DNA of 64,000 bases. It comes from Gonapodya prolifera JEL478 (taxonomy: Eukaryota > Monoblepharomycota > Monoblepharidomycetes > Monoblepharidales > Gonapodyaceae). The first letter of the stretch is position 1. Every line of letters starts with the position of its first letter. Both the position numbers and the translations under genes were made by a program. Of the stretch, positions 1-64,000 are shown piece after piece. Below the pieces are notes generated by a model that saw nothing but the letters and a program-made list of their open reading frames with translations, made no database searches and was not told the origin of the DNA. Location: assembly GCA_001574975.1 (NCBI GenBank), contig KQ965775.1, forward strand, positions 67,205 to 131,204. The letters run 5' to 3'.

Positions 1-2936
1 GGGGGGTGGGTTTGTTGCGAGTGAGTGTCATGACGTTGGCCGCCTGAGGCTGAAGGCCGAAGGTGGCTGGTGGCCGGGTGAGTGGGGGCTGGGAAAGGCC
101 AGGAGGGGCCTTGCGTGGTGTACGTGCATCCAATTGGTTGACGACATGCAAGACGTACCATTGCATCGTTGAACTTTTTACTTCATATCGTATGAGGTTT
201 TCTCACCGTCCTACTCGCAATCCTACTTTTCTCGCCCCACGCACGTACACTCCTCCAGTGCCCCCGCAATGCCACGAAGACTACGTCACGATCTGGGCCA
301 CGCGTCTGCGGGTGCCGATTGTTAGCGTCGATTACGGGAAAGCACCCGTACGATCTCTTTGTTCTTCTGGTTCTCTTTCGCCCCCTCCACTCACTTGCCT
401 TTGCCTGTCTCCATTTCTCTCCCCCCCTTTCCCTTCCACCCCTTCCACATCTCTCGGGCTTACACCAGGAATACCCATACCCCTACGCCTCCGAGCAATG
501 CTTCGACGTGTACCGCTCCGTGGTCGAATCCAACGGCGCAGTCCTGGGTCTGGAAGGGTGGTACACGACGGACGATGTGGGGCGGAGGAGGCGGAAGATG
601 CCGATTAGAGTGGTTGTGGCGGGGGATTCGGCGTGAGTGTGTCCGGTGTTCCTCTTTGCCTCTTCGTTCCTCTAATTGCTTTCTCCCGTCTCCACCCCCT
701 CTCCCCACAACGCACCCACCACTCTCCCGAACAACCGACAACTACTCACCACCACCCAATACCCCCCAGCGGCGCTAACCTCTGCACAACCACCACGATC
801 CGGATCCTCGAATACCAGCACCACCACCTCCCGCCCCCCTCCGCCGTCTTACTCGTGTATCCCGTGTTGTCATTCGACATGGCGGCCTGGATGCCCCCGG
901 GCGATATTTCGATGCTGAGGAACGAGAGCGTGAGGAGTTTTAGTATCGGCGGGGGATCGCGGAGGAGTTCGGTTGCGGGAGGAGGAGCAGGAGCAGACCA
1001 GGCGCCCGTGTCGCCGCTGACGAAATTGACACCGGCGAGAGTTCCCCCCGCTACGGTCGTCGTGGAGCCCGAGACCGAGGCTGACCCGGCTGGCGGAGTA
1101 CCGCAGGCGTCTCCGGGAAGGCATAGACGGCGGCGCACGTTGTCGTGGGATGGGAAGAAGTTACGGCCCATGACAGCTGTCGGTGGGGGAGCTTCGGGAG
1201 CAGGGGCAGGTGCGGCGGGGCAAGGCCAGGGAGGGAAGAGCAAGGCGGTGCTTCCAGTCCGCTCCGGGGCAGACTTGGACAAGCTCGTGCATTCGTCCCC
1301 GCTCGCTGTACCCCCCGCCCCGGTATCGTCAGGTCCCATCGACGCGGACGTGGACCCAGCTGCCGCACCCCTCTCGCCCATCGACCCCGACGAGGGCTCC
1401 ACCACCTCTCCCGGGTTTCTCGAATCCCTCTGGTCCCGCCTCACTGCCTTCCGCCCCGCCCAGCCGACGCACAAATGGACGCCCACGACGGTGCACCCGA
1501 GCCTGAGCATGACCTCGCGGCTGAGCTACAGTTTCGATAGGATCCTCCCGCACGAGTTGATCAGGGGCCTGGCGTTGTTGTATTTGGGTTGTGCGCCGGG
1601 CGCGCCGGATTTTCAGGGGGATTATGTGAGTGATTGCGGGGGGCGCTGGGGGGAGAAAGGTGCATTGATGAACGGTGTTCGTAGATTTTGAATCCCGTGA
1701 TTGCGCCCGACGATGTGCTGGCGAGGTTTCCGAGGACTTATATCTTGTGTGGCGAGAAAGAGTGCGTTTTTGTTTGTTGTCATACGCGACCCCTCCAGTA
1801 CACATCTTGATCTCCCTTTCCTACTCACCACCTCTTTCAGCCCCTTCGTTGACGACTCAGTGATCTTCTCGGCGCGGCTCAAACGAGCCAAGCAGGCTGC
1901 TCACCGCGAATGGCTTCGCGTGCAGGAACGTCGGCGTGCCGAGATCCGGCGTGAGCGTGAGGAGTACGTCCGGCGCGGGCCCTCGCACCCGTCGAAAAAG
2001 CCCCGCGCTCCCCCGCCGCGACGGACTCCCGCAGAGGGTGACTCGAGCGAAGGGGACGATGCCGTGCCCGTCATGATCCGGATCAAGACACCCTCGAGCG
2101 AGCTGAAAGTCGCTCCCGTGCCCTCGTTGGAGCGAATGGGAACTATGTCTTCGGACGAGGATGCGTGGACCTCGGGCGACAAGATTTGGCCCCCCGGGAC
2201 CGCCCCGCCCTGGACGGACACTGACCTGCAGCGACACAGCTGGGCGCGGCACCCGGAGGAGATGGTGCACACGCGGATTCTGGAAGGGTTCTCGCACGGG
2301 TTCCTCGCGATGCGGGCCTTCCTGCCCGAGGCCGACGATATCGTCAAGCTGTGCGCGCGGTGGTTGAGGGACGGTTTTGCCGAGGACGACGTCGTGGCGC
2401 GCCATCCACCGTTCCCGGGGTACGTCACGGCATCCCCGAATGAGATTTATGCGGCCGAGGCCTTGACTGCGTACATGGTGTCGGAGATGAGCAGGTTGGA
2501 GCGGCACGAAGACGAGGACGACCCTGCTGTGGCGCCGCATGCGGGGTACTACAACGCACATGGGGTCAAAACGGCGGCGAAGATGGTGCACCTCGATATC
2601 CCGTCCAAGCCGCGGTCGGCGGGTAGTGCGGTGCACGACACGGTGCTGCGAGAGGTTGAAAGGATGCACGCGGAACCGCAGGACGCTGGGTTTGAGCCCG
2701 GGTATGCCGAGGCATGGGGATGGGTTGGTGACTCAGGGTCCCCAATTGCGCCGAAGCCAATTTCGCCAGTGGTGAGCTCGACGCGAATTTCGGGGATGTT
2801 GGCCGACATGGCGAGGGGTCAGATGCTATCGAGGCGGACGGAGGAGGTTGGCTTTGCGCTCAAGGTGGCGACAGAGAGGGGGGGAACACCGGTGCAAGGG
2901 CGGAAGTCCGCGCAGGGGTCACATGCGCAGGGGTGA
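1..2936 (+). CDS. Hormone-sensitive-lipase-like esterase (5' end outside window)
   Basis: Alpha/beta-hydrolase that would cleave acylglycerol or steryl-type esters. Exons as read: 1–20, 259–347, 469–632, 770–1625, 1685–1761, 1841–2936; all junctions keep frame and give 766 visible residues. The first exon enters at the oxyanion motif GGGFVA of the HSL-type HGGG. Downstream come HEDYVTIW and VDYGKAP, typical of the HSL family. The nucleophile is the Ser of GDSAG (GDSA/GANL across the intron at 633–769), the acid is the first Asp of DPFVDD and the base is His of GFSHGF (2295–2297). The Asp codon is split by the intron at 1762–1840. About 190 Ser/Pro/Gly-rich residues, including a basophilic RRRRTLS site, sit between Ser and Asp, where mammalian HSL carries its phosphorylated regulatory module. 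A second charged insert (about 1900–2230) lies between Asp and His, and a tail of about 200 residues follows His. The family call is firm; the substrate is not known. Confidence 0.9.
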
Positions 2937-3111
2937 ACGTATAGAGTACTTTGGTGTGTTGGGGTGGGAGTTCCAATTGTACACATCTCTTGCGAATGTG
3001 AGCTGCCTGGGAAACGAAAGTGAGAAATAAGCTGCTTAAATGAAAGTGCAGTGGACCTAAACCCAATTACTAGTGCTAAACTACAGTACAGCTGCGCACA
3101 AATCCCTCTCC

Positions 3112-5010
3112 ATGTCGGTCCTCATCGAGACCTCCGTGGGCGACATCGTCATCGACCTTCTCGTGGACCAGTGTCCGCGCTCGTGTACAAACTTCCTCAA
3201 ACTGTGCAAGGCGAAAGCATACAACTGGAGTCTGTTCCACACCGTGCAAAAGGACTTCATTGCCCAGGCGGGGGACCCGACGGGAACGGGAAAGGGAGGC
3301 CAGAGCGTATGGGGGTGAGCGACGCGTCGTGCGCGGTGTCGTTTGGGGCGGATTATTCATAGAAATTGGTTGTCAACGTCCGAATCGCCGAATGAAACCT
3401 GTCCCAGCCTCATCCACGGCGAATCCCGACGCCATTTCGTCCCCGAGCTTCTCCCAAAGCTNAAACACAAGAAACGCGGGACCGTGTCCTTCGCCTGTGT
3501 CACCCCGCCGGCTGCTGATGGCTCGACNCCGCAACCTGTCCCGCTCGCGGCGTCGCAGTTCTTCATCACGCTAGCACCACAAGTTCCTGACTTGGATGGA
3601 CGGCATGCCCCATTTGGCGTCGTGGCGGAGGGTTTGGACGTTCTGGATAAGTTCAACGATGTGGGTCTCGCTCGACGTTATGGGAACAGCTGGGGGAGGT
3701 TCAAATGGGCCTTCGCGGCCTTCAAAATTTACTGACGATGCGAAATTTGCTGGTCTAGGCACTGGTGGACGATAACGGCCGGCCGTACCAAGATATTCGG
3801 ATCCGTCACACCGTCATCATCGATGATCCCTTCCCCGACCCCGACGGCCTGCGTATCCCCGAAGGCAGCCCAGAGCCTACCGAAAAAATGCTCAAGGTAC
3901 TATACCCCCCACTTTCGCTCGTGCCAGTGGTGTTCCTCACCCCCCCCCCCTTCCCCGGCTCTAAAGTCAACCCGCCTCGCCGACATTGACCTCCTTCAAC
4001 CCACGTTACCACCCGAGGAAGAAGAGCGCGCGCACCGGCGAGAGGAAGCGAACGCGCGGGCTCTCACGCTGGAGATGCTGGGCGACCTGCCGTTTGCCGA
4101 GATCAAGCCACCGGAGAATGTGCTGTTCGTGTGTAAGCTGAATCCGGTGACGAGGGATGAGGATCTGGAACTTATTTTTTCGAGGTTTGGGACGATCCGG
4201 AGGTATGTGTGCTGTTCTGCTGTTGTTGAGGTGTCCTTGTAATTGATGAGGTGCCAATTTGGGACATTTAGTTGTGAAATCATCCGAGACAAGAAAACGG
4301 GGGACTCCCTCCAGTACGCATTCATCGAGTTTGACGAGAAGGATGCCTGCGAACGAGCGTTTTTCAAAATGGTGAGCTCTCCTTGCCTTATACGGAGACA
4401 CCCGTGCAACGGCAAAGTAATCGTGTACGGTTCGCTCGTTCTGTCGACGACTAGGAAAACGTCCTGATCGACGACCGTCGAATACACGTCGACTTCTCCC
4501 AGTCGGTGGGCAAGTTGCACAAGGAGTGGATGTGTAAGTCTCGAAACCTCTCCGGTCCGCCATCGTGTGTCTGAATCCTCCAACAATTCACCCTCCACCT
4601 CACCCACCGTAGTTGCCCGCCAACAGAAACTGCGCGGTGGCTCAGAACTCCAAAAGAAAACGCAGTATCGAGACGACGACCCCGCTGCCGAGGCGCAGTA
4701 CGACATGGTGTTTGAAGGGCAGGACGGGCAAGAGCAGGAGCGCGTCGCAGGGAGGAGTGGTGGTGGTAGCGGGAGAGAGAAGTCACAGCCGCAGTCGCAC
4801 AGAGATGCGCGTGAACGAGATTCGGGGAAGGGGAGGGAGAGACCGGAACGGGAGAGGGACAGGGCGCAGGATGATGGACGGAGTGGGTACAGTCGGAAGG
4901 AAAAGTATCGAGGTGGCAGGGGTGACGGGAACGATGGGCGAAGGAGGAGAAGTCGAAGTAGGAGTGGTGATAGAGGGGCTTACAAGCGGAGGCGGAGTCG
5001 GAGTCGGTGA
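3112..5010 (+). CDS. PPIL4: Cyclophilin-RRM protein, PPIL4/Cyp6 family
   Basis: Nuclear peptidyl-prolyl isomerase fused to an RNA-recognition motif, a spliceosome-associated family. Seven exons (3112–3314, 3363–3660, 3759–3896, 3967–4202, 4272–4371, 4455–4533, 4613–5010) join in frame to 483 residues. The N-terminal cyclophilin domain starts [16 protein letters not shown] and includes FFITLAP and the family linker [17 protein letters not shown]. The RRM runs from [11 protein letters not shown] (RNP2) through YAFIEF (RNP1) to IHVDFSQSV, about residues 245–325. The last exon is Arg/Ser/Gly/Glu-rich, an RS-like tail. N at 3462 falls in CTN (still Leu); N at 3528 leaves one residue unknown. The active site looks diverged, as is common in this subfamily, so catalysis is uncertain. 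The start is the first ATG before the conserved N-terminus. Confidence 0.93.
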
Positions 5011-6344
5011 CATCGTGGACATGTAATAAAGACATCATATGTTATGTGATTGGTATGCCAAAAGAGCTTGCAGACACCCATTGTATATGAGCGGACTTCT
5101 GATGGATTCTCGAATTATCAATTGAACTGATAAGGTCCCGCCATTTTCAATTGGCAGGGGTGCTGTGCCTCCACCAAATTTTTGCAATTCCGACCAACTC
5201 ACGATCCTCAGGGAATTCCGAAAGCGCTCTACAGTCTTTACAGCAAGCGAGTGCTCCCGTTGAATGGGCGATGTGGATCCGACACCTCCCTTGGCAGTGT
5301 TGAGTGTCCGTTGGGGTGAAAACGTCGGAGGATCCCTGGCCGTATGGGACAGGCGACTGACTTGACTCGGAAATCCGCATTTTGGTTTGCAGGAGAGGCA
5401 CGTGAACATAACCATTACGGTTGGGTTGTGCGCCACGCCGTGATATTGGATCTTGCAATGCACTTCGCTGGAACTCTGCGATATCCATTCGCCCCCGCAT
5501 CGCCGATGTCTCCATGATACCCTATTTCTTTATCTTCTACCTCAAATTAGTTGCGACCATGGTTGTACTCCACCCGCATGTGACCGACGTAAATTGAGGA
5601 AAAGGTGCGAGATAATGTTTCTTTACCATCGTGCACCTCGCCCTTCTATTAATGGCGTCGCTAGCGTGAAACGAGGTCGCCATATGCGTGGATTGGACTT
5701 GTTGATGTGGATAGGTTGAAGCTCGGCCGATAGACGCCAACTCTCTCGTCTTCGGGGTAGCGTACGAACACGATTCTCTGCTCTTGATCTCACGCTTTGT
5801 TGATGGTGTTGCTAGTGTGATACACGGTGACAGTGCGTGGATTGAGCGATTGGAATTTGTGATCGTGGAGGAGTTGTTGCGGGGAGCGGAGTGGTGCGAT
5901 GGAAAAGACGTACAGGAATGCATGTGAACGAGAGTCACGGGAGGGGAGGGAACAGGAGAGGGATAGAGACTAGCCGCGGGACGACTGACAAAATGGGAAC
6001 AGCCGGGAGGAAAGGTATCGAGGAGGCAAGGGAGACGGGAACGATGGGAGGAGGAGGAGAAGTAGGAGTAGGAGCGTGGAGAGATGAGGGTATAAGAGGC
6101 GAAGGAGTCGGATTCGGAGACCTTGTATCCAATTAGACACTCGAAATTGAAAAGTACACGTTAAGAGCTTGCAGGCGTATGTTGCTACTTTATTTTGCTG
6201 GAGGGGTACCATTGCCAGAGCTGTCCTCTCGAGATATCAATGCAATTTTAAAGTCACGTCATTTCCTTTCAGGGTAGTTGTGGCAGAGCATTATAAGTCA
6301 CCAAAATCCATGCGCGAGCACCGTTGCGTGTCCCGTGGCTGGCG
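5011..6344. other. Intergenic region with an imperfect tandem duplication
   Basis: Apart from the Cyp6-tail fragment, no gene is supported here. Positions 5647–5700 and 5801–5855 are diverged copies of one another (both read roughly ttratggygtygctagygtga...gcgtggattg), a local duplication 154 bp apart. Short open frames exist on both strands but show no conserved motif or plausible splice pattern. Confidence 0.5.
5915..6140 (+). pseudogene. Diverged duplicate of the Cyp6 3' exon tail
   Basis: This stretch repeats, with many substitutions, the 3' end of the PPIL4/Cyp6 gene (4805–5030) about 1.1 kb downstream in the same orientation. Matching landmarks in order are the gtgaacgag start, the gggaggggaggga block, the ggaaaggtatcgaggaggcaa block, gacgggaacgatggg and the final ggagtcggattcgga. 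The match continues past the stop codon into the shared agagcttgcag (5064 and 6167). No promoter, start or RRM accompanies it, so it is a non-functional fragment left by a local segmental duplication. Confidence 0.7.
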
Positions 6345-7096
6345 ATGGACAGCTCCAGCTCGGACTCCGGCTTTTTTATGTGTACTCAGCGGATCCAGCG
6401 ATGGCTCTGTCCAACTCCTCCCAAGGCTGCTGCTACAGTATCGAACACCCGACTGCATCGGACGACATGGAGATGCTTGAACGGGCCGACGTTGTTTTTG
6501 GATACGGAATTCTTCTTGCTGAGGTTCTCGCCGTGGGTTACGGTGTTCGCAGGCCAGGTTCCGCTGAACGTCGCATTGGAGACGCGAAACGAAAGTGGAG
6601 AAATTCAGTTTCGTAATGAAAGTGTGCTTCTTCTTCCGGCTGTGATCACTTGCAAACAATGTCTCAAATTACTGGAGAGGTACAGACTCTGCATTCACAT
6701 CGAATATGGAGACAAGCACCCAAGGAAAATTCGACCAATCTTGTCCCCGGTCGTTCTATTTTTCCAAGTGGCCCGACGCGTTGTTCGTCAAAGCATTCAA
6801 GCAAGGTGGTGAAACCCGGATCGAACTCAATTCGCCGAACTACCCGTCCCACATTCTCTTTATCGTATTTTTGCTCTGGAATCATCCGCGAGCGCTTTTC
6901 ATTTCCAAAATTACGTTTCCAGCGCTGTCCCAGCGGTGTGGGATGTGGCAAAGACCTTACGTGGGGAGCCTTTCACGAGAGGCCACTTCTTTGAGGCACA
7001 ACACCCGCTCGTCTCTACCCACGAGGAATCCGCTGCGCTCGTCTCGCTATCGCATCCGCAACGTACGGAGCATCGGACGCTCCCCTTCTCGTCGCC
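6345..7096 (+). other. Possible unrecognised coding region upstream of the zinc-finger gene
   Basis: An open frame starting MDSSSSDSGFF runs from 6345 to 6812 and shifts frame afterwards (SFYFSKWPDALFVKAF from about 6733, SFPKLRFQRCPSG further on). I recognise no domain. A donor-like GAGAG/gtacag at about 6678 and several AGs allow spliced models, but none is clearly better than another. It could be an independent small gene, a 5' untranslated or coding part of the zinc-finger gene at 7097, or noise. Confidence 0.25.
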
Positions 7097-7956
7097 ATGA
7101 ACTCTCCCCCGTGGAACCCGTTTGAGAATTCCAAGGATGACCGGTCGTACTGGTGCCCGTTCTGTCAGAAACCTTTCACTCGCAGAGGTGTGCATTGCCA
7201 GATTCTTGCGATGGAGTGCGTCTGATGTTATCGTCGCGGCCGGATTGCGACCGCTTGGTCGTTGATTCAGATGTTCTCCAACGCCACATGAAACGAACCT
7301 CTTGTCGCTTGGCCCTAAGAACAGCTTCCCCCGATATCGTTGCGTTTGTCCTCCCTAATCGAGGGAGGAAAAGCGCGTCCTCTTTTCGTAATGGATCGGA
7401 CCCCGACCTTTGTACTGCCGTGTCTCGAGCCTCTGGGAATCATACGGCCCCCAGACGTACAGCATCAACGTCTGCCCTCTTAAACTCACTTCCCTCCGCC
7501 GCGCAGATCATCCCAGTGGTGGAACCTACATCGTTTCGGCCCCACCCTCCGTTACCCAAGCGTCGTTCATTCGATGGCCCCTGGCCGAGCGTAATGAGCG
7601 ATGAGACAATCGTTACAATATCCTCTGCGCAGGTATGGAAGCCACTACTGGACTCGCAACTCCGATTCTCACCGTCGACAAGTCCTAGCAAGGTGTCTGC
7701 AGACCAGCTGCCACACATGCTGTCAGAGACACAATCGCTGCCCCAATCCGCCCCAGAGGCCAGCAGCCGTGTCTGGACAAGCTACGAGCGCGACATGCTT
7801 CTGGGCGTGCTTGGGCGTGCGGCCAGTTTTGATTCGGTCGAGTTGGACTGGAGGAAGTGTAACTTCAAGTCCTTGGGAGAGCCTCAGGCTCCTCCCCTAT
7901 TCCTCGAGCCGGAACCAGTCCCACCCGAGCCCCCATCGCTGCCGATATCCCTGTGA
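7097..7956 (+). CDS. Small protein with one C2H2/C2HC zinc finger
   Basis: Two exons, 7097–7187 and 7271–7956, give 258 residues. The splice joins RR to DVLQRH (codon G/AT). The finger at about residues 19–41 reads CPFCQKPFTRRDVLQRHMK: Cys-x2-Cys-x12-His, followed by a Cys (RTSC) where the second His would be, so C2HC-like. This resembles the N-terminal finger of fungal transcription regulators. The remainder is Ser/Pro-rich and ends with a short acidic-aromatic segment (WTSYERDMLLG, then LDWRKCNF) and a Pro-rich tail. A nuclear DNA-binding regulator is plausible, but a single finger is weak evidence and the target is unknown. The ATG chosen is the only one just upstream in frame with the finger. 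Confidence 0.65.
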
Positions 7957-8404
7957 CTGAGTGGGCGTGGAGAGTGTGGGGAGGGGGGAGGGTGCCTCTT
8001 ACGTTTTTGCATTGAAGTTGATCCCGATTGAGTATTGGAGCGGACCGCGTGGGTGGATCAGGGCATACATCAACGACCCTGCGAGCTATATCTTTTTCCG
8101 TCTATATCTAGAGCATGCATTCTATATTGTTCATTTATCATCAATATCCTATCCGCTTTTGTCAGTCGCTTATCCCTCCGAATTCGCGTCCGGCACCAAA
8201 GTCCGTGGTATCTCCAGCTCCACCCGAAAACCTTCCCGCGATGGCATCATTATGACACCGCCGCCGCCGCCCGCCGGTAGTCTGGCGTCATAAGCTTTCA
8301 CCGTCAAGGGTGTCGACGCCCCACCTGCCACCGGCCTCCACCCTCGCACTGCACCCGTGCCTCTTCGCTGCTTCGACTGCCCGCTTCCCCATTGAGACGA
8401 GCGA

Positions 8405-8640
8405 AAGTCCTTTTATCTTAGCCGAAGAAGATTGGGGCAAACTAATATATTTGGGGTGACCTGCCACTTCTAGTGCAGAGTCGTGAATAATGTCACTGCT
8501 TCGACCTTCAGCGCTCCAAAGAGACGGACAACAGTCTTTCCGTCTTAGTCGAAGAAACTTTGCGCCCGTCTTGGAGAAAACAGATGAGGTTTGGGAGTCC
8601 TGCCATCTAATTTGGAGAGAAGTGAATTTCCTGACACACT
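8405..8640. repeat. Diverged tandem duplication in the 7957–8743 intergenic region
   Basis: The segment beginning agtccttttatcttagccga (about 8410) reappears as agtctttccgtcttagtcga (about 8531), and both are followed by a cctgccatyt block. This indicates a ~122-bp tandem duplication with heavy divergence. The rest of 7957–8743 shows no gene I can support; it must hold the promoter of the spherulin-4 gene at 8744. Confidence 0.45.
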
Positions 8641-8743
8641 TCACATGAAACCATTCCGAAGCCACTCGAAAATCATAATCTCGTGACAATTAGGGTCTGG
8701 CATGCGTTGTGCTTGAATCCCTTATGGTGAAATTTCCCCTGAG

Positions 8744-9810
8744 ATGGGCGGCAAATCAACCAAACACCAGATGTCATACCAGAACAGCAATGTCGGGATC
8801 ATCTTCCCTCTCTACGTCTACCCCACGCCCGAGGCCGTCGCCGGCGTCTGGTCACCTGTGGCTCAAGCCTCTCATGTGAGGAACGCCCCATGCTCACACC
8901 CATCGGGGACGCAGAGTCTACCGGAACTAACTTTACTTGGAGTCAGACAGTCCCAGTAATTGCAATCGTCAACCCCAACTCTGGCCCGGGCGACTCGCAG
9001 CTTCCGGATGCGTCGTACCAGGCAGCCATCAAGGCGATGCGAAGTCAGGGGAATGGCGAGAAGCTCCTGCTTCTCGGATACGTCGCCTTGACGTACGGGA
9101 AGAGGCCTTTCGAAGAGGTTGTGGGCGATATCAGGAAGTACGGTGGATGGAACGAGGTCGGTCACAGTCGTTCGAGGTCGAATCGAAGCCGGCAGCTCAC
9201 GCGGGCGCCTTCTCCACCAGCTCTCAGGTGGAGCACTTGCCCTTGACGGAATCTTCTTCGACGAGATGCCCTCCGCCAGCGACGCCGAGCAGCCCTACCC
9301 TCACTCGGGCGATTTCGGTGGTCGTCCGCATGTGCTGTCGACTTTCACCCAATCTATGGCCGCCTTCACAAGGTCCCTGCGGTGGCGGAACGGCCGCGGT
9401 GCTGTCGTCGTGACGAATCCTGGTGTTCTGGACGTGACTGCGAGCGATTTTGCGGGGACGTTTGGAGGCGATGTCACGATGGCGTTTGAGACGACCGCGG
9501 CGGAGTGGAAGCAGAAGAATGGAAGCGAGGTTGCGCGACTTTTGGCGGGCAGGCAAGGGTCCAATCATCCCGCTGCCGTCGCCATTCATAGCATTGGTAT
9601 GTTCACGTCCTTTTCCATTCTGCTGGGAAACAAAGTACAACTGACACTTCCTCCCTCTTGCCGCCAGACCAAAAATCCGTCGCCAAAACAGCACGTCAGC
9701 TCAGGTCCCTCGCGGGCGTGCGCTACGTGTTCGTCTCGGACCGTGTTATGCCAAACCCTTACGACGCCTTACCGTCGGGATGGAATGAAATTATACAGGC
9801 ACTTGCATAA
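8744..9810 (+). CDS. Spherulation-specific family 4 protein
   Basis: Four exons (8744–8875, 8947–9156, 9221–9596, 9668–9810) join in frame to 286 residues. Conserved spherulin-4 blocks appear in order: GIIFPLYVYPTPEAV, VIAIVNPNSGPGD, LLLLGYVALTYGKRP, ALDGIFFDEMPS and YVFVSDRVMPNPYDALPSGW. The family has a TIM-barrel-like fold reminiscent of glycoside hydrolases and is named from Physarum spherulation (encystment) transcripts; its enzymatic activity is not established. No signal peptide is visible from this ATG, although many relatives are secreted, so an upstream exon cannot be excluded. The donor after exon 2 (gtcggt) is unusual, but joining to ctctcaggtgg is the only choice that keeps the conserved frame. 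Confidence 0.88.
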
Positions 9811-9891
9811 GGCTCTAGAGTCTAAGTTACGAATCATTACAAATAAAAATTAAAAATCTAGTTTGTTTCATTGTTCCGGTGATTTATTGAG

Positions 9892-11699
9892 TCAGGAACT
9901 GGAGTCTCGGGTCCGATATCTCCAGGACGCCGTTCCGTGAAGGACTGACATCACAGTCAAGAGAAGGTCGGTGTCCTTTGACTCCAGCGGCTCCGTGATT
10001 TTGAGGTGCGTCTTGACGTAGACGCTGGAGTAATCGGGATGGGAGTTTCGTTGGCGAATGCTATTGCGAGGATTATGTCGTGAAGTTGAGCACAGATCGT
10101 CGTGAGCTCTACAAACTGAACATCTGCACTCACGTTCCGACCTCTTTTCCTGTCGCGAAATCGTATATCTCCCAGTCGCGGACAGCTTTCGAGCAGCTGA
10201 AAACAACATCAATCTCAGTGCCAGTACTATTTCTCAATGAAAGCTCACCATCGTCCCAAGGCCTTCTCCGATACCAAGAACCGCCTATAGCTCTTTTCAT
10301 TGGGACCAAAACCATTTTGGCTTTTCATCATCATTACGCTCGCCCCGGTTCGTTGCGAAACCACGAAATCGAACCCGAGCATACGGGTGAAGTACCCGAT
10401 GGCGCTCAGTTGGCCGACAAGATTGTATGCTGCAGGGGGAAGACTTCCCATTTCTTTAAGTAGAACATCGTGATCTGACTGAGTCCCATTTGGGGTGGTC
10501 GTGACCGACTTCCTTTGTCGGAGTACTCGCGGGAGGGTACTTGCCCTTCGACCGGCTGTTGGAGGGGGTAAAACAATCTGCATCCGTTCGTGCACAGTGA
10601 CGTGCGAGAGTCCGAAAAGCGTTGACGAAACGAAGTCCAGATCTGTAAACATCATCATGAGCTGACGACGTCACATTGTTCTTTTCAAAGACGCGCTCTG
10701 GAGAACTCACCCAAAATTTCCTTGTCGTCATCCACGGTACTTACTTTTAAGTTCTTCAAAGTGTTAAACCACTGGTTACATAATGGTGGGATTGATGAGG
10801 CCGAGACGATCAAGCTCAGCATTCGAAACTACTCACCCCTTCACCGGAATAAGTAAACTTGAACAGCGCTGACACACCAAACGCAGTGAGTGAAATGCAC
10901 ACGAGATCCCTTATGATGTCCTCATAGAACACCCACGTATTGTGATAGCTGCTTCAGAAGCTCCATCGCGTTCGCCAACGTAGTGCGGATTGTCGATCCA
11001 CGAATATACGACGTCGGGGGTAAATGGACCGGAGCCGCTCAAAGCGAGTGCCACGAAATCGATTCCCTTGAACTTTGACGGAGGTCCACCTGGTACGGCA
11101 GGGTTGGAAGGAGCCGGAACCATTGGAGCTTGTGGGACGTCTTTCTTTGCTGGCGCTAGAACTGGCTTCGGAGGCTCTGGTTGGGCGACCACCCTTGTCT
11201 GTTCCCTTGACTCACTTTCTTTTGTTTCAAGTTCTGGTGATTGCTGTTTTGTTTGCTCGTTCTGCGAAGGAGGCTGTGCCGACGAAGATGGATTCTTATT
11301 CTCCTCTTCCTCCACTCTTTTATTCGTTGAAGGGCTGTCCAGCCTTAATGGCGTGGGTGTGATGTTGGAACTATCCAGTGATTGTCGACGTTCAGACCGA
11401 TCGTCGAAATTCCACCCTGGAGATGCGGATCGTCCCGAAGTGATATCTGCGGAGATGTCGGCGTGTCTTCGCTTGGACTTATGATGGCGGCCGTCCTTGT
11501 ACCTATCCTCGTGACGCTTCTTGCCGGAACTCTTGGCTCGCTTGCTGGTGAAATCAAGGGCGGGAGAACTCCCGGAGGACATGATGCTGTTGACGCTGTT
11601 GTCTGATCCATCCGATGGGAGCGATTCGGACTCAGAAGCTTCATTCGTAGTGTTCCTGAGAGGAGATTGGCGAGACTTGTGACCAGAGAGAGACTTCAT
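9892..11699 (-). CDS. Unrecognised protein: disordered N-terminus, probable membrane segment
   Basis: The first exon (from 11699) encodes a long Ser/Lys/Glu/Pro-rich disordered region ending near KFKGIDFVALALSGSGPF. A second exon, about 10945–10837, encodes a hydrophobic stretch (DLVCISLTAFGVSALF) ending YSGEG before gtgagt. A 27-nt exon (10773–10747, WFNTLKNLK) and one or more exons at 10658–10245 follow. Then comes a piece with DWEIYDFATGKEVG (about 10200–10130) and a terminal exon with SSVYVKTHLKITEPLES ending at 9892. The last two pieces loosely recall LURP-one/tubby-like beta structures, but I would not assign the family. Frame choice between 10658 and 10245 is ambiguous, so the model is approximate. 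Confidence 0.4.
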
Positions 11700-12335
11700 C
11701 GCAGAGACATCGGACGAAGCATCGGTGAGCGGAAGAGGCGAATCCTTTGAGCGTCAAACTGTTCTCACCATTGCGCTGCCTGATTATGTCGTCTAGCCTT
11801 GATTCAATCTAACGAAGAGTTTTGGTATTGGATGGGGATAACGATCAGGCAACCAAACTTACCAATCCACCAGGATACTAACTATGCTCACACTCTCTCC
11901 ATTTTGGATATGTCGCGCAAGCTCAAGCTAACACTGACATGTGCCACGGCGTTCCTTGCTGTCAGAATCGTTACAAAAATATAGCACACGAGACATATTT
12001 TCAACACTTATTAGTATAGTCGACTCTCAGGATGCAGAGAGATTGTGCGGACGTAATACGCCGTCAAACAGTGGACTTCAGTATATATTGTATAATTATT
12101 AGTCTTTCAATTCTTTGAAAACAGTGAATCCATTTTGACGGACTGGTATCTCCTCTAAGATGGGCGAGCGGTCCCGTTGCCTCTGCGAGGTGGGTCCGTC
12201 TCCTCCGTCGCCGCTAGCATTCGTAGAGCAGGTGAGAGATCTCAAAGATTATCCAGATTTAGGATATGTGCTTATGCATCACAGACAGTATGTAATCAAC
12301 AAATAAGAAAATAGAAACTTCGAGACCCCTTGCAG

Positions 12336-12814
12336 ATGTCTAAAAGAAAATTGGATCTATACTCCGAGAATACCAGCTCAGCACGGAATGAACTTTTGAA
12401 GCACGATGTCCGCATTACACAAGTTGCGAACTCCTTTGCTACGCCACAAGAGCCGAACCATCACGGGAAATCTGAAGATCTCGTTGATTATTACGGATCC
12501 TCCTCAACCCAAGTCCACGTCAACCAAAGTAGTTGATTTGTGTCTATTGCGCCTGTAAAAGGGGTAATCACGCTAAACACAGAGAGCTTGGTGATGTCCT
12601 CGCGACGAGACGCAAAATAGTGTGCGTCGCACTCATGGCAAACCACGACAAATCATGCAAATTAATACATGAGCGTCGTAATCTAGAATATGAGCTCGGA
12701 CTTCGAATGGGCCTCGAACACGCTGCTCGGACGGAAGGTCTTCAAGTCACACGACTGTTCGCAAAAGAGAGAGTACCTCGCGACATCAATCTTATGGAAG
12801 ACGCAAGCTCGTAG
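12336..12814 (+). other. Exon-like pieces, no recognised product
   Basis: An open frame from ATG 12336 (MSKRKLDLYSENTSSARNEL, hydrophilic) stops at 12536. A second frame, 12533–12814 (KIVCVALMANHDKSCKLIHE), overlaps it. Donor- and acceptor-like sites exist around 12555–12585, but no splice is compelling. Composition is hydrophilic. No domain is recognised; either a rapidly evolving small gene or chance. Confidence 0.2.
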
Positions 12815-12945
12815 CGTAGTTAATTCACGAGTTCAGACGATCCACAGGACACGGGCTCATTTGTGGAGATGTCATCATTCAACAATCAGAAAACGTGGGC
12901 CATTTTAAAATCCCTCTACTGATCGGAGAGCAAAAGGCCGGATTG

Positions 12946-13463
12946 TCACACTTTCCAATCAGATAAAGCAGTATCACAAGAACGACTTGATTGCTTCATG
13001 ATTGTATGCACCAAGCTTGTTAATTTCTTGTGATAACTTACGATGATGTTGACGTCAACAATTAATCCGGCAATTGTGCGAAGCAAAGAAACTTTCGAAA
13101 CGGAGGTCATTAACGATTCAAGAGATGCAAATCTGTGGTGTGCGTGTTTGTTATCTCCGAGTACCTCTGCGGCGATAAAGCAAGCCATGACTTCAAAGCA
13201 GAGCAGGGTCGAGAACATCTCGAGACCCGACATCATTTCGCAAAAGGTTAAGAAATCTTCGAACAAAATTATACGTCGCACCAAGTCAGCAACCTGAAAC
13301 CAAACAAAGTACAGACGTCAAGAGCACAATGCACTGGGCCGAACTTCAGGACTGACCGCTGGGCTGAAAATCGTAGTCCGACAATGCCGTTGACTGTTCC
13401 GATACAGAACGCTCGTGCACGTGGAATGTCACAAAACACCAAGCACGTTGACGTGGCCTTCAA
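12946..13463 (-). other. Two exon-like pieces, possibly a membrane-associated protein
   Basis: On the minus strand, a piece ending GTVNGIVGLRFSAQ (about 13463–13370) is followed by a gtcagt donor-like site, a tttcag acceptor at about 13302, and a second open stretch. That stretch contains VADLVRRIILFEDFLTF and FSTLLCFEVMACFIAAEVL, strongly hydrophobic in places. The phases of the obvious donor and acceptor do not match, so the join is unproven. No family is recognised. Confidence 0.25.
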
Positions 13464-13849
13464 CCCCGCCTACTTGAACGACACAATCACGAACAAGCTT
13501 CGAGCGCCCCACCCCGATAACTGATTCACGTTTAGGCGAAATAATTCAGGTGACGTGGGTATTCAACAGGTCTCAAACATGCCGCAGACGGAATGCCAAA
13601 TGTGTACGTCATGCGTGTGTTCGCAAAGAAGAGTGCAGGCCCTACAAATCATCGTACAATGCACCGAACATTTTGTGGTGTAGTGATGTCGGAGTTCCAG
13701 AAGCTGTCCTTCCCGTGTGATCCCTCAGTACGAAGAACATGCGAATGGTAACATCGACTTCGGTCACCTTCCGCACTCCCGACTTCCAATTGCCGTTTTC
13801 CCCCCGAAACAGACCATTCTTATCCATTACAACCAGTGCGTGCAACCAT

Positions 13850-13875
13850 CCCAACCCCAACCCCAACCCCGACCG
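13850..13875. repeat. Short CCCCAA-type repeat
   Basis: Three to four units of ccccaac in a row. The opposite strand is G-rich (ggggtt units) and could form a quadruplex. Too short and too isolated to be a telomeric tract. Confidence 0.6.
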
Positions 13876-14040
13876 TACCCTCCTGGCCTCCTGCGCCCCC
13901 GCCACCACCGCGCCTACCTCCGAAACCAGTATTCAATCAACTCCCGCTCCCTCTGCCACAGATTCAACTCCCACTTGTCGCCGTATATTGGGGCGTGCCG
14001 GCGTGGAGGGTCCTGAAACGCAATTCACAACACGTCAACA

Positions 14041-14093
14041 CTTTCCTTCCCTCCTTCCCTCCTTCCCTCCTTCCCTCCTTCCTGCCCTGCCCG
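14041..14093. repeat. Pyrimidine microsatellite (cttccctc units)
   Basis: A run of five to six imperfect 8-bp cttccctc units on the plus strand, flanked by further C/T-rich sequence to about 14200. Simple repeat; no coding value should be read into the Pro/Ser-rich frames over it. Confidence 0.85.
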
Positions 14094-14117
14094 CCCACCC
14101 AACCCCCAACCCCGAAC

Positions 14118-15239
14118 TCACCTCATATCATCCTCCCCACACCCACATCCCACCACATCGCCGCGCCCTTTCCGGGAAGATCTCGACGCCCAGGTCTGGG
14201 ACCGGAACTGGGTTGATCTGGTGCCGATCAGTTGTGAACGGGGGTTAGGGGGTGTGTTGGGGTTGGAGGGAGGTGGGGTGTAGAAGGGGGGTGAAGGAGG
14301 AGGAAAATGAGGAAGACGAGGGGTGCGGGACCATGTTGATGTAGACGAAGAGGGTTGTGATGCGCTGGTTGATGGTTGCAGTGTATTGCGAAGGGTAGTA
14401 TCACCGTTAGTGTCGAACGGAGATGATTTCGCACGCATTTTGGGGACTCTTGCGACCTGCTTCCTCTCAATAACCTGGAAATGGTCTTTTGTCCTCCAGT
14501 CTTGGCAGCTGATCACGCAAGCCCAACCCTCCCTCGCCCGTCATGCCAATGCTCCTTACACTCCTTTCCCTCCTCATATTACGTCACCTGCTACCCAACC
14601 CTTCCGTGTTTCTCACCGGTACTCCCGTGAACGCAGTGGCGCAAACTGGTCTCCACCAGTTGGGGAGATTTGGTCCGGTCGGGAGTTGGGTTGGATGCAG
14701 CCTCTGCCGATGGAGCGACGGCGGCCGGCGCGTCGGCTGACTCTTGTTTGGATTCCATTGTGTGTCTTGAGGTTTGGCGGTGGAGAGAAGGGGCAACTCG
14801 GTGAGGGAATCATCTTCGACCAACACCCGGCATCTTTTCACTCACAGATCGATTTCGCCTTCTTCCCTGCAGTCTCCGCTCTCTAGATGACGATTTCCTA
14901 GAATTCTCCTTCTGCGTAAGAGGGCGAACGGTTTGTAATTGTGGCCGCAGTGACGGAGTGTTGAAATTCTGCCGGACATCCAATCATATCAAATCCCCTG
15001 AGCGCTTTGGAAGTGACTTTTTCTGTCTTGGGATCCTGCGACGACACAATCGCGGAAGCCATATTGAAAAACTGAGATATAGGTAGCGACCCTTTAGGCT
15101 TCTCTACCTCTGCCTTTGTATTCGCTCCTCTGTATTTCTGCGTCTTGAAGCACATAATTTTCTTTTTGACATGGGTGTTGACGTTACTCGTGAACTCACT
15201 TACCCCCGAAAGACAGAGTTGAAATACGGTTTCGTTCAT
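14118..15239 (-). other. Low-complexity open frames, no gene supported
   Basis: Minus-strand frames at 14118–14516 and 14584–14841 are Pro/Ser/Thr-rich. The one at 14898–15239 is Lys-rich and mixed. They could be exons of one disordered protein, but no splice set can be justified and no domain is seen. Confidence 0.2.
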
Positions 15240-17730
15240 TGCAAGGAACGTGTATCATCATAATGCTTTATTTTGATGCTAGCCATAGTACTTGTCTCCT
15301 TTAAGTATATGCTCTGCAGACCTCAATATTTGTGATCGTGACATACCGGAGGGGCAAGTTACTACATCAAACCTTTCCTTTTACTCCCCTACACGCCTGA
15401 GCTCCGCTACGGTGATGGTAACACTCGACAACTGTAGGAGGAGATGCCCTTGATGTTATACTTGACAGTCATTGTACCAGCCCATCGTAAGGAATGATTT
15501 CACAAACGTTGTGGTACTTCACTATCGCAGAAGGCTCTCAATGACACCGAAAAGAGTTCTATTTTTGTATCGCGCGAAAAGGAAAATGGACTGACGTGAC
15601 GTCAGCAAACTCATCCTTTGCTCCCCTAGTGACTCCTATCGTGCAGAACTTTCCTCTTGTGAAGGAAGCTCTCATGTTCGTTGGAAGAGAATCACATATT
15701 GGGTCAAGCAAGTGGTCGGTCTCTTCTCCTTTGTACGAATTCCGGAAATTATAATGTGTGACATGAAGACATGAACACAATCAACAGTGATGTAACAAAA
15801 TTGCTGTCGGCACTGTCTACCAATCTTCCTCTCCCTCCTCCCTTCAATGCCTATCACGTATCATATTGTCGTGCGAACTGGCGTCATTCAGCCTTCCTTT
15901 GTTCCTTACACTGCGGTCGCAATATGTAGGATTTGCTCACTATGGGGAAATGCGGTTTTCAAGACAACTGTAATGACACCCTGCCATCCATTTGAAGGTC
16001 GCTACAGAAACATATAAACCGCCAAACTGAGCGGTGCTAGGGACTGCTAGATCCTCTCTCTTCACGCAAACACTTGAGCTCGCGGACGAGAGGCCAGAGA
16101 GGGCATCTTCAGTGTCGCGGAAAGATTTCATTTGCCTAACTGCTGCTCCTGCAGAATGTCATTCATTGCAGATGGCAGGTTTGAACTATCGACCTTGACC
16201 AATGCACGTCCACCGAAACTCCGTAATAGCCCGTAATGCTATCAAAATGGACGTCATCAGGTGGTGTCAAGACCAATTTTTGACCTCCCTGCCGCTCACA
16301 ATATTGTTTTGGTCGTGGGAGGCGAGAACGGAGCGCTGCTGAATCTTTCATGTAACTTCCCGAGCTACCACACTCGTGATCGTGCTCTCATTTTGTCGCT
16401 TCGCATCAAAGAATTCGTGAAGTCACCTGAACCTAAATTTTACTTCCTCCTTTGCGCATACTCCGACACAGCAGTGCTGTACCACGGAAGAGTTCAAATA
16501 CAAATTTGTCCTTACATCACACGTTTGTTTACAAATAGAGAGCGCACCTCGTCAACGTCCCTTTGGGCTCTCACAAGCTCTCAATGCGTATTTGGTGAGC
16601 TGAAAAGCTCGAAGGGCTCGCTTGCGAACGACTCTTCCATAAGGAAAGTGAGTGACGCCTGCAAGTTTATAATTTTGCTCCCTGCCGCGCCTTCCACTTG
16701 TGGTGGATGGTCTAAAAGCTGTTACAGGAGACTGCTGGCACAGCGTCTTGACAGTCACTTGACATATCCATGCTTCGAACCAAGAATCGTTTCTGAGATC
16801 GCATTTGGTTGACCCCAAAGAGAGTTCAGCAGCGCCCTGACTCCGTTGCCCTGGATCTCCTTTTAATGATTATAATCTGGTAATGTTATCACTATAAGAA
16901 TTGACGTCACGCAACTTTCGTTTTGCTCTCCGCAAAAGCACAAATCACAAATTATTGACTGGGTGCGGTTGGCGAAGTTGCCGGGGGATGCAAAGTTCTG
17001 GTGTTTTCCTTATCTCAATGGTCTCGAATGAAACATACGGGGTGGGTTGCACGTGACGCAATATTCGCATTCAGCAGCACATCTTACCGTTCCCGCAAAA
17101 CTGTTTCAGTCGTGAGCTTGCCTTGTCTGTATGACATGACTGAGCTAGTTTGACTACTAGAGCTCAGCAAAGACGACAGACTGGAGCTTGAAATGGTCAT
17201 CATGTATTTTGCAGTTTTCTTTGTGAGGTGACAAATAATTTCCGTTGCAAAAGTCAAACCTGACTTGATCTCATCTTCAACGTCACTAGAATCCACCAAA
17301 AACCGCATAAGCGAGACAAAACAATATCTGAAATGTTGCGGTAATACACTTTTTGCCTTCCATTGCTCCTGGACAGCGTTATGGCGAGAGACAGGTTTGG
17401 ATCTGTTTCGGTACACCGCCTGTTTTTCTGAGTCTTGTTCCTTTCAAACTTTTATTTCGTCGCTCTCCAAAGTGTTCTTGTCATTTCAGAGGTCCCAAGC
17501 TTCCGGTCGTGATCTGACGTCACTCAACGATCCCTTTTGCTTCCCGCTTCGCCCTGTCCATATGTCCATCCACAAGGTGGTGCAATTTGGGGAAGAGCTC
17601 GATGCAAAGTCGCGGTCCCTGGATTGATTGCTTCAACGCTTATGTCAAACTCTTCGGTGGCAACCTACTTCGGTGAAACAGAACAACAAAGGGAGACCCC
17701 AGAATATCCAATGATACTTCTACCCTAGCC
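15240..17730. other. Gene-poor stretch with scattered minus-strand exon-like pieces
   Basis: Minus-strand frames at 17084–17416 (ending TTETVLRER before a good gtaaga donor), 16552–16818, 16163–16351 and 15940–16131 are spaced like exons of one gene read right to left, but no product is recognised and phases are not consistent. 17731–18270 shows no gene; its last 300 bp must hold the promoter of the HNH gene. Confidence 0.2.
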
Positions 17731-18273
17731 GCACATCAGCTATCAAATTATATCCGGTGGAGAGTATGAATTGTGGAGTCATGTCAATGGGTGCAAACAT
17801 TTTTCTGTTTGCGCCACGAGATGCAAGGAATCGAATCGCGAGGCAATAGACTAAGCACCAACTTCCATGGGGCTCGCCACTTAAAGCAATAGAGAGGGAG
17901 CGGGAGGACGGGAGGCCGATGATGAAGTGGTGGAGTTTACCAATATTTTGCTCGATCATCTTTACCTTCTTTAGAGGTTGTTCATATTGCGAGAAGGTTT
18001 TGTACCTCCGCACCGTCTTTCAACTCAGAACTGTTATTCTTTCAGTCAAAATAATGTTTCTTTCACGTTCATCGGGTACTCCACGTCCCGATCAACTTCA
18101 CATTCTCATCTTCACTTCATCAGGACACAGACACACGTGGCGCAAAGTCATCACTTTCGTAAAAATTAAATTAGATTTGAGAATCGCACGTTTTTTCGCC
18201 ACACGGGTGCGCAAGACCCGGCACGTTGCCCATGTGGGGCGGGGTGTAAGGGTTCCGACATCACCTGCGGCGC

Positions 18274-18282
18274 GATATATAA
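18274..18282 (+). promoter_or_regulatory. TATA box of the secreted HNH gene
   Basis: gatatataa lies 48 bp before the ATG at 18330, and a CA-rich leader follows. A strong TATA this close to the start is unlike the other genes here and fits an inducible, secreted product. Confidence 0.55.
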
Positions 18283-18329
18283 TTTCAGGGACAGAATCTC
18301 AGGTTCAGTCAATTCATTGAATCGCGACA

Positions 18330-19168
18330 ATGGGAAAGCTTCTTGGGCTTCTTTTGATCTCGCTGGCAGGATTCAGTGTCGCGATCGCGGTCCCCCTCGT
18401 CCACCTCGACGCACGTGCTCCTCCCGGGATCCCCACAACTTCCACGGCCAAAACTCTGCTCGCGGGCCTCGTTGGTGAGAGTCGATAGAATTCAAAGCTT
18501 CACGATCGCCATTGATTGAAACTTTTCATTCCGATATCCTCTTACCTAGTTGCGGCTCCTGTCGACACCACTACATACAAACGGGACCTATTCCCTACCT
18601 GGAACACAATTTCCGGAACCTGCAACACTAGGGAGACTGTTCTGAAGCGAGATGGTACTGGAGTGGTCGTCGACAGCTCTTGTGCTGCAACAAGTGGCAC
18701 GTGGGTAAGCCCTTATGACGGCGCCACGTGGACCGCTGCGTCGGACGTGGTGAGATTTAGCTCCATCAAGGAAGAATGTTTTCGTTTGCTGATGACCCAT
18801 CTAACAGGACATTGATCACATGGTGCCGCTCAAAAACGCGTGGATCTCTGGCGCGAGCCAATGGACGACAGCCCAGAGACGGGCTTTTGCCAACGACCTT
18901 GACAACCCTCAGCTATGGGCTGTCACTGACAACGTGAACCAGGCTAAGAGCGACCAGTCGCCAGACCAGTGGAAACCCCCTCTGGTGAATAAAGTTTGAT
19001 TGGTACTTGCCTCTCGCGACGTAGTTGTCTAATGGCATCTCAAACAACAACCAGAAATCGTTTTATTGCACCTACGCCAAGGCTTGGGTTAAGGTGAAAT
19101 CGGTTTATTCTTTGACTGTGACGTCAGCCGAGAAGACCGCTCTGGGAACGATGATTGACACATGCTAA
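18330..19168 (+). CDS. Secreted HNH-type (DUF1524) protein
   Basis: Four exons (18330–18474, 18550–18749, 18808–18984, 19055–19168) join in frame to 211 residues. The N-terminus is a signal peptide: a Met-Gly-Lys start, a hydrophobic LLGLLLISLAGFSVAIA core and a likely cut near residue 20. The mature domain matches fungal and actinobacterial secreted DUF1524/HNH proteins: WNTISGTCNTRETVLKRDG, the metal/catalytic motif DIDHMVPLKNAW, FANDLDNPQLWAV, then DNVNQAKSDQSPDQWKPP with the second HNH-like Asn and Lys. Cys residues (TCNT, SSCA, FYCTYA, the terminal IDTC) would form disulphides outside the cell. It is predicted to be a small extracellular nuclease for nucleic-acid scavenging or competition. 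The intron at 18750–18807 falls just before the DIDH motif. Confidence 0.9.
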
Positions 19169-19331
19169 CAGCCGAATGAGTGTTTATTTATTTACATATG
19201 TTGGCTAAATAGGATGAAAGAGAAAATATTCCTGAGTGTGTCGACGGTCGTCAGTCGAACGTGATATCTTGTTTGGATGTGTATGCGTTCCAACCGATTG
19301 TGAATGCTAACGTAATTAACAAGGTACCGAG

Positions 19332-20662
19332 CTACAATGACTGTTCGACTGCGCTTCCTTCAACAGCACATCGCTCTCCGCGGTGTTGATAGTCGCTGCA
19401 CCGCTCTTGTCCCTGACTTAAGATGGGCGTCTCCAACACCATTCCCTTCCATCCTCCTCCCCACCCATACGAGACATACACCATCCCAAACAGAACCGGC
19501 ACTTCCACCAACGGCGCCACAGCCGCCACGATAGCCTGCGGGGAGCTCACACCAAACGTGGCGATACAAACAGCGATCGCCAGCTCGAAGTTGTTTCCTG
19601 ACGCGGTGGAAGCCTGAGTGGCGCATTGCGGGTAGGGAAGGCCGAGGCGGATGGAGAAGCACAGTGGAGGTAAAGACAATCGCGAAGTAGAGAATGACAG
19701 AGACGATGTCGTGGATGATGCAGTTGCCCTGGTTGGAGGTGGTCGGTGTTGTCCATCGGTTTGTGAGAAAATGTTTGGGGCGACAACCCGCTCAGCAAGG
19801 GAAGATGCACGCAAACACGGAGAGCTCTCTCAACCTGAATGAAAACAATGACGAAAATCGTATAGAGCAGTCCAACCAAACTCAAGGGCCCCAGCCACTT
19901 CATCTACTTTGTGTCATACCACGTTGCACCTTCCGCTCACTTCCGCAGCACCGCGGGTAACAAGAACCTGATTACGAGCTTCGTGCTAATCCCAGCTCCA
20001 AGCGGTACTCCAAAGAACACAAGCTCGCTTCGAGTGACAAGCCAGAGTCCCCACCTTGATGGAGTCGCCGCGGCTCACAACGACGAGGAGGAAATAGGAG
20101 AGTGGGAAGAAGAGGAGTATTTGGAGGAAGGAGTTGATGGCAACGAGGATGGCGCAGTATTCAGGGTCGCCGCATGCGACTTGGGCCGAAATGTGGGAAG
20201 GGGATTGGGTGAAAAGTTTGTTCTGGGCCTCATACAGAGTATTGCTCACCTGGTTCCAGATAAGAACCATGGCAATGCACCTCGCCACTCCAACCAAGAT
20301 GATTCCAGCTCAGTACTTGGCAGGTCTGGAAGGGTGAGCCAAGCAAGCCCGGTCATCACAAGCGGGGCGACTATCCAGTTCACGAAAAGAGACACCCCGA
20401 GGTTGCAGTGCATTTTAGGATGCCGGAAAGGTTCAGGTAGTGCTTCGTATTTGACACGGCTGGGTGAAAGTTCCATGGGTGGATTGAGGGAACAATGGTC
20501 TCAATGGAATCAATGTTGTTGGTCATCACGGTAAGCTCTCACCATAGCACCGGCAGCATCATTGCGAGCAAGCAAATTGCAATGGGAAGTGACACATTGA
20601 CAATCTCTACGCCTCCAAAGGCATCGGGGGCAGTGGCGGAGAAGTTTCCCAGGAATTTCCGA
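19332..20662 (-). pseudogene. ACR3: ACR3-type arsenite efflux transporter, decayed and 5'-truncated
   Basis: Minus-strand exon blocks align in order with the BASS/ACR3 arsenite permease: LGNFSATAPDAFGG then VSLPIAICLLAMM (about 20655–20545), KVKYEALPEPFR, LFVNWIVAPLVM, VARCIAMVLIWNQ spliced to VACGDPEYCAILVAINS, GVPLGAGISTKL, GPLSLVGLLYTI, and TASGNNFELAIAV with EVPVLF. The Cys of CIAM (ACR3 thiolate) and the NNFELAIAV block are present. I count three shifts of frame (near 20300, 20045 and 19655) and in-frame stops near 20295, 19936 and 19903, so it cannot make a full transporter. The first membrane helix is missing: similarity begins within a few bases of the repeat boundary at 20663. At least one stop is CGA to TGA, a CpG-type change. 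Confidence 0.85.
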
Positions 20663-21222
20663 GGATGCACTTGCAATATTATTGAAACGGGAGCTCAAAG
20701 AGGATCAAATAAGCACTCAGCAAGATGATGCTTACCTCTGGAGCTTGGTGGTAGTAATGTCAGACGTGGAGAGAACCTTGATGGACATGTCAAAGCATGG
20801 TGTAATAACACTCCAAACCATTTCTTGCTTGTCCTCTTGCCATTTTCAGCAAAGAGGGAAGGTTTGTGCAATCAGCAATAACTCAGGTCATACACAATAT
20901 GGAAGTAAGTGGTATGCTCAAGAGGACCCAAGAGTTTGCATCCAAGCTATGGGAGGCCGGATGGATTGCAACCCCAGCACACATTGAGCAACTTGTGAAG
21001 GCTCAATTGGAAGCAGTAGAGAAAGATATGAGCGCCAAAGGCAGTCTTGCAGAACATCTTGTGGATGCATTCCTTGACATGGCTGGAGCTGGAATTGCAA
21101 GTTGTCTTCGGGAGGAGACAGCTAGTGAATGCATGCAGAAGAGATAGACGATGAAGAAGGAGTACATACCCATTGTGCAGTGGATGCAAAGGGAGTTGGT
21201 GGTGCTCAAGGTCAAAGTTGAC
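20663..21222 (+). mobile_element. Repeat element copy A
   Basis: Direct repeat of 23701–24073, sharing ggatgcacttg at its left edge and diverging after gttga at its right edge. Relative to copy B it has about 160 bp more inside (about 20800–20965). It can encode a helical segment with LAEHLVDAFLDMAGAGIASC and EETASECMQKR, not a family I recognise. The element is CpG-poor, in contrast to flanking genes. Its left edge coincides with the point where ACR3 similarity stops. Confidence 0.7.
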
Positions 21223-21587
21223 TTTCTAAGCTTCAAACGGGCGTAGAATCCAGCGTTATAAGAATTGATAAGCCCGTTCAACCGGACTGGTCTTGGAAAG
21301 AGTGGCGAATTGTGGTATATGAGGGTTGGGCAAATGCCGGAGGCACCTTGGGGCACCACCGTCGTCATGGACGCAGCGGTGGCGCAGAGTGTCAAGCAAA
21401 GTCATGAGCAAGTACCTATTTGCCGCAAAAGTAGTCTTGTGACTGAGTGATACTGAATAACGCAAGGGTTTGCAACAAACTACGGCTCCCCTGTCCAGCT
21501 CACATACCCCTTATTGCAAAACAAAGCAACAGAACGACCGCGTTGGAATGCTTGGCTATTTTCCAAAAATTTTTTAATAAAAAACAA

Positions 21588-21706
21588 AACTACAGCACCC
21601 AGTATTCCCAGCTGATCTCTCACGCTAGTACTGACTGGGCTGTCGCGGGCTTCGCTGCGCTGATCGGACGGGAAGCGGCACTTTTCCGCGCATGTGGCCG
21701 TAGCTG
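21588..21706 (-). rRNA. 5S ribosomal RNA gene
   Basis: The minus strand reads from CTACGGCC (5' strand of helix I) through cttcccgtccgatcagcgca, the cagtcagtac loop region and ctgggaatactgggtgctg to GTAG, matching the 5S consensus over about 118 nt with the terminal CTAC/GTAG pairing. It is followed directly by a T-rich tract (ttttgttttttatt), a pol III terminator. The internal control region is somewhat diverged (gcgaagcccgcgacagccc; gcgtgagagatc), so a decayed copy cannot be ruled out. As in many fungi, it is dispersed rather than linked to a 35S unit. It sits between two repeat-derived stretches. Confidence 0.85.
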
Positions 21707-21739
21707 TTACTTTTCTCGAAAATAAGTAGTATATTTTTT

Positions 21740-23700
21740 AAAAATTTATTATGTTGGATTTAATGATAACAGAGCGACGGCTTCATTCAAACTCTCATTC
21801 ATGCAACTGATCTCAAACGCATGCGTCGTCGAATCGCCGTGCCCTCAAGGTCAGGCCAGTGTGAACAAATTGCAGTCAGATGCAAGGTGAGTTTGACTTG
21901 TATGAAGTGGGTCGTCACTGGATTCAGGATCAGAAATGGCTTGTCGCAGTGAATGTATATTCCACATTACATTTCTTGTACTGTCTTGTAGCAGCACTAG
22001 TTCTAGTTTTGCAATACAGACCCCCTTTGTTTGCATTGTGACGTACAAAATAAAGCAAGTATGTACCTCCCTCAGAACCTTCACCTCTGCTTCCCCAAAC
22101 CTGCCTTCTTGTACACCTTATCCATGCACTCCATTATGACAACAGACTCCTGTAGATCCATCCACACTGGGGGGTGTCTGCCCTTTTGATCAGCTGTGTC
22201 TTCCAGTGAAGGAGGCAAGAGGCAGGCCAGTGGCGACCCATGCTCAAACACACCACTCTGAGTTGGAAAGCCTCAGCCATGTAGCAAAAGGTGGTCCCTA
22301 GCAGCAGGTGCATTGGAAAGGAACAGTGGAAAGTAGGAGTTAAGTGAGAAGTGAGAATGAAATGACCAAAGAGTGGACAGGAGCTTACACCACTCTTTGC
22401 CAACATTTGCACTTCACGCGCCATCAACAGCAGCTTTGTTTTTGGTCATGGGTGGGCCGTAGGGTGGTGTGATTGTGACTTGGTGGTAAAGCTGTCAAAA
22501 GAATGTTCATTTTGGTTCTTTTTCAGCATGAGATGAAAAGAGCACTTTGTTGCTTGTTTGCCACCCACCCAGGGAAAATGAAATTGACCAACTTGACAGT
22601 TGTGCCGTCCTAAAAGGTTGCGCAGAGTGTTGGGAGTTGGGACAGTGAACTTAGGCATGCACCACCCAAGGAGTGGGAGAGGTGCATCATGATAGGCCTG
22701 GAGGATGCCAACAATGTCACATGTGACAGGTGGGAGATCAGAGCGGCCTGGGACAGGGACAATTACAGTGGCCTTGGTGGTCTGGTCAATTACAGGATTT
22801 TGTGTGCCTGCTGCAAGGACAGCTGGGTCAGTGACCTCCAGTGGGATGGATTTGGCATGTGAGACATTGGTGGAGTGAGACCAGACATCAAAGTTGAAGT
22901 CTGTCCCTCCATGCACCCCGCTGCCAGCCACCTGGGTGGCATAAAGTACTGCAGAGATTGAGTACACACCTGCATCCATGAGTGTTCTGCTGGCAAGGGG
23001 GAAGCTGAACTGGATGTCTGAGCCAGGGAGAGAGCCAACAGGGAAGGAGTTCATTGCTGACAGATGGACGACATGGTTGGACAGTGTTAAGGCAGATTGG
23101 AGGACACAAGCAAATATGTGCAGGGCAGTGTGGAAGTAGTAATGGAATGCCTTGAAGAGAACCTGTGAGTGGGTTTTGGCTGCAGCATGCATTGAGCAGG
23201 ATTGGTCAGCATTCTATTCTTGATGTGGCATTGGCACCTATTACTTGCAGAAATGATGCAAATCCTCTCAATCTTGATGATAGAAATGACACTGTCAGCA
23301 ACGTACTTTCTGCAATCAAAACAGGATGTTGTGTGTCAGAGGACCATTTCGCATTGTTTTTGAAGTTTCCATCCAACATATTTGATTGTATTCACCATGA
23401 CCTAGTCCTGATCTTTCATAAGGCTCAACTACATTGTATTGTTTCAGTGCTTTTTACTGGTATGGATGTCAACTGGACAAGGAATCCTGACATGGGGAAT
23501 GTTGTGATAAATGCAGCAACTCACTGGTGCAACATTGTCCTTCCACAAGCACCAAACCTTCTGATATTCTTAGCACGCTCTCAATTACCCATACAGACTG
23601 AAGAAAAGAAAGCAGCACTGATAATGGCCAAATTGATAGTGTCCAAAAAGTCAAAGAATAGTATTGCGACAAGCACAAGGACAATCAAGGGAATGGCAAT
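21740..23700. mobile_element. CpG-poor mobile-element stretch with an unknown 248-codon frame
   Basis: Base composition changes sharply here: TG/CA-rich and nearly CpG-free compared with flanking genes. A minus-strand open frame at 23192–22446 encodes 248 residues (MHAAAKTHSQVLFKAFHYYF start; DFNFDVWSHSTN, VTCDIVGILQAYHD and PLPLLGWCMPKF inside), not recognised. A plus-strand frame at 23165–23749 has MDVNWTRNPDMGNVVINAAT. These look like parts of a non-autonomous or decayed DNA element; no terminal repeats were identified. Confidence 0.5.
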
Positions 23701-24073
23701 GGATGCACTTGTGATATTACTGATTCGGAGCTCAAAGAAGATCAAATAAGCCATCAGCAAGATGATGCTTACCAATAGAGCTCAGTGGCAGTATTGTCAG
23801 ACGTGGAGAGAACCTTGATGGACCCCCAGCACACATTGAGCAACTTGTGAAGGCTCAATTGAAAGCAGTAGAGAAAGATATGAGCGCCAAAGGCAGTCTT
23901 GCAGAACATCTTGTGGATGCATTCCCTGACATGGCTGGAGCTGGAATTGCAAGTTGTCTTCGGGAGGAGACAGCTAGTGAATGCATGCAGAAGAGAGAGA
24001 CAATGAAGAAGGAGTACATACGTATTGTGCAGTGGATGCAAAGGGAGTTGGTGCCACTCAAGGTTGAAGTTGA
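23701..24073 (+). repeat. Repeat element copy B
   Basis: Second copy of 20663–21222, with an internal deletion of about 160 bp but otherwise highly similar. The open frame continues past the shared part (VSKMVERYLSHRMKEFVNHW) to a stop at 24170. Because A and B are close and in the same orientation, they could also be the two ends of one composite insertion of about 3.4 kb. Confidence 0.75.
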
Positions 24074-24170
24074 TGGTGTGAGCAAAATGGTGGAGCGCTA
24101 CTTGTCACACAGAATGAAGGAGTTTGTTAACCACTGGTTAGGCATTTTGTTGCTCAGGACGCCATGGTGA

Positions 24171-25045
24171 GGAGGATCCACAAAAGGAGAAAGTGGTCCA
24201 GGAGGGAGAGGGAATGGATGACATCAGAGCGCGGCGGTGGTCAATCTGCCATTTTAAGAGATGGGAAGGGTTGCCATGGGCAATATGTCCAAAATGAAAA
24301 GGTGCAATCTTCTGTTGGAAGAATTGAAGGGAAGATGCAGGACAGTTGAACGTATCATAATCAGGATGTACTCTTACGATGCGGCATTTCTTACATTTAT
24401 CCTGGTCTTCCATCCCTCATTACATATCTTTGTGATTCCACAGGGCAAGCTCTGAAGTGAAGATCTTGAAGACAAACGGTCACTATCCGGTCACTATTTT
24501 ATTGAAGCTAGGTCACGAACCAGTACGCGTATGCTTTAACCTGACTTCCAGAACTGCTGAGTGTACGTTGCAACCTGGACCTTGGGTTTCACTCCGTGTG
24601 AAGAGGCAAAGATGAACGACCTATTGCTGAGATAAGAGAAGCGTTTCAAAAGGGGATAAGGTCGATTGGGTGGCAAGCGTGGTTTCGTGTTGCTGTGAAA
24701 CCGTGACACTTGCGGTGTGTATCAAAGAAGAATGGTACAACGCATTTCGGGCTGCGTGGAAGGGGATCGGAAGGTGAATGGCACATTGCATTAGTAAATT
24801 ATTTTGAATTGTCAGTTCTACGTTGAAATGTTGAGTCGTGACGTATATTTGAAAGTAGTTACCAGCAAGTGCTGCCATCGAGTTCGGCCGACGAGCTTTT
24901 CAGTTCTTGACACAAAATGACCACTCGTGCATCACTCAACTCGATTTTATCCTCATTTTAGGTACATATCGTATCTCACTTCTGCACGGAACCTTCTCGC
25001 TTGTAAGAGTAGCCTGCATCACCTCTTGATCTATCACCCGAGTAA
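24171..25045. other. Tail of the mobile-element stretch and intergenic DNA
   Basis: CpG-poor sequence continues to about 24460, after which composition returns to normal. No gene, RNA or convincing repeat was found in 24460–25045, the 3' flank of the Gbp2-like gene. Confidence 0.4.
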
Positions 25046-27686
25046 TCATTTCTCAAACACGATCCGGTTGTACACCTGCGACCCGCCACGCCCGCCTCCA
25101 CCTCCCCTCAGGGGGCCGCCGCCACTGCCAGCAGCCCCACCTCCGCCCATTCCGTAACCGGCGCCAGCGCCTCCAGGACCGTACCCATCCATTCCGCCGT
25201 CTCCAGCGCCGTAATCACCTGAAGTGTGTTGGATGAGCCCGTGGATCCTTTCGGAGGCCAAATCAACACAACTCACCATATCCCCCATCGAACCACCCGC
25301 CTCCTCCGTAGCCTCCACCGCCACCGTACCCTCCCCCACCTCCGTTGTACCCTCCGCCACCACCGTATCCGCCACCGGGCCCGCCATACCCTCCGCTGCC
25401 GCCGTATCCTCCACCACCACCACTGTAGCCACCACCTTCATACCCTCCGCCTCCAGCTCCCCCGTACCCTCCACCGCCGTAGCCTCCTCCGCCATAACCG
25501 CCGCCCCCATAGCCTCCTCCTCCGTACCCGCCGCGTCCACCCCACCCGCCACCGCCGCCGCCGCCACCACCGTAAATCCCTCCTCCGCCGCCGTATCCGC
25601 CTGGCCCGTTGTAGCCTGAAGGCATCCTTGGGAATGAAGTTCCACGTGGAGGTTGCGTCGGGAAGCGGTCCTGGATTGCCGAAATGAAAGTACCAGGGAG
25701 GCCGTAGGTGCAAGGTCGAAGTGTCCACGCGCCCGTTGGATCGCCGTCGCCATTTGTCGCACCGCCGCCATACCAGTCGCCAGTCGCCAGACATCAGACG
25801 CCAGATGAAACGCCACGCCATGCCGCCAAGGGGAATGAAGAAAAGTTCGCCAGTCAGCATCCACGCCCGCCAATCCAACCAAATCACACGCCTCCCGAGC
25901 CCCGTACAATCCGCGCCCGTCCAATACTTTCGCGATGCCAGAGTCTTCTCCGGTTCCCCTTCGCCCAACACTGAAACCTTCGTGAATTTAAAGGCTCAAT
26001 CTGCCCCCGGCCTCTCGCCATGCGTGGGCGCTCGATTCAAACACGAGGCCCATCCTTCACCGCGCCTAGCCATCCGCGCCACATTCCACTCTCCCTCACC
26101 GGGCCACTCTCTCATCCACCCCTTCCCCCCTTCCACCCATACGCGACGCCCACCTCTCTGACTTCCAACAACCTTCCATGCCACTCGTACTTGTCGAACA
26201 GCGCTGCACATTGTGCAAAAACACCCAGGCACCAACGTCAGTCCACCCGCCCGAATCCACCCGACGAACAACGCCAACTCACACACCGCCCGCCTCGCCT
26301 CATCCTCCGTCTCGTACAGCACGCTCCCTGTTCCTTTAGAACGGCCGTCGGGACCGACGTGCACGTCGGCGCGTACAACTCCACCGGCTTGGCGGAACAG
26401 GTCTTTGAGGTCTTGCCACGCGATGATGTAGGGGAGCTGTAGGACGGGGAGGCGTGTAAGTTCCTCGGTCGGGGGTGTCGAGGAGATCGACGACGACTGC
26501 AATAATTGGCACACTCACATTCACAATGTACACTTGTCGTCCCGTGGGGTCGCCTTCATCCACGGGTCCACCCCTTCCACCTCCGCTTCCACCTCCATAT
26601 CCGCCGCGTCCGTATCCTCCTCTGCCACGAGGCGGGCCCCGCGGGGGACGAGAGGTCCCATCCGGGCCACGGTAGAACGTCGCACCAGTTTCGCGGTCCT
26701 AGTCAGTTAGGCGAGGTAAGAGGGACATTCGCAAATATCTTAAGAAACGTTCCAGAGTGCGCCACGAGAAATTGTCCCTTAAGACAACGACCAGTTCACA
26801 CTGTTCCGTCGGCGCCATTCCCAATCTATCAGCCCGAATAACGCACCTCACGCACGAACACCTTCCTACCCATCAGATTCTGCTCCGCAAGTTCGCGGAT
26901 TGCCCGCTGAGCGTCCTCGGGTGTCTCGAACTCGGCGACACCGCAGCCCTTGGAACGACCTGAAGGGTTCATCAGGACTTCGGCGTGGACGACAGGGCCG
27001 GCTCGGTGATGGAGGAAGGGTAGAGGGGAAAACAAAAATCCGGGTAAGAACACAGAACGGCGATTGGTCGTCCAAGCAGTTTTAAGCGTCGTCGCAAAAC
27101 CGGAGTAGACAAGTGGTCCTCTACTGGATCCCGTTTGTTCCAATGCGATTCCCCGCTTCACCTTCCACCGCCCGACCACATCCCCCTACCCTCGCGCCCT
27201 CCACCCCACCAGCCCCCCCCCCCATACCTTTGGTTAGGAATTCCTTTAAATCCTCATTCCTCACTTCGTAGGACAGATTTCCAACGTACACCCTACTATC
27301 CTTCTTCTCGGGATCCCATTCGTACCCGCTCCCCCCACCACCGCCTCTTCCCCCTCCATAAGGCGCAGCCCGCCAGTCTTTACCCCTCGGCCCGGCTCCC
27401 CTGTCTGGTCCACCGCCGGGATGGTGTGCGTCTGCTTCACCGTAGTCCTCTCGCGGAAAATCGTCGCGAGTTTCGCGGTAGTCGTCCCGGGGATCCGGAT
27501 CGAGCTTGTACCTGTCTCTCTCTGGGGACTCTGACGGCCTACGAGTGGTGTCGGGGCCGTCTGGATATCGAGGGTCACGGGAAGCTTCGTAAAACGCTGA
27601 CCATGGGGGAGAAAGACAGGTGTTATCGTCGAGGCTGGTGATAAATCTTTGCTGGACATTGATTTCCATTATTGCTCACCGCTCAT
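25046..27686 (-). CDS. Two-RRM, glycine-rich RNA-binding protein (Gbp2/Hrb1-like)
   Basis: Predicted nuclear poly(A)+ RNA-binding shuttling protein. A 7-nt start exon (27686–27680, ATGAGCG) joins 27596–27228, 27001–26847, 26698–26519, 26436–26283 and 26203–26154, all in frame (305 codons). After an Arg/Asp/Glu-rich region come RRM1 (RVYVGNLSYEV ... GCGVAEFETPEDA ... KVFVRE) and RRM2 (RQVYIVNLPYIIAW ... GTGSVLYETEDEA ... YEWHGRLLEVRE), a pattern typical of Gbp2/Hrb1. A long Gly/Tyr-rich tail (25620–25277, GGYGGGGYGGGGYGG type) and a last exon 25218–25046 ending RIVFEK follow. The join between the exon at 26154 and the Gly-rich exon is not resolved; a small exon may be missing. The same Gly-rich DNA gives long Val/Ala-rich and Pro/Ser-rich shadow frames. 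Confidence 0.85.
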
Positions 27687-27831
27687 TGTGGTTAGAAAGG
27701 ATGAGTAGCGTCAACGAAAACTCTCTGTGCCGTGTTTCTTGTGAACATTCAAGTGCACGGCCAACTCTTCACTTTCGGACCGTGATCCTCTTCTTCATAT
27801 GTCCCTACACTGCTACACAGAGTCACGATAT

Positions 27832-29404
27832 CTATGCCCAAACTATGCGGACACCTTCCTTTTCACCGAGTTCCTTCAGTCGCCCAACAAACCCTGATCT
27901 CATTGTGGAGACACCTTTTGAACCTATACCAATCCATTCTGAGCGAGTATCGCTCTGGAGATTCCACCGCACGTACTTAATGTCTTCCAGCACCACATGA
28001 TTGCAAGAACCAGCGGTAAGGCGCATGAAGAGTCGACGTGCCATTTCCAAGGCACGTTTCTCCACAAACGTGGCATGCTTCATATCTGATGTGCACCCTC
28101 TTTGACACAGAAACAATGTAAACCCCAGTCGTATGATTGAAAGGTTCTCCAAACTTGCAATCCACTCCAGCAGTGGGTCCATTACCTCCAGAGAATAGTC
28201 TTGATCGCTGCTCAAAGCAGCTATGATGTGCAATGTGGTAAGGCTGCGTAGGGTTAAGGCGGGGTTGCCTGGACGTCACAAGTTCGGACCTGTATCGTGG
28301 ATATACTGAGTCCAAAGTAATCGTTCCGAATTCCGTCACATTTGGAAACACTGAAAATGCGTTGAGCAAGGGTTGTGGCCACCTCATCGTCATGGAAATT
28401 CCCGTCTGGGCAGCGCACTGCCGCGCTGGCACAACGAAAGTCTGTAGTTGAGCCGCAACATACTGCAAAAGCAGATTCCGTGAAAAAGGACACGCCACGC
28501 AGTACACTGAGATCGGGGAATGATTGAAGGATGAGGGCAATGCCTTCAGTATTTCGATCTTCAGCGAGATCCTCGGGCAAGTTTATTCCAACCATGCATG
28601 TGATTTCAACCTCCGTGATGTTGTTCCACCTTTCATGCTGGCTGAAAAACTCCAATTGTCTAATTCACACAGCCATCAATGAAAAGAGTTGAACTCGCTT
28701 CAAAGTAACTTGGGTGTTTGCAAATCATCGCAAGCTCTGTACAGCCTCGACTCCTCTGAACACAATACCGAGAGCATCAAATATGTGTAATGCTGTCACA
28801 GAGAGTTTCAAGCGGTGATTTCCCAAGGTGGCGTCCTTCCCCTTGTATCCGCCAACAATCCCCAAATCGACCTCTCATTTAAGTCCCCGCCGTGGTTCAT
28901 CAAACCATGGGGAGACACGGTGACGTACGCCGAGCATGCTAGCCACACTGAGTTGGCCTTGCCATGATTCAGGCACTGTCCACTCTCAAAGGAGGGAAGA
29001 AACCTCACAGTGTCAAGCGTCGCAGGTCCGCAACCTGCAGTTCCACCGGCAGGTCTTCCACCCCAAGTTTTGTGGCTCACGTGCTGTCCCCTTGACGAGA
29101 ATCTCGCATTTCAATCCAATTTCTCCCTCGAGGCATCCGGAACGGCCGATGCCACTGCAGACCGCATCCAGCGCGAAATCCGAGGAAGGACCGCGTAGAC
29201 GGTCCGTGGAGGAAGGAGGCGTACGGTGGCACGGAGAATTTCGAGAGGCAGAATGTCCAGTGATGGGGCCTCGACAGTTCCATCTGTCCGGCGACGTGGG
29301 GGTTGATTTTGCGGAGTGTTGTTACTAGGAGCGCGCGTCCTGGTACGCTTCTTCGGGATCGCTGTCGAAGAACTTGCGCCTGCTCCCAATGAGGAAGAAG
29401 GCAT
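27832..29404 (-). pseudogene. F-box-like protein, copy 1, decayed
   Basis: Colinear with the intact paralogue at 32458–34065. It has a MPSSSLGAGASSSTAIPKK start, an F-box-like DILPLEILRATVRLLPPRT segment, LDTVRFLPSFESGQCL, SVWLACSAYVTVS, ITEVEIT, EGIALILQSFPDLSVLRGVS, EVMDPLLEWIASLENLS and a GFVGRLKELGEKEGVRIV end. These pieces lie in different frames, so several frame shifts separate them. Length (about 1.57 kb) is close to the intact copy, so decay was by small lesions rather than deletion. Confidence 0.75.
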
Positions 29405-29632
29405 TTTCCGACCACGAGGAAGAAGGACGAATGAGTTTGTAGAGAGATGGCCGGCCACAACAAGCCGAGTTGGCAAAGTAGTCTGCAAATGGACGTATCT
29501 TACTCAAATACTGCCCCTCGCGTTCACGGTCTGGTACCATCCCGCGGACACACTTTACCGAACGTCCGTTTTCTTTCCAACTCCTTTCACCCGTCTCCGG
29601 AACCATGCCGTTATATCCGATATACTTTTGGT

Positions 29633-31080
29633 TTAGGTGCCAGCCCACGGGGAGTGGAAATCGTCCAGGTTCTGCCAATACTCCACATCACCAAGAACCA
29701 CCTCGTTGACGGTGCCAATCATAAACAGCCCACGAGCCATTTCAAGGGCACAGGATTTTGCCACTTTGGCGTATTGAAGATCTGCCGTGTATCGTCGTGG
29801 CTCCAGTATGAATCTGAATGCCAGCCGAACGCATTTGAGGTCCACCAAACTTGCAATCCATACCAGGAGAGGGTCGTTAACGATTTTTGAGATTCCATTA
29901 CTGCTCGATGCACTGATTTGTCTGTATCATGTCGTGAGGTTGGGAAGTGGAAACGACGGGTGGCCAGGAAATCCCGGTTGGGACTTGTACGGGGGATATC
30001 CAGTGCCGAAACCAATGGTACCAAACTCCGCCACATTGGGTAAGATCGACCGTACATTAAGCATGGGCTGAACCCAGTGCTCCCGCATGGTGATACCCTG
30101 ATGTACAGGCGATAAAAGGGCAGTCGTTATCTGGCTTGCTGCTCCAAAGGTGTATGTTCCGGAATATGCTGACAAGCCGCCTCAGTGAGAAAGAATGTGC
30201 CTCGAATTACATGGAGGAGGCGGAACGATTGCAAGATGAGGGCAATGCCTTCACCGTTGCCGCGAAAGTCCGGGGGGCAAAACTCCTTTTTGCTGTAATC
30301 TCAAACTCGGTCACATTGTTCCAGAACTCATCTTGGCCGAAAAGTCGCAGATTTTGTATACTGATGCCCATCATTCGTGATGCGAGATTGACCTTCTTCA
30401 AGCCTGGCTGTGTGTTTGCAAATTGATGCAAGAAACGTAACGTCTGGACTCCTTCATCAAAGAGGCCGAGGGAGTCCCATATGTGTAATCCCGCCACAGA
30501 GAGCTTAAGGTGATGTTGCCCCAAAGTAGCCTCCCGACTGTTCTGCCTCCCAATCATTGCCCATATGACGCTCTGAATGTCCCCGTTACTGCTCATCACG
30601 GCCACTATTGAGACGCGGACATACGCGGAGCATGCCCCCCATTCGGAGCTGGTACTGGTGTGATCATCCAAGGAGTACTCGGCGTACTCAAAGCTGGGAA
30701 GGAACCTCACAGTGTCGAGAGGTTCCATTTCCGCAAGGTTGTACTCAGCACTAAAGTCGCGGAGCTCAGGCTCCTCTGAATTAAAGGCGAGAAGCACAAG
30801 ACGCAATCCGATTTCTCCCCCGGCACATCCCGGAACAGCCGATCGCGCTACAAGACTGAATGCAGCGAGAGAAGAGGAAGAACCGAGAACACGGTTCTCG
30901 GAGGAAGAAGGAGCATGATGCGATGGAGGATTTTTATCGGAAAACTGTCGAGCGATCGATCTTTTATGGGTGCAGCTCGTTGCAGTTGACCCCGAGTGGC
31001 GTCTGTTTGAATGCTCTTCCCTGCATCCTCGAACTTGGAATTCGCGCCATAGCGTCTGCCGATGATGAAGAAGTAGGCAT
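29633..31080 (-). pseudogene. F-box-like protein, copy 2, decayed
   Basis: A second colinear paralogue: SLDSFPIKILHRIMLLLPPRT (F-box-like, 31020–30960), LDTVRFLPSFEYAEYSL, EWGACSAYVRVS, a long intact middle block (30806–30207) with FANTQPGLKKVNL and NNVTEFEIT, LPNVAEFGTIGF, HPSFPLPNLTT and CALEMARGLFM. Frame changes separate the blocks and the C-terminal RLKELG end is not found. It is more divergent from the intact copy than copy 1. Confidence 0.7.
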
Positions 31081-31209
31081 CACACTCCACACTCCAGCGC
31101 AGGGCAAACATTGTTGTCAGAGGAACCTTCAACAAAGTATCACGAAAACCGTACCCAAGCAACATATCAAGACGTTCATGTCTGACATATATCGGTGTCT
31201 CTATTTCCT

Positions 31210-32439
31210 TTAATTTTTTGTCAACATTCTCCGCATACCTCTTTGCACCACCAAACACATTGTCCCCGTCACCACAAACTCATACAGCCACACGTTTGCA
31301 ACCAGTCCCAGCTCGGGAACCAGCGGTGGAGGACAGTAGAGCGCGTTCGGAGTGTAGTATCCGCAATCCATTGCCCAGTTGTTCACGCTGACGACGATGC
31401 CCACAAAGGGAACCGTCGTGATGGCGTGCTGGAGCGTGAGATATGCGGGTGCGCGAGGTGATGTCGAAGGGTTGAGTGCGTCGTTGAGGAGCGTGCAGAT
31501 GCAGGCGACTGCGAAAGGTATGAGGTGCGCGATGAAGGGCGTGCGAGACGAGTACCAATATCAGCACCACAGGCGCCAAGAGTCCATCGTGGCTAAAGTG
31601 AGCTCACCGGCAGAAAAAACGACGTACAACGTCTGTATCGACAAGGCCAGTCTGTCACCGGGATCGTCTCCGCGAAGAAACCTTTGTGACAATAAATCGT
31701 TTCGATTGTGCGCGCTCACCCATCGCAATGTCAACGACAACGTTCACTCTCACCATATTGTACTTCCCAGCACGTGCAAGAACCCCGGTACTTCCCACAC
31801 GAAGCAGGTCAACACATCAGGCTCCCTCAACATCTCGACGCACCCGTACACCGTCGCCAGATGGTGGACCAGCCTGAACCGTTCACGCGTCCAAAGTTCC
31901 TTGCGGAATGCCAGATCGCAGAGAGAGATGAAGCCGTGCGCGAGTGGGCTCAGGGCGCCGATGTCGTACAGTGGGTCGTCCGTGATGGGGATCCCGAAAA
32001 AGAGTTGAACGCGGTTCGCGAACCGATGCAGGCGACCGCCGGACTCAGTGCTTGTGTTGCGGTTGCGGCGACCAGAAGCGTCGTTGTTCTGAACGTCAGT
32101 CTTTCCATTCCCGTTTTCCCGGCGGAGGTAATCGGGGCATTGCGATGGCAAAAACCGGCGCGACCGGACCGTCAACGGGAGGAGAGTCGCGGAGTACACG
32201 ACAAGCAAAAGCGAAAAGACGACGCATGCGACGCCGTTGAGAACGACGATACGCGGTGGCGGGGACGTGTCTTCCATGCGGTGTTCGGGTGGATTCACCG
32301 CGAGCCGATACATATATGTGAGACCGGTGGATACATCGAGAGATAACAGGGCGGCGGCGCAATGATCAAGGAATCGGTTTCCGGAGAAGAAGGGAACTTG
32401 AAGTCGAACAATACGCGAATGGGGACGACGGCAGTTCAT
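31210..32439 (-). CDS. Multi-pass membrane protein, family unknown
   Basis: Minus strand. Exon 1 starts near 32439 (or at an internal Met such as 32271, MEDTSPPP). It holds a first hydrophobic helix (VVLNGVACVVFSLLLVVYSA), a basic loop, then FFGIPITDDPLYDIGALSPL and RFRLVHHLATVYGCVEML. Later exons follow: FLRGDDPGDRLALSIQTLYVVFSA (about 31685–31605), ACICTLLNDALNPSTSP, and ITTVPFVGIVVSVNNWAMDC with WLYEFVVTGTMCLVV, ending RRMLTKN at 31210. Five or more hydrophobic segments suggest a polytopic protein; I recognise no family. It lies inside the F-box cluster; its presumed start is only about 20 bp downstream of the stop of the intact F-box gene. The splice between exon 1 and 2 is uncertain. Confidence 0.55.
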
Positions 32440-32457
32440 GATTGAACGGTGTACAAT

Positions 32458-34065
32458 CTATGTCAATGCAGAAACTATTCGGATACCTTGTCTTTTCCCA
32501 AGTTCCTTCAGTCGCCGCACAAACCCTGACCTCAAGGTAGCGACAGTTCTGATGTCTGTGTCCCTGCATTCTGCGATATACGTTTGTGGGAAACCCTGCA
32601 AATATTCAATTTCTCCCAGAAACACAAGACTGAAAGTGTCTGACGTGATAAGACGTTGAAACAGCTGACACGACATTTCCAAAGCGATATTTTCTGCAAT
32701 TCTTGCGAACCGATTTGAGTCAAATGCTCTGAGATCCAGTATCAATCTGAACCACAGATGAACGCAAGAGAGATTCCCCAAACTTTCGATCCACTCTAGA
32801 AGCGGGTCCATAAAATCCAGGCAAATAGTATCTTCATCATGAAGGCTTGAAGTGCTAATTGTGACGTGCAGTGTGGTGAGATTTGGTAAAGGGAACGAGG
32901 GGTGACCTGGATGGCCGATATCAGGCATATGTGGTGGATGACGTGCAGGTTCAAAAATGATGTTGCCAAACTCCGTCACATTTGGAAACAAGGCCAGGGA
33001 GATCAACAGGGGTTGAGGCCACATCATTTCGGTGACTTCGCGATGTAAAAAGGATTGGCGCGGAGACACAAGGACTGTCTGTATTCGGGCTCTCTGCTCG
33101 ACTGGCACACGGTCAAGCACAAATTGAGAAGCCGATTCCACGAGGAAAGACACGCCGCGTAGCACACGTAGATTGGGGAGTGATTGCAAGATGAGGGCTA
33201 TCCCTTCAGGATTTTCGTCGGAAACAATATCGTCCGGTAATGATTCGCCTGCTACTGCCATTACATCAATTTCTGTCACCGTGCTCCATGGTTTGTTTGC
33301 AACGAACAATCCAAGCTGACCAATTTCCAAATCAAAGGCCGAAAACAGCTTCAATCGAGTCAAGCCCAGTTGTGGAGTGTTGGCGAACTGTCTCAGCTGC
33401 TGCATCATCGCCACTCGGCCACCAGGCGACAACCCACTGAAGTCATCGCATACAGACAGCTGCACTACAGAAACCTTCAGGCGGCGTCCACCTAAGCAAA
33501 CCTCTCTGCCTGTATCCCCAAGCATGGCCCATATTGTCGTCACAACGTCCCCTCTGTTGAAGTCAACGTCGTGTGGGGTCATGCTCACGTACGCGGAGCA
33601 TGCTAGCCACACCGAATGGGCGCTACTATGTTCCAGACAGTGTCCGTTCTCAAAGCGGGAGAGAAACCTCACAGTCTCAAGAGGTGGCGAGTTCGCAACC
33701 CGAAGCTCCATCGGCAGAGTATCGATCGCCTCAGAATACGACGTTAACCCCTGCCTCTTGGCGAGAATCGTGCATTTCAATCCGACTTCTCCCTCGAGGC
33801 ATCCAGGAATGGCCGATCCCGATGCCGATCGAATCTGCCGGGAAAGACAAGGAAGGACCGCGAAGACAGTTCGTGGAGGAAGGAGACGCACGATGGCATG
33901 GAGGACTTCCAGCGGTAGAGCGTCCAGTGGTCGGGCCTCAATTCCTCTCATTGGTTGAAATTGTTGATTTTGAGTGCTGTCACTCGGAACGCGGGTCCTG
34001 TTATCCTTCTTCGGGATAAGCGTCGAAGAGCTTGCGCCTATCACCGATGATGAGGAAGAAGGCAT
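32458..34065 (-). CDS. F-box-like / leucine-rich protein, intact copy
   Basis: Single open frame of 535 residues from the Met at 34065; an in-frame Met 22 codons upstream exists, but the paralogues align from MPSSS. An F-box-like motif lies at about residues 48–85 (PLDALPLEVLHAIVRLLPPR then VFAVLPCLSRQIRS): Leu-Pro-x-Glu-Val/Ile-Leu with following hydrophobic helices, the SKP1-binding signature. The rest is an irregular leucine-rich array (NLRVLRGVSFLVE, NVTEFGNIIF, NLTTLHVTIS, NLSCVHLWFRL), as in F-box/LRR substrate receptors of SCF ubiquitin ligases. It has no introns, unlike most genes here, consistent with an expanding lineage-specific family. The call as an F-box is by motif only; the substrate is unknown. 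Confidence 0.75.
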   Translation of the reverse strand: MPSSSSSVIGASSSTLIPKKDNRTRVPSDSTQNQQFQPMRGIEARPLDALPLEVLHAIVRLLPPRTVFAVLPCLSRQIRSASGSAIPGCLEGEVGLKCTILAKRQGLTSYSEAIDTLPMELRVANSPPLETVRFLSRFENGHCLEHSSAHSVWLACSAYVSMTPHDVDFNRGDVVTTIWAMLGDTGREVCLGGRRLKVSVVQLSVCDDFSGLSPGGRVAMMQQLRQFANTPQLGLTRLKLFSAFDLEIGQLGLFVANKPWSTVTEIDVMAVAGESLPDDIVSDENPEGIALILQSLPNLRVLRGVSFLVESASQFVLDRVPVEQRARIQTVLVSPRQSFLHREVTEMMWPQPLLISLALFPNVTEFGNIIFEPARHPPHMPDIGHPGHPSFPLPNLTTLHVTISTSSLHDEDTICLDFMDPLLEWIESLGNLSCVHLWFRLILDLRAFDSNRFARIAENIALEMSCQLFQRLITSDTFSLVFLGEIEYLQGFPQTYIAECRDTDIRTVATLRSGFVRRLKELGKRQGIRIVSALT

Positions 34066-34148
34066 CCACGAGGGAAATGGTAGAAGGTGTTCGTGGGTTT
34101 CCCCGCCAACCTCACCACCTTGCATGTCCAATTAACCGTGTACAGTGA

Positions 34149-34530
34149 ACATATGGACTACAATCCGAACGATATGAACCCGCTCTTGGATTGGATCAAA
34201 GACTTGGAGAGTCTGAAGACCCTCCACCTTTGTGTGCAAGTGTAGCTTAATTCCAGCGGTCGAAAACTGCAGCACGCCAAGAAGGCGAAAGTCCTTTCCT
34301 TCAAAATGGCCCAGCGACTTTTCCAGAGCCGTTGACAACGTGAATCGTTTGACGTGCATGTGGTCCTTCATGAGGTTGAGTACATGCTGTACTGGGTCAC
34401 AGAGTTCGAAAGGAAGTCTTCAAAATGGGCTGGTACGGAGACAAAGAGTGTTTCTGCGATGTCGGCGTCATTCAGGGAAAAGGTTGCAGAAGTCGGAAGG
34501 AAAGAGGGCGTTTTAGTTGTTCTGGCTTAG
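34149..34530 (+). pseudogene. Inverted 3' fragment of an F-box-like paralogue
   Basis: On the opposite strand to the other copies. It reads MNPLLDWIKDLESLKTLHL (cf. MDPLLEWIESLGNLS in the intact copy), KMAQRLFQS, LHEVEYMLYWVTEF and SAMSASFREKVAEVGRKEG ending at a stop (cf. the C-terminal ATLRSGFVRRLKELGKRQG). In-frame stops interrupt it and the N-terminal two-thirds is absent. It lies 84 bp upstream of the intact gene's start. Confidence 0.65.
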
Positions 34531-34627
34531 TGGATCAACCTTTCATGTTCATTGCAAGGAAGTGCGGCGGTGTAACGAGCGGAGATCTGTATGTATACTG
34601 TACAATCGTTCGTAAATGGATCACATT

Positions 34628-37600
34628 TCAGTGCATCGTCAATTGCCCCGAGTGTTGACGGCGAACCAACTGATTAGGTACAACAGTTAGAGATACTTCA
34701 ATGTGCAATGCCTCGTGAAAAAACAGCACCTTTCTAAAGACGCCGTCCGGTTTTTCCATGAGTTCATTCCAGCTGCCCTCCTCCAACACAAATCCGTCAT
34801 CCACAACAAAGATCCGTGATGCATTGCGGATGGTGGAAAGTCTCTGAAGTCGATCGATGCCGAGTGTAAGCACCTCAATCAGTACCAAGAATCTCGTTCT
34901 AATACTCACATGAGCGATGGTCACAACGGTTCGTCCGACCATGAGACGGTCAAGCGCCTGTTGTACAAGATGCTCGCTTTCTGCGTCCAAAGCTATCGCA
35001 GGGTTTTGTAAGACTCTTTGCGATGAAAGCAGTCATTGTTCACTCATACCTGACGTGGCTTCGTCGAAGAGCTTCATTTGGGATCCAAATGATCAGAACA
35101 CGCAAACATTTTGCTCCAACAGACCGAAACTACGACTCACCAGTAGTTTCGGGTTTGTCAGCAACGCCCTCGCGATTGCGATCCGTTGCTTCTGCCCGCC
35201 GCTGAGATTTACACCACGCTCGCCAACGAGTGTATCAAAGCCGTCTGGAAGAGCCTCAATGAACTGCCGAGCATTGGCAAACTCAGCAGCCTGTAAAATT
35301 TGCTCCATCGTTGTGTTGGCGCGACCGCCGACACCGTAAGCGATATTATCGGCAATCGTCCCTATAGAAGACGTCACATGAGCTATCGTTCCTCCCTTCG
35401 AGAACGGGTGCAGAGCGTGGACTCACCAGTAAACAGTACCGGCTCTTGCGACACAACTCCGACCTGTCGTCTCCACCAACTCGGGTTCAAAGTTCTGATG
35501 TCGTGGCCGTCAACTTTGATGATACCAGATGTCGGGTCGTAGTATCGGAGAAGGAGATTCCTGCAAGTTCCGAGCACACATCCGCTGGTAAGATTGAACC
35601 ATATACAAAACCATAGGACTGACTTACCCGACAGTTGATTTCCCTATCCATACAAGCAACCCAAAACGGCCGATTTATTGTTCAACGTTTACCGAAAAGA
35701 ACTTCACAGTCACATCACCCACCTCCACCACTCTGCCCGACAATCCCGATAACCTCGCCAGCCTTGACACTAAAACTGAGCCCCTTGAAGATCCCCGCCG
35801 CCGGTCGGGTCGGGTAGTGGAACCAGACGTCTTCGAACGAAAGCGAGCCGCGCAGGTCGGGGAGTTCGACACCGGTAGAGGCCGTGGTGGAAACCGTCGC
35901 CACCGTCGACGATTCCGACGTGGAGGGGTGTCCGTCTTTGGCATGTTCATCGGCGGCCTCCACGGGTGTTTTCCCGCCCAAGATTTCGGGATCGTTCTCG
36001 ATAAGACCGAACACCCTGACGGCAGCACCCAAGCCTTTCTGCACATCAGAGTAGAACCCGCCGAGCGAGACGAGACTTCCACCCGTATAGCCTGTGTATA
36101 ACAGGAATGATGTGAGTTCGCCAACGGACATTGCACCGCCGACGACGAGTTTGCTGCCGAAGTAGAGGACTGACGTATGGAAAACGGGGGAGGGTGGGAA
36201 CGTTTGTCTAGGATCGTAAAGTGGAGGATGGGAGTTCTCTACGAACCTGCAAGGATGGTGAGGTTTCCTGCAAACATCGCGCTGTCCAAAAAATAAAAAC
36301 ATATATATATGAAACGCGGTATGACAGGAGATGGTAGACGAAAGGACGTATTAACAACTTACGAAGAGAAGAAAGTCGCAGTCGCGACATGCTCTGTCCT
36401 CGCCAAATCCAGCACCGAATCCACCTTCTGCCCAAACCTATCCACAACCACCCGTCAAAACCCACATCACGCAAATCCCCCTCCATCACATCAAGCACAC
36501 CACACCTTTCCCCCTCGACCTTCTCCAACGCAAACGCCCTCACGGTCCTCAACCCGCCAATCTTCTCCTCGGCGAGTTCCACGGCGGACGCGAGGGCGTC
36601 TTGGGTCTTGCGCGAGAGGACACGGACGAAGCGGCCGCTGTGTGACGTGTGACGTGCGCCGGGTGGGACGGTTGAGGTTAGAGGTTTGAAAGGACGAGTG
36701 GGGAAAAGAGAGGGGGGCTTACTAGTAACGTGCGGCGATGGCCAAGGGAGGGATGATGGATGCCATGATGAGCTGTACGGGGTGGAAGGGGTTATGGGAA
36801 GGGAAGTGTGGTGATTGGGAGGGATGTGAACGTACTGTGAGTTGTGGCGACATGTAGTATCTGCGGGTGCAACGCGGGTGATTCCCAGCATAATGATCAA
36901 AATGGTGACAGGAGAAGGAATGAGGAATCGTGAGAATATACTCACAGCATTCCCCCTCCACCCAGGACCATAACCGCGGATCTTTTCGGTTGGAGCAGGA
37001 CGCAGTTTCCATGGTGGTGTTATGGTACCGTACAAAGCTGACATGTTGCTCACCTCAAACCATCACTCAAGTTGACCGTGATGGACTTTGCCACGACAGA
37101 TGTGTCCGCGGAAAGGCGGGAGAGGAGCTCGCCGGTGCGGGTGCGGTCGAAGAAGGAAAGGGGCTTATGTGGTGACGGATCAATGAAATGGTGGTACAGG
37201 TCACTTTAGCTAAGAGACGACGGAGAGCATCACCACTTACTCGACGGAGGAAACTTTCGTATAGCTGCTTTCGAAGTCGTGCCACGATTCTGTCCCCTGT
37301 GACGTGTTTATCAGAGTTGACGAGATTGAACCAAGCTCCCAACGTGGCCAAATACCACCACCCACCCGAATACCGAAACAAAAACTGCCTGACCGCATTC
37401 GCGGCTGCTCCAAACGCGAAAAGTGCGATGATGTAGGGGTACATGTCCGTGAGCGATGAGAGGCTCTCCTCCGTGATGACGTCCACGATCTTCCCCATGA
37501 ACCAGGGAACGCTGGTCTCGATTGAGCCGGTGAGTGGTACTTCTAAAAGACTGAACCGTCCCCTGCCATGCCCCTCACCTCATCGTAACTGCGCTCGAGG

Positions 37601-38063
37601 CGACCAGCATGACCCCCGCGCCTGCAAGAAGTGGGTATTCTGGCCGCGCGACCTCGACGATTTTGCGCATTTCGGTCCATCCGCCCGACTCGGTGGGTTC
37701 GGCGGGTGTCCCTTTGGTGGTTGCGGTACCAGGTTTTGACTCCTCGCGATTTGATGGAGGGGATTTGGTTAGCTGGGCGGATTCCGACTGTTGCAGTCGC
37801 AACCGGGACGTAGAAAACGATCGCAGGGGAGAGTTTCGGTAGGCCGGCGATCCGATATGCCACATCCATCGTCGAGTGGGCAGTGGTGGGTGGTTGTGAT
37901 GAAACGTGGTCGAGGTCGGAATCGGGAGCACACGGAGCGGGGAGACGATGCCGCCAGCGCGACCAGGATGGACGGGAGTGCCGACAAGCCCGCGGCATAT
38001 CCGGGCGCCGTGCAGCGACATCGGCAGAGGTTTGGGAGTTACGTGGCAAGAATTGTGCGACAC
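34628..38063 (-). CDS. Mitochondrial ABC half-transporter (ABCB10/Mdl1-like)
   Basis: Inner-membrane ABC exporter of the Mdl/ABCB10 type. The N-terminus (Met at 38063 or 38021, [14 protein letters not shown]) is Arg/Ser-rich without acids, a matrix-targeting presequence. A membrane domain follows over many short exons ([47 protein letters not shown]). The nucleotide-binding domain has [12 protein letters not shown], Walker A GQSGGGKST, Q-loop VSQEPVLF, signature [16 protein letters not shown], Walker B LFDEATSALDAES, H-loop TIAHRLSTI and a [12 protein letters not shown] tail ending at 34628. Walker A Lys sits on a 16-nt exon (35643–35628) and Walker B Asp-Glu on a 22-nt exon (35071–35050). 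All catalytic residues are present. Exact exon limits in the membrane domain were not all resolved. Confidence 0.88.
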
Positions 38064-38329
38064 TTAATCGGGTGATCGAGAACAAACGCCGAACTCAGAG
38101 CCTAGATTTCCTTGCTGCCACGCGTACGCGTATTTTATGGAGTTAGATTTTGGTGTTCTCCCAGCAACAATTCAGTCATCAACCACGTTGCGTTATATGG
38201 GTCCACAACGCGCAACATCCTAGAGTGTGTATCACCAAGAACAACGCAAAAGGAAAAACCACCTTGCCTTGTCGACCATCGCCTGCGTCCCCGGTCTCGC
38301 TCCAGTTCCCGTCTCTACCGCTCCCATGA

Positions 38330-40125
38330 ACCTTTCCTCTGTTAATTCCAATGCCACTACCACAAGGCTCCCACCCAACCACCGATCCAGATCGGTCAGA
38401 GCCAATCTTTATTGGCGACGACCGTTGTGTTTTCCGCCTTGGGCTGTCAGGAGGGAAGGCCAAAGTAGGATTCAGACCTCACCGCAGCCACCAGTCGCTC
38501 CATGTCTGCGGGGCTGCAGGCAGCACGCGTGCCCGAATTCTAGGACATGGATCCGTCGGAAATACAGGAGAGCGACATCTGACTCGGTCGCGGAGGGTAT
38601 GGATCGGTCTATCGTGGATGGTGGAGAGGGATTCCTGTCCCCCTCAAACAAGTCATTCTGGACGAATCGCGCTCATTTGCCCGAAATCCTGCAATCGAAG
38701 TTGCTCCATCTGCGGAGCCTGCCACCGGTTTTCGTCATCCGGCCGCGACGTCCAGGGCAGAGACGTCTCGTAGGTTGGACTTGAATTCGAACAGAACGCT
38801 GTTGCATGCCGCTCGCACTCGCCTGCCGGGACGGACGACTCGTACCTTTTCGCCTGATGATGGTTTGGTTCCGTTGGAGGATATATTAGGAAGGTGCGCC
38901 GGCGACAGCCGCAGCGTACCATCACCCCATTCATTTTCAATAAACGTTTCTTCGCCACTCGTGGACTTTGACAGAGAAGCATTCGTGTGGTACACAATGC
39001 TGTCTCCATTCTTGGTGAGATGCATTTTTGCGCTGACAGACTGGCATTGCATATTTAACCACCTCGTTCATGAAGCTGTATGACATCGCAAGAGGCATGG
39101 TCTACCTCCACGACGTTGCCGGTGTAATTCACACCGATCTTAAACCGGGGAATGCCCTTGTCACCAGCGATTGGCGTGGTGTCGTCACGGAATTTCGCTT
39201 CGCACTGCTAGGGGGCGATGGAACTGCACCAGTGCCAGGGACGCTCTGGTATTTGCCTCCAGAGCGTCTTGTCCATTCTGAACCCGCGAACAAATCTTCT
39301 GACTTCTCTATCACCACCATAAAACATGCCATTACAAAGGGGGGAGACGTCTATGCCTTTGAATAACAGTCTGAGTCACGACTTCTTACTGCTGAATTCC
39401 TGTCAAATGCTTCACCTTTCCATAGTTCTGGACGTTGGCATCCCCTTATGAGTATGACAATGATGACCTAGTGGAAGTGTTTCAAAAAGTCCTCAAAGAA
39501 GGGTTACGGCCAACACTTCTGGACACCTGCCGAAGGAGATTTCTGCCTTGATGGTGCGCTGTTGGGCACATTATCCCAAAGACCGTCAACATTTGAAGAG
39601 ATTGTTGCCAAGCTTGAGCACATTCAGTACTGTAACTTGTTACGTGATTGGGTAATTCCGTGTGCCAATCGTATCTCTCCCGTGCAGGCCAGACCTTTCC
39701 CACCTTCGACCTGAGCCGTCCAACTCTGACATCTTGAAGTCTGGCGAGAGTGAAGCATCGAGTGATGCCGAGACTGCGTTTCATCGAGCTCAGACGTCTC
39801 GCGGCAACGGAAACCTCACCGAAGCAATACAGCGGTAGAATCGTGCAGCGGAGCTTGGCCATCTTAAGGCGCAGTATGAATGTGCGAAGTGGTGTCGGAT
39901 TGGACTCCGAGTGGTCTGCACCATCGCGACGTGAACCCTGCTGCACACTGGTACGAGAAAGCTTGTCGAGGGAACCACCAAGGAGCCTGGAGTGCTCTAG
40001 GCGATTTCTACTCCCACGGAGTCGGATCTTGCGTCAAAGATTTTGCACAGCACGACGTTTTTTCCCGTTTCGTCCGCGTTGAAACTGGTCTCTCCTCTCA
40101 GCTTCTTCAACGCGTTGATCGGTGA
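38330..40125 (+). pseudogene. TKL-type kinase with Sel1-like repeat, decayed
   Basis: Kinase pieces in order on the plus strand: glycine loop LGRGGYGSVYRGWWRG (from 38583, right after an in-frame TGA at 38580), VPLKQVIL with the ATP-binding Lys, a DIARGMVYLHDVAG helix, catalytic loop VIHTDLKPGN (about 39124–39153), GTLWYLPPERL and GGDVYAF, then frame-shifted remnants of the C-lobe (KEGLRP, STFEEIVAKLEHIQ). The DFG position reads TEFRFA, so the magnesium-binding Asp is gone. From about 39840 come Sel1-like pieces (AAELGHLKAQYECAKW; AAHWYEKACRGNHQGAWSAL; FYSHGVG). The kinase–Sel1 pairing is common in some early-diverging fungi. Several frame changes and stops make it non-functional as a full protein. 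Confidence 0.7.
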
Positions 40126-40533
40126 CGGGTGATCGAGTTCTACCGGCACTTGGAAACCAAGTTTCTCTTGCTTATGTATATTCATTAGTGGAGTTATTGT
40201 TAAATTATTAGTGTTCTCCTTTAGAACGTTACGCGACACATGACGGTATATAGACACCACGAAAAGGCGGCCAAAAGGTGGCCAGGTACCAACACAAAAC
40301 GCGGCACGTGAGCACATCAGCCCAGCACCCCCTTCCGCATCACTCTCAACTCGGCCACTCCATCCCAGCCCGTAAACCACCACCACCAAAAACAACCCCA
40401 CCAAAGAACACCACCTTGTCTTGATCCCTCGTCCATCCGTCTCGTCTTGTATCGTCCCACTACGACCGACCTCGTTCGGCTTTTCGCCGTTTCTTCTCTT
40501 CCCCGCGCCAGTTCGCTCCACGAAGGTCCCTTC
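40126..40533. other. Intergenic, nothing recognised
   Basis: Between the kinase relic and the 3' end of the CLASRP-like gene. No open frame with recognisable content and no repeat was noticed. Confidence 0.4.
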
Positions 40534-42735
40534 TCACAACAGCGGACCCACTTGAAGACGATCGACGCCGTTTCTACCCAGCCGTGCCGTCCGGTCCCCC
40601 TCGATGGTGATTGCGTGGAGAATTCCAGCCAGCAGGACTGGCGCTGCGGCTCCTGCTCCTGTGCCAGCCCCTGCCTCGAAGTCTACTTCGACTTTGGCTT
40701 CGGCTGGACTTGTATCTCGTGCGGGGCTCCTGCTCCGGCTCCTGCTCCTGCCCCGGGACCTGCTCCTCCTGGACTTGCGTCTTATGCGGCGTAGACTCTG
40801 GCTCCGACTCCTGCTCCTGCTCCTGCTTCTCCTTCTGGTCCTGCTTCCACTTCTGGTCCTGCCCCTGCTCTTGCTAGTGCTGTTGCTTCGTGTTTTTCGA
40901 GGTGGACTCCTGCTCCGGTTCCTGCCCTCATCGCACTCCCCCACGCACAACCTCGCTGATCCTGCTCCCACTCACACTCATTCTTCCTACGCGTCCCTCC
41001 CTCTTCCAGTACACCCAACGCTGACACCCGCACCGGCGCCACAGCGGATGTCGTGGGCGCGGTCGACACAAGACCAGCACCAAGCGTGGCGCTCGAGCAG
41101 GGTTGGAAGACGCCCCAGGTTCTACACGTCGCGACTCGGACGTGGGGCACCAAAAAATCAGTACTCAACACAACGCGGAAAGACGCGTGGTGGGGCGGGA
41201 ATCATACGCACGCGGCGGCCAGCGGGCCGTTTGGAGTTTGGGTTTCTTGAACTTTACATGGATGACTTCCGCCCCTCTTTCCTCGTGCTCCTCCTTTCTG
41301 AGCCGGTTCCTCGCGCTTTGAACGGCCGGAGTCGTCATCGTGGACAGAGGAGCAGGTGCAGGTGAGCGGGTGATCGTGATCGTCAACGAGGGACTCAACA
41401 ACCGTGCCAAATGCCACAATTGAGCAAAGTGTTGCGTACCTGGCACGATCACCCGACCCCTCTTCCTCCTCCGCCCAACTTCCACTCCCACTCCCACTCC
41501 CGTCCGTCCGACCCGCCAGCGCCGCGTTCCCGACATCGCCCGCGTCACCACCACCACCACCACCACCGCGCCGTCGCCGTGGCTGTCCTGGTTGTTGCTT
41601 GTGCCTGCGCGTGTGTGTGTGCTTGTTGTCCATCCGGCGTAGTAGGCGCCGGTCGTACAGATTGTGCTTGCGGTTTTTCGGTTTTGACGTATGTCCGTGG
41701 GGTGGAAATAGGGTGGGTTAGGGAAGTTAGAATGGGTTTAGCACAAAGTGACATGAAATGAGTTGCAGAGGCAGAGAGCACCGAAGAGCCGAGAATAGAA
41801 CGTATCAGCCAAACGTCAGACATACCCCCGCAACAACCCATCCCACAACAAAAAAGCACACACCTCGCTACCCCTTACCCTGAGTTCCCTCCGTTCCCTT
41901 CGTTCCTCTCCCTCCTCCGCTCCCTCTCTTCCCTCCACTCCACTTTTTTCGCCATGTCCGACCACTTGTACTCACGCACGCACGCCGTATTGGGACCGAA
42001 AGCGTCCATCTGCCGTTTTTGGGCGGGGTTGGCGTAGAGGGGAGGTCGGAAGCGGTGTGTGGGGGTGAGGGTGAGTCGGGATGTGCATTTTCAGCTCCGG
42101 CAGAAGCAGAAGCAGGAGCAGCAGGAACAGAAGCAGCCCCAACCGCCAAATCCTTGGAATGCGCTACGAGGTGATCCGTCCACTGCTCGTCGATGTTAAG
42201 GTGGCCATACTGTAAGGAAGCACTCACGACCGTGCACCTCGGCGTCCACGACGTCCCTGTACCGCTCGAACTGGACTTTATCCTTTTCCTCGCCCTCATC
42301 CTCGTCTTCCGCCCCAACTCCAGACCCACCACCGCCGCTCCACTCTGGCACGGCACGGCGTCCAACAGATTCCTCGCATCGAACCGGACCGGTCGATCGT
42401 CGCGTCCCTGTCAAATATCCACGGCGTGGTAGTCTTGCCGGTTTCGTTGTTTCGGTCGGGTAGAACCTGAATAGGTCCTGTCAGCTTCGCGATCGTCACT
42501 CTGACTCTTACCAACCCCAACTCCAACCGCTTTCCCGGCAAGACGCAGCATTTGCACGCGATCCGTCATCTTTGCCTCGTGCGCGGCCTTGCGTCTCTCC
42601 GCCCTCGCTCTGTGCTCGTCCATCTACGCGTACACCTTGAGCATTCCAAACGGCAGCCAACACCGCACGTAAGCTGCGGCACCGACCTCAAACGCTTACT
42701 CGTTTTTCATCCTTCCGCGCCGCATGCCACGCCAT
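40534..42735 (-). CDS. CLASRP: CLASRP/SFRS16-type splicing regulator
   Basis: Exon 1 (42735–42700, MAWHAARKDEKR) spliced to 42623–42512 (MDEHRARAERRKAAHEAKM) reproduces the animal CLASRP start (MWHEARK..., then a KKRAERR-type helix). Exon 3 (from 42466) carries the DRY_EERY domain: PWIFDRDATIDR, FDARNLLDAVP, PEWSGGG and FERYRDVVDAE. These three pieces are in three different frames, separated by two 5-bp tandem duplications (near 42382–42391 and 42350–42359). Downstream come YGHLNIDEQWTDHL and FGPNTACVREYKWSD. Further exons (about 41338–41165, ARNRLRKEEHEERG; 40950–40700, a long Arg-Ser repeat such as RSRSRSRSQSLRR) fit the family's RS-rich C-terminus but are joined by inference. It would act in the nucleus on alternative splicing. 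As written the reading frame is broken; assembly error and recent mutation are both possible. Confidence 0.7.
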
Positions 42736-42835
42736 TTCGTGTGCTGCTCGATCGTTCGTTTGCAAGTAGTTCGGCCACAGGGGTGTCTCCTCAATTCTGC
42801 ACGCACCATCCCCACGCACCCCACGGACGCACCCG
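42736..42835. promoter_or_regulatory. Shared 100-bp divergent promoter
   Basis: The CLASRP-like start codon (42735, minus) and the TopBP1-like start codon (42836, plus) are only 100 bp apart, so both promoters and 5' leaders must share this interval or reach into the first exons. No TATA box is seen; a run of CCACG/CGCAC elements is present. Confidence 0.6.
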
Positions 42836-45800
42836 ATGCCCCCGCAGTCGCAGTGTCTGGGGCGGCTGGTCATTGTCACGACGGGCATGTCGCTGGAGGA
42901 CCGCGTGAGTGGCGCTGGGGATGCGAATCCCGCGCATGTGGAAGGAATCAGCTGCCTCCACCTCCAACTCAACCCCTTCCCCCCTCCTCCCACCGCCCAA
43001 CCACCACACCCCGATCCGATGCACTGCGGAAACGGAAAAAAAGAACGTTCTCGCCCACCGCATCGTCCAGCTCGGCGGTGCATGCCCCGCAAGCTTCACC
43101 CGAGAGTGCACGCACTTACTCGCGACCTCCTACGGGTCGGACAAGTTCTACGTGAGTCCTCCCTCTCACTCTTTCTGGATTTTCGTGGAGTCTCGGACTC
43201 GCACCGACCTCACTGCGCTACCCCCGGCACCAAACAGGCCGCTGCACGTCTTGGTATCCCAATCGTGTCGCCGGACTGGATCGCATACTGCTGGAATAAG
43301 AGGTTCGAGGATGGGTTTGGGAAGAAGGAGGTGAGTTCTCGGGAGGCTGCGAGGGCTGGAGTGCGAAGCACGCAAGACCGAGCCCCGCGAGCAGAGCGAG
43401 ACCCGAGACCTAGGTGGGATAGCGCCGACCGAGGGCACGAGCGTAGCGAGTGTGTCCGCCGGAGACGAGTTCCTCGCGAATGGTACCGCGCGGGGGTGCA
43501 TATTCCCACCGGAGTCAAATTCACCCCGAATTCAAAGATGAATACTCTCGCAGAGCTCAGCGAAGAATGTACCGCACAGAGCGCGAATAGAGACTGAGCA
43601 GTCCGCCGGAGGGGAGTGATCGACGCGAAGCGGAATGTTCTTATCGGAGCAAGATCCTACTGGTGGCGAGTGATCCACGCGGAGCGAGGAATATCCCACG
43701 CAGGGCGTTTAAGGGGATGCAGACACAAATGCCTCGACAAGACCGCGTCAGATGGCCGAGATGGTGGAGGACCTCATTCCTTGATTCAGATCTCACCGCC
43801 TCCAACCCCCCCCCCCCCCCCCGGGACATTCGACACTCGTCACAGGCCCTCGCCCTCGCCGACGAGCACAAGCGGCCCATATTCGCTGACTGTGTCGTGT
43901 GTACGACAAATGTCGCCGGAGGTATGTATCGTTCGTCTACCGCGGCATGTAGGGACTGCACAGAGTTGACCTTCGCTCTTCCACCCCCCTTTTCCCGAAC
44001 ACAAAACATAGCCCCACACACCCGCATTTCGACCCTGGTCCCACTCCACGGCGGCTCATTCACGCGGGACTTGCATGCGCGGGTGACGCATTTGGTCGTC
44101 GGCTCCTCTACTTCCACCTCCACTTCGGCTTCTACCTCCGGGTCCGGGTCGAGCACTGGCGGTGGGGCGGGCGGGGCTGGAGGTGCTGAGGGAGGAGGAG
44201 GAGGAGGAGGACCAGAAAAAGTGTCGAAAAAACTCAAGGCCGCGCTCGAATGGGGCACAATCGAAGTGGTCAGGGAGAGGTGGTTTTGGGATTGTGTTGA
44301 TTGTGGGGGTGAGTGTTTTGGGGTGGGAGAGTGGGCGGNNNNNNNNNNNNNGCGAAGAGGTGCAAAGCGGGATGGGAGGAATCGGAGAGTGAAATTGGTG
44401 GAAAGCAGGACGTGAGGAATCTGATCGTACCGCGTGGAACGGTCTCCACAGGACCAGCGCTGGTTGTGTACTGCGCTCCTTATCCTTGTCCTCCGTTTCA
44501 CGCTCCCACCCGCACCCCCACCTCGACATTCCGTCGCACACCACAGCACTGCTCAGTCCGGCAAAGTACCGCGTCGACTCAGACTCCTCTTCCACTCCTC
44601 CAGCTGTCGGGGATGTGGAGGGACCGGATGGGACGAGTACGGCGGGGGAGGGTGATTTAGGTACGAGCGCTTGTGTTGTGGTGCGAATGTGCTGTCTGTG
44701 ACTGACCTTGTCCCTTGGCTTAACATCTCACGCGGGATTGGTGTCCACATCACCCCACCACCACCGCACTCAGCAACACACATCCCCGCCACGAACGACC
44801 TCTCCCCTCACCCACCCCTCACAACCGCAACGACCACGACCTCGGCCACAGCATCCCACCCTTCCCGCCGCCTCACCGCGCTCCTCCCCACACGGTCCCA
44901 ACCTACAGCCATCCCATCGTCGCACCCCTCACCCTCCACTGCGACCGCCACCTCGACCTCCTCGGCATCTCTCCTCTCCAAACTCGAATCCTTGCTCTCC
45001 CACTCTACCACCGCATCCTCCTTAAACCCCCTTTCCGCTTCCGGCTCCCCCCCACTCTCCTCCTTTGCACTCTCATTCTCGCCTTCATTCACGTCCGCCC
45101 AAACCGCCGTCATGCGCCGCGCTGTGCGGCATTTGGGAGGGACGACAAGGGAGGAGGTGTCGACCGAAGTGACGCACTACATCGTGCCCCCCACCGCCGC
45201 CAAGAAGTTCCCCGACGTGGACGTGGAGGAACTCAAACGGGGCCTGGGCGGGATGCGCGCGCTGCCGGTGGTGGTATCGTACGCGTGGCTTGTGGAGCTT
45301 CTGGAGGACCCGCAGGGGGATGTGGGGGTGGAGGCGTTTGTGGTGCACATGCCCGAATCGGTGTTCCCCCCCGCCTCCACCACACCGGCCGTTCCGCCAC
45401 CTCCGGCACGGTCGCTTCCCGTGCAAGGGTCGGGAGAAGGGCAAGGGCAGTGGCAGGTCAGGCTCAAACGCGCCCCCACCTCGACCGCGGACGCCCTGCG
45501 TGAGATGCGTGCGGCGTTTGCGGGCGTGGACGTGGACGCGCCCCCGCCGTCTAATTCCACCGCCACATCCGGGGGTGCAGTGTCGGGGTCGGGGAGGAGC
45601 TGGGTCCCAAGGCGAAAGACGCTGACGATGGAAGCACGCACGACTTCGCCGCCCAAGGAGCAGGAGCAGCGAGAAAGGGAAATGGAACCGGTGGGGTGGG
45701 CGCCGATGCAGGCTGATGCAGAGTGGAGCGGGTTGGGTGTGGTGGAGAGGTCGTTGACGGAGTTGGAGCCCTGGCCGCCTCTTTCGGAGCCCCTCGTCGA

Positions 45801-48800
45801 AGCGACCGCGACAGGTCCCGATCCCGACGTCGCACCTAGATCAGACCTGTTCATGGGCATGATCTTCGCGAGTACGGGGCTGCCAGCTGACGCGCTCGAC
45901 TCGGCGCGGTTTTTGGTGCGATCTCGTGGTGGGGTTTGGCGCGATTTGCCTCCCGTGGGTGGAGGTGACTGGTGGAATGTTGTGAGCGTGACAGGGTAAG
46001 TTTTTTTCCGGGTGTGGGAGGATGTGGGCTTGGGGTCCCTAGGTTGAGTTGAGTCTAACTTCCGACGAACCCACCCACGTGCACAGAGCCGCCGCCCTGC
46101 TCAGAACACCCGGAGAGATCGCCGTGACGGACGTGTGGCTCACCCGGTGTACAATCGAGAACAAGCTATTCGAGCCCAGCGAGTGTGGCGCGTGGACGCC
46201 TGTTTCAGTGTCGGGTGCGCAGAGTGTGGGTGAGTTGAGTCTGGGGTGTAGGGTAGGGTTGCGTTGTGATTGTGATTGTGTGCTCACTAGTTTGCGCTTT
46301 GCCGTGGGTGGTGCGGTTGGACTGGGTATAAAGAGTGGAAACGGTGCCGCATCGGTGTGACCAATCTGGATGAGTTGGATCGAGAGGAAATTGGCAAGAT
46401 CGTGGCGGGATTCGGTGAGTGTGGTGTTTGTGTACTACGATGGCGTATCCTCGCGACAGCTCTGAACCCGCCGCGCACCTCTCGCGCCCCAGGCGCGCGT
46501 TATACCGAAAACTTCACCCGCCGCAACACTCACCTGATCGCCGCTACCCTTTCCGAACCGTATGGTGCCGAATACTCCAGGAAGCGCGAGATGGCGCAGA
46601 AGTGGGGTGTGCCCATCGTCTCACGGCAGTGGTTATTCGAGTCCTGTCGAGCTGGAAGGCCGCTGGACGTGCAGGCGTATAGGTTACCTGACCAATTGCC
46701 CCAGGAAACGGACACGGTTGGGCAGGAGGGACAGAGTGAGCGGCCCAATATAGAGCACATTGGGGGAGGAGCTGCAGGTGTCCTGGATACAAGAGGAATC
46801 AAGCGAGTATTGGAGAGTCCTGCGAAGCTTGACGGTGGTGGTGGTGGTGTCGGCGTTGGTGCAGCTGTGAATCCGCCTGGTGAGCCCCCATTTCGAACAG
46901 TCCACCCCACATGTTTGTCACAAGGTGTAACCCCTACCATCCGAGCAGCAACACCGCTTCCCGAAGTCTTGTCGCGGAACCTGGCCCGTGCTGGTGGGAG
47001 GTTCGCCAACCCACCTGCAAACCCACCCGATTTTCGAGTTGCGCAAGCGCACCCTCCTTCAACACCTGAGGCGCGACTGCCCCCATCGCAAATGAATCGC
47101 GTCAGAGTGTTTTTGGCGCATAAGACGACGGTGGGTGGACGTTCCTGTTAGATGAAAATCAATGGCCCGATGTTGACAAACGTAATGAACAGGAAAACAA
47201 CCGGGATAAGCTGACCGGTCTCGTGACTGACATGGGCGCTGAAGTTGTCTCCAATCTCTCTGATGCAACGCACGCGGTATTTGGACGCACGCGTGGGGTG
47301 GAAGCAACGCAGGACTTTGTGGCTGCGATGAGGAGGCGGTTGAATATCGTGTCAGAGTACTGGCTGGTCAAGGTAAGTTTCTTTTGGAGTACTGCAGACG
47401 TGGTATGCTTTGTCTTGACGACGCCCGTTTCAGTCGCGAGAACTCGGGACGTGGCAGCCCGAAGCGAAGTTTCCCCACATGTGCGACCCTGCGCCGGTGT
47501 CTGCTGCAGAGCTTAGCAATCCGGGTTCGGCCGCTCCTCTAGGAGAGGTTCCATCCAGTCGCGCAGATTCAGGCAACAGTACGAACGTAGCAACTGCCGT
47601 CGAAGTACCTCCTCCTCCTCCCTCGGCTGCCTCCACCAGCTCCGCCCTACCCCCCACAACCTCAGCTTCCGTTGCCCCTCCTGTACCACCACCACGCCGA
47701 ACCCGCATGGATATCGCCGCCGAGCGCCGGGAAGCCATCAACGCAAAAGTCCTGGACCTGATCGCCGACATGCCCGCGATACCTGCCCGTGTCAAGCGCC
47801 GGCGCATGGACGAACCTACCACCGACGCATCGGCCTTCGTCCCACCCCAACCTCCCCCGGGCCACGTGTTCCCCCGAGACTCCGAAATTGCTGATCTGCC
47901 TCCTGGGTCTCCGCCAAGAATAAAGCCGATTCCCAAACTTGAGATCCCCACCGTGACGTGGCATGACCCGGAGATAAAGAACATTAAAAAGAGGCTGATG
48001 GATATGGTGTCAGGAGGGACGGCTGACAAGCGAGCGAAGGCGGACCCGGCTTCTGCGTCTCGTACCGGGGAGGCCGGCGCCGGGGGGAAAGGCAAGGAGC
48101 CAGCCATGGAAGGTGCAGGTCCCGCGGCCGGGCGTGCACCAGAACCGTCGTGGATCTCCGTGTCGCGAGATTCGGTCTCGAACGTGTCCACCAAATCTGG
48201 CCCGCTCACTCCCCCCGACCCCATCTCCGCAAACACCGACAAGAAGCGGTCAGCCACGGGCCCGGAGGAACGACAGGGGCTGAAACTGTTGGCGTCGTAC
48301 TCCACCGCGTCGGATATCACGCCGGGTGGTGACGCTGGAACCATGCGACGACACGGCCGTCCTGTCGCGCGCCCAGGAGCAACCACCACCAACTCTGCCT
48401 CCCTCACCACCGTCACGACAACATCTGGCCCGTCATCCGTAACCCCACCCTCCAATCGATCTCCCCCCAAATTCCTCTTCAGCGCCGTGGACAATGCGTC
48501 TCGACCCCGTTTCAAGGCCGTGCTTGAACGGTGCGGTGCTCTGGTGTACGATACCAACGCCGGGTGGAAGCCGGATCTGACGCACCTCGTTGTGGGCAAA
48601 GTGGCGCCTACAACGGATAAGTTGCTTGCGGCTGTGGCGGCGGGCGCGTGGTGAGTCGGGTTTGTGGGCCCCGTGACGAAAGGTGGAAAGAAGTGCTGAT
48701 AAGGTGGTGTTGCAGGGTTCTCAAACCGTCCTACATTGATGCATGCTCAAGGGCGAATTCTCTGGTGCCTGAAGAACCGCACGAATGGCCCCCAGAATCC

Positions 48801-49310
48801 TCACGTGAGTGGTGTTGCACTAGTACCCCTCTCTCGTTAACCCCGATATAATGCCATTGCAAACAGCCGGTACCGTACTGGGCTACGCCCGTCACTGGCG
48901 TACCACACTCTCCCCTCACCTGCACATTGGCCCAGGACCCCGGCCTGGCGCGTTCTCGGCCGTTCGTGCGTATTTGGTCGCTGGAGAGATGACGCGAGTC
49001 AATGTGGTGAGGGTTCTGAAGACGGGTGGCGTTACGCAGATGGAGATTGGAAAGGCGCCGTTCAAGATTGCGGATAAGGTATGTTGTTGGGCGGTACCTT
49101 TTGTTGGCTGTTTGTGTGCATAACTCCCGCAAACCCGCACTATAACTTTAGTCTGCCTTCACACACGTATTGGTCGACCTTAATGTGCGCAAGAGTTCGA
49201 ACTCGGAGTGGAAGGTTCTTTTAAAGAGTGGAGTACCGTGCTACGAACTGCAGGCGTTTCTGACAGCGGTTCTGACGGGAGGGGATGGAGAGGGTGCCAA
49301 GTTACGGTGA
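42836..49310 (+). CDS. TOPBP1: TopBP1/Dpb11/Rad4 homologue with eight BRCT domains
   Basis: Checkpoint and replication scaffold. Fifteen exons (42836–42904, 43044–43151, 43238–43330, 43846–43921, 44012–44308, 44547–44660, 44774–45995, 46054–46229, 46334–46414, 46493–47130, 47193–47372, 47434–48650, 48716–48804, 48867–49078, 49152–49310) keep frame throughout: 1576 residues. BRCT cores in order: LVIVTTG...DWIAYCW; FADCVVCTT...RWFWDCV; MRRAVRHLGG...YAWLVELL; MIFASTG...DVWLTRCTI; RCRIGVTNL...RQWLFESC; RVRVFLAHK...EYWLVK; KFLFSAVD...PSYIDAC; HLHIGPG...CYELQAFL. The 2-1-2-1-2 spacing matches animal TopBP1 BRCT1–8, whereas yeast Dpb11/Rad4 have four. Between the sixth and seventh BRCT is TVTWHDPEIKN (Trp codon 47959–47961), like the WDDP motif of the ATR-activating domain. 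The 13-N gap lies in an intron. Confidence 0.92.
43331..43845 (+). other. Unusually long intron 3 of the TopBP1-like gene
   Basis: 515 bp against 50–240 bp for the gene's other introns. It holds a pair of imperfect direct repeats (gagtgatcgacgcgaagcgg at about 43615 and gagtgatccacgcggagcga at about 43669) and a C homopolymer of about 18 (43806–43822), and is very CpG-rich. It looks like an expanded intron or a small insertion; no coding content is recognised. Confidence 0.5.
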
Positions 49311-49590
49311 TGAAGTAGGAGGAAAGGGAAGCGCACAGAAGTATGTCGTGTTTGGAGTAATGTACATTTGCGGTGCGGGTGACAGGATTAGTTTATCGAT
49401 TGCATAGTTCATGTCTAATCTCTCGAGACTCGAGTTGTCGTTAAAATAAGAACTGTCGAATATTGGCAATTCCCAATCGTTTTTTTCTTTATTTGCGATA
49501 CGTCGCCAAAAGATATTTCATTTGGTGTCGCTGACTCACTTGATACATATGTGTGGGGCAATTTAGCCACGTCTCAGCGAAATCGCCCAA

Positions 49591-51102
49591 ATGGCTGCAA
49601 CACACCACGAACCGAGCTCTCTTTCGATACCCGAGGCGGATCCTCCCAACAGAAATGCGATCACGCCGGAGCCGGAGTGGCTGGACGGGTCCGGATTGGA
49701 AAAGCCGGTGAGTGCCGCGGAGTTCTTTCACGGGGACGACACGCGTTACTGAGGCAATCTTCACTAAGGACGTACGCTCTCTTGAAAGATTCTCCGGAAA
49801 GAGTGAGTAACTGCAGTCTTTTCGGAATGATGCTCGACAACAATGAAGCGATCACCATATACTCCTGCCGGAACGCAACACCTACCAAGACTGGATGATG
49901 CTAAGCGAGCTGCTGCATTTCAGCAGCGCCGAGCGAGCACTTGGGAGAGCAGATTGGAGAGCGAATTGGAGATTGTGAAAGGCGAGAGAGACCGCCTCTA
50001 CGCAACATTGGAAACAATTCTCGAGAGCGATGATAATGACGGTGGGTGGCATCCACTCTATCTGTTCGCCGTCTGACAACAAACTGTTGCCATTTGGCCA
50101 TCTCAGTCTTGGTCAAGGTGCGACAATGTTCATTCTTCTCACTTGAGAGTCTTCTGATCTTCCGGCAAACTCGAATTGAAGACGTCCTTTGAGAATTTGG
50201 ATATTGGGTTATCTACGGGTACGTACCACCGTCTTATGTGGCGCTTGCAGTACCAGCCAAAGATTGACCGTGTGATATCGCGTAGTCGTGTTGATAAAAC
50301 GAAACGACCCTCTATCGGTTGCTTTGGATGGCTTTTGGCGGCGCAACGGTCTGGTATGTGTCGCGCGAAGCCTCTTCGAGGCCCACCACGAGTTCATGTT
50401 TCAATTACTGCCTCAACGGTATCAGCCCCACGACGTCAAGCATGGCGTTTCTTACGTGTGTGAAGGACATAAGGTGATTTTTTTTGACGACGATAGTCGA
50501 CTCGAATGTCCACCGCTAATGGAATCATAACGGTGATTTATAGTTACACTCACCCGACCAAACCGTCAAAGACCTGAGCATCACCGCTCGCGGCGCACGA
50601 ATCGTTGCTCGATTTGCGATACCGGACAAGCAACTCATCACTGTCCATGTAAGTTTGATTCCTCGGGCAAGTGACACCTCCAAGAATCGACGACGTGAAT
50701 ACAATCCCCATTCCCCTTTCTAGCTCCACGGCTTACACTTTGAGCGCCTCACTTTCCACGTGCCGCGGGATACAACTCTTAACACCATCACGGAGGCTTA
50801 TACGGAGAGGGCACACGCAAAGCATCAGGTGAACAAATGTTCCCTTGGTACGAGGTTCCGCTGTTCCGAAATGCCCACCGTGCTTTCCACTACAGTCGCT
50901 GAGTTCGAGTGTTGCGTTGACCGTTTTCCACAAGAACCAGGCCAGTATCGCCATTTTCAATTGTCGACGAAGCATCTCTGCTGCATGGCTAACGTGTGTT
51001 TTTATTGTCATCAAGCCCGTTTCGCTGGACAAGAACTTGAAAGATTTGGAACCGGAAGGGGATCAACTGGAGCTTTTCGTCACGGAAGCGTCGGCAATTT
51101 GA
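49591..51102 (+). CDS. Unrecognised coiled-coil protein
   Basis: Start at 49591 (MAATHHEPSSLSIPEADPP), exon to about 49709 with a gtgagt donor. A later exon (about 49863–50040) encodes a heptad-like coiled coil (STWESRLESELEIVKGERDR then LYATLETILESDD), followed by an 11-nt exon (LVK) and pieces TSFENLDIGLSTG, WRRNGLVCVARSLFEAHHEF, DQTVKDLSITARGARIVARF (about 50560–50625) and HGLHFERLTFHVPRDT. The last exon ends PVSLDKNLKDLEPEGDQLEL at stop 51102. The N-terminal disordered stretch, coiled coil and mixed C-terminal domain recall kinetochore-type RWD proteins, but that is an impression only. Exon joins in the middle (50180–50530) are not settled, as two frames remain open there. Confidence 0.5.
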
Positions 51103-51281
51103 GCAGCTCCATGTCGGCATGCTGAAACCTGGAGCACTACCCAGCACCAACAAAGACACGTAGTGGTTTACCTTTTGATTGTACTAGTGGTCATTTTATT
51201 TCTATGACAGTTAGTTTTGTTTCTGTCTTCGGAATGTTTCAAATCAATCGTAACTTTGTTGCAGGGGATCTGACCCCTGCA

Positions 51282-52388
51282 ATGCTTTCACCGAACCAAG
51301 ACGCGAAAACCGCACCGAATATCGTATCAACCACACCATCGATGCCCTCAGGACCGACCCGCGAATCCCTCCTCGCCGCCATCGCCTCGCTGGACCTCAC
51401 TTCTCTCGCTCCCGCAACCGACACGGACGAATCCACGCGCATCCTATGCCAGCAAGCCCAATCGGGTCCTGTTCCCTGCGCGGCGGTATGCGTTCTTCCG
51501 AAATTCGTTGCACTGGCCAAGACGGAGTTGGCGGGTAGTGGGGTGAAAGTTGCAACGGTGGTTAACTTCCCAGAGGGAGTGGCGGCGACGGAGGAGGTGG
51601 AGAGGCAGAGTCGTGGTGCTATTGCGGATGGCGTGGACGAAATCGGTGGGTTTTCATCCGCGATTTCGAAGTTGCGTTCCTTGGGAATAAACTCTGCATG
51701 TCGATTCTTTGTACAGACGTGGTCTGGAACTGGCGCAAATTTACCCTTGGGGACGAAAACGGAGCCTTGGCGCCTATTCGCGCCGTTGCAGAGGCAGTGG
51801 CTGGATCGAACCAGAGCGAGCAGATTGTGGTCAAAGTTATTCGTGAGTTGAACGTTCCGGAACGTCCATCTCCCACTCAACCAGCTAATTAATATCGTGG
51901 TGGACTGCTTCACCTTCTCCGCAGTCGAAACCGCCGCCCTGGAATCAGACTCGGTCTACGACGCGGCCCATCTCGTGCTTCACCGATTGTGTGGATACGG
52001 CGCAGACTCGCTTCCTGCAGGAGCTGAAGAAGATCCAGACTACGTATCACCCTTCTCTTCAGCAGCGAGGACCCATCTCAAGTTTCTCAAAACCTCTACG
52101 GGGCAGCTTGCAATGTCCAAATCGGATCCCACACCTGTTTCGTACGAGAACAAAAGCACTGGAGCGACACCTGCTGCAGTTCGAGCATTGGCAGAGGCTA
52201 TCAACGACGTCGGTGCGCGCAGTGTGGGCATAAAGGTGTCTGGAGGGGTGAGGACTGTAGAAGACGCGGTGGGGTACCTGGACATTGTTTCGACCAAGCT
52301 TGATGGAGAGCTTGAAGGCAGGTTCCGAATTGGAGCAAGTAATGTGTACGGGAAGTTAGTGTCGGCGGTCGAATCACATGGTGTCTAA
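51282..52388 (+). CDS. deoC: Deoxyribose-phosphate aldolase
   Basis: Cytosolic class I aldolase splitting 2-deoxyribose-5-phosphate into glyceraldehyde-3-phosphate and acetaldehyde. Exons 51282–51645, 51717–51842 and 51925–52388 join in frame to 317 residues. Conserved blocks: LDLTSLAPATD near the start, AAVCVLPKFV, VATVVNFPEG, DGVDEIDVVWNW (proton-relay Asp), VVKVILETAAL, KTSTG with the Schiff-base Lys, VGIKVSGGVRT with the second catalytic Lys, and FRIGAS at the phosphate end. Between LVLHRLCGYGAD and FLKTSTG lie about 30 residues not found in standard enzymes, replacing the usual short AGADF link. The start is the first Met in frame after a leader; it gives an N-terminal extension of about 35 residues. 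Confidence 0.93.
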
Positions 52389-52809
52389 TGTCGTGGTGCG
52401 CCGAAGAGGCATCAAGTTACGTGGTAGTCGTCCCAGTTCGTCGATGATCTAAAGTAGCATCAACGAGTCAATCATAGTTGTGAAAGGGGTGCTAAGTTCT
52501 ACGTCATTGCAATGATATCTTGCGTTTATTGATGCTCGACTTCATCAATGCTTCCTGCCGCAGACACACGAACGTGTCCGCGACACCGGCAGTTCAACTT
52601 CCACCTCCCGCTGCACTCCACGCGCATTCAATTCCAAAACACCACATCTCAGAATTCCGCTTGTCTGTCACTTACCAATCTTATAGCAGCCACTAAGGTT
52701 GCAGTGCGGATTCTCCTGCCAGTCTAATTTTGAGGAATCCGAGACTACTTCTTCACTGGATCATGGTCACAAACTTCAGAGCTTTTGATCAGTCTGTCAG
52801 AAAACAATG
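52389..52809. other. Intergenic, start of composition shift
   Basis: 3' flank of the aldolase gene. No gene or repeat recognised; normal CpG content gives way to CpG-poor sequence after the inverted arm that follows. Confidence 0.4.
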
Positions 52810-53146
52810 ACTCTCAACGGCAAACCCTTGAAATGAGGCTTTATCAGATGGCCGATTTCTCAGCTGATGAATTTCCTTCAAGCAATGGTTACAGCTATTG
52901 GCAAAAAGGTTGACTGAAGCCGAATTTTGTGCACGCAAAACATTCCCGAAACATTTCTGCAACATCACTGAAATCACGCGGTGCAGCGACGATCCCTCAA
53001 AACGAAGGGCGCAGAATTGCGGACAAAGTTTTTGTCCGTGTTTTCCCCCCGCCTGGCGATCCGATTTCCGTCCGAGACCCCGCCCGCCTCTCTTCCTCCC
53101 CATTCGCGTCAGTTTCCTCGCTCCCCGAGGACTCGAATTGGACCGA
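52810..53146 (+). repeat. Left arm of a long inverted repeat (CpG-rich version)
   Basis: Inverted match to 58445–58800. The best part (52898–53146 against 58703–58445, minus) starts ttggcaaaaaggttgact and runs through ccctcaaaac, gatttccgtccgagacc and ctctcttcctcccca to gaattggacc. Most mismatches are CG here against TG or CA in the other arm. It can be read as a protein (VFPPPGDPISVRDPARLSS), also readable in the other arm, so the arm may derive from coding sequence. Confidence 0.75.
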
Positions 53147-53189
53147 TTGTACCTGGGAATCTTGCTCTGTGGACCTGTCTTGTTTCTCG

Positions 53190-55085
53190 GATTATTGGTT
53201 GTCGCAATGAGCAGTGAGCTCCCTGCACCGGAAGAGCCAGTTCAACACTTGTATTGGGAGTGTACCTGTATCTGTAATGCGTGCCTCCGGTGTGGGCCTG
53301 AAGAGTGCCCAAACCCGCAAATATGCACGCCAGAAGTTTCAATGCCCCGTGTAAAAGATTCTTGTCCAATGCGGCACAGCGCTGCCAACCAAAATGCAAA
53401 ACAACTTGAAGAAGTGGATGCTGGAACTCCTCCTTAAGGGGCGGAGAACCTTTCCTTCAATTGCATGGGATGACCCCGATCCCGTGACATTTCATCTCTG
53501 CATGTCCACGTACCACCAATACTGGAGACGGTTTGTAGATGGGACCACAAAGAGTACACCTTCACGTTCCAAGAGACGCTATGCTGGGAAAGTGGATACA
53601 ATTGAGGAAGAGGAGGATATTGCGAGTAGGACTGATGCAGATCCTGATGCCGGAGCGTCAAATAGGAGGTCAGACAATCCTCCCGCTCAAAGAGCAAGCA
53701 CCACCAATATGAACACACTGCTGATATCTCAGATGACAATGGAGATAGCTACATTGCTGCGCATGAGTCATCTTGCTCTGATGTAGATGCAGATGAAGTG
53801 AACAGGAATCCCAGTGAGCCTCTTCTCTTGCTAACATTTTTTCATGCAATAAAGCCAAAAATTGTCCTCTTACCCTCTTACAGGATGGGATATCAAAGTG
53901 AGGTGCAAGCTTTATGGGAAAGGTTTCAAAAAAGCCATGCCCATGGTGCATTTTCAATTTTTTGGGCTGATGTGCCAACTCTTAGTTCATTACGTACAGC
54001 AATCAGAGCAGCAGTTGCAGAGACAAAACCCAAATCCGGAATATGAGAGCTTCCAGAAAAGTTTTCCTTGGGATATTCCAGCCATTCTTCTGGTGGTCAG
54101 ACTCTCCTGTCCACTGCAAACGTGTCCAAAGTATTCAAGAAGAATGTGTTTGTCCAGAAACCTTTAGTGTCATTCTGATTGATGGTTGAAATTATTGAAG
54201 TTGTTCAGACAACAAAAATTGATCCCAAGGTCAAATAAAGTCCTATTGTTCCACAGATGCTTCCTTTATGATGTTAGTTCCTTCATGAACGCTAATCTCT
54301 GTACTTTTAGACTGTGCCTCTGTTCCAAAGGCAATGGCTTCCATTGTTCAAAAATTTTGTTGTTGAAGGAGAAATATCAATGCTGGATATTGCTATGTGG
54401 AAGTTTTGACTGAGAGACATGTGAAATTGACCTATGAGCTACTTTGACTCTGGGCTGCTAGTGTGGTAGGTTTGGATTTTGGGAGTGCTGATTGATGATG
54501 TCATCTTACTGCAGTAATTTTGCAGGTAAAGGTAGTTGCAACTCTTGATGCACCCCTGCCTGGTATGGCACATTTTGACACTGGAAGTGCACAAAGACAT
54601 ATGTACATTTTTTGTGGTCCCGTTTTTGAAAGAACTGACGTATTCTGTTACAACAGAGCAAACTCTCAGATCACTGGAGACACCATTGCCATTGCCTACA
54701 CCCTCAGCAAGATTTTGTACTAGTGCATCAACTGGTAATGAGCTAGCTGTGCCACCTGCAAGTGTGGTAAGAAGTGTGCAGGTGTTTGTTGAATCAAAAA
54801 AACCAGGCCTGTCAATGGTGAAGCAGAGCAGAACATTGGGGCTCTATCTGGTGGACCAAGGGAATGTTGTTGTTGTCCCTGGTATGACTTGGAAGGCTTT
54901 ACTTGCTGTGAAGCACATCAAGGAAACTGATGCACCCAGTTGGTTCACAGCTTGTAATTGAAGAATGTTGGGATGGTGTGGAATTTTCTGGGGAATCTGA
55001 AGTTCAAGGATACGTTCCAGCGTCTGGTGATGTGGAGATCATTGTGAGGAAGAAGAGAATGGCTGATGTGAAGAGGCTCTTTCAA
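53190..55085 (+). mobile_element. CpG-poor mobile-element sequence with unknown open frames
   Basis: Plus-strand frames follow each other: a Cys-rich start (ECTCICNACLRCGPEECPNP, possible zinc ribbon, about 53240–53310), FHLCMSTYHQYWRRFVDG (about 53495), a serine/acidic linker, FQFFGLMCQLLVHYVQQSE (about 53960), TLDAPLPGMAHFDTGSAQRH (about 54550), and VRSVQVFVESKKPGLSMVKQ with YLVDQGNVVVVPGMTWKALL (54770–54900). No transposase family is recognised with confidence. Frame breaks are present throughout. Confidence 0.45.
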
Positions 55086-55137
55086 AGTAGCAATGCAGAC
55101 TAACTAGTGATCATTATTGACATCTTGTGGTAGATAG

Positions 55138-55243
55138 TGCTACACAACCTAGGTGAGCTGCACGAGCCTGTAATCTGCAGGAACGTGTATATATGATCAG
55201 ATGTACATAGCAAGACGTAATGTGCATAGAACTCACCTGCAGG
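55138..55243 (+). repeat. 245-bp repeat, copy 1 (cut by the assembly gap)
   Basis: Starts tgctacacaacctaggtgag and matches copies 2 and 3 closely up to cacctgcagg, where the Ns begin. Confidence 0.85.
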
Positions 55244-56097
55244 NNNNNNNNNNNNNNNNNNNNNNNNNNNNNNNNNNNNNNNNNNNNNNNNNNNNNNNNN
55301 NNNNNNNNNNNNNNNNNNNNNNNNNNNNNNNNNNNNNNNNNNNNNNNNNNNNNNNNNNNNNNNNNNNNNNNNNNNNNNNNNNNNNNNNNNNNNNNNNNNN
55401 NNNNNNNNNNNNNNNNNNNNNNNNNNNNNNNNNNNNNNNNNNNNNNNNNNNNNNNNNNNNNNNNNNNNNNNNNNNNNNNNNNNNNNNNNNNNNNNNNNNN
55501 NNNNNNNNNNNNNNNNNNNNNNNNNNNNNNNNNNNNNNNNNNNNNNNNNNNNNNNNNNNNNNNNNNNNNNNNNNNNNNNNNNNNNNNNNNNNNNNNNNNN
55601 NNNNNNNNNNNNNNNNNNNNNNNNNNNNNNNNNNNNNNNNNNNNNNNNNNNNNNNNNNNNNNNNNNNNNNNNNNNNNNNNNNNNNNNNNNNNNNNNNNNN
55701 NNNNNNNNNNNNNNNNNNNNNNNNNNNNNNNNNNNNNNNNNNNNNNNNNNNNNNNNNNNNNNNNNNNNNNNNNNNNNNNNNNNNNNNNNNNNNNNNNNNN
55801 NNNNNNNNNNNNNNNNNNNNNNNNNNNNNNNNNNNNNNNNNNNNNNNNNNNNNNNNNNNNNNNNNNNNNNNNNNNNNNNNNNNNNNNNNNNNNNNNNNNN
55901 NNNNNNNNNNNNNNNNNNNNNNNNNNNNNNNNNNNNNNNNNNNNNNNNNNNNNNNNNNNNNNNNNNNNNNNNNNNNNNNNNNNNNNNNNNNNNNNNNNNN
56001 NNNNNNNNNNNNNNNNNNNNNNNNNNNNNNNNNNNNNNNNNNNNNNNNNNNNNNNNNNNNNNNNNNNNNNNNNNNNNNNNNNNNNNNNNNNNNNNNN
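55244..56097. other. Assembly gap of 854 N
   Basis: Unknown bases. The gap is bordered by a dispersed repeat on the left and a tandem repeat on the right, so it most likely hides more repeat copies. Confidence 0.99.
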
Positions 56098-56702
56098 CAG
56101 TTGAATACTGAGAGTACCAATTTTGCTGAAGTTGCGTAAATAACTCCACAAGAAGCAGTCCAACTCAAGCGAAACTTTGAGGATGCAACATCAATTATAA
56201 TGTGCAAAGAGTGGCATTGCTAAAACAGCGATATTGCGCTTTGTTCTGCGTCGTCGACCCCATGACTAAAATTACGCCGGCAATGATGTCTGCTCACTCA
56301 GTGTTTGAAATTCAACAAAAACATGCGGTCCTGATAGACATTGCATGGAAGTATGTGTCTGCTGAAGATCTTATCTCTGCATAGCTTCTGCGTCTTGCAA
56401 TCAGCTGAATACTGAGAATAAAAATCTGCCACTTCTGTGAATAACTCGACGAGTAGTAGTCCAATCAAAGCGAAAATTCGAAGTTGCATTAAAGATTGTA
56501 ATATGCAACGAGTGGTTGTGCTTGAATCGCAATATGTGTATTCGTTCTGCGTCGCCAATCCCATTTTCAAAGTTACGCCAAGAGAGATTGCTGTTCACTG
56601 AGTGATTCAATTCAAAAAGCACCGCGTCGCCTCAATAGATATTGTAGTGGGGCTCGTGACTGCTAAAAATCACGTCCCTGCCTAGCTTCTGAACCTTGCA
56701 GT
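56098..56702 (+). repeat. Tandem repeat, unit about 303 bp
   Basis: Two complete diverged units, 56098–56401 and 56402–56702, each opening cagytgaatactgagar and sharing aataactc, agtccaa, gcgaaa, gttctgcgtcg, tgctcactgagtg-like and gcatagcttctg/gcctagcttctg blocks. A third unit starts at 56703 (cagctaaaaacaggga) and stops after about 30 bp. The array abuts the gap, so its true copy number is unknown. No coding capacity. Confidence 0.8.
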
Positions 56703-56734
56703 CAGCTAAAAACAGGGAAGGAAGTTNGGCATAA

Positions 56735-56983
56735 TGCTACACAACCTAGGTGAGCTGCACGAGCCTGTAATCTGCAGGAACGTGTATATATGATCAAATG
56801 TACATAGCAAGACGTAATGTGCATAGAANTCACCTGCAGGTACGTGATGCCAAACTTAGGGCACGTCCTGCAGGTGTGCACATCTAAACCCGCAGCCACA
56901 GTAGTGGCACAGCAGCTAATACCCAACACTCATACTACACTATATACTCCACGTTAGTGGATGTCAGTGTGACAGATAGGGAT
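56735..56983 (+). repeat. 245-bp repeat, copy 2
   Basis: Full copy from tgctacacaacctagg to about tggatgtcagtgtgacag. It contains two inverted-facing CCTGCAGG blocks (cacctgcagg and cctgcaggtg) and a tccacgttagtgga hairpin near the right end. One N at 56829. Confidence 0.85.
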
Positions 56984-57218
56984 ACAATGATACAGCATAA
57001 AAGCAGGCTTGTGCTATGCAATGATCAATGTATTGTGCAGCAATATCAAGGGCAACAAAGGAATTGTCAATGGAGTCAACCCAATCCCTGTACTTCCTCA
57101 TCCACTGTTTCAAATAACCAAAGAAGTTTTCCACTTGCCAAACAGTATTAGAGGTCTGACGGAGTAAATTGCCATAGGAAACTTCAATAGACATACTGGT
57201 GTCAAATCTGGAGAATTT
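56964..57218 (-). mobile_element. Transposase-like fragment between two repeat copies
   Basis: The minus strand reads SNTVWQVENFFGYLKQWMRK, DWVDSIDNSFVALDIAAQYI and AQACFYAVSLYPYL, a helical piece with the flavour of a DDE-transposase C-terminal region (WQVENFFGYLK). It is flanked on both sides by copies of the 245-bp repeat, so it may be the cargo between them. The family is not assigned. Confidence 0.4.
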
Positions 57219-57459
57219 TGCTACACAACCTAGGTGAGCTGCATGAGCCTGTAATCTGCAGGAACGTGTATATATGATCAGATTTACATAGCAAGACGTA
57301 ATGTGCATAGAACTCACCTGCAGGAACATGATGCCAAACTTAGGCACGTCCTGCAGGTGTGCACATCTAAACCCGCGGCCACAGTAGTGGCACAGCAGCT
57401 AATACCCAACACTCATACTACACTATATACTCCACATTAGTGGATGTCCATGTGACAAA
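57219..57459 (+). repeat. 245-bp repeat, copy 3
   Basis: Full copy, same orientation as copies 1 and 2. It differs by scattered substitutions (for example catgagcc for cacgagcc, a CpG-type change) and a one-base length difference near ttaggcacg. Confidence 0.85.
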
Positions 57460-57529
57460 TATGGGGGCAAAAACTCCAAACAAACTCCACAAGTGTAACA
57501 GAGTGCTGCCATTTGATTGTCCTTGTGAA

Positions 57530-58092
57530 TTAAAGCATTATCCAGGACAATAAGAGAATATTTGCCAGGGTAGGGGTTGCAATTTGGAAGCTATGAGAGT
57601 GGAAACTTCTTTGATCAAGAATGAATAGTGGACCTGGACTACAAACCATAACATCCATAAATAATGTGATGCAATCATCTGCATCCATAAGACCAACTTG
57701 TATGCTGTATCCAACATATCCATCATGTCCCAGAGCAGCCACAAGTGTAAACTGTTGTCCTCTGACAAATGGTGCCCAAATCTCTGCTCGTCTCCTGGAA
57801 ACAGCCCATCCCAATCATCTCATATGGGTTCTATGGTTGTAAGCTGACTTGTCAAAGAAGACAAGCTGACAATGGTGGTACTACAACATCCTAACAACAA
57901 AATCAGACATGATGCCTCATTCCGTTCCTGTGCTTGCTTTGACAAGTTCTTCAAAGAAAAGCCCGGATGATGGAGTGTCCTCCAGATGGTGGATTTGTCT
58001 ACCCTGACACCAAAATTTGACGCAACGCTGTCTGCTATTTCATAAAGATATTGGTCAGGCTGGATTCCAACAATTGTGCTGAAGTACTGCAA
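57530..58092 (-). mobile_element. IS630/Tc1–mariner-type transposase relic
   Basis: Minus strand. The first part (58092–57820) contains VASNFGVRVDKSTIWRTLHH, the helix-turn-helix before the DDE domain, and SKQAQERNEA. The second part (57814–57530) contains GWAVSRRRAEIWAPFVRGQQ, FTLVAALGHDGYVGYSIQVG and MDADDCITLF, the standard core of fungal IS630-like (DDE_3) transposases. A frame change separates the two parts, and the C-terminal catalytic region after the LDN-like position is degraded. No terminal inverted repeats or TA duplication were identified. Plain DNA transposon, inactive. Confidence 0.8.
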
Positions 58093-58444
58093 TAGAACAA
58101 TTTACATTGTACATCAGATTTTGCATGTCAAACACAACTCACTGCTTCAATTTCGGGCTTTAGTTTATGTGGTCAGCCATGAGGATCAATATATGGCAGG
58201 ATCACATCACCGTAACAATCAAAATTCCATCTCCATTGCTGCACTGATGACTCCGACACCATCACATGTTCTGCTGTTCTGCAACGTCTCAAACTGGCAC
58301 CAGATCTAAAGTAACATAGACGGCATGCCACCAAGTGTCTTGCAATAGTGGTTTAGGCATGCTGGGTATGTGATTGGTCTGGCAGGAGCCTCCCTTGCAC
58401 AATCCAACAACAAACTCACCTCTTTTCCTTGCAACAAGATCTGG

Positions 58445-58800
58445 TTGGTCCAATTCAAGTTCCAAAAGTCCTCTGGGAGCAAGGAAACTGATGCAAATGG
58501 GGAGGAAGAGAGGTGGGCAGGGTCTCGGACAGAAATTGGATTGCCAGGTGGAGGGAAAACACAGACAAACCTTTGTCCATAATTCTGTGCACTTTGTTTT
58601 GAGGGATTGTTGTTGCACTGTGTGATTTGGGCGATGTTGTGCAAATGTTTTGGCAATGTTTTGTGTGCACAAAAATTTGATTTTCAGTCAACCTTTTTGC
58701 CAATACCTCTAATGCAAACTTTGCAGTTGCTCTCAGGCTGAAAAGCCATGTGTTCAACACTGGCTGATGAAACCCACATTTCACATTGTGAGAGTGCAAT
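58445..58800 (-). repeat. Right arm of the long inverted repeat (CpG-depleted version)
   Basis: Partner of 52810–53146 in the opposite orientation. Read on the minus strand it gives VFPPPGNPISVRDPAHLSS, matching the left arm's VFPPPGDPISVRDPARLSS, the two differences being CpG-type codon changes. The arms are about 5.3 kb apart. Confidence 0.75.
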
Positions 58801-58815
58801 TCTCCATTTGTTCCC

Positions 58816-60400
58816 ACCCTGTTGGAACAACACTTAACTACTCACATTTTGATCTGTTGCAATGAGAACCATTGGATATGGAACATGCTTTACACAAGCT
58901 ATCATGAAGCACTTGATCCAACATTAAACTTACATCAAGCACAGCAACTTCTATGGATCTTAGAAGGAAGGTTGCTGTTGAGCTACGTGATGATGAAGAC
59001 TGGTATTAAGATAACATTCTTGGAGGTCACACTGAAGTTGATTGGAAAGCCTTGCTCAGAGATCTGGCAGACTCCAAGACTTATTTTGAAACTCTTGCAC
59101 TTCAAGCTGCTGTCAGGGTGGCAAATGTCCAAGTTTTTATTCACCAACGTATATCTAGAACAGACTTTCAAAACACAGTCTTGGGACCTGGAGTTGTTGG
59201 GCCAGATAGCCATAGCATTCATGTTTTTTTTTGTGTGGGGAACATGATGGTGCTGCTTTTCTCATAAATACCTTGATCAGATTCAAAATGATGGCTTTGT
59301 GGTCTACAATGGGGAAACTCTATTCTCCTGGTAGCAGAACACAGCTACCTTCAAAATTCCAACAGAAGCATTTATTCTAAGCCCTATTGTGACAGCATTT
59401 CACCAACCTGAAACTTTTACGGAGGAAGATCTGCCATCAGCAACCAAGTTCCTTGCCATGAGACAGAAATCAAGGATACAATTTGTACAAGCTTTCACAG
59501 TGTCTGATTGTGCCTTATTCCAAAAGCTTCTGCCAAAATCTTTGGTGACTGAGAGAAGGGTATCTTGGAAAAGACCCAACTTTGACCAACTTGCATGAGA
59601 TTGGTATGGTAACACAGATGATAGGACAAAACCTGATGGTATCAACTGTTATTGGCATACTGTTGAAGCTTTTGAAAGATATTATAACAACCATTACTTG
59701 AGGGCTCAAGGTAGAGAATCAGTTTTTCAGGAAAACCAGAGACTGGCAGACATCTCAGAGCAACTACTATTGGAAACAAAGGAGCTTGCTTTAACTTTTC
59801 CTGATGTGCTTGGTGGTGTTCCAGAAAATGACATTGATTTACCATCATCTGATGAAGAAGTTGAAGGGGGGAAGCTCACCAAACCCACAATTACCTCCAT
59901 CTTCACTCTTTGGCAAGACTCCAGCATTTTGGGAAGCATGGCTGACAGTGTGAAGGCACCACAAGGCTTCCCAGCAGCTGCTCATATTAGCAGAGCACCT
60001 CCAACATTAGTAGCCATTAATGCACCTGCCACAATTGGAACTGTTAAACTTGGGATATTTACAACAAGACTGGGGTCATTGACCAAACAGCTACCATCCC
60101 AAACAGGACCATCCACCATTGCTGCTACTGATGCTGCTGGAAAGACTGGTAATAGAAACCAAAAACCAAAAACCTGTTATGAGTGTAGAGAACCACTTTG
60201 CAGAGGGAGAGGTAATAGAAGATGGTGACATATCCTCAGGAGAGCGGAAAGAAAACTTACATTGAATGTCATAGGCCATACTTCACTGGAAATTGTGACA
60301 GTGATAACTATATGAATGCAGAAGCCTTGAAAGATGAGGCAGTGAGAGCTATTCATGCTATTCAATTTACATCTTCTGTGTGGACTGGTAGCAACAATTA
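58816..60400 (+). mobile_element. CpG-poor mobile-element sequence, right part
   Basis: Plus-strand pieces: AVELRDDEDWY and GHTEVDWKALLRDLADSKTY (about 58980–59090), then VRVANVQVFIHQRISR and SHSIHVFF, together faintly like an OTU-type cysteine protease domain. Then come KFLAMRQKSRIQFVQAF and, from 59698, an open frame with ENQRLADISEQLLLETKELA ending in a Cys motif TCYECREPLCRGRGNRRW (60173–60226), like zinc-binding tails of some fungal transposase-derived proteins. Frames are broken; identity is unproven. CpG is nearly absent until about 60480. Confidence 0.4.
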
Positions 60401-60719
60401 ACAAACAATTTTCCCTCTTTATTTCACTTGGTGTTTTAAGTTTTGAAAGAGACTCACTTCAGGCAGAGACACCAAGAGATTTGTTTCTGCCGCAGGTTGA
60501 CAAAAACGCGACCAGCTGTCGCGGTGCACGGGCCACGACCACAGCCGTGTGATGGCGTGACAATCTTACTGTTTATTCCTTGCAATATGCAGGCGCTGAA
60601 CGTTGAAATAGTGTTAAAGAACGTAGTTTGAATTAATTTTGATTTTATATTTAAAAAATAAAAAATTGCGCTTTGCGCAGAATCAAAATTACTTATGTTG
60701 CTACAAGAATGAATTGAAT

Positions 60720-62188
60720 GCCAAATTTGCCGAACATTAACTTTCGAACCTACCGAAGCAGCCACCATCGTTTCTCTGCACAAGTGCCCACCTTTGCGGA
60801 CTTTAGTGCCCTCGGCATCAAGACCATTCTCAGTTCGCCGCACGTGGCTAGAATGGAAAACGTGTCAATCGCGTCACGATGCCCCTTTGTTCCCAAGATT
60901 CTGTCCCGAACACCGGATTTTATGGATAGAGAAACACACGGAGAGCTGATTGCAGGACTGTGACTGGTCTCGTGAGCGATTTGAGACTGCGATTGGAATG
61001 GGACGGGATTCAACTTTACGTCGCGCCTGGCATCCATCAGTCGAGTGTGGCACGGACCCGCGATTCGACGCCTGTAGGAGTCTCTTGTCATTGTCTCCAA
61101 CGAGACTTATGTGATTCCCCGTCCTATCACGGCGTACAACGAGTTACAGGTCGGAACTCGTGGATTTGTCAAGCCAAAACGGGTCTTGTTCAACTATTCG
61201 GAATATAATCTCGAAGGAATACAGCAATTTATCCAAGATGTTCAATGTTCGTTTGTCGACTGGGAGATTGCTGGAGACTCACCGATCGACCTGCGAGTGA
61301 CGAAGTCCTTGACATCAACGGCGGCTGGAAGCTGCGTTTGGGAGTTGGACATCACGGTATACGACCAAGATTATCTGATTGCAACAGAGGAGTTGATTGA
61401 ACAGTTTCCAAATCTGTTGCTGTTGGCGAGAGATCACAGCACAAAGTCTGGCGACTCCTCTCAGAATATAACGCTGTACTCTCTCGGCTACCTGAGGTTC
61501 ATTCGACGCCTTTCTGTGATGGGACTTCAGTCTGAAGAGTCACTTCAAAGCATTTATTTGAAGGTACAGGAGATGGAGAACATTCAATTCTTGAAACTCC
61601 AATATACTGAGGGCGATGGATTTACAATGGAGCAGCTGCAAACGCTTTACAGTCTGAAAAATCTGGAAAATTTAGTATTACTGAACGCTCCTGAAGTTTC
61701 CATCGGCGCTCCGCAGTTTGAGGACCTTATAGTTTCCCTCCTCCAGCACATCGGTCATCGTCTCAAAGCTTTGGACACTTTCAACTTTCCTATATGACGT
61801 TGGACAGGGTTTGCACCATCTTTGTCCCAACCTTAGGATTCTTGTGCTTGAGGAATGCAGCATTATTGACTACCTTGTACCCATTCGCCTTGCTGCAACA
61901 TTGCCATACCTGGAGGTCCTAGGGTCGGGGTGCTCTGAAGCCATGGAACAAGATGTTGTAAAGGAGAGCGTGTTCAGCGATATCCTTCAAGCGAGGAGCA
62001 CCCCATTGCAAGTTTTTGTCGGAGATGGTACGGTGCTGAAAGGAGCATTTTTACCCAGTGTCTCCGTTGGAGGACTTTTTTGGATCAAATGTACGCTGGC
62101 TCACACCAAACTGAAGACAACCGAAGAACTAGAAGCGAACTACATCAATATAAATTCTGACGAATGGTCCCCAGGAGATGAAATATAA
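60720..62188 (+). pseudogene. Leucine-rich (F-box/LRR-like) protein, apparently damaged
   Basis: Main open part, 61111–61797: RPITAYNELQVGTRGFVKPK, FPNLLLLARDHSTKSG, LYSLGYLRFIRRLSVMGLQS, YSLKNLENLVLLNAPEV. It ends in a stop at 61795 and continues in another frame at 61811–62188 with LCPNLRILVLEECSIIDYL and LPYLEVLGSG, ending SPGDEI. Upstream pieces (60718–60960) lie in yet another frame. The spaced L-x-x-L pattern is LRR-like. No splice restores frame at 61795, so it is more likely a damaged gene than an intron-containing one. It differs in sequence from the F-box cluster at 28–34 kb. Confidence 0.5.
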
Positions 62189-62625
62189 TACGTGTGTGTG
62201 AAACAACAGCTCTCTATGAATAAATTTACCACCTTGGCAAGACGACATTTCAGATGCATTCCGTTTATCTTTCAAAAACGTACTCACAAGTTCCGTGCAC
62301 CACACTCGACGTCCAAGTAAATTGACATGATCGCTTACTGGGAATAAATTTCTATTTACTGAGGCCATTCATTGAATGGGGGGTATTGTTTGCGTGGCTG
62401 GTAAGATCACATATCTCCACCAACAGCGGCGATACTAAGGCGGAAGCCGACCCACGCTTGATGGACGAGCAGTGGAGTGGCGCGAGGGGAAGGGTCACGA
62501 CTTTCAACCACGTGTTAAAATTCTCACATGAGACAGAGTTATGTGGTTCCATTTTAAACATCATTACATAGTATCTTCACGAACTGACACCCATCCTTCC
62601 TCACTACCACCTCCTCGCCACCACT
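62189..62625. other. Intergenic, nothing recognised
   Basis: Convergent 3' flanks of the leucine-rich gene and the dienelactone hydrolase. No open frame of interest. Confidence 0.4.
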
Positions 62626-64000
62626 CTACAACTTGGCCCCGCCATCAAGCAACCACTTCTTGAAGAACGCCTTGGTGTTTGCGAGCGCCAAATCCCGCTC
62701 AGCTTTCTGCACTGGGTCGTCCTCGTTGCACCGGATGGCAAAACCGTGCATCGTGGAGGGGGCGTAGCTGGGTGGACCGGAGGCGAGGGAGGTCATTGAA
62801 CGAAGAGCGTCAACGGCATGTCAAGCTGTCAAGCACACCCACGAAAAACGCCCACTCACACATGAAAGTCAAACCACCCCTTCGTCTTCTCCTCTTTATT
62901 CCTCTCCTCCAACGTCTCGATAACACCCTTCCTGTCCGCATCCTTCAGCGAGAAATCCTTGTCGCTGAAAATGAACAGCGCCGGCACGACTAGGTTCTCA
63001 GCGTCCTTTGACGGGGGTGAGGACCATTCCCCGGCGTGCGCTTCGGCGACGGCGTCGGCCAGTGGCGGGCTGATGGAGCCGAGGAGGAGGGAGTCGCTGG
63101 GGCGGGTGGGGAGGTGGTCAGTGGTACCGAGGACTGTAGTTCAGACGAAAGAGCAAACTCACTGTCCTCCAAAACAGTATCCTATCGACCCAAGTTTTGC
63201 GACACTGTGCTTTTCCTTCAGAAATGCTGCAAATGACTTGGCCAGCGCACCGTATTTCGACTTGGTGTTAATGACCGTGTACGCGACTGAGGGGACGACC
63301 GAAAGCGCTGGGTGAGTGGGCGGGGCAGATGGCGGTGGTCACGCGGTTGAAGGTTGAAAGGAAAGAGACAAGGGAAGAGTCGGATGAACGGAACTTACCG
63401 CGTCCGACCTGGACGAACCGTCCCCACATTGTTGCGGCGGGCGCGACGCTGATGTCGAGCGCGTTGGGTGGCGGAGCGGAGTAGCCGTTGAAGAAGTCTG
63501 GGGAGGTGGTGGGTTCCAGGTGGTGGATTGCAACGCGCAATGTGGATTGGTGTCATGTGCAATACTGGCGAGACAAGTCAGAAGACACAAGCGTGACCCT
63601 GGGTCACGCTGGCTTCGACGACGCTTCAGCGGCGCGGTCGCTCCCGACTCTCCAGATAAATATCTCGTTTGAGAACTTGGCTGAATCGCAATGTGACCAC
63701 GCTTTGTCGAATTGTACTGAAGTAAACTTCACATGTCCATCCGTCCCAGTCATAAAACCACCACCTCTGTGAAATGACCCGCCCTCCTCCCGAATCCTCG
63801 CTCTCTCTTCGCCCACTACGCACCAGGAACGAATACCGCGAACCCTTCCTTGGCGAGCGCGTCCGCGACCAATCGCGTATTCGGCATTTTCCAGCCGAAT
63901 ATGTCGTGGCAGATCAGAATCGACGTGGCGGTGGAGTTGCCTTGAATTTTCGGGTGTTCGGGGATCAGGGACGTCGGGAGGTATCGGGTCGGTCACGTCG
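62626..64000 (-). CDS. Dienelactone hydrolase family protein (5' end outside window)
   Basis: Alpha/beta-hydrolase of the carboxymethylenebutenolidase type. Minus-strand exons: from the window edge to 63824, 63497–63399, 63307–63163, 63096–62860 and 62767–62626; all junctions keep frame. Motifs in order: ILICHDIFGWKMPNTR, GFAVFVPDFFNGY, nucleophile GYCFGG (Cys as in dienelactone hydrolases), LFIFSDKDFSLKDADR with the catalytic Asp, and MHGFAIRCNED with the catalytic His, ending FFKKWLLDGGAKL. Fungal relatives are cytosolic hydrolases of uncertain substrate, some induced by aromatic compounds. The first exon as read lacks a start codon and meets a stop close to the window edge, so a further splice acceptor must lie near 63975–64000. 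Confidence 0.88.

Follow-up and report, generated by a model that had tools for sequence, protein, structure and literature searches.

According to the passages cited here, Rad4/Cut5 of fission yeast and Dpb11 of budding yeast each contain four BRCT domains and carry their activation motif in a C-terminal tail (PMC8651625, PMC3386226). In its relevant section, a review describes animal TOPBP1 as this yeast plan with an inserted BRCT3 and with BRCT6-8 added to it (PMC8651625). The activation domains of TOPBP1 and of ETAA1 are characterized, in the cited text, by a critical Trp and a predicted coiled coil (PMC7994790). For Dpb11 of Ustilago maydis, the excerpt available gives residue Q846 as the equivalent of a stop just past the fourth Dpb11 BRCT (PMC4573213). 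Among the open-access papers listed by the literature searches, none dealt with the layout of TopBP1 in early-diverging fungi.

Here, we describe a new member of the known TopBP1 family, encoded in a window of 64,000 nucleotides (contig C45, positions 67205-131204) of a host assembly which comprises 47.6 Mb in 207 contigs. We consider it probable that this gene is the TopBP1 orthologue of a flagellate fungus, with the animal plan except that no BRCT0 was found, and that it most likely works like TOPBP1; the simplest history is that this plan predates the split between animals and fungi. The host had already been taken for a fungus, and a flagellate (zoosporic) lineage is most likely, because its genome encodes the intraflagellar-transport protein IFT46 and contains 72 places that match the Fungal_trans domain. 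In the remainder of the window, Pfam assigned a family to none of ten other open frames (0/10), and one of these frames, used as a PDB query, returned nothing.

The gene extends over positions 42836-49310 of the forward strand and is intact. Under a corrected splice model it encodes 1542 aa with no internal stops, and its exons are arranged as follows:

42836-42904, 43044-43151, 43238-43330, 43846-43921, 44012-44308, 44547-44660, 44774-45995, 46087-46229, forward strand: TopBP1 exons 1-8, in frame, with GT-AG introns
46334-46414, 46493-46879, 46949-47130, 47193-47372, 47434-48650, 48716-48804, 48867-49078, 49152-49310, forward strand: TopBP1 exons 9-16, in frame, with GT-AG introns
46880-46948, forward strand: intron of 69 nt overlooked in the first model; its equivalent in the second gene copy has 71 nt

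A genome-wide BRCT search uncovered a second full and intact TopBP1 copy, termed copy B, on contig C71, at a BRCT locus which had been considered as a possible four-BRCT Dpb11. The BRCT loci on C16, candidates for the same role, gave single-domain matches only (best 3.9e-6). A corrected 16-exon model of copy B yields 1552 aa with no internal stops, and its splice sites are homologous for every exon, one donor being GC. Overall, the two copies differ by a dS of 0.38 and a dN of 0.07. They are strongly diverged and lie in collinear surroundings, and an exchange of sequence between them seems to have occurred over BRCT7.

The initial annotation had counted fifteen exons, and these do all join in frame with GT-AG introns (1565 aa); the true count is nevertheless 16, since its exon 10 holds a further intron. 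We placed this intron at 46880-46948 because copy B is out of frame unless the 71-nt counterpart is removed, whereas in the window copy retention of the 69 nt leaves the frame unharmed. The Trp codon at 47959, which is central to the question of ATR activation, specifies residue W1160 of the 16-exon protein (W1183 in the 15-exon version).

A run of N at 44339-44351, inside intron 5, lies between exons 5 and 6 and separates BRCT1-2 from BRCT3-8, which raises the question of whether a pair of adjacent BRCT genes, or of contigs fused at this point, has been read as one. Exon 6, however, completes BRCT2 in the right phase (ALLSPAKY here, AVLEPQY in Rad4), and copy B has the same exon order and the same junctions in a region with no N in 9 kb. 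Because of this agreement with copy B, the join across the run is probably sound. An artefact of the gene model or of scaffolding is already largely refuted, and we regard it as hardly credible. The single gene encodes the following domains:

42836..43330, forward strand: BRCT1, residues 1-90; Pfam PTCB-BRCT 9.9e-15; aligns with BRCT1 of Rad4 and of TOPBP1
43858..44575, forward strand: BRCT2, about residues 95-224, with a low-complexity insert; Pfam BRCT 1.8e-11
45049..45366, forward strand: BRCT3, about residues 345-450; Pfam BRCT 6.8e-5; 0/20,000 shuffles against the part of 8ok2_E before BRCT4,5
45832..46222, forward strand: BRCT4, about residues 606-705; tandem alignment with TOPBP1 BRCT4,5; 0/20,000 shuffles
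46223..46689, forward strand: BRCT5, about residues 706-800; Pfam PTCB-BRCT 5e-15; pocket Lys present in both copies
47059..47490, forward strand: BRCT6, about residues 901-1003; Pfam PTCB-BRCT 2.9e-5; human TOPBP1 BRCT6 best in PDB
48460..48804, forward strand: BRCT7, about residues 1327-1418; Pfam BRCT 2.6e-8; pocket Ser and Lys present in both copies
48867..49310, forward strand: BRCT8, core at about residues 1447-1542; tandem alignment with TOPBP1 BRCT7,8; 0/20,000 shuffles

Eight BRCT cores in the order 2-1-2-1-2 had been proposed, and fewer than seven hits in an HMM search had been named as the result that would speak against them. Taken alone, Pfam falls below that line: its per-domain search matches BRCT1, 2, 3, 5, 6 and 7 and finds neither BRCT4 nor BRCT8 of the window copy, and its general BRCT model detects six regions of the protein. 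Eight cores are supported, by contrast, once the alignments and shuffles are included, with BRCT4 and BRCT8 recognized by tandem alignment. When BRCT3, BRCT4 and BRCT8 were each compared with their TopBP1 counterparts, no shuffle out of 20,000 reached the score, in tests that used TopBP1 pieces from earlier alignments and are therefore biased toward a good score. The reference for BRCT3 was the part of 8ok2_E which precedes its BRCT4,5 and which is assumed to be BRCT3; by phmmer, the comparison with this part only was not significant. In copy B, BRCT8 additionally gives a sub-threshold match to PF23294 (E 0.08). The presence of a TopBP1 gene with an eight-BRCT order is, on these grounds, confirmed.

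Searches of the PDB relate the individual domains to their counterparts in known proteins. Residues 7-150 match BRCT1,2 of Rad4 at 3e-20 and BRCT1,2 of TOPBP1 at 1.9e-17. In IMG/VR, where relatives of residues 1-224 were also sought, nine pattern matches were obtained, none of them related. For BRCT4,5, the TOPBP1 BRCT4,5 chains are matched with E values of 2.9e-10 to 2.4e-9; the top rank is taken not by these chains but by Rad4 BRCT1,2, via BRCT5, and among the matches listed only the TOPBP1 BRCT4,5 chains align over both domains. The best matches of BRCT6 are the human TOPBP1 BRCT6 structures 3jve and 3pd7 (E 5e-6; next best 3e-4), and the ending PE..[FY]PH is common to the fungal and the human domain. 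BRCT7,8 match TOPBP1 BRCT7,8 at 2.2e-13. By these matches and the shuffles, collinearity with animal TOPBP1 is supported and extends to BRCT3, BRCT6 and BRCT7,8, which are absent from Rad4 and Dpb11; in this respect, the animal-type layout that had been claimed is borne out. BRCT0 was not found upstream of the gene (1.5 kb here, 1.0 kb for copy B), where the two copies share short matches only, the longest of them at the ATG.

Both copies retain the phosphate-pocket Thr and Lys of BRCT1, the pocket Thr and Lys of BRCT2 together with the Trp typical of BRCT2, the pocket Lys of BRCT5, for which the check covered Lys only, and the pocket Ser and Lys of BRCT7. The pocket Thr/Ser of BRCT1, BRCT2 and BRCT7 and the pocket Lys of BRCT5 and BRCT7 were read at the positions which we assume them to occupy. 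The pocket Lys of BRCT1 and BRCT2 and the Trp that marks BRCT2 were judged by criteria given in the cited portion of an earlier study (PMC6175577).

Between BRCT6 and BRCT7, the protein contains a long linker with two elements that bear on a possible activation of ATR:

47704..47775, forward strand: linker helix element, residues 1075-1098; ERREAINAKVLDLIADMP, identical in both copies; predicted helix
47893..48018, forward strand: Trp block, residues 1138-1179; contains TVTWHDPEIKNIKKRL with W1160; candidate core for ATR activation

The location ascribed to the Trp motif holds, as TVTWHDPEIKNIKKRL lies in this linker at the position of the core of human TOPBP1, whose peptide was confirmed in the PDB chains 9zd1_I and 23fd_G. 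In an ungapped comparison of the fungal VTWHDPEIKNIKKRL with the 15-residue human core, the identical residues are W, DP and RL. Anchored on Trp, this match is the best among the 28 Trps of the protein (score 32; the runner-up has 10), and its score is reached by 96 of 200,000 linker shuffles over 15 residues and by 199 of 200,000 over 20 residues. Without the anchor, the alignment of the Trp element with its human counterpart lacks significance (313/5,000 linker shuffles); with 236/5,000 for the helix element and 85/5,000 for both elements together, the unanchored alignments as a whole are not, or only just, significant. Neither the Trp block nor the 121-residue candidate domain found a PDB match at E up to 10, and human activation-domain chains do exist in the PDB that was searched with the block. 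Judged by similarity alone, the Trp motif would remain doubtful.

Comparison of the two gene copies adds a further line of evidence and stands in for the comparison with related fungi that the initial annotation had suggested. Throughout the Trp block (DLPPG...MVSGG), all 42 residues are kept (42/42), with 10 synonymous and 0 replacement changes. A Fisher test of the block against the remaining BRCT6-7 linker gives p 0.007, with block limits drawn after viewing the alignment and with rounded counts, and a longest-run test is weaker (3,701/100,000 shuffles). Omega within the linker falls from 0.23 ahead of the helix element to 0.08 within it; it amounts to 0.09 between this element and the block and to 0.34 beyond the block. 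The block is thus no sharp island, as the helix element and the stretch which leads from it to the block are also rather conserved. The other Trp of the linker (PEPSW) corresponds to Gly in copy B.

Structure prediction was carried out by single-sequence AlphaFold2 on the product of exon 13 alone (exon 12 of the first model). The resulting model is of low quality as a whole (mean pLDDT 46.7) and places two helices before BRCT7. The first, at residues 91-111 of the exon product (1075-1095 of the protein), overlaps ERREAINAKVLDLIADMP, and the helix-element block has a pLDDT of 77-82; the second, at exon-product residues 179-193, starts just past WHDP, the Trp being residue 176. The helix element lies 77 residues ahead of the Trp, equal to the human spacing, its placement ranking only 2 of 120, and in the unanchored alignment the human helix fell on the Trp block and not on the helix element. 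That the helix element represents the coiled-coil half of an ATR-activation domain is therefore possible, the evidence being suggestive only. The arrangement of Trp and helix nevertheless fits an activation domain, since the domains of TOPBP1 and ETAA1 have been described with both a Trp and a coiled coil.

An eight-BRCT orthologue could also carry a linker peptide that is conserved for another purpose, such as nuclear import or the binding of a different partner, in which case the resemblance to WxDP would be due to chance and ATR would be activated via another protein. In budding yeast, according to the abstract cited, Ddc1 (Rad9) or Dna2 is able to activate the ATR-type kinase (PMC3738440). 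Within the host genome, Rad9 was found at one locus, downstream of which the frames contain SQ sites and the acidic sequence TSDEEDDEE; a search of the genome for the ETAA1 family gave no match, but its positive controls were likewise silent. The lack of database-level similarity between the Trp block and human activation domains would agree with such a chance resemblance, as would the non-significant unanchored test and the basic residues which the conserved run also contains. It accounts less readily for a motif that sits between BRCT6 and BRCT7, for the top rank of its anchored score among all Trps of the protein, for the lack of conservation of the second linker Trp and for the helix predicted right after WHDP, and we consider it unlikely. 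The ATR-activator-like motif of the initial annotation thus stands with regard to Trp-anchored similarity, conservation of the block and the helix that follows the Trp, and is weakened by the unanchored and PDB comparisons; its identity as an ATR-activation core is moderately supported by the sequences at hand.

If the Trp block is such a core, the protein would be organized as BRCT1,2 - 3 - 4,5 - 6 - candidate ATR-activation domain - 7,8. The phosphate-binding domains BRCT1, 2, 5 and 7 would dock it on phosphorylated partners, for example the 9-1-1 clamp or replication-initiation factors, and the linker between BRCT6 and BRCT7 would present a helix and a Trp-x-Asp-Pro-helix peptide that binds and activates ATR-ATRIP. 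The kinase on which such a peptide might act appears to be at hand. Five FATC kinase tails are found in the genome, and the C3 tail, which was compared with the PDB, is nearer to ATR (3.3e-7) than to Mec1 (3.3e-4); an ATR-type kinase is, by this similarity, present in the host. We infer that the protein is likely a phospho-reading scaffold which activates ATR.

With respect to evolution, the simplest reading, drawn from one fungal genome, is that the eight-BRCT layout is older than the animal-fungus split. Yeast proteins would then have lost BRCT3, BRCT6 and BRCT7,8, and the activation motif would have been left as a C-terminal tail. Loss in yeasts is the simpler account because collinear counterparts of BRCT3 and BRCT6-8 occur in a fungus; furthermore, removal of BRCT6 and BRCT7,8 would turn the activation motif into a tail after the second tandem pair, as is found, in the part of the work cited, in Rad4 (PMC3386226). 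The opposite course starts from a fungal ancestor with four BRCTs, which would have gained BRCT3, BRCT6 and BRCT7,8 through domain shuffling or through acquisition from an animal or another eukaryote. It corresponds to the review, in which the animal plan is the yeast plan with domains added (PMC8651625), and gains some room from the fact that one fungal genome only was examined. Collinearity over the whole length argues against it, as do the 15 introns along the gene and the diverged second copy in collinear surroundings, and several domains would hardly have come to stand in the same order by chance. A separate origin or acquisition therefore appears very unlikely.

Loss in yeasts from an ancestral eight-BRCT plan can be extended further, with about even chances of being correct. 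The scaffold with its internal ATR-activation domain would be ancestral to animals and fungi, the four-BRCT yeast proteins would be reduced remnants in which the former internal domain, now exposed, forms the tail motif, and this fungus, with its two intact, diverged copies, may operate with two forms of the ATR activator. The interpretation offered initially, which combined the animal-type layout, an ATR-activator motif and its ancestry, is as a whole partly supported. Dpb11 and Rad4 are used as minimal models of TopBP1, and the animal plan in a fungus would reverse the account given in the cited section of the review (PMC8651625). If this is true, the functions of BRCT3, BRCT6 and BRCT7,8 are old and were lost in yeasts, rather than being animal inventions. 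A distant candidate activation domain that keeps only W, DP, RL and the following helix would, in addition, help in interpreting the ATR-TopBP1 PDB entries 9zd1 and 23fd.

Among the known systems, Arabidopsis MEI1 resembles the present case as a plant protein that clusters with human TOPBP1, and differs in having five BRCT domains, as stated in the excerpt cited (PMC11014961). Dpb11 of U. maydis is likewise a fungal TopBP1 homologue, and its gene is reported there to be essential (PMC4573213). Rad4/Cut5 shares the fungal origin and is the closest protein by score for BRCT1,2; compared with Rad4/Cut5 and Dpb11 as they are portrayed in the cited passages, the Gonapodya protein adds BRCT3, 6, 7 and 8, and its candidate motif is internal. 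Animal TOPBP1, represented in the PDB by human and mouse structures, differs from the fungal protein in several respects: BRCT0 was not found upstream of the fungal gene, the fungal protein has the insert in BRCT2 and long low-complexity linkers, and only W, DP and RL of the 15-residue core are identical. The two nonetheless have in common the order 1,2 - 3 - 4,5 - 6 - 7,8, the phosphate-pocket residues checked in BRCT1, 2, 5 and 7, and, between BRCT6 and BRCT7, a Trp-x-Asp-Pro that precedes a basic stretch.

The window and C71, the contig of the same assembly that carries a second full TopBP1 copy, are collinear over about 60 kb in blocks of opposite strand, which place window positions of about 1700-63500 against about 45000-102900 of C71. 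Identity is uneven along these blocks, lying at 96% for window 1701-2933, at 84-87% in several others and at 71-73% around window 42.8-44.3 kb, and stretches without a match separate them. The pairing reflects either a segmental duplication of long standing or a block in which the two haplotypes have diverged strongly. In searches of the host genome, no second copy was found of Rad9, of IFT46, or of any of the five FATC kinases, which were judged distinct by reading their tails.

At the Rad9 locus (contig C1, 239458-243045, minus strand), the frames downstream of the Rad9 domain contain SQ sites and an acidic stretch, TSDEEDDEE, which resembles a CK2-type site.

Within the TopBP1 gene of the window, the 515-nt intron 3 holds a dispersed repeat (43380-43790), parts of which match 51 places in the genome, intron 3 itself included; most of the matching pieces are 36-150 bases long and 72-97% identical. 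Intron 5 contains a run of 13 N (44339-44351); no N occurs across the 9 kb fetched around the copy on C71.

Compared at synonymous sites, the TopBP1 copies of the window and of C71 diverge by 0.06 in BRCT7 and 0.12 in BRCT8 (window 48460-49310), less than in the other regions measured, where the value ranges from 0.26 to 0.91. In this respect the BRCT7-BRCT8 end of the copies looks as if it had been exchanged recently, by gene conversion.
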